Part shown: positions 1-42,571 of the stretch, one piece after another
How the letters are laid out: each line of letters begins with the position of its first letter
Numbering within the stretch: the stretch's first letter is position 1
Source: Candidatus Berkelbacteria bacterium
Lineage (GTDB): Bacteria; Patescibacteriota; UBA1384; 2-12-FULL-50-11
Reading direction: 5' to 3'
Assembly: GCA_030650195.1 (NCBI GenBank)
Contig: JAUSEP010000011.1
Span: forward strand, 1 to 42,571
Length of the DNA stretch: 42,571 nt
Made by a program: the position numbers and the translations under genes
The notes under the pieces: model-generated
Told to the model about the DNA's origin: nothing
Database searches by the model: none
The model's input: the letters and a program-made list of their open reading frames with translations, nothing else

Positions 1-2
1 GA

Positions 3-668
3 GTGTTGATCGTGGTGGTAATGGGGGTGATGTCGCTTTCAAACTCTTTGATTGTAGGCACGGTTGTTAACGCAGATAAAACCATTATTAACCGTTGGGC
101 TTCGGAAGGAATCGAACTAACTCAAAAAATTCGTGATGATAGCATCCTCAATAAGTCCAAGGCGCCAAATTGGTTTTTGCCAGCTATCCGAGATTATGGT
201 GATGACTACGGTTGGTATAAGTTAAGCACGTTAGATAACGCAACTTGGAATATTTCTAAGGTTGCTGATTCCACCATCGACCCAGGATTATTTACAAGTC
301 TGGGTGAGACCCTAAATAGCGATCAGCTAGTTGGAAGCCGCCTTATCTGTGTAGAAGCTATTGGGGCTTCCGCCTTGTCAGATAACGACCAATCTTTTAA
401 CTGTAATGTTAGAGACAGCTCCGTAGTTAAAGACGGCTCTCGGTCAGTGCTGGATGCATGCCAGGACACTAACGGGCAATTTGATCAGTACTGTCAGATG
501 ACCAAGGATAGTATTAACCAGAACCAACTCTCCTCATCAACCCCAAAAATTATTCCATCAGGCAACGCCGTAAAAGTTCGCTCTGTTGTAATCTGGCAAG
601 ACAAAAGTCAGTTCCGTTCCAGTAGCATTGCCACCATTATCACTAACTGGAAGGGGTACGAACAGTAA
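3..668 (+). CDS. Type IV prepilin-like protein (PilV-like); 5' end probably outside the window
   Basis: Hydrophobic N-terminal segment (LIVVVMGVMSLSNSLIVGTVV) and tight linkage to a downstream prepilin; frame is open at the window edge. Confidence 0.55.
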   Translation: MLIVVVMGVMSLSNSLIVGTVVNADKTIINRWASEGIELTQKIRDDSILNKSKAPNWFLPAIRDYGDDYGWYKLSTLDNATWNISKVADSTIDPGLFTSLGETLNSDQLVGSRLICVEAIGASALSDNDQSFNCNVRDSSVVKDGSRSVLDACQDTNGQFDQYCQMTKDSINQNQLSSSTPKIIPSGNAVKVRSVVIWQDKSQFRSSSIATIITNWKGYEQ

Positions 669-669
669 G

Positions 670-1338
670 ATGCAGAGATTTGGGAATAAAAGCCAAGGGG
701 GATACACCTTAATCGAAATGCTCATTTCTGTGACTATTTTCTCCGGCCTTCTAATTATTGTTCTTGGGGTGGTTGCTACATCCAGCAGCTCCTCGGCTAA
801 AGTGAGCGTTCTGCGCGAGAAGAGTCAAGCTGCACGTGGGTTAATTGATCAGATATCTAACGACTTGCGATATGTCGATACCGAGGCAGAGTTTACTGAC
901 AGCAACACACGTTACAAGGGCTATGTTGTCGAGTCAACTCGCTTAGTCATAGCCCTCAGTTTACCTAATGCCGACCCCGAATGGCCGTTCGTGCGTAAAG
1001 AGTACACTATTGAAACGGTGAGTAACCGCCTAACCATAAGGTTGCTGGAAGAACGTAAATGCAAAATTACTAATTTTGAATGGGATTGCAACCCAGCTTT
1101 TCGATCACCAGTTACTGACCTGTTGGACAGCGCTTATACCCTCAACCAAGAAGCTGGTTTTCCCTCGGAATTTGGCGGTATAAACGTTGTTGATGCGGAG
1201 CAGCTTAACCCAAAAATATCACCGTTCGTCTCAATTACATTCACTGTTAAGCCCTCTGATTACACCGCCAGCTGTAGTGCGGAACCTGGTACTTGCTACA
1301 AAGTTTCAACTAGTATTAATTCGGGAGGTTCTCGATGA
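670..1338 (+). CDS. Prepilin with class III (N-methylation) signal
   Basis: N-terminus ...GGYTLIEMLISVTIFSGLLIIVLGVV matches the type IV prepilin cleavage/methylation motif; start taken at ATG 670 inside the longer ORF. Confidence 0.8.
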   Translation: MQRFGNKSQGGYTLIEMLISVTIFSGLLIIVLGVVATSSSSSAKVSVLREKSQAARGLIDQISNDLRYVDTEAEFTDSNTRYKGYVVESTRLVIALSLPNADPEWPFVRKEYTIETVSNRLTIRLLEERKCKITNFEWDCNPAFRSPVTDLLDSAYTLNQEAGFPSEFGGINVVDAEQLNPKISPFVSITFTVKPSDYTASCSAEPGTCYKVSTSINSGGSR

Positions 1339-2237
1339 AGCGCCTAAGAGCTAGTAGCTTAGTCTTGGTAGTGGTGGTTATGGCGGGGATTATAATTGTT
1401 GTTTTCGGAGCTAGCCGTCTGACTTTAGTGCAATATAACCAATCTAATCGTGACGAAGATAATATTTTCGCACTGTCTGCCGCAAGGGCAGGTATTGAAG
1501 ATGGGCTGTTGCGTTTTCGCTACAATCGTGATGCCGAGACCGGATCAAACGGGACTAAAGTTGCGCGATATAACCTAACAACAGGTGTTAGTGCTGGTGA
1601 AGTGGATCAAAATTCAAAATCAAATTTTGCCCTAAACGAGCAGTACTACGATATGAAATTAAGTTTCCGTGGCGGACAGATCGGTACTTTTGACACTGAT
1701 ACTCAAGAAAGCGTTGCTAAGGACGAATTGTTAGAGCTTACTGGGTTTCCCAACGAACCAGACAGATACTATCTAAGATATTGGTTTGAGTTCGTTGACT
1801 GCGGCAATACTCCGCGCGAAAATCGGCTTGTTCAAATTCAGCAAGTAAGCCAAACGACATCTTCCGGTAACCTGATAGCCTACGATCAAATTACCGTAAA
1901 GTATCCAGCCAACGGTACGACGGTTGATTCAAAGGATTCTAACCATATGTTCATTCGTACTACTCTTGGATCAGATAATTCTTTGGCTAGCTCGATCCGT
2001 CTGCGTCCGTACGGATGTTCTATCAAATACTCACTCGCTACTTCTTTAACAGATACAGGGCAGGCCAATGATGGGCCGAATTTTGACAGCTCTAAAAGCA
2101 TCATCACGTCTACAGGTTATTACGGCGCCGCTAAGCGTACGTTGATTGCCGAGATCAACCGTCTGAGCGGGCAGCTTATAAGTATCTATGACTTCAACAT
2201 CTACTCAGGTACTGGTGACATCAAGTCAGTAAATTAG
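1335..2237 (+). CDS. Pilus-assembly-associated hypothetical protein (PilX-like)
   Basis: ATGA-type overlap with the upstream prepilin; single N-terminal TM helix followed by an AARAGIEDGL segment typical of PilX-type minor pilins. Confidence 0.5.
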   Translation: MKRLRASSLVLVVVVMAGIIIVVFGASRLTLVQYNQSNRDEDNIFALSAARAGIEDGLLRFRYNRDAETGSNGTKVARYNLTTGVSAGEVDQNSKSNFALNEQYYDMKLSFRGGQIGTFDTDTQESVAKDELLELTGFPNEPDRYYLRYWFEFVDCGNTPRENRLVQIQQVSQTTSSGNLIAYDQITVKYPANGTTVDSKDSNHMFIRTTLGSDNSLASSIRLRPYGCSIKYSLATSLTDTGQANDGPNFDSSKSIITSTGYYGAAKRTLIAEINRLSGQLISIYDFNIYSGTGDIKSVN

Positions 2238-2276
2238 TTCTTGCTTCGCCTTCCAATATCCGTTATTAGTTATTAG

Positions 2277-2690
2277 ATGGATATTACCGTTTACACTGAC
2301 GGCGCTTCTCGTGGTAACCCGGGAGAAGCAGCAATTGCCTTTGTAATCAGCGGACTTCAGGATGGCGCAGTTGAGTATAAAGAGGCGATAGGTATCTACT
2401 CAAATAACCAAGCGGAGTACAGGGCAATGCTCTCTGCATTAGAAAGGTTAGTTGAGCTAGAAATCAAAGATGCTGATATCTCTTTATTCTCTGATTCCGA
2501 ACTTATGGTTAAACAGATCAAAGGAGAATACCGAGTTAAGGATATTAATCTAAAGCCGTTATTTAGTCAGGTTTCAAGCTACTGTGCAAGGCTAGAGGCC
2601 AAGGGTAACCAACTGCAGTTTACCGCTGTTCGTCGAGAGCTAAATAAAGACGCCGACCGACTGGCAAATATTGCTTTGGACGAGGCGTGA
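2277..2690 (+). CDS. RNase H-like ribonuclease HI family protein
   Basis: YTDGASRGNPG...NNQAEYRAMLSALE...SDSELMVKQIKGEY...NKDADRLAN are RNase HI motifs. Confidence 0.88.
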   Translation: MDITVYTDGASRGNPGEAAIAFVISGLQDGAVEYKEAIGIYSNNQAEYRAMLSALERLVELEIKDADISLFSDSELMVKQIKGEYRVKDINLKPLFSQVSSYCARLEAKGNQLQFTAVRRELNKDADRLANIALDEA

Positions 2691-3808
2691 TGTTTAGGCG
2701 GTTTCTGTCCGCTCCAATCGATTGGATCTCTCTAATCGTACCGATAATACTTACTATTACCGGAGTTATTACTATCTACACAATTACTTTTGCTCAAGAA
2801 AAGTCTGGTTTGGCGACAAGTCAGGTAATTTTCGCTTCTATTGGGTTGGTAGCGATGGTTGTTGCAATGTTTTCTGACTACAGGCACCTTCGTTCTTTTG
2901 CTAATATTCTTTATTTGCTAGGAGTGGTGATGCTATTACTACTGATACCCCCGATAGCCGCTAAAATACCGTTTACTCTAAAAATATTTGGTGCCTACAG
3001 ATGGTTAGATTTAGGGTTCTTTCAGCTTCAACCAGGTGAAATTTTTAAACTCATTGCCGCAATATTTGGTGCCAAAATATTGACTCAACACATAGGTCTC
3101 ATTAATTGGAAAAAAACACTGGTTTACATCTTTTTCGCTGCGATACCAATCTTCCTTGTTTTAATTCAGCCAGACTTAGGAACGGCTTCGGTGATTTTGA
3201 TAGTTTTTGCAGCCGCTTTTTTAGCTGCTCGTCCTTCTGGACGGATCGTGACAACCATCTTGATGATTTTTTTGATTTCCCTTCCTCTCATATGGCTAAC
3301 ACTAAAGCCGTATCAAAAAAATCGGGTCGAAACTCTCCTCAATCCATCTACAGATCCGCAAGGTCAGGGGTATAACGTTCGACAATCGCTTATCGCCGTT
3401 GGTTCGGGTGGGCTAACTGGACGAGGGTTTGGTCAGGGCTCACAAACAGTTTTGAACTTTTTACCGGTGGCTCATACAGATTTTGTTTTTTCTGGTTTTG
3501 CTGAGGCAACCGGATTCGTTGGTTCGTTAGTTATTATTTTCCTGTATTTATTATTAATATATCGAGCAATTAATATCGCTAGCATATCAACAGATAAATT
3601 CGGTCAGTTATTAGCAGTTGCTATAGCGGCTAAATTTCTTTTTCAAGTCACAGTTCATATAGGTATGAACCTGGGGTTACTACCTGTTACAGGTATTCCA
3701 CTTCCCTTCATGTCAGGAGGCGGTACCTCGCTAATTATCGACTTACTCTGTGTTGGTATCCTGCAAAGTATTCATATTCGTCACGCTCGTGTTGGTTTTC
3801 GTTCCTAA
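2690..3808 (+). CDS. rodA: FtsW/RodA/SpoVE family cell-shape/division glycosyltransferase
   Basis: Polytopic; LQPGEIFKL, QPDLGTA, QGYNVRQSLIAVGSGGLTGRGFGQG, HTDFVFSGFAEATGF, G(I/M)PLPFMSGGGTS motifs. Confidence 0.9.
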   Translation: MFRRFLSAPIDWISLIVPIILTITGVITIYTITFAQEKSGLATSQVIFASIGLVAMVVAMFSDYRHLRSFANILYLLGVVMLLLLIPPIAAKIPFTLKIFGAYRWLDLGFFQLQPGEIFKLIAAIFGAKILTQHIGLINWKKTLVYIFFAAIPIFLVLIQPDLGTASVILIVFAAAFLAARPSGRIVTTILMIFLISLPLIWLTLKPYQKNRVETLLNPSTDPQGQGYNVRQSLIAVGSGGLTGRGFGQGSQTVLNFLPVAHTDFVFSGFAEATGFVGSLVIIFLYLLLIYRAINIASISTDKFGQLLAVAIAAKFLFQVTVHIGMNLGLLPVTGIPLPFMSGGGTSLIIDLLCVGILQSIHIRHARVGFRS

Positions 3809-3863
3809 CAACGTTGACCCAAACAGAGAAATCAGCTACACTAGCATCTGTTAATATAAAAAG

Positions 3864-4244
3864 ATGGAGTCGACTGTAGCGATAATTAGTCTCGGTGGCA
3901 AACAACACCTTGTCTCACAAGGCGCCACTGTCGTGGTAAACAAATTAGACTCCAAGGAAGGGGAGGTTCTTACGCTCCCGGATATGCTTAGTAACCGAAC
4001 CGTTCAGGCTAAGGTTGTTTCCCACCAATTAGGCAAAAAAGTTAATGGTTTGAAGTTCAAGGCTAAGACTCGTTACTTCAAGCGTTACGGTCATCGTCAG
4101 TCGCAAACTTCAGTAGAAGTTGTTTCTATTGGTGCGGCATCTCAGAAGTCAGCAGAGACTGCTAAAACTACAGTAAAAAAAACCACACCGGCCAAAAAAG
4201 TAACTTCAGTAAAGACTAAGAAGGTAACTGATGCCGCGTCTTAG
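3864..4244 (+). CDS. rplU: 50S ribosomal protein L21
   Basis: GGKQHLVSQGATVVVNKLD...VKVVSHQLGKKVNGLKFKAKTRYFKRYGHRQ; Lys-rich C-terminal tail. Confidence 0.9.
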   Translation: MESTVAIISLGGKQHLVSQGATVVVNKLDSKEGEVLTLPDMLSNRTVQAKVVSHQLGKKVNGLKFKAKTRYFKRYGHRQSQTSVEVVSIGAASQKSAETAKTTVKKTTPAKKVTSVKTKKVTDAAS

Positions 4245-4428
4245 GTTGCCCTTTGTTCCATTTTTAGGTTCTGTTGTCGATGAGGGTAAAAAAGTTGTTT
4301 GGCCAACACGCGATGTTGTTATACGTCACACCGTGATGGTGATTGTCTCTGTTGCTATTGCAACACTGATTTTTGCTTCAATAGATTTTGGTTTACAGAA
4401 GTTAGTAATTTTAGCGATTAAAAAATAA
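4231..4428 (+). CDS. secE: Preprotein translocase subunit SecE
   Basis: Short single-TM protein, EGKKVVWPTRDVVIRHTVMVIVSV, directly upstream of nusG. Confidence 0.88.
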   Translation: MPRLRLPFVPFLGSVVDEGKKVVWPTRDVVIRHTVMVIVSVAIATLIFASIDFGLQKLVILAIKK

Positions 4429-5045
4429 TGCCTAAAAAAACAGACGACCTAGACGAAAAACTAGACACTAAACCAGAAGTTAAGGCAGAAGAGCCTTCTA
4501 CTACTAGCACACGCCAAGCAGATACCGCTGGTTGGTATGTTATCCATACCTATGCTGGTTACGAAGATCAGGTTGCGGAGAATATCCTACAAAGAGCGGC
4601 TAACTTAAAACTTCAGGATTATATTTTTGAAGTTATTGTTCCAAAAGAAAAACAAGTGGAGATAAAAAACGGCAAACGTAAGACTATCGAAAAAAGAAGT
4701 TTTCCGGGGTATGTTTTTGTAAACATGGTTGTTACTGACGAGTCTTGGTACGTTGTTCGCAATACCCCAAGCGTAACCGGTTTCTTGGGTTCTGGTGTTC
4801 GACCAACCGCAATTCCAGAATCCGAAGTAGCTCAAATTAAGGCTCGAATGGAACGTGACGAGCCAGAGCATACAGTAGACTTGAAGCTTGATGACTTAGT
4901 TCGAATATCTGATGGTCCGTTAAAAGGTTACGAAGGTAAGATTACTGACGTAGACCCAGTTAAAGGAAAAATTAAAGTATCTGTTTCGATGTTTGGTCGT
5001 GAGACACCAGTGAACCTGGATTTCCTACAAGTTAAAAAGATGTAA
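4428..5045 (+). CDS. nusG: Transcription termination/antitermination protein NusG
   Basis: [19 protein letters not shown]...[11 protein letters not shown]...[15 protein letters not shown] (NGN and KOW). Confidence 0.95.
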
Positions 5046-5047
5046 AA

Positions 5048-5473
5048 ATGGCAAAAAAAATTAAAACAATTGTTAAGTTACAAGCACAGGCCGGTAAGGC
5101 CACCCCAGCACCACCAGTTGGTACCGCTTTAGGTCCCCACGGTATTGCTTTGATGGATTTTGTGACCCAATTCAACGAGCTGACTCGTCCTATGGGCGAC
5201 ACAGTCGTTCCAGTGGAAGTTACGATCTATGAAGACCGAACTTTCAGCTTTATAACCAAAACCCCGCCAGCGGCTAACCAGCTACTTAAGGCAGCTGGTT
5301 TAGAGAAGGGTTCACAGACACCAAAGAAAGAAAAAGTTGGTAAAGTTACACGCGATCAAGTTCGTGCCATTGCGGAAAACAAAATGGACGACTTAAATGC
5401 TCGTACGATAGAGCAAGCGATTAAGATTATTGAAGGCACGGCCCGTTCTATGGGTGTCGAAGTAGAGAAGTAA
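5048..5473 (+). CDS. rplK: 50S ribosomal protein L11
   Basis: [25 protein letters not shown]...[20 protein letters not shown]. Confidence 0.96.
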
Positions 5474-5494
5474 TTAGTTTTCTGAGAATAGAAA

Positions 5495-5535
5495 AGAAGG
5501 CCGGGCATTGCCCGGCCTTCTGGTGAAGGCGTCAG
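5495..5535. terminator. Bidirectional intrinsic terminator between convergent rplK and the downstream minus-strand gene
   Basis: Perfect inverted repeat AGAAGGCCGGGC-att-GCCCGGCCTTCT at 5495-5521. Confidence 0.75.
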
Positions 5536-6701
5536 ACGATCTTGATTCTTGGGCAGACCAGTCCTTTGGTGGATCGTAGCGTGGCCACACAGAAGGCTAT
5601 GGTGTCCCCAGCTGTCTGCAAGAGCCAGTTCGGCTTAGGTTCAGGGAACGGTTCGTATGGGCCCGCGCTTGGATGCGCCTCCACTGCATCTTTGGGCATA
5701 GATTCGAGCGCTCCCCGGATCGGTTTCCCTTTGTTCAAAACGTCCGATAGCCACGAGTAAAGCATTAGAATGGCTAGAATCCCAGAGACCATCGTCAAAC
5801 TTCCCTGTAGTACCCCTGGCTCCAAGAAGACATTCGACGATACGGCGATACCACCGAAAAAGCCGAACACCACAGCGTCTCCTAGTCTGTCACGATTCAC
5901 CGTCCGCTCCTTGCTATCAAAAATGCGGATAAGGCCAGTGGACAGTAGGAAAGCCAAAGCACACACAACCATAAGTCCTAACCAACCTGCGACGATCGCT
6001 ACTACCCAAGCAAACGTAATCACTACCCACGCTAAGCCACAGATAGTGGCGAGAGCTAAGAGCAATAAGCCAGGCGAGCGAGGAACTTTACCCCAGTACT
6101 TCATTTCCCTGCGGGTCTTCTCGATTGCAAAGTCTTGCATCGCATCGAGCCAGACGCTGACAGGGTTGGAACCGTTATAGAGAAAGTAAGCGACTGAAGT
6201 GAAGATATTGAACACCACGGCCGCCGCCATTATAATCCCCATAATCGTCAGTATCGAGACGACCTTCCACGATAGACGACAGATGGAGTCGTCCTGATAG
6301 TAATTCCAGTCTGCGGCCCAGGCTGATGAGATAAAGCGGTCTATCAGCTTCCAAACACGGCCACTTCCCTTAACGGCTAGGACGCCGTTGCGGTAGGTGG
6401 TGTCTTGTGAGCAGACGAGGTTGGTTCCAAAGGCGAAGACGGACATCAGCGCCACTATCACGAAAGAGATTGCGTAAGAATCTGCCCAATGGCTCCCAAT
6501 AACCACCAAGGCGGCCTGGTAGATACCGAAGGCATAGACAGAGCCCGTCGCAATGAGTAGCAAGCCACCGAATCGTTTGACGATCGGCGTTTGAGAAGCG
6601 GAAGCGAGGATTACTGCGGTAACCGCAATAATCCCTAGCCATAACAAAGCACTCCCCAGATTTGGGTAACGTTGCTCCGCAATATTGAGATACTGCAACA
6701 T
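5532..6701 (-). CDS. Polytopic membrane protein of unknown function
   Basis: Long ORF with many hydrophobic helices; likely start MLQYLNIAEQ preceded by the plus-strand complement of an AGGAGG-like SD (tctggaggaaaaaaatg). Confidence 0.6.
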   Translation of the reverse strand: MLQYLNIAEQRYPNLGSALLWLGIIAVTAVILASASQTPIVKRFGGLLLIATGSVYAFGIYQAALVVIGSHWADSYAISFVIVALMSVFAFGTNLVCSQDTTYRNGVLAVKGSGRVWKLIDRFISSAWAADWNYYQDDSICRLSWKVVSILTIMGIIMAAAVVFNIFTSVAYFLYNGSNPVSVWLDAMQDFAIEKTRREMKYWGKVPRSPGLLLLALATICGLAWVVITFAWVVAIVAGWLGLMVVCALAFLLSTGLIRIFDSKERTVNRDRLGDAVVFGFFGGIAVSSNVFLEPGVLQGSLTMVSGILAILMLYSWLSDVLNKGKPIRGALESMPKDAVEAHPSAGPYEPFPEPKPNWLLQTAGDTIAFCVATLRSTKGLVCPRIKIV

Positions 6702-6796
6702 TTTTTTCCTCCAGATTGTCAAGCGTCCATGAACTGGACACAAACTGATAGCAATCCTGCTCCAAAAGGTTCGGAAAGTCAAGCAGTTTGGTTACA

Positions 6797-6822
6797 GAAA
6801 AAGCTCCACCTTGCGGCGGAGC
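6797..6822 (-). terminator. Terminator-like hairpin with U-tract on the minus strand
   Basis: Minus strand reads GCTCCGCC-GCAA-GGTGGAGC-TTTTTC; 8-bp stem with GCAA tetraloop. Confidence 0.6.
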
Positions 6823-6940
6823 CTTTCCCTTATCCTCCCAAACGCTATCTACCTCAATAAGAATTATGCGCGACCAATTATATGAGGCCGCGGGCGAAAG
6901 CTATTTCGAAGTTTTGAAAATTTAACATATTATATGTGGG

Positions 6941-8035
6941 ATGTCAACAGTAAAACGATGGTTTTTGGGTTCTACTACCGAAGACATATTATCTGTTTCT
7001 ATGCTAGAGCCACTTGGACCGGCCTCATGGCAAAAGCTCTATACAAATTTCAGAAGTTTGAAAGGGGTCCTAGAAGCCGATACGAGCCTTCTTATGAGGG
7101 CTGGTCTCAGCGCCCATCAAGCTGATGCGCTAAAGAATCGGCCAGACAAGGTTGATGCCGCAAAACATTTACTCAGCAGTAAAAGAATTGAAATTGTTAC
7201 TATCGATTCTTCTGATTATCCGGTTTTGCTTAAAGAAATTAACGATCCACCTTTATGGCTTTTCTGTCGTGGAAACAAAAAAGTTTTAAAGAAGGTTTGT
7301 TTAACAGTTGTTGGTACGAGGAAACCTTCGAGCTATGCCTTGCTTGCGGCAGAAAAGCTTCTACCCGAAGCATTGGTTAGACAATTATGTTTGGTTTCTG
7401 GATTAGCCTACGGCGTAGATAAAAAGATTCACCAACTTGCTTTGAAATATAAGGCACCAACCATCGCTGTTTTAGCGGGTGGATTAGATTCTATATATCC
7501 AGCCGAACATCATCGTCTTGCCGAGCAGATCGTTGAGTCGGGAGGGTTGTTGGCTACCGAATATCCGCCGTTGTCTCGTCCCCGTCCCGCCAAATTCCCA
7601 ATTAGAAACAGAATAATAGCGGGACTTTCGAAAGTGACGATTGTCTTAGAAGCGGCTATTCGTTCCGGCTCATTAACAACTGCCAAGTCAGCGCTGGATT
7701 ACAATCGGGAAGTAATGGCGGTACCAAGCGAGATTACTCGTCGTGGTACCGACGGAACTAATTTTTTAATAAAACAGGGGGCGACATTACTAGACGATCC
7801 ACACCAACTCTTCGAGCTTTATGGTTTCAAAACAAATAAAAAAATAGATAACCTTGACGCATCGGCGCAAGAGCTTCTACACTTACTAGCCAAGGGAGCG
7901 CTTTCGGTCGATCAAATTGCCCAGTTGACTGCCACTGCAATTCCAGAGACTCTAGGAATACTGACCGAGTTAGAGCTACTAGGAAAAGTTTTCCAGAGCC
8001 GTCCAGGGCTCTACCAATTAAGAAAGAATGTCTAA
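6941..8035 (+). CDS. dprA: DNA processing protein DprA/Smf
   Basis: VVGTRKPSSYA...LVSGLAYGVDKKIHQLAL...IAVLAGGLDSIYPAEH...FPIRNRIIAGLS...TAKSALDYNREVMAVP. Confidence 0.95.
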   Translation: MSTVKRWFLGSTTEDILSVSMLEPLGPASWQKLYTNFRSLKGVLEADTSLLMRAGLSAHQADALKNRPDKVDAAKHLLSSKRIEIVTIDSSDYPVLLKEINDPPLWLFCRGNKKVLKKVCLTVVGTRKPSSYALLAAEKLLPEALVRQLCLVSGLAYGVDKKIHQLALKYKAPTIAVLAGGLDSIYPAEHHRLAEQIVESGGLLATEYPPLSRPRPAKFPIRNRIIAGLSKVTIVLEAAIRSGSLTTAKSALDYNREVMAVPSEITRRGTDGTNFLIKQGATLLDDPHQLFELYGFKTNKKIDNLDASAQELLHLLAKGALSVDQIAQLTATAIPETLGILTELELLGKVFQSRPGLYQLRKNV

Positions 8036-10265
8036 GAAGCTAGTTATTGTAGAGAGCCCGGCAAAAGCCAAAACAATTGGCCAGTATTTAGGTACAGATT
8101 TTACTGTTAGAGCTTCATACGGTCATGTTCGAGATTTACCTTTAAAGAAGCTTGGGATAGATCCGGCTAAACACTTTGCTGTGGATTATGTTCCGATTGC
8201 TAAGGCCAAGACCGTTCTAACAGAACTTAAGAATCTTCTTAAAACTTCTTCTGAGTTATATCTTGCAACTGACTTTGATCGAGAAGGTGAAGCCATCGCT
8301 TGGCATCTGACAGAACTCTTGAAACCAAAGATGCCAATTCACCGCATTACTTTCCACGAGATTACTAAGCCTGCGATTGAAAACGCCCTTAAACATCCTC
8401 GGACAATTGATACTAAGTTGGTTGATGCCCAGCAGGCTAGGCGTATTTTGGATCGTTTGGTTGGCTACAAACTCTCACCATTCTTGTGGAAGAAAGTCTA
8501 CCGAGGTCTATCTGCTGGAAGAGTCCAGTCCGTAGCTGTTCGACTTATTGTCGAGAGAGAACGGGAAATAAAAGACTTTAAGGCCGAAGAGTCGTGGACG
8601 CTTGACGCCATCCTTAAGAGTAAGGGCGGAGACTTTGCTGCGTATCTGGCCAAAGAGGGGACCACTGCCAAACTTGAGCTCTCAAACCAAAAAGAAATAG
8701 ATGTACTAAAGAAAAAGTTAGAAAAATCTAAGCTTGAAGTTGAAAAAATTGAGAATACAGACTCCCAGCTTAAGCCACAGGCGCCATTAATCACCTCGAC
8801 GCTTCAGCAGGCCGCTGCTCGTGTTCTGCATTTTTCTGCTAAGAAGACCATGAAGATTGCCCAGGATCTGTACGAGGGAGTTGATGTCGAAGGTAAGGGC
8901 TCGATCGCTCTTATTACCTACATGCGAACTGATTCCTACCAGATGTCGGAGATCGCTAAAAAACAAGCAGAGGGCCTGATTGCGAAAAACTATGGTGCGA
9001 AATACCTACCTGATCGCCCTAATCTATTTTCAAAAAAAGTTCGTGGGGCACAGGAAGCTCACGAAGCGATCCGACCAACCGACTTTTCTATTAGACCTGA
9101 TGAGATCAAAGGACAGCTGACAAAAGACCATTTCAACTTATATAACCTAATATGGTCTCAGGCTATGGGATCGCTAATGGCACCAGCTCAAGTTAAAACA
9201 ACGACAGCTTCCGTTAAGTCTGATGCGGGAGTACTTATCGGTCGTGGTCGAGAATTAACCTTCGATGGGTTCATGCGGCTTGTACCTGATGTTGAAGAAA
9301 ACTTTGTCCAACTACCAAAATTAGCAGAGAAAGAAGCAATCACATTAAAGAAATTAGATTCTGTTCAGCACTTTACCGAGCCACCTGGTCGTTACTCGGA
9401 AGCCTCGTTGGTGCGTGAATTAGAAAAGCGTGGGATCGGCAGACCTTCAACTTATGCTCCTATTATGTCGACTATAGTTGATCGAGGTTATGTTACCAAG
9501 CTTGCTAGTCGTTTTACGCCTACGGAAGTGGCAGGAATTGTAATAGATTTACTAGTTGAACATTTCCCAGATATTGTTGACTACAACTTTACCGCGGAGA
9601 TGGAAGACAAATTGGATGATATCGCCGAAGGTAAGCGTGAGCTCGAGCCGGTCTTAGAAGAATTTTATACACCGTTTGCCAAACTTCTGGCGGAAAAAGA
9701 AAAAACTGTAGATAAAAAAGCGATAGTTGAAGAAGCGACAGATAAAAAGTGTCCTGATTGCAGTAAGCCTATTGTCTTGAAACTTGGGCGTTACGGTAAG
9801 TTCTACTCATGTACTGGGTTTCCGGAGTGTAAGCACACTGAACCTTACTTAGACGATAAATTTACCGCAGACGAGGAAAAAGAGATTAAGGAAGAGGTAA
9901 AAGAGGTGTGTGAGAAGTGCGGTGGTAAGATGGCCATTAAACAAGGACGTTTCGGTACATTTCTCGCCTGTACCAATTATCCGAAATGTAAGTTTACAAA
10001 AGCCATTGTGATTGGTTCTAGCGTTCCTTGTCCAAATTGTGGCAAAGAGCTAATTCGTCGTAATACCCGTCGTGGGAAAGTCTTCTGGGGCTGTTCAGGA
10101 TATCCAGACTGTAAAACTGCCTACTGGGATGAGCCGTTGGCTGAGAAGTGTCCAAAGTGCAGTAACTTAATGGTAAATAAAAAATCTGGTCCTGCCTGTA
10201 GTCAGTGTGATTATAAGAAAGAGAAGCAAGAGGAAGCAGGAAAAGCTTCTGCAATAGAGGCATAA
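8028..10265 (+). CDS. topA: DNA topoisomerase I (type IA) with C-terminal zinc ribbons
   Basis: KLVIVESPAKAKTIGQYLG..., ATDFDREGEAIAWH, ITYMRTDSYQMS, plus several CxxC zinc ribbons. Confidence 0.97.
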   Translation: MSKKLVIVESPAKAKTIGQYLGTDFTVRASYGHVRDLPLKKLGIDPAKHFAVDYVPIAKAKTVLTELKNLLKTSSELYLATDFDREGEAIAWHLTELLKPKMPIHRITFHEITKPAIENALKHPRTIDTKLVDAQQARRILDRLVGYKLSPFLWKKVYRGLSAGRVQSVAVRLIVEREREIKDFKAEESWTLDAILKSKGGDFAAYLAKEGTTAKLELSNQKEIDVLKKKLEKSKLEVEKIENTDSQLKPQAPLITSTLQQAAARVLHFSAKKTMKIAQDLYEGVDVEGKGSIALITYMRTDSYQMSEIAKKQAEGLIAKNYGAKYLPDRPNLFSKKVRGAQEAHEAIRPTDFSIRPDEIKGQLTKDHFNLYNLIWSQAMGSLMAPAQVKTTTASVKSDAGVLIGRGRELTFDGFMRLVPDVEENFVQLPKLAEKEAITLKKLDSVQHFTEPPGRYSEASLVRELEKRGIGRPSTYAPIMSTIVDRGYVTKLASRFTPTEVAGIVIDLLVEHFPDIVDYNFTAEMEDKLDDIAEGKRELEPVLEEFYTPFAKLLAEKEKTVDKKAIVEEATDKKCPDCSKPIVLKLGRYGKFYSCTGFPECKHTEPYLDDKFTADEEKEIKEEVKEVCEKCGGKMAIKQGRFGTFLACTNYPKCKFTKAIVIGSSVPCPNCGKELIRRNTRRGKVFWGCSGYPDCKTAYWDEPLAEKCPKCSNLMVNKKSGPACSQCDYKKEKQEEAGKASAIEA

Positions 10266-10270
10266 AAATG

Positions 10271-10298
10271 AGTGCCTCGAACTTTTGTCCGAGGCACT
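10271..10298. terminator. Bidirectional intrinsic terminator
   Basis: AGTGCCTCG ... CGAGGCACT between convergent topA and the minus-strand ORF. Confidence 0.65.
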
Positions 10299-10321
10299 AA
10301 GCCTTGAGTCTGATGCATGAG

Positions 10322-10717
10322 CTATCCCTTCACTTTCTCGTGCAAGAGTAGGCGCTTACCCGTAGTGACGAAGAGGTCGTCCATCACCTTACTGACGTTT
10401 GGGTTGTTTACCGATGCGCCATTCCTTAGCAACTTGAGTGCTTCTCGTTGATCGGGCGAGAGGTCTCGCTTGATCGCTCGTAAGTTGTCGCGCCCGTTCT
10501 CAAGCAAGCGTATCTCTGTATCGGCGCTCAACTCGGGGTCGAGCGTTGTCAGAGCCTGCTTTGCGTGATCTTTCACTAGACCGAGGCCTTGTTTCTCGAC
10601 CGCTTCCGACGGGGCTGAGTAGCCGTCTGGATTCGATAGATACGCGTAGTAACCTAGCGCTATCCCAGGTACGGTTACCAAGAGGATGTACTGCCAAAGT
10701 TTTATTTTAGTTCCCAT
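10322..10717 (-). CDS. Small membrane-anchored/secreted hypothetical protein
   Basis: N-terminal TM (LWQYILLVTVPGIALGYYAYL) and soluble domain; own terminator. Confidence 0.5.
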   Translation of the reverse strand: MGTKIKLWQYILLVTVPGIALGYYAYLSNPDGYSAPSEAVEKQGLGLVKDHAKQALTTLDPELSADTEIRLLENGRDNLRAIKRDLSPDQREALKLLRNGASVNNPNVSKVMDDLFVTTGKRLLLHEKVKG

Positions 10718-10823
10718 TTTGTCTCACTGTGCAAAGAGATTAGCCAAATTATAGGCTGTCGTGATTGAAATGTCAATGAACCCAGCTCTGTTTTCTTGAA
10801 TGGAATTTCCAGTACAATAACCA

Positions 10824-11459
10824 TTGATGAAAAATATCCTCCCACGATCAGTTGAAGCTATGTCCGGGCTTCTTTCAACCCTGCCAGGTGTTGGTCCGAA
10901 GACCGCTAATCGTTTAACATTCTTTTTACTTGGTCGCCAGGAAGGCGAGCTAGATGAGTTTGGACAAGCTTTTATAAATCTTAAGAAAAATCTCGTCACT
11001 TGTTCAAAATGTTTTTTAATCTCTGAAACAGATCCTTGTATAATTTGTCAGGATAAGTCTCGTGAGCAAGATAAGCTAGTTGTAGTAGAAGAGCCGTTAG
11101 ATGTTCTAGCTATGGAAAAAGCTCATTGGACAGGGTTGTACCACGTTTTGGGTGGGCAGATCTCCCCGATAAACAACGTAAGCCCAGATGATTTAAAAAT
11201 AAAAGAGTTACTTACACGGCTAGAGTCGGGAGATATTAAAGAAGTTATCTTAGCTACAGACACCGTTCTAGAAGGCGAGGCAACAGCACTGTATATAGAC
11301 GAACAAGTTAACAAGGCCCAGAAAGATGGCAAGTTAAAAGGTATCAAAATAACACGTATTGCTAGGGGCTTACCTGTTGGGGGAGATCTGGAGTACGCCG
11401 ATGAGTTAACATTAGCACGGGCTCTTGAGGGCCGCCGAACATATTCCAACCGAGACTAA
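10824..11459 (+). CDS. recR: Recombination protein RecR
   Basis: LLSTLPGVGPKTANRLTFFLL, C4 zinc finger CSKCFLISETDPCIIC, Toprim segment VVEEPLDVLAMEK. Confidence 0.95.
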   Translation: MMKNILPRSVEAMSGLLSTLPGVGPKTANRLTFFLLGRQEGELDEFGQAFINLKKNLVTCSKCFLISETDPCIICQDKSREQDKLVVVEEPLDVLAMEKAHWTGLYHVLGGQISPINNVSPDDLKIKELLTRLESGDIKEVILATDTVLEGEATALYIDEQVNKAQKDGKLKGIKITRIARGLPVGGDLEYADELTLARALEGRRTYSNRD

Positions 11460-11500
11460 AGGTATTGCTTCAATTAGAAAAAGAAATTAGAGTAATTAAA

Positions 11501-11779
11501 ATGCAACATGATTTAATACATACAGACGAACAGTACATCTGCGACGAATGCGGCTACACAAGTCCAGTTGCTAACGAGCGCTGTCCTGACTGTGGTTCAG
11601 CAATGAGTGCCCTTCATGACGAAAAAACAAAAGCTAAAGTTATGGCCGGGGAAAGTGAAGAAGACTTATCCGAAGAAACGATGGACGCTGACTCACCAAA
11701 ATCTCTCCAAGCACTAGCCGAAGAAGAGCAAGAAGAGTCTGACAAAGAGTACCAAAACGATACTTACGGAAACGAATAA
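11501..11779 (+). CDS. Small zinc-ribbon protein with acidic tail
   Basis: YICDECGYTSPVANERCPDCGSAM two CxxC pairs. Confidence 0.6.
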   Translation: MQHDLIHTDEQYICDECGYTSPVANERCPDCGSAMSALHDEKTKAKVMAGESEEDLSEETMDADSPKSLQALAEEEQEESDKEYQNDTYGNE

Positions 11780-11784
11780 AAAAA

Positions 11785-11810
11785 GACCGGACAACGTTGT
11801 CGTCCGGCCG
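11785..11810. terminator. Intrinsic terminator between convergent genes
   Basis: CCGGAC-aacgttgtc-GTCCGG after an A-rich stretch. Confidence 0.6.
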
Positions 11811-11826
11811 AGCCGAAGCACTGAGG

Positions 11827-12228
11827 TTAGCTGAACAAGCCGCGCCTAATGGCTTCCCGGATGTCCTTAACCGCATCTTCGATGTTTGGACTCCTGGTCT
11901 TGCATAGGCCGCGATTGAAGTAGGCGCATGCGAGGTTGCAATCTGACTCTATGGCCAGGTCGTAACACTCAATCGCCCCCTCGTGATCTCCGAGCAAGTT
12001 ACGGACAACACCGTAGTTGTTGTGGGCCCAGGCTAGTCTGGGAGATAAAGAGAGGGCGGCCGCGAAATAGCCAGCTGCATCAGGCAGAGATCCTGCCTCG
12101 CAGGCTGCGACACCCGCATTGAATAGCAGGATCGCGGCGCTGAGTTCCGGGTTAGAGTCGATAAGCTCGGGTTGTACTCCGACAAAGAAGTATCCCGAAT
12201 CTTTGGGTATCAAACTGATTCCTTCCAT
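11827..12228 (-). CDS. TPR-repeat protein
   Basis: AAGYFAAALSLSPRLAWAHNNYGVVRNLLGDHEGAIECYDLAIESDCNLACAYFNRGLCK matches the TPR consensus. Confidence 0.75.
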   Translation of the reverse strand: MEGISLIPKDSGYFFVGVQPELIDSNPELSAAILLFNAGVAACEAGSLPDAAGYFAAALSLSPRLAWAHNNYGVVRNLLGDHEGAIECYDLAIESDCNLACAYFNRGLCKTRSPNIEDAVKDIREAIRRGLFS

Positions 12229-12436
12229 CTTTCCTCCGTCGTGTCGTGAACACTAGCGTCATCGATTGAGATGAGCGTTCCGAAAATAAGGGGTTATTTG
12301 CGAAAAGCTCATCTCAAAGCTTATTAAGGAACCGTCTTATGCTCGGGTATTCTAACTTCGTCATTGATAAAAGTCAATGGGTTTGAGGCGAATTTCCCGC
12401 TTCCAAAAAACCGTAAAAACAGGTAAAAAGAGAATA

Positions 12437-13771
12437 ATGTTTCAGATTTACAATACCTTGACTGGTAAAAGAGAAAAATTCAAGTCTATTAAACCAAAGA
12501 AGGTTGGGATGTATGTTTGTGGACCAACGGTTTATGACTACGGTCATGTTGGTCATGCTAGAACATATCTAACTTTTGATCTTATAAATCGTTTCTTAAA
12601 CTTTCTTGGGTACAAGGTTAACTACATCCAGAACATTACTGATGTTGGACACCTGGTAGGGGATGCTGAAACGGGTACAGATAAGATAAAGAAGAAGGCC
12701 CAGGAGACTGGCGAGAGTATTGGCGATATTGTACGACATTATACCGAGGCACACCTGGAGGATCTGAAGTCTCTTAATATCCTTGAACCAAGTACTTCAC
12801 CTAAGGCTTCTGAGCATATTAAAGATATTATTGCCTTTATTGAGGACTTAATTTCTAAGGGATTTGCCTATGTTACCGAGGAAGGTAATGTTTACTTCAG
12901 TGTTAATAAAAAGCCAGATTACGGTAAATTGAGCCATCGGGGATTAGCTGAGATTCTTACGGGTACTAGGGTAGAACCAGCAAAAGACAAGAGATTACCA
13001 GCAGATTTTGCGCTTTGGAAAGCAGCACCCTCTGGAGCTACTGAGTATGTTTGGGATTCTCCTTGGGGAAAAGGTTTTCCAGGTTGGCATATAGAGTGTT
13101 CGGTTATGAGCCAGAAATACCTAGGAGATACTTTTGATATCCATGGTTCGGCTGTTGAGCACGTATTTCCTCATCACGAGAACGAGATTGCCCAATCCGA
13201 AGCTAAAACAGGCCAACCACTAGCTAATTACTGGGTTCACTCGGGTATGTTAACCCTAAACGGCAGAAAGATGAGCAAATCTCTTGGTAACACGGTTCGA
13301 GTACCAGACGCCCTTAAGGATTACTCAGCCAATGAAATACGTTTGGCTTTCTACCAAACACCATACCGACAACCCTTTGACTACACTAGAGAGTCTATGA
13401 CCCAGGGGGTTGCGCTTCGCTCCAAGCTTTTTAATGCGTATATGGCCGCCAAAGAAGTGGAAGACAAAGAAAGCCTCTCAGACATTATCGAAGCCCTGTC
13501 TGATGACCTAGATACTCATCGGGCTCTAGAAATATGGTCGGAGCACATTGGTAGCTTAAGCCGAGAACAGTTCGAGAAACTTTTTAACATATTTGGCTTA
13601 ATGTTTATTTCGATCGAAGAGAATCCTAAAGCAAAGAAGCTAGCTGATGAGCGAGACGAAGCCAGAGCTAAAAAAGACTTTCTGACTTCAGATAACCGTA
13701 GGGGAGAGATCGAACAATTAGGTTACGAAGTTAAAGACTTAGATTCTGGTTCTCACTACATTCCGCGTTAG
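12437..13771 (+). CDS. cysS: Cysteinyl-tRNA synthetase
   Basis: MYVCGPTVYDYGHVGHARTYLTFD, GWHIECSVMSQKYLG, KMSKSLGN. Confidence 0.97.
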   Translation: MFQIYNTLTGKREKFKSIKPKKVGMYVCGPTVYDYGHVGHARTYLTFDLINRFLNFLGYKVNYIQNITDVGHLVGDAETGTDKIKKKAQETGESIGDIVRHYTEAHLEDLKSLNILEPSTSPKASEHIKDIIAFIEDLISKGFAYVTEEGNVYFSVNKKPDYGKLSHRGLAEILTGTRVEPAKDKRLPADFALWKAAPSGATEYVWDSPWGKGFPGWHIECSVMSQKYLGDTFDIHGSAVEHVFPHHENEIAQSEAKTGQPLANYWVHSGMLTLNGRKMSKSLGNTVRVPDALKDYSANEIRLAFYQTPYRQPFDYTRESMTQGVALRSKLFNAYMAAKEVEDKESLSDIIEALSDDLDTHRALEIWSEHIGSLSREQFEKLFNIFGLMFISIEENPKAKKLADERDEARAKKDFLTSDNRRGEIEQLGYEVKDLDSGSHYIPR

Positions 13772-13795
13772 CATATATTTACTGCCTGAAAACTA

Positions 13796-13824
13796 TTGAC
13801 TTCTTATCGTAATTCCGGTATATT
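13796..13824 (+). promoter_or_regulatory. Sigma70-type promoter: TTGACT-N17-TATATT
   Basis: -35 TTGACT 13796-13801, 17-bp spacer, -10 TATATT 13819-13824. Confidence 0.75.
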
Positions 13825-13855
13825 CCGACCGTACGTTAAGTGACCGAATTCGTCG

Positions 13856-13955
13856 GCGCCGTCTCGGCTGGGATTTGGGAGAGCTGCCACTATGGGTTTT
13901 GCCTCGGCATTTCCCGGCAGTTTCCCTCCTTCCCTTTTCCTGGCTGAGACGGCGC
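13856..13955 (+). ncRNA. Candidate structured leader RNA (unclassified)
   Basis: 13-bp stem GCGCCGTCTCGGC/GCTGAGACGGCGC (all positions pair, one G-U) enclosing nested CTGCC/GGCAG and TGCC-tc-GGCA stems, directly downstream of a promoter. Confidence 0.5.
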
Positions 13956-14037
13956 TGATGATATCCGGACGCATAGCGCGTTTGTTTACAATCAGTTCTG
14001 AAAATTGCATCCGCAAAAACTAATGGAGGTGGGCGCT

Positions 14038-15156
14038 TTGAAGCGACTCATACTAATCGTAGTCAGTGCGGCGCTATCTTGCGTCGCCTTTGCCCAGTTT
14101 TCTCTTGCCGGGGGTCTCTATAACGAGAAGGAGACAAAAACGGTTCTGGAAAAGAACCTGGCTATCTTCTTTTCGGCACGAGACAGCCTTGGCAACCGAG
14201 TTGGAACATTCGATGGTTCCGGCTTGCGCAAACCCGCAGTAGTCCGCGGAATGATCCTGGACGGGACAATCATCCCTTTGAACTGGGAGATTAAGAGTCT
14301 CGACCTGAAGTTCATTCCGCTCGAGCAGACTTACCGGCTTGACGTCGATGACGCGAACGGTTGGATCATTGGTCAAAGAGCAAAAGGCGACCTAGCTTTT
14401 CGCTACAAGATCGATACGTCCAACTTACCAAACGGCGACAATGTCTGGGCGGTTCGCATTAGCTGGCGTGATCGTAAGGATCATCAGCTGGTAATGTTGC
14501 TCCGTTGGGTTAGTCACCCGACAGGCAATGGGCAGCAACTGCTGTCCTTAGTCGTTCGTGAGATGCCACCCGGAGCAGATCCCTTGACAGGGAAGAATAC
14601 GAATGACTTACGTGGTATCGAGCTCTTCCCGTATACGGAAGGGTTCACCAACCTCGTAGCCAGTCCTTCGGGCGTACCGCAATCGACTACAATGCCCGGA
14701 CAGAAGGTCGAAAAGCGGGTCGATGACCAAGTTCAGACAAAGAACCAACAGAAAAAGGTCGAAGACGAGCCGGAAGACATCCCGGTTCCCGTCAAGCCCA
14801 AAACTCACGGCGGTCTGAACATCGGCTACATTCCCTACGATGACTGGAAGGAATTCGTGGAGGATGAGCTAACCATAGATGAACAGAAGGATCCAGCTCT
14901 CGTCTCGGTTTCCGGGAACGAGTTGGAACTGCCAAGTACGGAACGTCTGGCGATTTACATCGTTTCAGACCGACCGATCGACAAGGCTCAGTTCTTGGTT
15001 GGCTCCAAGACGTATGAATTGGTTCCCTATCAGACGATCATTGGAGGTCAGACGATCTTCTTCGTTCGAACGTCGGGGAAATGCTCCACACTCAACGGCG
15101 GCAAGCTTGTAATAAAGCAAGGCGCCGTGACCCGCACCGTAAGGGTGAAAAGGTGA
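14038..15156 (+). CDS. Secreted hypothetical protein
   Basis: TTG start with GGAGGT SD; signal peptide MKRLILIVVSAALSCVAFAQFSLAGG. Confidence 0.6.
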   Translation: MKRLILIVVSAALSCVAFAQFSLAGGLYNEKETKTVLEKNLAIFFSARDSLGNRVGTFDGSGLRKPAVVRGMILDGTIIPLNWEIKSLDLKFIPLEQTYRLDVDDANGWIIGQRAKGDLAFRYKIDTSNLPNGDNVWAVRISWRDRKDHQLVMLLRWVSHPTGNGQQLLSLVVREMPPGADPLTGKNTNDLRGIELFPYTEGFTNLVASPSGVPQSTTMPGQKVEKRVDDQVQTKNQQKKVEDEPEDIPVPVKPKTHGGLNIGYIPYDDWKEFVEDELTIDEQKDPALVSVSGNELELPSTERLAIYIVSDRPIDKAQFLVGSKTYELVPYQTIIGGQTIFFVRTSGKCSTLNGGKLVIKQGAVTRTVRVKR

Positions 15157-15161
15157 TCAAA

Positions 15162-16031
15162 ATGAAACGAATCTTATCGATCGCGATAGCCGGAGCCGTA
15201 TTGTCGGCTCTGGCTTTGCCCTCGAGCGGCGTCCTGCCGTTCAACTACAAGGACCGCTCCCTTTCGGCGAGCGTGGTCCAAGACATGGAGCGGATTGGCG
15301 CCGTAACGCCTCCTGTCAACGAGGTTTATTCTAACGCCTTTGGTACCGACCAATGGCGTGGAAACCTCGAAGACACCGGAGAGAGAAAGATCGTCCGTAA
15401 GGATGAGAAATTCTCCAACTCCGGTCTGGCTTGGACTGACAATAAAAAGTCCAAGCTTGGTGGTACGACCTGCAGTTCTGTCGCGAAAGCGGAAGTCCAG
15501 CTTTGTCTAGTGATGTGCAAGCCCACGGGCGTTGCGCAGTGGATCAAGCGGGATTGCCTGAACGTCGCCGGTAAGAGGCAACTGCCAAAGACCCCTCACT
15601 CCAAGCAGGTATGCGAGGAGGTCGTTGAACCGGCGCATGCTGGCACGATCGGCATTGACATCGACGTCTCTGCCAACGCAACCGCAACGGCGATCGTCAA
15701 CAACGACATCGACGTCTCTGCCTCAAACGGGCCGATGACGTTCAACTTCTTCCAGCCATCTGCGGCGCCGACAACGCCACTGCATGACTGGCGCGGTCAA
15801 ACGACCGTGACCGAAAACCAGATCATCGCTTGGTTCTGGCAGCCGCGACAGCGGCCGACCAGCATCGAGGTGAACAACACGAACATCAACGAGAACAACA
15901 TAGCTAATGCCAACGTCCTAACCAGCAACCAGGTCCAAAACCTGGTCAACGGCAACGGAAGCACTGGCACAGCTGGCGGCACTGCCACAGGCCCTGGAAA
16001 TGTCACGGCCGGCGGCGGTCGTTCGCCGTAG
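15162..16031 (+). CDS. Secreted hypothetical protein with Asn-rich C-terminus
   Basis: Signal peptide MKRILSIAIAGAVLSALALPSSG; C-terminal NTNINENNIANANVLTSNQVQNLVNGNGSTGTAGG. Confidence 0.6.
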   Translation: MKRILSIAIAGAVLSALALPSSGVLPFNYKDRSLSASVVQDMERIGAVTPPVNEVYSNAFGTDQWRGNLEDTGERKIVRKDEKFSNSGLAWTDNKKSKLGGTTCSSVAKAEVQLCLVMCKPTGVAQWIKRDCLNVAGKRQLPKTPHSKQVCEEVVEPAHAGTIGIDIDVSANATATAIVNNDIDVSASNGPMTFNFFQPSAAPTTPLHDWRGQTTVTENQIIAWFWQPRQRPTSIEVNNTNINENNIANANVLTSNQVQNLVNGNGSTGTAGGTATGPGNVTAGGGRSP

Positions 16032-16047
16032 TTCCCTTCCCTTCGTC

Positions 16048-16085
16048 GGGCGGTTCACACGAACCGCCCGGCACCCCTTCTTTTT
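16048..16085 (+). terminator. Intrinsic terminator
   Basis: CGGGCGGTTC-acac-GAACCGCCCG followed by cttcttttt. Confidence 0.8.
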
Positions 16086-16188
16086 ACAAGAAACTTTCGA
16101 TATATATAAGTTGGAAAGTTCCTTGTGGTAAGAAGCCACTGCAACTGACGGTCGAATCAGTTGTTGCTAATAATAAGGAAAGGAAAGA

Positions 16189-16656
16189 ATGAATATAAAA
16201 TCATTTATCTTTTTGACAGCCGTGTTAGGGGCTTTGCTAGTGTTCGGCTACAGCAACAACGTTGTAGTTGCAAGTGAGAACTATAATAGCAACGTCAATA
16301 ACAATGCTAACGCTAATGCCAATGCCAACAACCAAGTTCAAAACATGGTTAACGGTAACGGTGCCTCTGGCTCTGCCAGTGGCTCAGCGTCAGCCGCTGC
16401 CTCAGCTACTGCCGGATCTAGCACTAACGCAAGTGCATCCGCCGCAGCTAGTGCTGCTGCCAAGGCGTCTACCTCTACCAGTGTCGCTACCACAAAGGTA
16501 GCTACAAGCACGGGTAACAAGGTTGTCGCCAAGACAGTTAAGTCGTTGCCTGCAACTGGTGCCGAAATGGCTCTGTTGCCTGGTGCGATGAGCGCTTTTG
16601 CTCTAGCAGCCCGCAAGTATTTGCTGGCTCGCAAAGAAGCAAGTCTCTTGGCCTAA
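16189..16656 (+). CDS. Secreted/cell-wall-associated low-complexity protein with LPxTG-like C-terminal motif
   Basis: Signal peptide; Asn/Ala/Ser-rich low-complexity region with NNQVQNMVNGNG; C-terminal SLPATGAE, hydrophobic stretch, RKYLLARKEA basic tail. Confidence 0.6.
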   Translation: MNIKSFIFLTAVLGALLVFGYSNNVVVASENYNSNVNNNANANANANNQVQNMVNGNGASGSASGSASAAASATAGSSTNASASAAASAAAKASTSTSVATTKVATSTGNKVVAKTVKSLPATGAEMALLPGAMSAFALAARKYLLARKEASLLA

Positions 16657-16669
16657 CAACCTCGAGATA

Positions 16670-16700
16670 AAGAAAGAGACCCGAAAGGGTCTTTTTCTTT
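16670..16700 (+). terminator. Intrinsic terminator
   Basis: GAAAGAGACCC-gaaa-GGGTCTTTTTCTTTTTG. Confidence 0.8.
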
Positions 16701-16742
16701 TTGTTCCAAGATTTTTAGTTACTTAACGGATATAATGTACTG

Positions 16743-17732
16743 ATGAGCGATAAGAACCGTAAAGCTGATTTAGCAGAAATCCTACGGATTGCCGATAAAA
16801 CAGCTCGCATTAAGTCTATTGAGACCGAAATGGGTACGCCTTCGTTTTGGCAGGAGCATCAAAAAGCTGCCAAACTAACCCAGGAATTAAAACACTTACA
16901 AGATTTCGTTGCTAAATTTGAGCTGGCGGAATCTGACGCTGAGCTAGAAAAACTAGAAGAGGAAGTATTTTTTTCTGGTGAACACGACGACTCTTCGGCG
17001 TTTGTTGCCGTTCATTCTGGTTCTGGTGGTGTTGAAGCCCAAGACTGGGCCGAAGTGTTACTGCGGATGTATACGCGCTATGGAGAAAGGGCGGACTACA
17101 GAGTTTCTTTACTAGACCAGCAGGATGGCGAAGAAGCGGGTATTAAAAGCGCAACGCTACTAATAGAGGGGTTTAGAGCATATGGCAAACTTAAAGCCGA
17201 AAATGGTGTTCATCGCTTAGTGCGAATTAGCCCCTTTGATGCAGATAAATCTCGCCACACATCTTTTGCTTTAGTGGAGGTGGTACCAGAAGTCGAGGGA
17301 GGCAAAGAAATTGAGGTAAAACCTGATGAAGTAAGAATAGATGTTTATCGTGCAGGGGGTCATGGAGGACAGGGAGTCAATACTACCGATTCTGCTGTCC
17401 GTATTACACACATTTCGACCAATATTGTTGTTACCTGTCAGAATGAGCGATCACAATTGCAAAACAAGCTCCAAGCGCTTAAAATTCTTCAAGGCAAGCT
17501 TCAACTGTTGGATGATGAGAAAAGACGGATCTCCAACCAGAATCTTAAAGGTGAACCAGTATTAGCTTCATGGGGTAACCAGATCCGCTCTTACGTTCTG
17601 CAGCCGTACCAAATGGTAAAAGACTTAAGAAGCGGCTATGAAACATCGGGTGTTGATGATGTTCTGGATGGTCGCTTAGAAAATATATTAGAGGCAAACA
17701 TAAAACACTTCGCTAACTTAAAGAAAGGATAG
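16743..17732 (+). CDS. prfB: Peptide chain release factor 2
   Basis: GSGGVEAQDWAEVLLRMY, RAGGHGGQGVNTTDSAVRITH; single continuous frame. Confidence 0.93.
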   Translation: MSDKNRKADLAEILRIADKTARIKSIETEMGTPSFWQEHQKAAKLTQELKHLQDFVAKFELAESDAELEKLEEEVFFSGEHDDSSAFVAVHSGSGGVEAQDWAEVLLRMYTRYGERADYRVSLLDQQDGEEAGIKSATLLIEGFRAYGKLKAENGVHRLVRISPFDADKSRHTSFALVEVVPEVEGGKEIEVKPDEVRIDVYRAGGHGGQGVNTTDSAVRITHISTNIVVTCQNERSQLQNKLQALKILQGKLQLLDDEKRRISNQNLKGEPVLASWGNQIRSYVLQPYQMVKDLRSGYETSGVDDVLDGRLENILEANIKHFANLKKG

Positions 17733-17735
17733 AAT

Positions 17736-18047
17736 ATGGCATTACCAAATTTCGGACAGATGAAAGATATGTACGGTTTAGCAAAAAAAGCTAAACAGAT
17801 GCAAAAAGAACTTAAAGACCTAGAAGTTGAGGGACGCTCAGCAAACGGTGAGGTAACTGTTGTTGTTAGCGGTGAAATGAAGATTGTTTCTATAGATATC
17901 TCAGAACATATGCTTGAACCCAGTAAGAAGCGTGAGCTAGAAGATATTATCAAAGAAACAGTTGCGAAAGCTCTTGCTACCGCCCAAAGCGAATCTGCCA
18001 CTCGAATGCAGCCGCTACTTAAGGATATGAATTTCCCAGGAATGTAA
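17736..18047 (+). CDS. YbaB/EbfC family nucleoid-associated protein
   Basis: MKDMYGLAKKAKQMQKELKDLEVEGRSANGEVTVVVSGEMKIVSIDIS. Confidence 0.88.
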   Translation: MALPNFGQMKDMYGLAKKAKQMQKELKDLEVEGRSANGEVTVVVSGEMKIVSIDISEHMLEPSKKRELEDIIKETVAKALATAQSESATRMQPLLKDMNFPGM

Positions 18048-18613
18048 TGATTGCGATCATCGGATTAGGTAATCCAGGAGAAAAGTACGACAACACCCGC
18101 CATAACGCTGGGTTTTTGACGATCGGAAGATTGGCAGTAAAGCTTGGTACCGAGCTACAGGAGAGTAAGAAGAAGCCAGCGCTAATGTATGCTAGAACTA
18201 CAGATTACGAACTGATCGTACCATTAACTTATGTCAACAACTCTGGGGAAGCAGTTGCTAAGGTTCAGCAGAAACATAATGTGGAGCTAAACGATATTTG
18301 GGTCGTTCATGACGATACCGAAATTCCTTTTGGCGAGTTCCGAGTCAAGCGTGGAGGTACTAGCGGTGGCCATAACGGTATAAAGTCAATCGATGAAGCA
18401 ATCGGTGCTGACTATTGGCGAATTCGTATTGGCGTTGGCCGTCCGGAGAACCGCAATTTTGATCTAGCTGATTACGTATTAAGTAATTTTACGTCTGAAG
18501 AGCAAAAGACTTTGCCGTCAATAATTGACCAAGTGACGGATTACCTGGTACAATCTCTCAAAGACAAGCAAATTCAAGCAATAACACTTAATGGCACGAC
18601 CAAAAACAATTAA
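18047..18613 (+). CDS. pth: Peptidyl-tRNA hydrolase
   Basis: IGLGNPGEKYDNTRHNAGF, PLTYVNNSGEAV, VHDDTEIPFG, GGHNGIKSI. Confidence 0.95.
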   Translation: MIAIIGLGNPGEKYDNTRHNAGFLTIGRLAVKLGTELQESKKKPALMYARTTDYELIVPLTYVNNSGEAVAKVQQKHNVELNDIWVVHDDTEIPFGEFRVKRGGTSGGHNGIKSIDEAIGADYWRIRIGVGRPENRNFDLADYVLSNFTSEEQKTLPSIIDQVTDYLVQSLKDKQIQAITLNGTTKNN

Positions 18614-19556
18614 CGAACCAGTCGAGGAAGAGAAGCTAGCAGAAGCCGAGGCAGAAATTATGCCTCATCACGCTACTGAAGCCAGTGCAGATGAAGCAGC
18701 TGGTAATGTTGACGAGCAAGCTGAAGTTGAGACTTCTACTGAAGAAGGCGCAGATTTAGATCAAGCCTTACCAGCTGAAGTTACGGCGATACATGTCGGT
18801 AACGAATCTGCCACAGATTTAAATAATAAAGAGTCTGATCACGAAAAGTCTAAGCTTGAGCGAAAAAAAGATGCTAAGGCTGAACGCTTGGCTGCTAAAA
18901 GCGAAAAGATTGCTGCTTCCAAGGAAGAGCACGAGGCAAAGAGCCGCCACTCAAAGAAATTCCTAGCAGCCAAAGCTAAAGTTGAGCCAGGTAAACTTTA
19001 CCAGATGGCAGAAGCTCTAACTTTAATTAAAGAATTATCTGTTTCTAAGTTTGATGGTTCAATTGAAATCCACCTCCGTTTAAACAAAAAGAAAGCCAAA
19101 GGTTCAACAGAGTCTAGTCGTGGTGTTGTTCATATGCCACACGGTACCGGTAAAGATAAAAAAGTCGTTGTTTTGGACGAGAAGATGATTGAAGAGATCG
19201 CAAAAACCAAGAAACTAGATTTTGATATCTGTATTGCTTCACCAGAACTAATGCCGAAAGTTGCTAAAATCGCAAAGATCTTAGGTCCAAAAGGCAAGAT
19301 GCCAGATCCTAAATCCGGTACTGTTACAAATGATCCGAAAAAAGTAATGGAAGAGATTAAAAGCGGTAAAACAGAATACCGAGTTGATGCTAGTGGTATT
19401 GTTCACCAGATTATAGGCAAGGTTTCATGGGAAGATGCAAAATTGATCGAAAACGCTAAGGTAGTAATGGCAATATATCCGAAATCCCGTCTTAACAGTG
19501 CTTTTATTACTGCCTCCATCGCTCCATCAATTCCTTTAGACCTAAGCAAATTCTAG
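18591..19556 (+). CDS. rplA: 50S ribosomal protein L1 with long charged N-terminal extension
   Basis: YQMAEALTLIKELSVSKFDGSIEIHLRLN...KKVVVLD...LGPKGKMPDPKSGTVTND; roughly 130 residues of Glu/Lys/Ala-rich sequence precede the L1 domain; overlaps pth. Confidence 0.9.
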   Translation: MARPKTINEPVEEEKLAEAEAEIMPHHATEASADEAAGNVDEQAEVETSTEEGADLDQALPAEVTAIHVGNESATDLNNKESDHEKSKLERKKDAKAERLAAKSEKIAASKEEHEAKSRHSKKFLAAKAKVEPGKLYQMAEALTLIKELSVSKFDGSIEIHLRLNKKKAKGSTESSRGVVHMPHGTGKDKKVVVLDEKMIEEIAKTKKLDFDICIASPELMPKVAKIAKILGPKGKMPDPKSGTVTNDPKKVMEEIKSGKTEYRVDASGIVHQIIGKVSWEDAKLIENAKVVMAIYPKSRLNSAFITASIAPSIPLDLSKF

Positions 19557-19557
19557 G

Positions 19558-20094
19558 ATGTTGAACCGGCTGGTCGCCCCGCTGGTTTTCATTATTGCTC
19601 TTGCTGCCCTGGCTTTTGTTATGCAAACGCTAGGGAACTCATCGCCAGCTAATAAGCCCCTGACTGGTCCAGAGCTTTTAAAACAATATGAGATCGTAGA
19701 GATTGCTCCGCCAGTTGCAAGCTTAACGGATAAAGACAATAAGAAGGTTGATCTACAACCACTCTTAACCAAACCAACATTAATAACGTTTTGGAGCGTC
19801 AATTGCGGAGAATGCGAGACAGGCATACCGTTACTGAACGAATTTTCTAAAAACCATAGCCAAATAACTCAACTACTAATTTCCGAAAAAGACGAACCAA
19901 AGGATGCAGAAGAGAAACTAAAATCTCTTGATGTAACTCTTGGAACCTATTACGACCTCGATGGCTCAGCAGTTCAGAGTTGGGAAGCGCAGACGATGCC
20001 CGCCTCATTTTTTGTAATTAACGGCAAAGTAAAATATTTTTTCCCTGGGAGAATTAGCCAAGAGCACCTAGACGCATTGTTGACGGTTCAGTAG
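19558..20094 (+). CDS. TlpA-like thioredoxin-fold protein
   Basis: N-terminal TM; PTLITFWSVNCGECETGIPLLNEF with CxxC; MPASFFVINGKV. Confidence 0.75.
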   Translation: MLNRLVAPLVFIIALAALAFVMQTLGNSSPANKPLTGPELLKQYEIVEIAPPVASLTDKDNKKVDLQPLLTKPTLITFWSVNCGECETGIPLLNEFSKNHSQITQLLISEKDEPKDAEEKLKSLDVTLGTYYDLDGSAVQSWEAQTMPASFFVINGKVKYFFPGRISQEHLDALLTVQ

Positions 20095-20114
20095 TTTTTT
20101 GCGATAATATTTGA

Positions 20115-20200
20115 GCTACGAAGACAGTAGGTGCTCCCCGAAAGGGATAAAGCTTAATTTCCTACCGAGGGCAGAACCAACGTTCTCCTTACTTCGTATA
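20115..20200 (+). promoter_or_regulatory. L10 leader (ribosomal protein L10 autoregulatory mRNA element)
   Basis: ACGAAGACAGTAGGTGC...CCTACCGAGGGCAGAACC...CTTCGT with closing stem ACGAAG/CTTCGT immediately upstream of rplJ; resembles the known L10_leader family. Confidence 0.8.
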
Positions 20201-20217
20201 CAAAAGGAGATTTTTTA

Positions 20218-20922
20218 ATGCCAATACTAAGAGCCCAAAAAGAAGAGTTAGTCACAAGACTTATTTCGGAGTTGCAAGACTCTCGTGTCAGCATAATCTT
20301 TGCCTACAAGGCATTGAATATGAAGGCTAATGATACTTTGCGTACTAAAGCTTTTAATGCAGGTGCCAAGGTAAAGATGGTTTCCAATAACCTCTTGAAG
20401 TTAATTCTAAAAGGTACTGGAAAAGAAATTGAAATTCCTTCGAAACAGTTGGCTATCTCTTATGGCTTTAATGATGAGGTTGAAGCAGCTAAGGTACTAG
20501 TGGATTTTGCTAAAGAAACAGAAACTTTAGAAATCCTAGGTGGTTGGGTTGATGGCAACTTCTTTGATGCCACTCAAGTTAAAACCCTCTCTTCACTACC
20601 AAACAAAGAAACCCTTCATGCTCAGTTAGTTGGACGTTTGGGTGGTCTGATTGGATCTTTGGCCTACTCCCTAAATTATCCAATCCAGAAGTTCGCCTTT
20701 GTTATAGAGGCAGTTAAGTCTGCTCAACCACAGTCCGCAGTAGCAGAAACTCCAAAGAGTGAAGAGGCTCCTGTTGCAGAAGAGCCTAAGACCGAAGAGT
20801 CCTCTGAAGTTACCGAAACTCCTACGGAGGAACCAAAAGAAGAAACTAACGAATCCCCAGCCGAAGAGAACACCGAAGCAGGGGAGTCGGAAGAAGTTAA
20901 GGAAGAATTAAAGAAGAAGTAA
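20218..20922 (+). CDS. rplJ: 50S ribosomal protein L10 with acidic C-terminal extension
   Basis: L10 N-terminal domain (RVSIIFAYKALNMKANDTLRTKAFNAGAKVKMVSNNLLKL), followed by a Glu/Pro/Thr-rich tail of about 60 residues. Confidence 0.93.
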   Translation: MPILRAQKEELVTRLISELQDSRVSIIFAYKALNMKANDTLRTKAFNAGAKVKMVSNNLLKLILKGTGKEIEIPSKQLAISYGFNDEVEAAKVLVDFAKETETLEILGGWVDGNFFDATQVKTLSSLPNKETLHAQLVGRLGGLIGSLAYSLNYPIQKFAFVIEAVKSAQPQSAVAETPKSEEAPVAEEPKTEESSEVTETPTEEPKEETNESPAEENTEAGESEEVKEELKKK

Positions 20923-20931
20923 AGGAGACAA

Positions 20932-21315
20932 ATGAGTGAAAAAACAGATAAATTGATTGATCAAATTGCCGAGTTATCGGTAATGGAATTGAGTGAATTG
21001 GTAAAAGCCATTGAAGAGAAGTTTGGTGTTAGCGCCATGCCAGTAATGGCAGCCGGTGCTCCTGTTGCCGGTGGTGCCGCTCCTGCGGAAGCCGCAGAAG
21101 AGAAGTCTGAGTACAACGTTGTTCTAACCGCTTCAGGCGAGCAGAAGATTGCTGTTATTAAGGCTGTCCGTGAGATTAAACAGGACTTAGGCTTGAAAGA
21201 AGCCAAAGACTTGGTTGATGCTGCTCCAAAAGAGCTTGGTGTTATGAAGAAAGCCGACGCCGAAGAAGCTAAGAAAAAGCTTGAAGAAGCTGGCGCTACT
21301 GTTGAATTGAAGTAA
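20932..21315 (+). CDS. rplL: 50S ribosomal protein L7/L12
   Basis: [33 protein letters not shown]...[32 protein letters not shown]. Confidence 0.97.
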
Positions 21316-21334
21316 CATCTGATAGTAAAAAAAG

Positions 21335-21366
21335 AAGGCCGTCTGGGAAATCCCAGACGGCCTTTG
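21335..21366. terminator. Bidirectional intrinsic terminator between rplL and the minus-strand gene
   Basis: AAGGCCGTCTGGGA-aa-TCCCAGACGGCCTT. Confidence 0.8.
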
Positions 21367-21381
21367 AGTTGGTGTTGGCTG

Positions 21382-23958
21382 TTACCAGCTTGCACCAGAT
21401 GATGAGTCACCCCCACCGCCCCAGCTTCCACCGGACGAGGAATCACTTCCGCTGCTCCAGCTACTGCCAGAACTGCTGTCCCAAGAGCTACTCGAGCTGC
21501 TTGCGTACGACGCTTGGCGCCGTGCGCTCTCTTCTTCCTCACGCTCTCGACGGGCTGCTGCTTCCGCCGCTTGACGTGCTGCTTCAGCCTCCTCGTAGTC
21601 GCGTTGAGCTCGACGAGCAGCTGACTGCCAGTCGTTCTCAACGTTATCGAGGAGTGTCATCATCATCAGGTAGTCAGCCGGTCCGTTGACTGGCTGAAAC
21701 CTGAAGCTAGACAGCTGTTGCGAACCTCCGTAGCGTTTGACTTTCCGTAGGTAGTCTTCGCGTGTGGAGTCCATCTGAGCCAATCGTTTCTCGAACTCGG
21801 CCTTGGCCTTGTCGAGCTCCTTGCAGCTACGCACTGTGCGTTGTGCCTGAGCGATCGCCTCATCGAACTTACTCGCAGCTAACTCGGCGTTCCGGCGGGC
21901 ATTGAGGTGTCGCTTTTCGCCGATCTGTCGCTGGGCCTTTTCGAGGTCTCTCTGCCCGTCTGTGAGTTGCGCCTGTGCCGCAGAAAGAAACTTAGCCGGC
22001 TCCTTAGACTTGTGGACCTTAGATGCCTGCGTGAGGACACGGCTTGCGTCTCCCGTCTCCAGGGTTACTTGCTTCAGCTTCTTCTGTGCGGTGTCGATCG
22101 ACTCGACAGCCGATTTAACCGCGTTATTGAGGACTGCTGCCTGTTGGGCTGCCTTCCGGTAGAGCTCGTCGGCCTTCTGGGCCTGTTGCACCACCTCTTC
22201 GACAGTGACAGCTCCAGCGAGTACTCCCGCCAACTGATCTTCCGCTCGGCGAGCCAGGGCGAAGGTCGTCCTGGGGTCGTCGTTCGGGTCGACGACTGTA
22301 TCGCCGACATACGGTTCGGACTCCAGCCGGTTGGATCGGCTTAGCTCAATCGCAGAGGTCAGCTGCTCGAATTCAGCAGAGACAGTCGTCTCGGCTTTCT
22401 TCAGGTCGTTTAGCTTCTCGACGAAAGCTACCGGATCGGTCAGTGCCAGGTCGTTGGTCGACTTGTAGAGTGACTGATCGGTACTGTCGTCGCCAGCCAG
22501 AGGGTGGTTTGATAGCCAACGCTCGGGGATGCCCATGGAGCGGGCTTGGGCCAAAAGCGCATCGTACGTCTTCGACGGAAAATGCTGCTCGGCCGTCATG
22601 TCTCTTGCGGCAATCGCCGCTTTGAGATCGTTCCAGCTTTGGACGTTCGCCTCGAACCTCGCTTGAAGTGAATCCGCCAGTTCTTTTGGGCTGATCTTGA
22701 TCACCTTAGTTTCCGGCTCGAAGAGGCTGTCCTTGTTGACCTGCCCGGTATCGAAGTCGAAAGCCTCATCAAGCCTTTCGATTGCCCGCTCAAGCGGTTT
22801 GAGGCTGAAGAAGGTCGCCTCATTGGCCAGCATCTTACAGCTCTCCGTGAGCTGACGAAGGGCCTCAACTCCGACGTACATCTCGTCAACTTCTTTGGTA
22901 ACCGATGAGTATAGCTCGGCGGTTTTGCCAGTTACTCCTGTGAGGGAAAGAATGTCACCGCGGTCGCCGTAAAGCTTGAAGAACTGTTGGGAGGCGTTGG
23001 TTACCATTGCCAGGCGCTGTCCAACCTCTTTGTTGAAGCGCAGTCGAAGCCCATTCCTCTTTCCCGATCTGCCGGCAATGAGGAATATGGCTAGGAAAAA
23101 GGCCCCTAAGGTTAGCACCCACTTAAAGACAAGCTGGAGAAAAAGTCGTGCTGCAACACGCTCTTTCTCGTTCACGGTGAATTCCAGCGCATCAGCGCTA
23201 ACTTTTGTCGCTGCTGCCGTTGAGAGCATCTCCGTACGGTCGCCACTGTCGCGAGCCTTCCGGGCGTCTGCTAGCGCTTTTTTGTAGTCGCTAACATCAT
23301 TTGGAAGGTACTCCTTCTTGTTGAGCAGGTCGCCCAAACGGACAATCTGTTCGCCAAGAGTCGACTTTGCTGCTAACAACGCTCGTTCTTCAGCTTCCTT
23401 CCGAGCAGCTTCCTTCCGAGCCGCAATTCGGTCCGGGTCAGTCTGATCGAAAAGGTAGCTATCGACGGCCGTCATCATGTTGATGATGCCGTTTTTCGGA
23501 TCCTTTCGTTGAGCCTGAACCGACGCCTTGAAGATGTCTGTATATGGCTCGTGGGCGTCGTTTCGAAAGTTGAGTTCAGCTTCGAACTTACTTCCTGCCA
23601 GGAAGCGATACTTCCGTGGATTGTAAGCAAGTAAGAAGATCTGCGACTTCGCCATATCGAACGACGGGTAACGCTGACCCCACTGTTGGGAGAGATAGTT
23701 GATGGCGTTCGCCGCCAGTTGATCGCCATCGCCAGAACCTGGTAGAGTTTCGACGAGAACGACGTAATAGGGGAAGTGGCAGCTTTTTGCCGCCTTGTTG
23801 ATATCGTCAATCCCGGAATTGCCAATCATTGGTGGGTTAAACCCTCCGGGAATTGTGTAGACGAACTGCCCCTCACGTAAAGTGGGGACTTCGAGTTGAG
23901 CGCATGCAGTTCCGGTGAAGAGCGCAGCGACGATGACGAGTAAGATGCGTATTTTCAT
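21382..23958 (-). CDS. TPM-domain-like secreted/membrane protein with coiled-coil region and Ser/Gly/Trp-rich tail
   Basis: Signal peptide MKIRILLVIVAALFTGTACA; TPM-like N-domain; one internal TM helix; long helical segment; C-terminal SSSSSWDSSSGSSWSSG...GASW typical of TPM-family proteins. Confidence 0.6.
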   Translation of the reverse strand: MKIRILLVIVAALFTGTACAQLEVPTLREGQFVYTIPGGFNPPMIGNSGIDDINKAAKSCHFPYYVVLVETLPGSGDGDQLAANAINYLSQQWGQRYPSFDMAKSQIFLLAYNPRKYRFLAGSKFEAELNFRNDAHEPYTDIFKASVQAQRKDPKNGIINMMTAVDSYLFDQTDPDRIAARKEAARKEAEERALLAAKSTLGEQIVRLGDLLNKKEYLPNDVSDYKKALADARKARDSGDRTEMLSTAAATKVSADALEFTVNEKERVAARLFLQLVFKWVLTLGAFFLAIFLIAGRSGKRNGLRLRFNKEVGQRLAMVTNASQQFFKLYGDRGDILSLTGVTGKTAELYSSVTKEVDEMYVGVEALRQLTESCKMLANEATFFSLKPLERAIERLDEAFDFDTGQVNKDSLFEPETKVIKISPKELADSLQARFEANVQSWNDLKAAIAARDMTAEQHFPSKTYDALLAQARSMGIPERWLSNHPLAGDDSTDQSLYKSTNDLALTDPVAFVEKLNDLKKAETTVSAEFEQLTSAIELSRSNRLESEPYVGDTVVDPNDDPRTTFALARRAEDQLAGVLAGAVTVEEVVQQAQKADELYRKAAQQAAVLNNAVKSAVESIDTAQKKLKQVTLETGDASRVLTQASKVHKSKEPAKFLSAAQAQLTDGQRDLEKAQRQIGEKRHLNARRNAELAASKFDEAIAQAQRTVRSCKELDKAKAEFEKRLAQMDSTREDYLRKVKRYGGSQQLSSFRFQPVNGPADYLMMMTLLDNVENDWQSAARRAQRDYEEAEAARQAAEAAARREREEEESARRQASYASSSSSSWDSSSGSSWSSGSDSSSGGSWGGGGDSSSGASW

Positions 23959-24067
23959 ATTGTCACCGATGTGTGAAAGAACGGTAACGGACAAATCCGT
24001 TACGTTTACTGGTGCATTTTACCCGAAAAACAAGGGGTTGTCCAGGGGTCAGAGGCGGTTTTTGCTA

Positions 24068-24105
24068 TTGACGTAAAGTAACCTTAGGGATACGCTTGGG
24101 TTACC
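24068..24105 (+). promoter_or_regulatory. Putative promoter/operator of the toxin-antitoxin pair
   Basis: TTGACG-N17-TACGCT with inverted repeat GTAACC...GGTTAC overlapping it, immediately before the antitoxin ATG. Confidence 0.45.
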
Positions 24106-24429
24106 ATGACCGACAAAATAATTGGAGTTAAAGAGCTTAGAGAAAATATAGATAAATATGCCGCCCAAGTAAAAGCCGGTCGGTCTATTACCGTAGTCAA
24201 ACGCTCTGAACCACTGTTCAGGTTGACGCCTGTGGATGATGACGATGATGCGAACTGGGAAACAATGATTGATTTTCGTAAATTCCCTGGATATGAGAAC
24301 GGCATACCCGTCGATGATCTAATCACTCGTATAGAGAAAATAAATGCCGACGAAGACAAAGAATTGTTAACCAAGGGCAAGGGTCGTGGACAAAGTCGAC
24401 AAATCGCTAAAAAAATTCAATCGCACTGA
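24106..24429 (+). CDS. Phd/YefM-like antitoxin
   Basis: IGVKELRENIDKYAAQVKAGRSITVVKRSEPLFRLTPV matches Phd/YefM N-terminal DNA-binding pattern. Confidence 0.75.
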   Translation: MTDKIIGVKELRENIDKYAAQVKAGRSITVVKRSEPLFRLTPVDDDDDANWETMIDFRKFPGYENGIPVDDLITRIEKINADEDKELLTKGKGRGQSRQIAKKIQSH

Positions 24430-24628
24430 TCGAAATCGTGCTCTTGCGGCTTTCAGAAAGCTCAAGGCGGGTGACTTTAGTAATCTCGATGTCAAACAGC
24501 TGAAAGATGCGGCAAATTTGTACCGAGCTCGGACTGGTAATTTGAGAATTGTCTATAAAAAAACTGGAAATATCGTTGAAATACTTGACGTGACTCACCG
24601 CTCCGAAAAAACCTACCGAGATATTTAG
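24386..24628 (+). CDS. RelE/ParE-family-like toxin
   Basis: 80 aa; LKKFNRTDRNRALAAFRKLKAGDFSNLDVKQLKDAANLYRARTGNLRIVYKKTGNIVEILDVTHRSEKTYRD; overlaps the antitoxin; GTG start. Confidence 0.7.
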   Translation: MDKVDKSLKKFNRTDRNRALAAFRKLKAGDFSNLDVKQLKDAANLYRARTGNLRIVYKKTGNIVEILDVTHRSEKTYRDI

Positions 24629-24674
24629 TTCTACAATACCAACAGTCTCTGCTAAGCTAACAGTAAGGAGGCTC

Positions 24675-25457
24675 ATGGACGAAACTGCACTCAAGCTCAA
24701 TAAACTTCGCACCTTCAACTGGGTGATGTTTTTCTTGCACGCTGCTCAGGGCGTGGCGATTCTCCTGCTTAGTACCAATTTCAAACTGCCTGTTACCGCC
24801 AGCTACCTCACCTTTGACGCCTCCACACAATCGCTCCTGCCAGCTTCCAGCGAACTGTTCCGTCTGTCGCTGGCTTGGCTAGTGGCGGCCTTTTTCTTCA
24901 TCTCGGCTTTTGCCCATTTAAGCATCGCTACCTATTACAACAAAACCTACAACGCCAATCTCTTGCGCGGCCTCAACAGAGCCCGTTGGTGGGAGTACTC
25001 AATCTCGGCAACGATCATGCTCATTGCTATCGCTATGTTGGTGGGCATTTACGATTTCGGCGCCTTGGTGCTGATCTTTGGTCTGGGAGTGGTGATGAAT
25101 ATGATGGGCCTGATGATGGAAACGCACAATCAAGGCGTGCTGGAACGGGGCGAGAAGCCCAACTGGCTGGCTTTCAAGATCGGAACATGGGCCGGCGTTA
25201 TTCCCTGGCTAATAATTGCTCTCGGCTTTTACTGGAGTGCGAAATTTAGCGGTGCCCAACCACCGACGTTTGTCTACTGGATTTATGTCTCGATCTTCGT
25301 TTTCTTCAACTGCTTCGCCATCAATATGGTTCTGCAGTACAAGCAGGTCGGCAAATGGCGCGACTACCTCTACGGCGAACGCGCGTTTATTATCTTGAGC
25401 TTAGTCGCCAAAAGCTTGTTGGCCTGGCAAGTCTTCGCCGGCACGTTACGGCCGTGA
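24675..25457 (+). CDS. Heliorhodopsin
   Basis: 260 aa, seven predicted hydrophobic helices; N-terminal TM1 FLHAAQG (His22), FAHLS (His81), RARWWEYSIS with Glu107, TM7 SLVAKSLLAWQVFAGTLRP with Lys246 as Schiff-base lysine. Confidence 0.93.
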   Translation: MDETALKLNKLRTFNWVMFFLHAAQGVAILLLSTNFKLPVTASYLTFDASTQSLLPASSELFRLSLAWLVAAFFFISAFAHLSIATYYNKTYNANLLRGLNRARWWEYSISATIMLIAIAMLVGIYDFGALVLIFGLGVVMNMMGLMMETHNQGVLERGEKPNWLAFKIGTWAGVIPWLIIALGFYWSAKFSGAQPPTFVYWIYVSIFVFFNCFAINMVLQYKQVGKWRDYLYGERAFIILSLVAKSLLAWQVFAGTLRP

Positions 25458-25521
25458 GTTTAGGCAACCAGTTTCTTTGAATACATAGAAAGTTTGTGCT
25501 GCGGACGATCACTTAGAGGCA

Positions 25522-25550
25522 TTGACTCCTACGGGTTCTGTTGGTATACT
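25522..25550 (+). promoter_or_regulatory. Sigma70-type promoter: TTGACT-N17-TATACT
   Basis: -35 25522-25527, -10 25545-25550. Confidence 0.75.
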
Positions 25551-25563
25551 GTCGGCACATAAT

Positions 25564-25588
25564 CAAGCGTCGTCAACGATGATGCTTG
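25564..25588 (+). promoter_or_regulatory. 5' UTR hairpin abutting the SD of the 133-aa gene
   Basis: CAAGCGTCGTC-aac-GATGATGCTTG directly followed by the GAGG SD. Confidence 0.5.
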
Positions 25589-25598
25589 GAGGAAGATT

Positions 25599-26000
25599 AT
25601 GAGAAAAGATAAAGATTCGTTCTATGTACTTCGCAAATTCGTTGTAGACGGTAAGGAGGTGATCCCAATGGGGTTGCAGGAGTCTGCTACGCGGAAACTC
25701 TCGCTTCTCGTCGCGGGTAAGGTCGGCAACCGCATTTTCCTGGTGCTCCTACCAGGAACTATTGTCGCTGCTAGCGACTGGGAGTTCGCCAAGGGCCCGC
25801 AGCTTCTAGCGGAGTTTTGCCTGAGGAGACTGGGTCTGTTGGCTTATTTCTCCCGGATGCGCAGAACCGTTCCCACCGATTTCGATTGGTGGGGACACGC
25901 GTTCGTCGTGAGGGAAGACGACAAAATCGTTCTTTACGACGTTGACGATTACCCACTGACCGAAGAAGTCGGGAAGGTGGCACAGCTTGCCTTTGCCTAA
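25599..26000 (+). CDS. Hypothetical protein (cassette 1)
   Basis: SD GGAGG; own promoter; MRKDKDSFYVLRKFVVDGKEVIPMG...; no family recognised. Confidence 0.6.
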   Translation: MRKDKDSFYVLRKFVVDGKEVIPMGLQESATRKLSLLVAGKVGNRIFLVLLPGTIVAASDWEFAKGPQLLAEFCLRRLGLLAYFSRMRRTVPTDFDWWGHAFVVREDDKIVLYDVDDYPLTEEVGKVAQLAFA

Positions 26001-26081
26001 CTCGTCAGCCCTTCCTTTCAGCTCGTGGCTCTGGATTGATTTCCAGGGCCTCTTCTTTTTGTCTCGAAGATGTTATGTACG

Positions 26082-26174
26082 TATCTCTACGGCGAACGAG
26101 AGTATGTTATCCTGTCTCTCGTCGCTAAGAGTCTATTTGCTTGGCAGGTCTTCGCCGGAACCCTCCGCCCGTAG
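26082..26174 (+). pseudogene. Heliorhodopsin 3'-terminal fragment (copy B)
   Basis: Translates YLYGEREYVILSLVAKSLFAWQVFAGTLRP*, aligning to the last 31 codons including the stop of the heliorhodopsin at 24675-25457. Confidence 0.92.
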
Positions 26175-26231
26175 AACTAACATAAGTTTTAGTTTACAAT
26201 CGGATGATCCTAAACAGGAGGTACATTTACG

Positions 26232-26825
26232 TTGGTAAGAAAGGTATTAGCTTTTGATTTCGACGGTGTGATAATAGATTTCTTCGGCCACTTCCGAGTC
26301 TTCGCCAATGATCAGCTGGGAACTAATGTCAGTAATGACGAGTGCCTCTGGCATGACCTTGGTAAGTGTTTTGGCGTGGATAGCGACCGAATGCGTTCCG
26401 TCCACGAAAAGTGGGAAACCACTTTCAGTCATGACGTACTTCAGCCGATCGACGGAGCACTTGAGTCCCTCGCGGTCCTGTCATCGAGATATGATATTGC
26501 CATCGTCACCAGTCGCAAAAGGGAGCTAGAGACAGTCACCCGCGATTGGTTTGAGAAGAGCTTTCCCCAGGCCAGCATCCACTTTGCGATGGGTCGGAAC
26601 AACCCCTATGCTGGGGCGGATGGTCGATTGTATAAGCCACAAGTGGCTGAACTGATTGGTGCGATTGCCCTTGTGGAGGACAATGAGGAGGAGTTCGTCC
26701 ACTGGGATTCCAGCAGTGTCGAACCAATTTGTTTCGCTCATCCCTGGAATGAATGCCTTATAGAAACTCACCCACATATTTTGCGTCTCCGTTGGCCGCA
26801 AATCATGGAGCGTTTCCTTGGCTAG
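26232..26825 (+). CDS. HAD-superfamily hydrolase/5'-nucleotidase-like protein (cassette 2)
   Basis: TTG start after AGGAGGT; VLAFDFDGVIIDFFGHF (DxD motif I), IAIVTSRKRE, LVEDNEEE. Confidence 0.75.
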   Translation: MVRKVLAFDFDGVIIDFFGHFRVFANDQLGTNVSNDECLWHDLGKCFGVDSDRMRSVHEKWETTFSHDVLQPIDGALESLAVLSSRYDIAIVTSRKRELETVTRDWFEKSFPQASIHFAMGRNNPYAGADGRLYKPQVAELIGAIALVEDNEEEFVHWDSSSVEPICFAHPWNECLIETHPHILRLRWPQIMERFLG

Positions 26826-26852
26826 GTCGTCCGACCTAGCCAATTTCTTTTT
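26820..26852 (+). terminator. Intrinsic terminator overlapping the stop of the HAD gene
   Basis: GGCTAGGTCG-tc-CGACCTAGCC followed by aatttctttttt. Confidence 0.8.
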
Positions 26853-26863
26853 AATTAAAATGC

Positions 26864-26965
26864 TGGCGCGACTACCTCTACGGCGAACGGACGTTTATTA
26901 TATTGAGCTTGGTTGCCAAAAGCTTACTCGCCTGGCAAGTTTTCGCCGGCACCCTCCGGCCATGA
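26864..26965 (+). pseudogene. Heliorhodopsin 3'-terminal fragment (copy C)
   Basis: Translates WRDYLYGERTFIILSLVAKSLLAWQVFAGTLRP*, 33 residues plus stop; one residue different from the intact gene. Confidence 0.95.
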
Positions 26966-27017
26966 GAGAAGTCTGGCGTCAGAGCTAACTTCTAAAGTAT
27001 CTAGGGCAAATGAAATA

Positions 27018-27048
27018 GCGCCTCATGACACAGAGGGTCATGAGGCGC
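27018..27048 (-). terminator. Terminator-like hairpin for the minus-strand gene 27059-27430
   Basis: GCGCCTCATGAC-acagagg-GTCATGAGGCGC. Confidence 0.6.
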
Positions 27049-27058
27049 CGAAGTGAGA

Positions 27059-27430
27059 CTATTTGGCCAGCTCGTAGAGTCTGGGGAAGAATCCCTTTAG
27101 TTTACGAACCGCGGCTTTAGGGTCTGACATCTCCGTGAGTGCTATCTCTAGCCTCACTATACCTCCCGGCGTACTTGCTGGTGGTTCGATGCGGCTTTCG
27201 ACGTCCATTGGCAGTAGCGGTCTTAGTGTCTGGATCAGTTCTTTTGCTCGACCGCCCCTGACAGAATGATCGTCGATCATCTTTTCGTCAGGTATAAGGC
27301 GCCTACCTCCGCGAATAGTAACGCCTTCAATCTCGATCCACCAGGTCCAGAGCTCGTTCTCTAGAATATCGTCTTGCTTGCAAACTGCCCAGTGACCCTG
27401 CCCGTTCAGTGTAATTTCCTTTGGATTCAA
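27059..27430 (-). CDS. Hypothetical protein
   Basis: Intact 123-aa ORF with aaggaggtcg SD upstream and terminator downstream. Confidence 0.6.
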   Translation of the reverse strand: MNPKEITLNGQGHWAVCKQDDILENELWTWWIEIEGVTIRGGRRLIPDEKMIDDHSVRGGRAKELIQTLRPLLPMDVESRIEPPASTPGGIVRLEIALTEMSDPKAAVRKLKGFFPRLYELAK

Positions 27431-27591
27431 GTTACGACCTCCTTGGGCGTTTGCCCGAAAGTGTTACCTGCACTATAGCAAGTTCCGGACACAAATCAAG
27501 ATAAGAACCTAAGATTGCGACAAGAGTTCGTAGGTGGGTACTTTCTCTTTTACACGTCCCGGTGTATATTCCAGCTAAAGGATAAAGAGAA

Positions 27592-28560
27592 ATGGATCAG
27601 ACACTCACCGAATCATTGGAGAAGATTGTATCTTACGAACCCAAGAAGTTAAAGAGGGAGTATGGGGACTTTCAATTCACCGACGTTGGTTCACAGATCG
27701 AATCATTGATACACTTCGCTTCCGTGGTGAAGGAGTCCCCAGATATATTTGGAAAGATCCCCGACTCGCATAAAGCAGATTTTGCAAATCAGATATCTCA
27801 ACTGGCGGGTTTAGTTGAAGAGATAAATAATTTTGACCCGCAGACAGTACAAGATCCATTAGCGGTTAGAAACCAGCTAGCTGACAGGCTTAGGAATGCT
27901 TATTCGGGACTATTTGACTACACTCGTCTTTATGATTTTGAAAGCTTAAAGAACGCTGTAAGTCTTTCGACTTTGACTAATTTGACCGACGAAGCCCGAA
28001 AGACTGTTAAGGAAAGCCGCGAAAAAAATAAACAACTCGAAAAAATACTTGCCTCCGCAAAATCAACAACGACGGTCGGTGCGGTAGATAGTTACTCCGG
28101 AGTATTTAAGAAGCAGTCGAAGATCAACATGTGGATGGCCATAGTTGGCGGTATCGTTCTTTTGGCGGTGGTTGTGGTGCTGATTATTCTAACCCTGAAG
28201 GTTTCCAGTGATGTATCGGACGCAGTGAAAGGAGCCCAGTCGTCCCAACAGATCGTGGCATTGATTGTTGTTAAGCTTTTCTATCTCGCTATTTCTATCT
28301 TCGCAGTTCAGCTACTGTCACGCTTCACTTTTGCAAATGTGCATTTGATGACCATTAATGACCATAAGGAGAATAGTCTTCATATATTCGCCCTTCTTCT
28401 CACAAGCTATAAAGGCACTCAAATTGAGGGCGTACTACTTGAGTCGATGGTTAGGTCGTTGACCGAGCTCCACGAAACTGGGTTTATTCCTGGTAAGGAT
28501 TTGTCTAAAGACAGCCCCGACATACTGAATATTGTTAAAGACTTCGGCAAGCCCCATTAG
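27592..28560 (+). CDS. Membrane protein of unknown function
   Basis: 322 aa, helical N-terminal region, two TM helices (IVGGIVLLAVVVVLIILTL and IVALIVVKLFYLAISIFAV). Confidence 0.6.
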   Translation: MDQTLTESLEKIVSYEPKKLKREYGDFQFTDVGSQIESLIHFASVVKESPDIFGKIPDSHKADFANQISQLAGLVEEINNFDPQTVQDPLAVRNQLADRLRNAYSGLFDYTRLYDFESLKNAVSLSTLTNLTDEARKTVKESREKNKQLEKILASAKSTTTVGAVDSYSGVFKKQSKINMWMAIVGGIVLLAVVVVLIILTLKVSSDVSDAVKGAQSSQQIVALIVVKLFYLAISIFAVQLLSRFTFANVHLMTINDHKENSLHIFALLLTSYKGTQIEGVLLESMVRSLTELHETGFIPGKDLSKDSPDILNIVKDFGKPH

Positions 28561-28577
28561 ATACGGATGACAAAAGG

Positions 28578-28624
28578 CGACTCTATTTCGATCAGAAGAT
28601 TCGTAATTTCCGCAAAACTTCCGT
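28578..28624 (+). repeat. Direct repeat copy 1
   Basis: gcgactctatttcgatcagaag-ATTCGTAATTTCCGCAAAACTTCCG-t; 25-nt core identical in three copies. Confidence 0.85.
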
Positions 28625-28633
28625 ATAAAAAAT

Positions 28634-28663
28634 CCGGGTCGAGCAACTATGCACTCGACCCGG
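28634..28663. terminator. Hairpin between repeat copies, terminator-like on the minus strand
   Basis: CCGGGTCGAG-caactatgca-CTCGACCCGG; minus strand is followed by ATTTTTT. Confidence 0.6.
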
Positions 28664-28677
28664 TGTAGAAATTAGGG

Positions 28678-28727
28678 GACGGTTCTCTTTCGACCTGAAG
28701 ATTCGTAATTTCCGCAAAACTTCCGTC
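28678..28727 (+). repeat. Direct repeat copy 2
   Basis: gacggttctctttcgacctgaag-ATTCGTAATTTCCGCAAAACTTCCG-tc. Confidence 0.88.
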
Positions 28728-28848
28728 CTTCGACTACTCTCAGGGTAAACCACTTCGACCCGGCTCAAAGTAAACCATGTCCATTTGGCCAGTTCAGGGG
28801 TAAGAAAGAGCCGCACGGTGAAACCAAGCGGCTAATTGAAGCGGGAAT

Positions 28849-29157
28849 TTATGCGGGTTCTGGATCATAGCAAAAGATGATCGGCTTGGATCCGGGCGGC
28901 TCGACAATAACCACGCAGTCAAATGCCGTACTGCAATGAGGGCATTTAAAGTAGGATTTGCCCTCCTTTTGCTCAACCGCGCGAAACACACTATGTCCTA
29001 GGTTGGCAGGCCATTTCAATCTGCCCACTCCGGGACTTAGAACGCACCCAGGTTCAACGTAGAGTTCTTTGTCGAGTAGCACGCTAAACACTACGTCTTC
29101 GCAACCAGGTTGATAGCATACAGCTTCAACCAGATCGTCGGTATTAAATGAGCTCAC
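28849..29157 (-). CDS. Small cysteine-containing (zinc-ribbon-like) hypothetical protein
   Basis: GTG start VSSFNTDDLVEAVCYQPGC... preceded by aaagaggtg SD; FKCPHCSTAFDC CxxC motif; the longer ORF N-terminus is read through repeat copy 3. Confidence 0.5.
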   Translation of the reverse strand: MSSFNTDDLVEAVCYQPGCEDVVFSVLLDKELYVEPGCVLSPGVGRLKWPANLGHSVFRAVEQKEGKSYFKCPHCSTAFDCVVIVEPPGSKPIIFCYDPEPA

Positions 29158-29238
29158 GGATTTCACCTCTTTCACACAACTCTTCGTGCGGTAGCATAGT
29201 AGCATAATTCGCTCAACCTTTCCAGAGGCAGAGAAGGT

Positions 29239-29288
29239 GACGGTTCTCTCCCGGCCTGAAAATTCGTAATTTCCGCAAAACTTCCGCC
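29239..29288 (+). repeat. Direct repeat copy 3
   Basis: gacggttctctcccggcctgaaa-ATTCGTAATTTCCGCAAAACTTCCG-cc. Confidence 0.88.
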
Positions 29289-29306
29289 ATTTTTCACCTT
29301 CGCTAG

Positions 29307-29335
29307 TTGACTTTCGAGTCATTTTTTGGTAGCAT
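29307..29335 (+). promoter_or_regulatory. Sigma70-type promoter: TTGACT-N17-TAGCAT
   Basis: -35 29307-29312, -10 29330-29335, upstream of the radical SAM gene. Confidence 0.6.
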
Positions 29336-29384
29336 TACCCCAATTCGGAGCAATTCCGTGTTGCTTCACAAATTGGAGTGAATG

Positions 29385-31232
29385 ATGACCAAACGCAAGG
29401 TAATCTTGAGCTATCCGCCCGCATCGTCTGTTTGGCACTTGCCAGCGGGCATCGCCCAACTGGCGGTGATCTTACAGGAGCAAGGGCATGAGGTTCTCCA
29501 GCGGTATGGTCACATACTCGGTCTGGAATACCTTTTGCTCTCGCGCGACCAAGAAAGAATCTCGAAGGCGCTTTCGATCGTTCGTGACCCCAAGAGCGAC
29601 ATTCAGTCGCTTTACCAGGCTCGCATGACGTTCGAAGACGTTTCGCTTGCAATCCCGAACAACGATAAGAAGTTTGTGGTTGAGCGAAACAACGTCGTCT
29701 TTGTCTCTGGCTACTACAACGGCACTGTCGAGTCTGCCTTGGAAGCGGTGAGCAACCGAGAGAGCCATCTCTGGTTCGACTACTTCCATGATGTTGAGCT
29801 GTCAGTGGCCGAAGTTTTCGACCCAGACGTTTATGGCATAAGCATTTCCGATGAGCGTCAGCTCATCCAGGGACTGATCTTGGCCTCGATGGTCAAAGAC
29901 GCCCTGCCGGAATGCTTGGTAATCATCGGTGGTAACTTCTGGTCGCGTGTTGTGACGGAAGAGAGCGCGCCCAAGCTAGCGCCGCTACTCAACATCTGCG
30001 ACGCGATCGTCTATGCCGAGGGGTTTCAACCCCTAAGCACCATCGTCGAAGCGCTCAATGTCGAAAACGCACCGGGCACAATGTGGAGAGACAAGAGCGG
30101 TAACGTTCGACTCAACCCACCGCCGACGGTTCTGACACTGTTCGAGACGCTTCCGACGCCGATCTATGACGGTGGGGCAGCTCAATGGGCTTCTGATGCA
30201 GTGTACCCGCTGTATACGATGTCCAACTGCATCCACGCCTGTGAGTTCTGCGCGATCAGTGCACAGAGTGACAGCTTCTTGGGCAAGCCGAGGGTGATGA
30301 GCCCTGAACGGATTGTCGAGCATATGATCACGCTCGGCGGCCATTGGTTCGACTTCACAGATGAGCTAATGCCCGTTCAGAGGCAGATTAACATTGGCGA
30401 GGAACTGCGCCGGCGAGGTTACGAAGCCGTCTGGCAGTGTTACTTGACGATCACGGATAACCTCCTTGATCCGAAAGTATGCCAACAGCTTTTCGAGGCT
30501 GGCTGCCGATGCGTTCAGTTGGGGCTAGAAACGCTGACCCCTACAACTCTCGATCAAGCGAACAAGCGCTGGAACCACCCCGAAAACTACGGTCGCATTT
30601 TGCGCAACCTGAAGGAAGCGGGAATCCAGAACCATATTTTCCTGATCGCTGGGATTCCGGGAGAGCGTCAGACGGATACCCTCCGCTGGCTACCGTTCTT
30701 GGAAGAGTACGGCGACGCGATTACGACTATCAAGTCTGGACGCTACCGTCTTGCTCGTCGGTCTCCGGACGAAACGGTGATGGGGCTAAGTAGCGAATCG
30801 GAAATCGAACGATGGCTTCAAAAGCAACCGGAGAAATCACGCGAGTCTCGACGTAGGCATATCGAGTTGTTGCACGGTACAATTCGAATGTTGCCCGATA
30901 AGCTTCCGCTTCAGCTGAATCGGGGGTTCGAGTACATCGGTGCTGAACGTTCGGTTCGCAAAGACGTCGAAGCGTTGCGAGACGTGCTTGAGCAGGCGTG
31001 TAGGGAGAACCCCTACTACCGAGCAACTTCGACGATTCCGTGGTGGATAAATCGAAGAAGCTTCACCTGGGATCAGCTGGCGGAAGCGAACCGGCAACTT
31101 CCCAATGAAGAGCCCGCACCTAACCTGGACCGTGCTCTCAACAGGATTGGTGGCATCGTTCGTCACGAGCTTGGCAGAGAGGCGACGTTTCACAACTATC
31201 ACGATGCTCTGGAGTTCGCCAGGACTCTGTAG
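29385..31232 (+). CDS. Radical SAM protein with N-terminal B12-binding-like domain
   Basis: CIHACEFCAIS (CxxxCxxC) radical SAM motif; N-terminal region AGIAQLAVILQEQGHEV resembles B12-binding radical SAM proteins; GLETLTP, FLIAGIPGE. Confidence 0.8.
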   Translation: MTKRKVILSYPPASSVWHLPAGIAQLAVILQEQGHEVLQRYGHILGLEYLLLSRDQERISKALSIVRDPKSDIQSLYQARMTFEDVSLAIPNNDKKFVVERNNVVFVSGYYNGTVESALEAVSNRESHLWFDYFHDVELSVAEVFDPDVYGISISDERQLIQGLILASMVKDALPECLVIIGGNFWSRVVTEESAPKLAPLLNICDAIVYAEGFQPLSTIVEALNVENAPGTMWRDKSGNVRLNPPPTVLTLFETLPTPIYDGGAAQWASDAVYPLYTMSNCIHACEFCAISAQSDSFLGKPRVMSPERIVEHMITLGGHWFDFTDELMPVQRQINIGEELRRRGYEAVWQCYLTITDNLLDPKVCQQLFEAGCRCVQLGLETLTPTTLDQANKRWNHPENYGRILRNLKEAGIQNHIFLIAGIPGERQTDTLRWLPFLEEYGDAITTIKSGRYRLARRSPDETVMGLSSESEIERWLQKQPEKSRESRRRHIELLHGTIRMLPDKLPLQLNRGFEYIGAERSVRKDVEALRDVLEQACRENPYYRATSTIPWWINRRSFTWDQLAEANRQLPNEEPAPNLDRALNRIGGIVRHELGREATFHNYHDALEFARTL

Positions 31233-31246
31233 CGATTCCGACCCTA

Positions 31247-31277
31247 GGGGGTGGCTTTGTAGCCGCCCCTGTTTTTT
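31247..31277 (+). terminator. Intrinsic terminator of the radical SAM gene
   Basis: GGGTGGCT-ttgt-AGCCGCCC followed by ctgtttttt. Confidence 0.75.
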
Positions 31278-31296
31278 ATTACGACTAAATTGACAA

Positions 31297-31320
31297 GAGC
31301 TCGACCAAAAGGTCGAGCTC
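31297..31320. terminator. Hairpin downstream of the tRNA/radical SAM convergent pair
   Basis: GAGCTCGACC-aaaa-GGTCGAGCTC. Confidence 0.5.
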
Positions 31321-31375
31321 TTACGTTGCTCAAAACAGGGGCGGACGGGCAAGATTGTCTTGCCCAGGAAAGGGG

Positions 31376-31452
31376 TGGTGCCCCGGGAAGGATTTGAACC
31401 TCCGATCTCTCCCTAATCCGGGAAGCGCTCTACCAGGCTGAGCTACCAGGGC
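31376..31452 (-). tRNA. tRNA gene with encoded CCA; anticodon by position GAT (Ile), but the anticodon loop is non-canonical
   Basis: Folds as acceptor GCCCTGG/CCGGGGC, D-arm GCTC/GAGC, anticodon stem CTTCC/GGGAG, loop CGGATTA, T-arm GGAGG-TTCAAAT-CCTTC, A73, CCA. Confidence 0.8.
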
Positions 31453-31593
31453 ACCGAGTGGACAGTTTATCGTCCGCCTCTGCTTTAATTTAAGGATTAC
31501 AACGTTGCCGCATTGTAGCCTGTAAAATTCTCGGTGTCAACACAATGTGCCAATACGATCTCCGCATCATGCTTGTTTCATGACCCGTCTCTT

Positions 31594-32010
31594 TTATTCT
31601 TTCTCAAGGATCTGTTTGATTTTCGGCACCGCTCGTTGCTGGTTCGGCCAGGTTAAAGCATTCTCCAGCTCGTCTAGAGTGTACCAGCCATGCTCTTCGT
31701 CACCCTCCAAGTAGTGTACGTTGACATTGGGGATTTCGATCAAAAAAGCCCACTCAGTAGAGAGCTTGTCCCATTCTTTCAACTCAACCACCTCTTTGTG
31801 ATCGAGATTTGTTACCGATATTGGTTCTACTCCTAGCTCTTCAATAGTCTCTCGTCGGGCAGCTTGTTCTAGTGTTTCTTCCGGGATATTATCGCCGACG
31901 TGCCCACTCAAAACAGTGTTAAAGCAACGATGATTATGCTGAACGAAGAATTCCTTCTGCCCGTTGTTATTGCGGTAGGTAAACATCAAAATCTTGGTAA
32001 CTTCTTTCAT
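31594..32010 (-). CDS. NUDIX hydrolase
   Basis: GHVGDNIPEETLEQAARRETIEELG Nudix box; start MKEVTKILMF. Confidence 0.85.
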   Translation of the reverse strand: MKEVTKILMFTYRNNNGQKEFFVQHNHRCFNTVLSGHVGDNIPEETLEQAARRETIEELGVEPISVTNLDHKEVVELKEWDKLSTEWAFLIEIPNVNVHYLEGDEEHGWYTLDELENALTWPNQQRAVPKIKQILEKE

Positions 32011-32074
32011 ATCAGAATCGTACCGGAAATTAATACCATGTCCATTTGCCTGGTCTAGGGGTAGAATTGGGAAA

Positions 32075-32560
32075 ATGGAATTATCTCGCGAAGAATACTT
32101 AAACACTTTAGCAAGGAAGATCACTGCCGGCGGGGCGTTATTTTTCAACAACAAAAACGAGCTACTTCTAGTGAAGCCAAACTACAAAGATAATTGGAAT
32201 ATTCCAGGCGGGGTGACAGAAGCAGCAGAGGCGCCGTGGGAAGCATGTCAACGGGAAGTGATGGAAGAGATAGGTCTCAATAGAAGTATTAATCAACTTC
32301 TCTGTATCGACCATAAGTATGTTCCCGAAGAAAAAGCTGCCGAGAGTCTGCAGTTCATTTTTTACGGAGGTGTTCTAACTGAAGAGGAGATTGCCAAAAT
32401 CAAGCTTCAAGATAGCGAACTGACAGAGTTTAGATTTGTGCCGATGAGAGAGGCGTTAAAAATGGTGAGCCAAGGTATGGCTCGGCGCTTGCCCATGTGC
32501 GAGGAGGCAATCAGGGATGGTCAAACCCGACTCATTAGCAAGATGGAAGAAAGCTCCTAA
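32075..32560 (+). CDS. NUDIX hydrolase
   Basis: NWNIPGGVTEAAEAPWEACQREVMEEIGL Nudix box; start MELSREEY. Confidence 0.88.
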   Translation: MELSREEYLNTLARKITAGGALFFNNKNELLLVKPNYKDNWNIPGGVTEAAEAPWEACQREVMEEIGLNRSINQLLCIDHKYVPEEKAAESLQFIFYGGVLTEEEIAKIKLQDSELTEFRFVPMREALKMVSQGMARRLPMCEEAIRDGQTRLISKMEESS

Positions 32561-32626
32561 TGCATAATCACGTGTCCAAAGATTTCGTCTGTCCTATTGA
32601 CAGATTGGTGAGTAGAATTTTGAGGT

Positions 32627-32863
32627 ATGAAAATATTTGTAAGCGTTAAGGCTGGGGCAGGGGAGAACAAGATCGAACAGATTGACACAACACATTATGC
32701 CGTCAGTGTGACAGCACCGCCGGTGCGCAGTCAGGCCAACGTGGCAGTACTGAAGCTTCTAGCCGAGCATCTAAATTTGCCACAATCACTTTTCACCATC
32801 AAGCGTGGGGAACATTCTAGACAGAAAACAATTGAGATTTTGACAAATAAAAAATTACTGTAA
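32627..32863 (+). CDS. DUF167/YggU family protein
   Basis: MKIFVSVKAGAGENKIEQ...YAVSVTAPPVRSQANVAVLKLLAEHLNLPQSLFTIKRGEHSRQKTIEI. Confidence 0.85.
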   Translation: MKIFVSVKAGAGENKIEQIDTTHYAVSVTAPPVRSQANVAVLKLLAEHLNLPQSLFTIKRGEHSRQKTIEILTNKKLL

Positions 32864-32872
32864 CGTGAATAT

Positions 32873-33697
32873 ATGAAGAAGATTTGGTGGGTAGTAATAG
32901 CTGTGGTCGTGATTGCAGTTGTATTGTTGGTTGGAGGTGAGATTGTTAAGCGCCAAGGCGGTTCCCATAGCCAAACAAGCAGTAAAGAGGTTGAAGCAAC
33001 CCCAACTATTACCGCCAGTTTTGTCGACCCAACTAAGATAGCTGCTATTACTAAGTTTCGAAGTTGCCAAGGACATATTGTTGTACCGCAAGACGGTTCA
33101 GAGGTGCGAAGCAACATGAAACACTATCTCTACTTAAAGAAAGAATTTACCTCAGCTCGACGACTAGTTGAGCTATACGCCCCATTCGACGGATTTGTCA
33201 GTGACATCTATAAAGGCGACGAAGATTTTAGCGATCGTAATCCGGCTTCGCGAGACCTAACCGTAAGCAAGTCTAAGGGTTTGAGTGCTCGCGCTGATTG
33301 GGGTTTCTCGTTCTTGCACATTGAGCCGCGCGACGGCCTGAAAGAAGGCGATGCTGTTAAGGCCGGAGAGTTGCTCGGCTATGTTTCGCTAGAACTAATA
33401 CCGCCCTATTACGCTTTTGACGTAGTTTATTCGAAGATGGGAACTTTCCCTAAGAAAATTGACAAGTGGAACAGTCCGTATGCGGCACTGGATTCGGCCT
33501 TTGCCCACATGGACAGCCAAGCTCTCGCTAAGTTTGCCGTGTTTGGTACAGATTCGGCTGATGACTTCGTAATTCCCAAAACAACTCGTGACGCCGCACC
33601 GTGCCAGTACGGTCCCGATGGAAGGCAGTTTGATCAAACCCGAACTGATGCCTGGTATAACGACTGGGTGGGCAATATAAATGATGCGGTAAACTAG
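32873..33697 (+). CDS. Secreted/membrane-anchored hypothetical protein
   Basis: N-terminal TM; FVSDIYKGDED, GDAVKAGELLGYV suggests a lipoyl/M23-like beta-barrel fold. Confidence 0.5.
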   Translation: MKKIWWVVIAVVVIAVVLLVGGEIVKRQGGSHSQTSSKEVEATPTITASFVDPTKIAAITKFRSCQGHIVVPQDGSEVRSNMKHYLYLKKEFTSARRLVELYAPFDGFVSDIYKGDEDFSDRNPASRDLTVSKSKGLSARADWGFSFLHIEPRDGLKEGDAVKAGELLGYVSLELIPPYYAFDVVYSKMGTFPKKIDKWNSPYAALDSAFAHMDSQALAKFAVFGTDSADDFVIPKTTRDAAPCQYGPDGRQFDQTRTDAWYNDWVGNINDAVN

Positions 33698-33703
33698 GAG
33701 AAT

Positions 33704-34921
33704 ATGAAAAAGTTTAGGTGGATTATAGTTGCTGTAACATTACTCGCGATTTTCGGTGGGATTATAGGGTATAAATTGACCAGAAATAAAACTGCATCCG
33801 TACCGTCCGAGAACAGTAGCCAGGGAGAAAAAGACAACGCCGCTATCAAAGCTGGTAAACAGCTGACCTATAACGCATGTAGCGGTTCGGGCCCGAGAGA
33901 GCTAACTAGACTGCCGATGGAAGAGAGCGACTATGCAATGATTCTGCCTTACGGCCTAATGGTTGGTGGGCATGTGACTCCGATTGATCACCAGTACTTC
34001 TCGCCAACCGTCTTTAATTCACCGCGCGATACCTACCCTGTCTATGCTATGGCCGACTCAAAAATCGCTGAAATTTCTCAACGTACAAACGAACGAGGGA
34101 CGGAATACAGATTTGTTTTTACAATGAGCTGTACCTTTCTTTACTATTACGACTTAGTGACGAGTTTAGCACCAGAGATACTATCTGAATATGAAAAAAA
34201 TTTCGAAGGTCAACGCGCTCGGTTAAACATTGATGTGAAAGCCGGACAGTTGGTTGGTAAGATTGGTGGTCAAACGCTTGATTTTGCGGTGTGGGACACA
34301 ACAAAACCACTAAAGAACTTCATCAACCCAAAAAGCTATGAGGGAGAAGTTTGGAAAATATACACCGCTGATCCACTCGATTATTATACGCCTGAGATTA
34401 AAACTATGGCTCTGGCCAAATATATTCGGACCATTTCACCGCTCTCAGGAAGAATAGATTATGATATTGACGGTAAGCTAATCGGGAACTGGTTTGTCAA
34501 AGGATCGGGCGGTTACGCCGGCCCAGGCAATGGGCGGGAAGGCTATTGGGCGGGACACCTGGCAATTGCGCCAGAGTATATAGATAATTCGGCAACCATA
34601 GTTTCATTTGGCTCCTGGAACGGTGGCGATGCTAAACAATGGGCGGTTAAGAGTCCTATTGATCCAGCTACTATCGGAGTTGAAAACGGACTAACAAAAT
34701 ACGAACTTTATGGTTACGACGAGATCACGAGCAACGGTTCCCGTTGGGATAATATGTCGCTTTACCACGACGCCAAAGTTAAAATTAATACTAGTCAGCT
34801 TGGTGGATGTGTCTTACTTCAACTAACAGACAAAAGAGTACTCAGGGTTGAGCAGTTCGCTAATAAAAAGTGTGCTGATGTGACTGCTTTTACCACTGTC
34901 GCAAGAACTTACGAAAGATAA
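33704..34921 (+). CDS. Secreted/membrane-anchored hypothetical protein, related in layout to the upstream gene
   Basis: N-terminal TM MKKFRWIIVAVTLLAIFGGIIGYKL; DVKAGQLVGKIGGQTLDFAVWD M23-like segment. Confidence 0.5.
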   Translation: MKKFRWIIVAVTLLAIFGGIIGYKLTRNKTASVPSENSSQGEKDNAAIKAGKQLTYNACSGSGPRELTRLPMEESDYAMILPYGLMVGGHVTPIDHQYFSPTVFNSPRDTYPVYAMADSKIAEISQRTNERGTEYRFVFTMSCTFLYYYDLVTSLAPEILSEYEKNFEGQRARLNIDVKAGQLVGKIGGQTLDFAVWDTTKPLKNFINPKSYEGEVWKIYTADPLDYYTPEIKTMALAKYIRTISPLSGRIDYDIDGKLIGNWFVKGSGGYAGPGNGREGYWAGHLAIAPEYIDNSATIVSFGSWNGGDAKQWAVKSPIDPATIGVENGLTKYELYGYDEITSNGSRWDNMSLYHDAKVKINTSQLGGCVLLQLTDKRVLRVEQFANKKCADVTAFTTVARTYER

Positions 34922-34928
34922 AAGCAAG

Positions 34929-34953
34929 CTCGCGGGGACGGTCCGCGAGCTTT
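34929..34953. terminator. Bidirectional intrinsic terminator
   Basis: GCTCGCGG-ggacggt-CCGCGAGC. Confidence 0.65.
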
Positions 34954-35437
34954 AGGGTGGGGGTGACTGGTTCTGAACCAGCCGGCCGATCTCTCGTAGG
35001 AGTGTTGACCCGATAATGGAGGCGCTGTTTCTGCTTTTCTCAACGTCGGCCTTACTTGGAGTTGGCCGACCCGCAAACGGCAAGAGCAGTAGATACTCCG
35101 CCCTTTCTAAACCGAATGTCAAAAACATCGAGTCGGTGGCGGGTATCACTTCCACTAGCTTGACGATCTGGACCATACAAGATCTTAGATCTTCAGTGAA
35201 CTTTTGACCGTTGTCAGACAAGACAGCATCACTTAGCCATTCCGGCATAACTCGATTGCGGGCCACTTCCCTCATCGCAGGACAGAAAACCCCATTGCTC
35301 GCTCGGATTGGTTTATTTACCGCTTCGGGACCGTAGGTCTTCCAAAGGCCGAAAAATAAACTAACCGATACTAGTCGTGCCGCATCTTGAAGGACGCGGC
35401 TAGCTGATAACGATTGGACTACAATTTTTTCGGGCAT
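34952..35437 (-). CDS. Hypothetical protein
   Basis: 161-aa ORF with upstream aaggaggcggcg SD and flanking terminators. Confidence 0.55.
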   Translation of the reverse strand: MPEKIVVQSLSASRVLQDAARLVSVSLFFGLWKTYGPEAVNKPIRASNGVFCPAMREVARNRVMPEWLSDAVLSDNGQKFTEDLRSCMVQIVKLVEVIPATDSMFLTFGLERAEYLLLLPFAGRPTPSKADVEKSRNSASIIGSTLLREIGRLVQNQSPPP

Positions 35438-35483
35438 CGCCGCCTCCTTAGAACGAACTGTCCCGATAATAGTTTAATTTTGA

Positions 35484-35526
35484 GAAATAAAAAAGAGCGC
35501 CGAATCCGCAAGATGCAGATACGGCG
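35484..35526 (-). terminator. Intrinsic terminator for the minus-strand FabH-like gene
   Basis: Minus strand GCGCCG...CGGCGC followed by TCTTTTTTATTT. Confidence 0.65.
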
Positions 35527-35532
35527 CATGGG

Positions 35533-36675
35533 TTACGTGTACGGAACTTGGTAGGGAACTAGCCACCACTCGAGGTTTGAGCCAAAGACGTCAAACCACA
35601 GTCGCATTCCGGGGCGAATCTTACCTTGTTCAGAAAAATGGGCGTACGTGCTCAAAGCCGAAACAGCTGACTGATTGGCTCGGTCTGGAATCCGATGGAA
35701 AATGCTTTCCTCGCTGAAGCCCAGTGCTCGGCCGTGGCGAGTAATCATTTTCAGACTTCCGTTGTGCGGTAGCAAGCGATCGTCTCCTTCACAATCGATA
35801 ACGTAGCCATTTGCCAGAATCCACGCGAGATCGTGTTTCGGAATCTCTCGTCGAACGATTTCGTAAATGTCGTGACCATGGCCACACATTGAGCCATTGA
35901 GACGCAAACCACGATGGCACCGTGCCGCACCCTGGCCTTCACTTAGGGTCATGTCATACTTGTTTCCTTTGTCTTCGTAAGGACCTGCGTCTAGTCGTCC
36001 ATAGGGGACAAAGATGCCTGTCCCAGGTCGGCCTTTACGGTTAGTCTTGAGAACGAAAGACGCTCCGCCATCACCCCAAAGGGTTGCGTCTTCATCTTCG
36101 TCGGCGGTGCCGGTTGATCCAGGCACATCTCCTGTTACCACGAGAGCAGCCTCAATGGACGGATCCAGGCGCATTGCACGGTACGCATAGACCATAGCTT
36201 TCACTCCGGAACAGCAAGCGTTAGAAAGGGAGACGCCTTCGGTCGGACCTAGCTCCAGATATTGGTGGACGAATGCGTCGCCTCCAGGGAAAGCATTGTT
36301 GGAGGTGGAACTACCAAAGGCGATGAAGCCAATCTTCCCAACCGTAAAGTCTGGGTCATTGATGTGTGCGTTCTCAATTGCTCGTTTAGCGCTGATTAGA
36401 CCAAGCCCGTACGAATCGTCATCGGGTCGATACTGACGACTGACCACCCCGATCTTATCGGTGACTTCTTTGGCTGTTCGCGACGAGAGCCTTTCAAGCT
36501 CGGTTTCAAACTTTGACCATTCGTCACGTCGATTGGGGTCTTCGAGTAATGCACGGAGATTGGTTCTAATCCGATCCAAAGTTTCTTCATTTCCTTTGGC
36601 GAATCTATCTTCGGTTGGGGTGTCCCCCGAACCTATGATCTCGATCGGGTAGGGGTTAGGGAGCAGTTCGATCAT
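35533..36675 (-). CDS. FabH/ketoacyl-ACP synthase III-like thiolase-fold protein
   Basis: IGFIAFGSSTSNNAFPGGDAFVHQYLELGPTEGVSLSNACCSGVKAMVYAYRAM (active-site Cys context), WGDGGASFVL; AGGAGG SD before ATG 36675. Confidence 0.7.
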   Translation of the reverse strand: MIELLPNPYPIEIIGSGDTPTEDRFAKGNEETLDRIRTNLRALLEDPNRRDEWSKFETELERLSSRTAKEVTDKIGVVSRQYRPDDDSYGLGLISAKRAIENAHINDPDFTVGKIGFIAFGSSTSNNAFPGGDAFVHQYLELGPTEGVSLSNACCSGVKAMVYAYRAMRLDPSIEAALVVTGDVPGSTGTADEDEDATLWGDGGASFVLKTNRKGRPGTGIFVPYGRLDAGPYEDKGNKYDMTLSEGQGAARCHRGLRLNGSMCGHGHDIYEIVRREIPKHDLAWILANGYVIDCEGDDRLLPHNGSLKMITRHGRALGFSEESIFHRIPDRANQSAVSALSTYAHFSEQGKIRPGMRLWFDVFGSNLEWWLVPYQVPYT

Positions 36676-36771
36676 GGGGGCCTCCTTGATTTGGAAAAGG
36701 GCGAACAATTTCGCTTGCTTATTTTCCCACCTTTCGACATGGAAAGCCAGAAGCTATGGTAAGGTAAGAAA

Positions 36772-36852
36772 ATGATGATCGGTGGTTGGAACTTATTTTG
36801 GTTAGCGTTAGTAGCGGTGCTGTTATTCGTTATTTACATTCGTTCTCGTTAG
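36772..36852 (+). CDS. Very small membrane protein (26 aa)
   Basis: MMIGGWNLFWLALVAVLLFVIYIRSR*; single TM with basic C-terminus; preceded by aaggtaagaaa. Confidence 0.35.
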   Translation: MMIGGWNLFWLALVAVLLFVIYIRSR

Positions 36853-36885
36853 CGTTAGAACAATAAAAGAAGGGAGGTGAATATT

Positions 36886-37050
36886 ATGGAAAAACACTAC
36901 GCTTGTCCTGGTGGTTGTGGCGGTATGTCAATGGACGAAAAGGCTTGTGATACTGAAGGGTGCGAAAAGTTTGGTCAGACGATGAAAGAATGCGAATGTC
37001 ACGACAACGAACACGCCCAAGTTATGCAAGGGACCACGGAAGTTATCTAG
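36886..37050 (+). CDS. Small Cys-rich protein (54 aa)
   Basis: SD gggaggtga; MEKHYACPGGCGGMSMDEKACDTEGCEKFGQTMKECECHDNEHAQVMQGTTEVI*. Confidence 0.6.
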   Translation: MEKHYACPGGCGGMSMDEKACDTEGCEKFGQTMKECECHDNEHAQVMQGTTEVI

Positions 37051-37092
37051 CCATATCTGTACGTAAGGCGGTGTTACTGGTAAGATTTTAAT

Positions 37093-38716
<1,624 letters not shown>

Positions 38717-38744
38717 ACCCCATAACTTCTGATATATTTAGGAT

Positions 38745-39029
38745 ATGGCTGAGAAGAGGGGAGAGGGTCTTCAAAAATTTGAGATACCACCAGGAGAAAC
38801 GGGTGAGCAACCAATCCGTCCAGAGGTTGTTGAACAGACAGATATTCTTCCGTCAGAGGGTGAAATTGCACTCCCGCAACCAGAAATAGCTCTATCACCG
38901 GAACAGACTCACGCTTCACCAGAAGTTTCTGATGCGGACGTCACAGAAAAGACGGAATTTCGGAAGATGCCGTCTCCGCCAAAGTTCCCCGACGAGCTAG
39001 AAGATTCTCTTACCTGGGGAGACCACTAG
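38745..39029 (+). CDS. Acidic, probably disordered hypothetical protein
   Basis: Short ORF immediately upstream of the DUF87-like gene; Pro/Glu-rich. Confidence 0.45.
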   Translation: MAEKRGEGLQKFEIPPGETGEQPIRPEVVEQTDILPSEGEIALPQPEIALSPEQTHASPEVSDADVTEKTEFRKMPSPPKFPDELEDSLTWGDH

Positions 39030-39036
39030 TCGGACA

Positions 39037-41469
39037 ATGTCTGATTTTTTGCCCACATATCTTCTTTACAGTATCTTAGCGGCGATTATTATTTTGCCAC
39101 TGGCGTTAATGTGGTTTTTTCGCTATTGGCAGAAAAAAGACACATTAGGTGATGTTAATTCCCTAGTCTGTATGTTGATATCTGTCCCTAAGGAAGCGAC
39201 TGCAGATCCTCATGCTGCCGCCGAACCAGTAAAAGATTTCAAAGGAATGATCGCACCGATGGAGCAGTTTTACTCTGCCTTAACAACGACTATTCACCAA
39301 CGACATTTCATCGATTGGCTTTTCAGTACCCCAGCCCACATCAGCTTTGAAATTTACTCAGTTGGGGGTGTGATAACCTTCGGAATTATATGTCCTAAGC
39401 GAATCCGAGCCATAGTTGAACGACAAGTTCACAGTTTTTTCCCGAACGCCCAAATCAACCTAGGGAAGCCACCAAAGGTATTCACAAAAGAACAGCCAAA
39501 CATTTCGGGGGTGGTTTTCGAACAAGGCAAAAATTTTGTTTTGCCGCTTAAAACCTACCAGTACTTAGAAGCCGATCCGTTAAGTACCCTAACAACAGCC
39601 CTAACAAAGCTGCAGGGTTCGGGGGCGGCTACTATCCAGATGCTGATCAGACCAATTAGCGACAACTGGAGAATGCATACAGGGATCGCTAGCGGTCACG
39701 TTATTGCCAATAAAATGCATTTAGTAAATCGATCCGGAACCTCTAGGGTTATCGGAACTATCGGTGAAGCTCTGAAAGCGCCTAAACCAGAAGATACCTC
39801 CATTAATAAGCAACGCTCACCTGCACAAGAAGAAGTACTCAAAGCCCTGCAAGAGAAAGGTAATAAGACCGGATTTGAGACTATTATTCGGGTGGTATCT
39901 ACCGGGGATACACCAGAAGCCGCACAAGAGAATACAAAAGCTTTAATTAGCGCGTTTTCTCAATTCTACTCACCACAGTTAAACAGCTTGAAGTACCGCA
40001 AGGTTGAGCCAAAAAGGATTGCTCGAGATTTTCTCTTGCGATTATTTTCTGGAGCACCGAAGATGATTTTAAACGTGGAAGAGATTTCAAGCATCTACCA
40101 TTTTCCTAATCGTCATACCGAAACACCGGGTCTAAAATGGGTCCTAGCTAAAATATTACCCGCTCCTGCAAATCTTCCGGCCAAAGGAGTAGTGATCGGT
40201 GAGAGTAATTATCGGGGTGAGAAAAACTTAGTTCGACTTCAGGAAGAAGACCGTCGTCGTCACATCTTTATGATCGGGAAAACTGGTACTGGTAAAACTA
40301 CTCTTTTTGAAACGATGATTGAGCAAGATATGTATAACGGCAAAGGATTATGTTTCATAGATCCTCTTGGTGATGCAGTCGAGTCTTTACTAAAAAAAGT
40401 TCCTACTCACCGTGCTAACGACGTAATTGTTTTTGATCCGTCAGATACCGAGTATCCAATAGGTTTGAATTTACTAGAGTACACAAAACCAGAAGAGAAA
40501 GACTTCTTAATCCAAGAAGTAATCGAGATTTTCTACAAACTCTTTGATCCAAATCGAACAGGAATTGTTGGACCACAGTGGGAGCACTGGGCTCGTAACG
40601 CCGCTTTAACCGTTATGAGTCGCCCAGAGGGTGGTAGTTTGATTGATATACCACGACTCTTCACAGACGATGCCTTCCGAGATCAGTCCGTTTCCTATGT
40701 CAGGGATCCTGTTGTTAAAGCTTTCTGGGAACAACAATTAGCTAAAACTGCCGACTTTCATAAATCAGAGATGTACAACTACTTCATCTCTAAATTCGGT
40801 AGATTTATGACCAACGACCTAATGCGTAACATTATCGGGCAAACCAAAAGCTCTTTTGATTTGCGTGAGTTGATGGATTCTGGAAAAATCTTGTTTGTTA
40901 ATCTTGCTAAGGGAAAGATTGGTGAAATTAACTCTAATTTGTTGGGATTGATTCTAGTTTCAAAAATCCAAGTAGCGGCGTTTAGCCGAGCAGATACTCC
41001 CGAAGAACAACGCAAAGATTTCTATCTTTATGTTGATGAGTTTCAGAATTTTACAACAGATACTTTTGCGACAATCTTGGCCGAGGCTCGCAAGTACCGA
41101 CTGAACTTGAATATCACCAACCAATACTTTGCTCAGCTAACAGAGCATATAAGAGACGCAGTAATTGGTAACGTCGGAACGCTCATCTCTTACCGTATAG
41201 GCGCAGAAGACGGAGAATTTCTCGTAAAGGAGATGCCCGGATTAACCTCTGAAGACCTAACCAATCTTGATCGCTTCCAGGCATATGTTAAACTCCTAAT
41301 TGACTTAACGCCGACCAAACCGTTCTCACTTTCGGGTATCAAGAGTCCGAATGCAGGAACCCCCGAAATGGCCGCTTGGCTTAAGAAAGCAACACGGGCT
41401 AAGTACACAAAGCCGCCCGTTATTTTTTCACCCGTAACCAAGCCAACAGAAACCGAAAAAACCCCATGA
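39037..41469 (+). CDS. DUF87/TraM-TraG-like type IV secretion/conjugation ATPase
   Basis: N-terminal TM; Walker A MIGKTGTGKTTLFETMI, LCFIDPLGDAVESLL, LYVDEFQNFTTDTFATILAEARKYRLNLNITNQY. Confidence 0.85.
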   Translation: MSDFLPTYLLYSILAAIIILPLALMWFFRYWQKKDTLGDVNSLVCMLISVPKEATADPHAAAEPVKDFKGMIAPMEQFYSALTTTIHQRHFIDWLFSTPAHISFEIYSVGGVITFGIICPKRIRAIVERQVHSFFPNAQINLGKPPKVFTKEQPNISGVVFEQGKNFVLPLKTYQYLEADPLSTLTTALTKLQGSGAATIQMLIRPISDNWRMHTGIASGHVIANKMHLVNRSGTSRVIGTIGEALKAPKPEDTSINKQRSPAQEEVLKALQEKGNKTGFETIIRVVSTGDTPEAAQENTKALISAFSQFYSPQLNSLKYRKVEPKRIARDFLLRLFSGAPKMILNVEEISSIYHFPNRHTETPGLKWVLAKILPAPANLPAKGVVIGESNYRGEKNLVRLQEEDRRRHIFMIGKTGTGKTTLFETMIEQDMYNGKGLCFIDPLGDAVESLLKKVPTHRANDVIVFDPSDTEYPIGLNLLEYTKPEEKDFLIQEVIEIFYKLFDPNRTGIVGPQWEHWARNAALTVMSRPEGGSLIDIPRLFTDDAFRDQSVSYVRDPVVKAFWEQQLAKTADFHKSEMYNYFISKFGRFMTNDLMRNIIGQTKSSFDLRELMDSGKILFVNLAKGKIGEINSNLLGLILVSKIQVAAFSRADTPEEQRKDFYLYVDEFQNFTTDTFATILAEARKYRLNLNITNQYFAQLTEHIRDAVIGNVGTLISYRIGAEDGEFLVKEMPGLTSEDLTNLDRFQAYVKLLIDLTPTKPFSLSGIKSPNAGTPEMAAWLKKATRAKYTKPPVIFSPVTKPTETEKTP

Positions 41470-42571
41470 ATGCCGCAGCTATCAACCTATTTTTTACCGC
41501 CTTCTTTTTACTCGGAGCAATTATGCTCTGGTACCGTGCGGCACACTTCCGCCGCAAGATTAATTGGGAAGAACCAACAGTCTACACCTTGCTTTGTATC
41601 TCTGTTCCCAAGAACAACGAGCGAACTCCTCAGGCTGCTGAGCAGATGTTTGCGGCGATGCACGGTATTTTTCGTTCCGGAGCAAGCGACCAGCCACACG
41701 TTAGCTTTGAAGTCGTTTCTAAGGCCCACGCTATAAACTTTTATGTGTACGTACCAATAGACTTAAGAGATTTCGTGTCTAGCCAGATTTTTTCTCAATA
41801 TCCAACTGTGGAAATAAAAGAAGTCACACCTGACAGTGATTACGCTCAACTAGGTGATGAAAAGCATATTGCGGCAACTGAGCTTGACCTAAAAAAGCCA
41901 ACTGCCTTTCCCATTAAAACTTTCCAAAACTTCGAAGTCGATCCGCTCTCGTCAATTACAGGTGCTTTGGGCTCGATAGGCGAACAAGAGGAGGTCTGGG
42001 TACAAGTGCTAATAAAGCCAATTGACGATGACTGGCAAGACCTAGGGAAAGCCGAAATCAAAAAAATTAAAGAACCTTTCAAAGCAATGGGTTTGTGGGA
42101 GCTAGCAAAGAAAGAGCTGAAAACCTTCGCCTTCGATCTAACTAAGCATGTCGTTACCGGCCCTCCAGGAGAGGAGAAGAAGAAAGACGACAAAAAGAAA
42201 GACGACAAAGAGAGTCCAGAAAACGCAGCTGCCAAAGCGATTGAGGAAAAGATTACGAAACTCGGATTTGCTACAAATATCAGAATATTAGCCGCTTCCA
42301 CCGATGAGTATTCAGCTAGGGCAAAGCTCGAACAAGTGGTGGGTGCGTTCAAGCAGTTCAATACTATCAACCTCAATGCATTTGTAGCCAAGGACATTAC
42401 TAGCGACCGTGAAGCCCACCAGCTATTCACGAGCAGGACTTTTGGTGAGAGCTCAATGATTTTTAATATTACTGAGCTTGCATCGATATATCACTACCCG
42501 TCACTAACCGTTGCTACCCCAACGATTGCCTGGGCAGGTTCAAAAAAGGGTGAGCCGCCAGCCAACCTGCC
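41466..42571 (+). CDS. Partial paralog of the preceding protein's N-terminal region; continues beyond the window
   Basis: ATGA overlap; MNAAAINLFFTAFFLLGAIMLWYRAAHFRRKINWEEPTVYTLLCISVPKNNE... same layout as 39037 product; open at window end. Confidence 0.75.
   Translation, partial: MNAAAINLFFTAFFLLGAIMLWYRAAHFRRKINWEEPTVYTLLCISVPKNNERTPQAAEQMFAAMHGIFRSGASDQPHVSFEVVSKAHAINFYVYVPIDLRDFVSSQIFSQYPTVEIKEVTPDSDYAQLGDEKHIAATELDLKKPTAFPIKTFQNFEVDPLSSITGALGSIGEQEEVWVQVLIKPIDDDWQDLGKAEIKKIKEPFKAMGLWELAKKELKTFAFDLTKHVVTGPPGEEKKKDDKKKDDKESPENAAAKAIEEKITKLGFATNIRILAASTDEYSARAKLEQVVGAFKQFNTINLNAFVAKDITSDREAHQLFTSRTFGESSMIFNITELASIYHYPSLTVATPTIAWAGSKKGEPPANL

Follow-up and report, generated by a model that had tools for sequence, protein, structure and literature searches.

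The window (the whole 42,571-nucleotide stretch of Candidatus Berkelbacteria DNA analysed here) carries a three-gene surface locus, U-P1-P2, which sits between cysS and prfB (Table 1). Two adjacent secreted proteins with a common motif had been picked out in the initial annotation, and both are present as P1 and P2; that description did not take in the gene upstream of them, the constant slot between cysS and prfB or the co-variation of the tails between genomes. The neighbours of the locus are cysS, recR and topA, together with prfB, ybaB and pth. Neither U nor P1 matched any Pfam or NCBIfam family, the window P2 falls below the cut-off of every family in both collections, and a search of the open-access literature found no description of the locus. 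A promoter and terminator scan around P1 and P2 found little signal, and AlphaFold2 modelling of P1 alone gave a mean pLDDT of 29.

Table 1. Features of the U-P1-P2 locus, its flanking genes and the GC-richer genes of the window.
Feature	Positions	Strand	Description
cysS	12377..13771	+	Upstream flank of the slot
U	14041..15156	+	Secreted, ~371 aa, first gene of the locus; stops 5 bases before P1
P1	15162..16031	+	Secreted 289-aa protein; N-terminal signal-like hydrophobic segment, Cys-containing head, C-terminal matched tail
Matched tail of P1 (NTNINENNIANANVLTSNQVQNLVNGNGSTGTAGGTATG...)	15870..16028	+	Defined by alignment with P2
P2	16189..16656	+	155-aa LPxTG-type surface protein with Asn/Ser/Ala-rich ectodomain
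P2 segment matching the P1 tail (NYNSNVNNNANANANANNQVQNMVNGNGASGSASGSAS...)	16279..16416	+	Defined by alignment with the P1 tail
P2 C-terminal sorting signal	16546..16653	+	LPATG, hydrophobic stretch, RKYLLARKEASLLA end kept within the family
prfB	16743..17732	+	Downstream flank of the slot
GC-richer genes	5532-6782, 10322-10717, 11827-12228, 14041-16031, 21382-23994, 24675-26825, 29382-31232		

The base composition of U (third-position GC 0.61, total 0.52) and of P1 (total 0.58) is higher in GC than that of the neighbouring housekeeping genes (0.32-0.48 at third positions and about 0.40-0.46 in total). GC-richer genes, with third-position values mostly of 0.55-0.69, are scattered through the window, alone or a few together, between housekeeping genes at 0.32-0.48, a pattern like that of acquired cargo dispersed over a conserved backbone. 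One of these encodes an exported 870-aa protein (21382-23994, reverse strand) with a Ser/Trp/Gly-rich C-terminus (SSSSSWDSSSGSSWSSGSDSSSGG), and another a radical SAM protein (29382-31232, forward strand); the latter, and a ketoacyl-ACP-synthase-III-like protein (35533-36708, reverse strand), are unexpected for so small a genome.

The stretch common to P1 and P2 has the form NxNxNxNNxANANxxxxNQVQN(L/M)VNGNG and runs on into a segment rich in G, S, A and T. The P1 tail aligns with P2 with 26 identities over 46 residues, and because the alignment score lies ~14.8 standard deviations above composition-preserving shuffles of the tail, the match exceeds shared composition; the two proteins are therefore not unrelated beyond composition bias, as the initial annotation had allowed they might be. 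The P1 and P2 genes are the only two places in the 787-kb genome with a degenerate DNA pattern for NQVQN. NQVQN itself is a local motif and not class-wide; what does recur, in ten families, is the matching of a P1 tail to the neighbouring P2, so that the rarity of the motif does not tell against the initial proposal in the way foreseen there. The conserved feature is the match between P1 tail and P2, whereas the motif itself changes from lineage to lineage.

P2 has the features of a sortase-anchored protein. The LPATG noted previously near its C-terminus is followed by a weakly hydrophobic stretch and basic residues, and across a set of 21 genomes every P2 has an LPxTG-like motif (LPATG in the window, and LPx[TAS]G, LLKTG or LAPTG in others) together with an N-terminal signal-like hydrophobic segment as judged by hydropathy. 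The window P2 anchor misses the LPXTG models, and the P2 of one relative, G012, scores above the TIGR01167 cut-off. A sortase, which the initial annotation had proposed to look for, is encoded elsewhere in the window's own genome (G000, contig C63, positions 2475-2870; PF04203 E 3.4e-28, with TIGR01076 above cut-off), and sortases were found in 52 of 55 genomes of the class. G036, a draft genome that is 94% complete, has P2 and the P1 tail with no detectable sortase. P1 itself lacks both an LPxTG-type motif and a lipobox in all 21 genomes. The P2 C-termini, in the window (16612-16653) and in relatives, carry a short conserved end after the sorting signal that is unusual for an LPxTG protein, reading RK.xLA.KEAxLLA within the family and ADLIVS/G, ANLIKF, LSFLK or FIKANL elsewhere.

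The 21 genomes, from ten families, each have P1 and a low-complexity P2; the pairs were chosen by eye, from the occurrence of a low-complexity LPxTG protein preceded by an exported gene, and a match between the two played no part in the choice. In all of them the P1 tail and the adjacent P2 are sequences of one general type. When every P1 was compared with every P2 (21 by 21), the last ~75 residues of P1 resembled the P2 of the same genome far better than those of other genomes, with the own P2 as top scorer in 13-14 of the 21 and a summed own-partner score of 2309; permuting the partners gave a mean of 1333 (sd 97), and none of 100,000 permutations came up to the observed score. The signal is confined to the tail, as no own-partner effect is seen for the parts of P1 lying 95-170 and 150-225 residues from its end, and it persists among the 12 Asn-rich pairs alone (0/20,000 permutations). 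Examples are NNNSNTNVNDNANNNVINIGDGSATG and NNNSNSNSNANANNNVINIGSGSAEG in G015, NAQFQGQGQGQLTIVPIVNN and NAQFQGQGQGQQTIVPIVNN in G034, and NNNSNTIGIDVDQQQQQQ and NNNTNNISVDVSQQQQQQQ in G041, the P1 tail being given first in each. In five genomes with Ser/Ala-rich or mixed pairs (G001, G019, G021, G039 and G049) the match barely exceeds composition; chance or composition alone is ruled out for the Asn/Gln-rich pairs, and not for all of the Ser/Ala-rich ones.

The two partners also change in concert. The Asn fraction of the P1 tail follows that of P2 in independent contrasts on the prfB tree (r 0.95, 19 contrasts, 0/100,000), and in the sister genomes G000 (the window genome) and G001 both genes differ at once. 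The P1 heads vary widely between species, and related heads bear unlike tails, each fitting its own P2: those of G014 and G036 are 47% identical and carry Ser-rich and Asn-rich tails respectively, and further tail swaps on related heads are seen for G026 relative to G001 and G006, and for G049 relative to G029. The heads of G000 and G002 are alike, the window P1 being akin to that of G002 across 232 residues (E 9e-25), as are those of G001 and G006, and these head likenesses suggest exchange of whole cassettes. The P1 linker is variable and in some species collagen-like or Pro-rich (Pfam Collagen at E 6e-5 and 1e-4, below the curated cut-off), and collagen-like linkers would suit a head-stalk-tail protein. 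In G029, G011, G017 and G045 the P2 position is held by a DUF11-type LPxTG protein, and the end stretch of the adjacent P1 does not match its partner (Z -0.8 to 0.1) and is Pro-rich in three of the four.

Among the genomes compared, which are mostly drafts, the slot is kept across a class of Patescibacteria, in the window's family and nine others, with the same flanks (cysS and prfB) in most relatives whose contig is long enough to tell, a secreted gene in the U position, and P2 positional orthologues adjoining prfB throughout the window's family. There are departures from this layout: U and P1 are fused in G036, G009 has a P2-like gene in the slot and no P1, and in G018 and G030 (family f12) a gap of only ~200 bases separates cysS from prfB, without the locus. 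A P2 profile searched against 380 genomes of the phylum matched only P2 genes and P1 tails, all within this class, so that at this sensitivity P2 proteins of this type are not a phylum-wide feature. Upstream of prfB, further branches of the class encode one or two large exported proteins, most with an LPxTG-like end (L040, L050, L052, L053, L055-L058 and L060-L065), and Pfam confirms DUF11 in the proteins beside prfB in L047, L052, L055 and L056. Because these branches too have exported proteins beside prfB, the slot has the look of a permanent place for a main surface protein.

The reading that we consider the most probable, with somewhat better than even confidence, is that sortase-anchored P2 holds P1, a protein of head-linker-tail build, by like-with-like docking of low-complexity sequence. 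The locus would then encode a surface assembly. After export, P2 would be joined to the cell envelope by the genome's sortase, with LPATG as the signal, and would display a short low-complexity ectodomain built from one to three repeat units. P1 would be exported without an anchor, as a head, a variable linker and a C-terminal tail close to one P2 repeat unit, and be kept on the cell through like-with-like association of the tail with P2; the pair would have to change together because P1 is held in this way. The sequence relationships suggest a surface structure held together by like-with-like tails, and the modular surface system proposed in the initial annotation is borne out to the extent that the partners are linked beyond composition, one is of LPxTG type and a sortase gene is present. 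U, whose gene immediately precedes that of P1, is probably also part of this complex. The physical docking and its structure, the fold of the tail, adhesion and any fibre are what we infer, as is the role of the heads, which would be the part facing partner cells or surfaces. A more tentative extension, which we put at rather less than an even chance, is a homotypic recognition code, in which short low-complexity tails match only their own partner and drift quickly, so that each species' complex becomes private while heads are exchanged between lineages.

Parts of this arrangement have parallels in known systems. The curli proteins CsgA and CsgB are likewise adjacent, small and exported, with common Asn/Gln-containing repeats, and one of them seeds or anchors the other; P1 and P2 differ in having no curlin repeat (Pfam), a sortase-type anchor and a motif that is not conserved between species. 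In cohesin-dockerin systems a secreted protein is fixed to an anchored scaffold through a module at its C-terminus, as proposed for the P1 tail, although cohesin and dockerin are folded, unlike partners with conserved motifs, whereas P1 and P2 both carry the same low-complexity unit. A further parallel is SpcA-SpcB of Lactobacillus rhamnosus, in which secreted SpcA docks to the LPXTG-anchored surface protein SpcB, where its Big-3 domains bind a region of high complexity (PMC3584209). Both systems place an anchorless exported protein beside an anchored, low-complexity-bearing surface protein in one gene cluster, but for SpcA-SpcB neither common partner sequence nor concerted sequence change is described (PMC3584209), and binding of P1 to P2 is predicted solely from their concerted change. 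The P1-P2 pair is a variant of this known arrangement of secreted protein and docking protein.

Matching tails could also arise by DNA copying, with P1 tails being copies of part of P2 (or the reverse) that are refreshed by recombination between neighbours and have no function. The adjacency of the genes and the tendency of repeats to recombine are compatible with this, and G036 shows some excess of shared codons (18 the same, 10.2 expected), so that occasional copying is possible. Across 14 pairs, however, the same codon is used at 150 of 375 aligned identical residues, where 132 are expected from the codon usage of both genes, and in the window pair at 12 of 26 (11.4 expected). Since synonymous codons are randomised, recent gene conversion does not explain the matching, and the match that persists between the proteins points to selection at that level. 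No matched tail is found where a DUF11 protein holds the P2 position, and overall we consider copying without function very improbable.

Another explanation is that the two regions make no contact and are spacers shaped alike by a single species-specific process acting on exported low-complexity sequence, such as a glycosyltransferase, a protease or a solvent condition. Exported low-complexity Ser-rich sequence is often glycosylated in other bacteria. SpcB provides one such case (PMC3584209), and some Ser/Ala-rich pairs at this locus match by composition only. The Asn-rich and Gln-rich pairs, however, match in residue order well beyond composition, for example at NAQFQGQGQGQ and TIVPIVNN in G034 and NANNNVINIG in G015, and the profile matches among the 380 phylum genomes were confined to P2 genes and P1 tails within this class; we regard a shared regime as unlikely. 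The Asn/Gln-rich tandem units, homotypic tails and small exported proteins would also fit an amyloid or beta-solenoid fibre in which P2 is the subunit and P1 a co-polymerising minor subunit or tip, as for CsgA/CsgB. Against this, no curlin match was found in Pfam for the window P1 and P2 or for the P2 proteins of G012 and G015, no dedicated curli secretion genes lie beside the pair among the locus neighbours listed above, and P2 carries a sortase-type signal. The curli-like character suggested initially is thus unsupported as regards curlin membership, and a fibre of this kind seems to us highly doubtful.

Few functions are known for the surface proteins of bacteria in this group, whose members are thought to live on other cells, and tethering of P1 by like-with-like docking to P2 would bear on these proteins. 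The locus offers a testable case, at the level of sequence, of partner matching within low-complexity regions that are normally treated as noise, and the matched and mismatched pairs constitute a natural series for studying recognition between such sequences. As a class-wide marker, the locus can also guide searches for the variable head proteins, which are probably the ones in contact with the partner cell.
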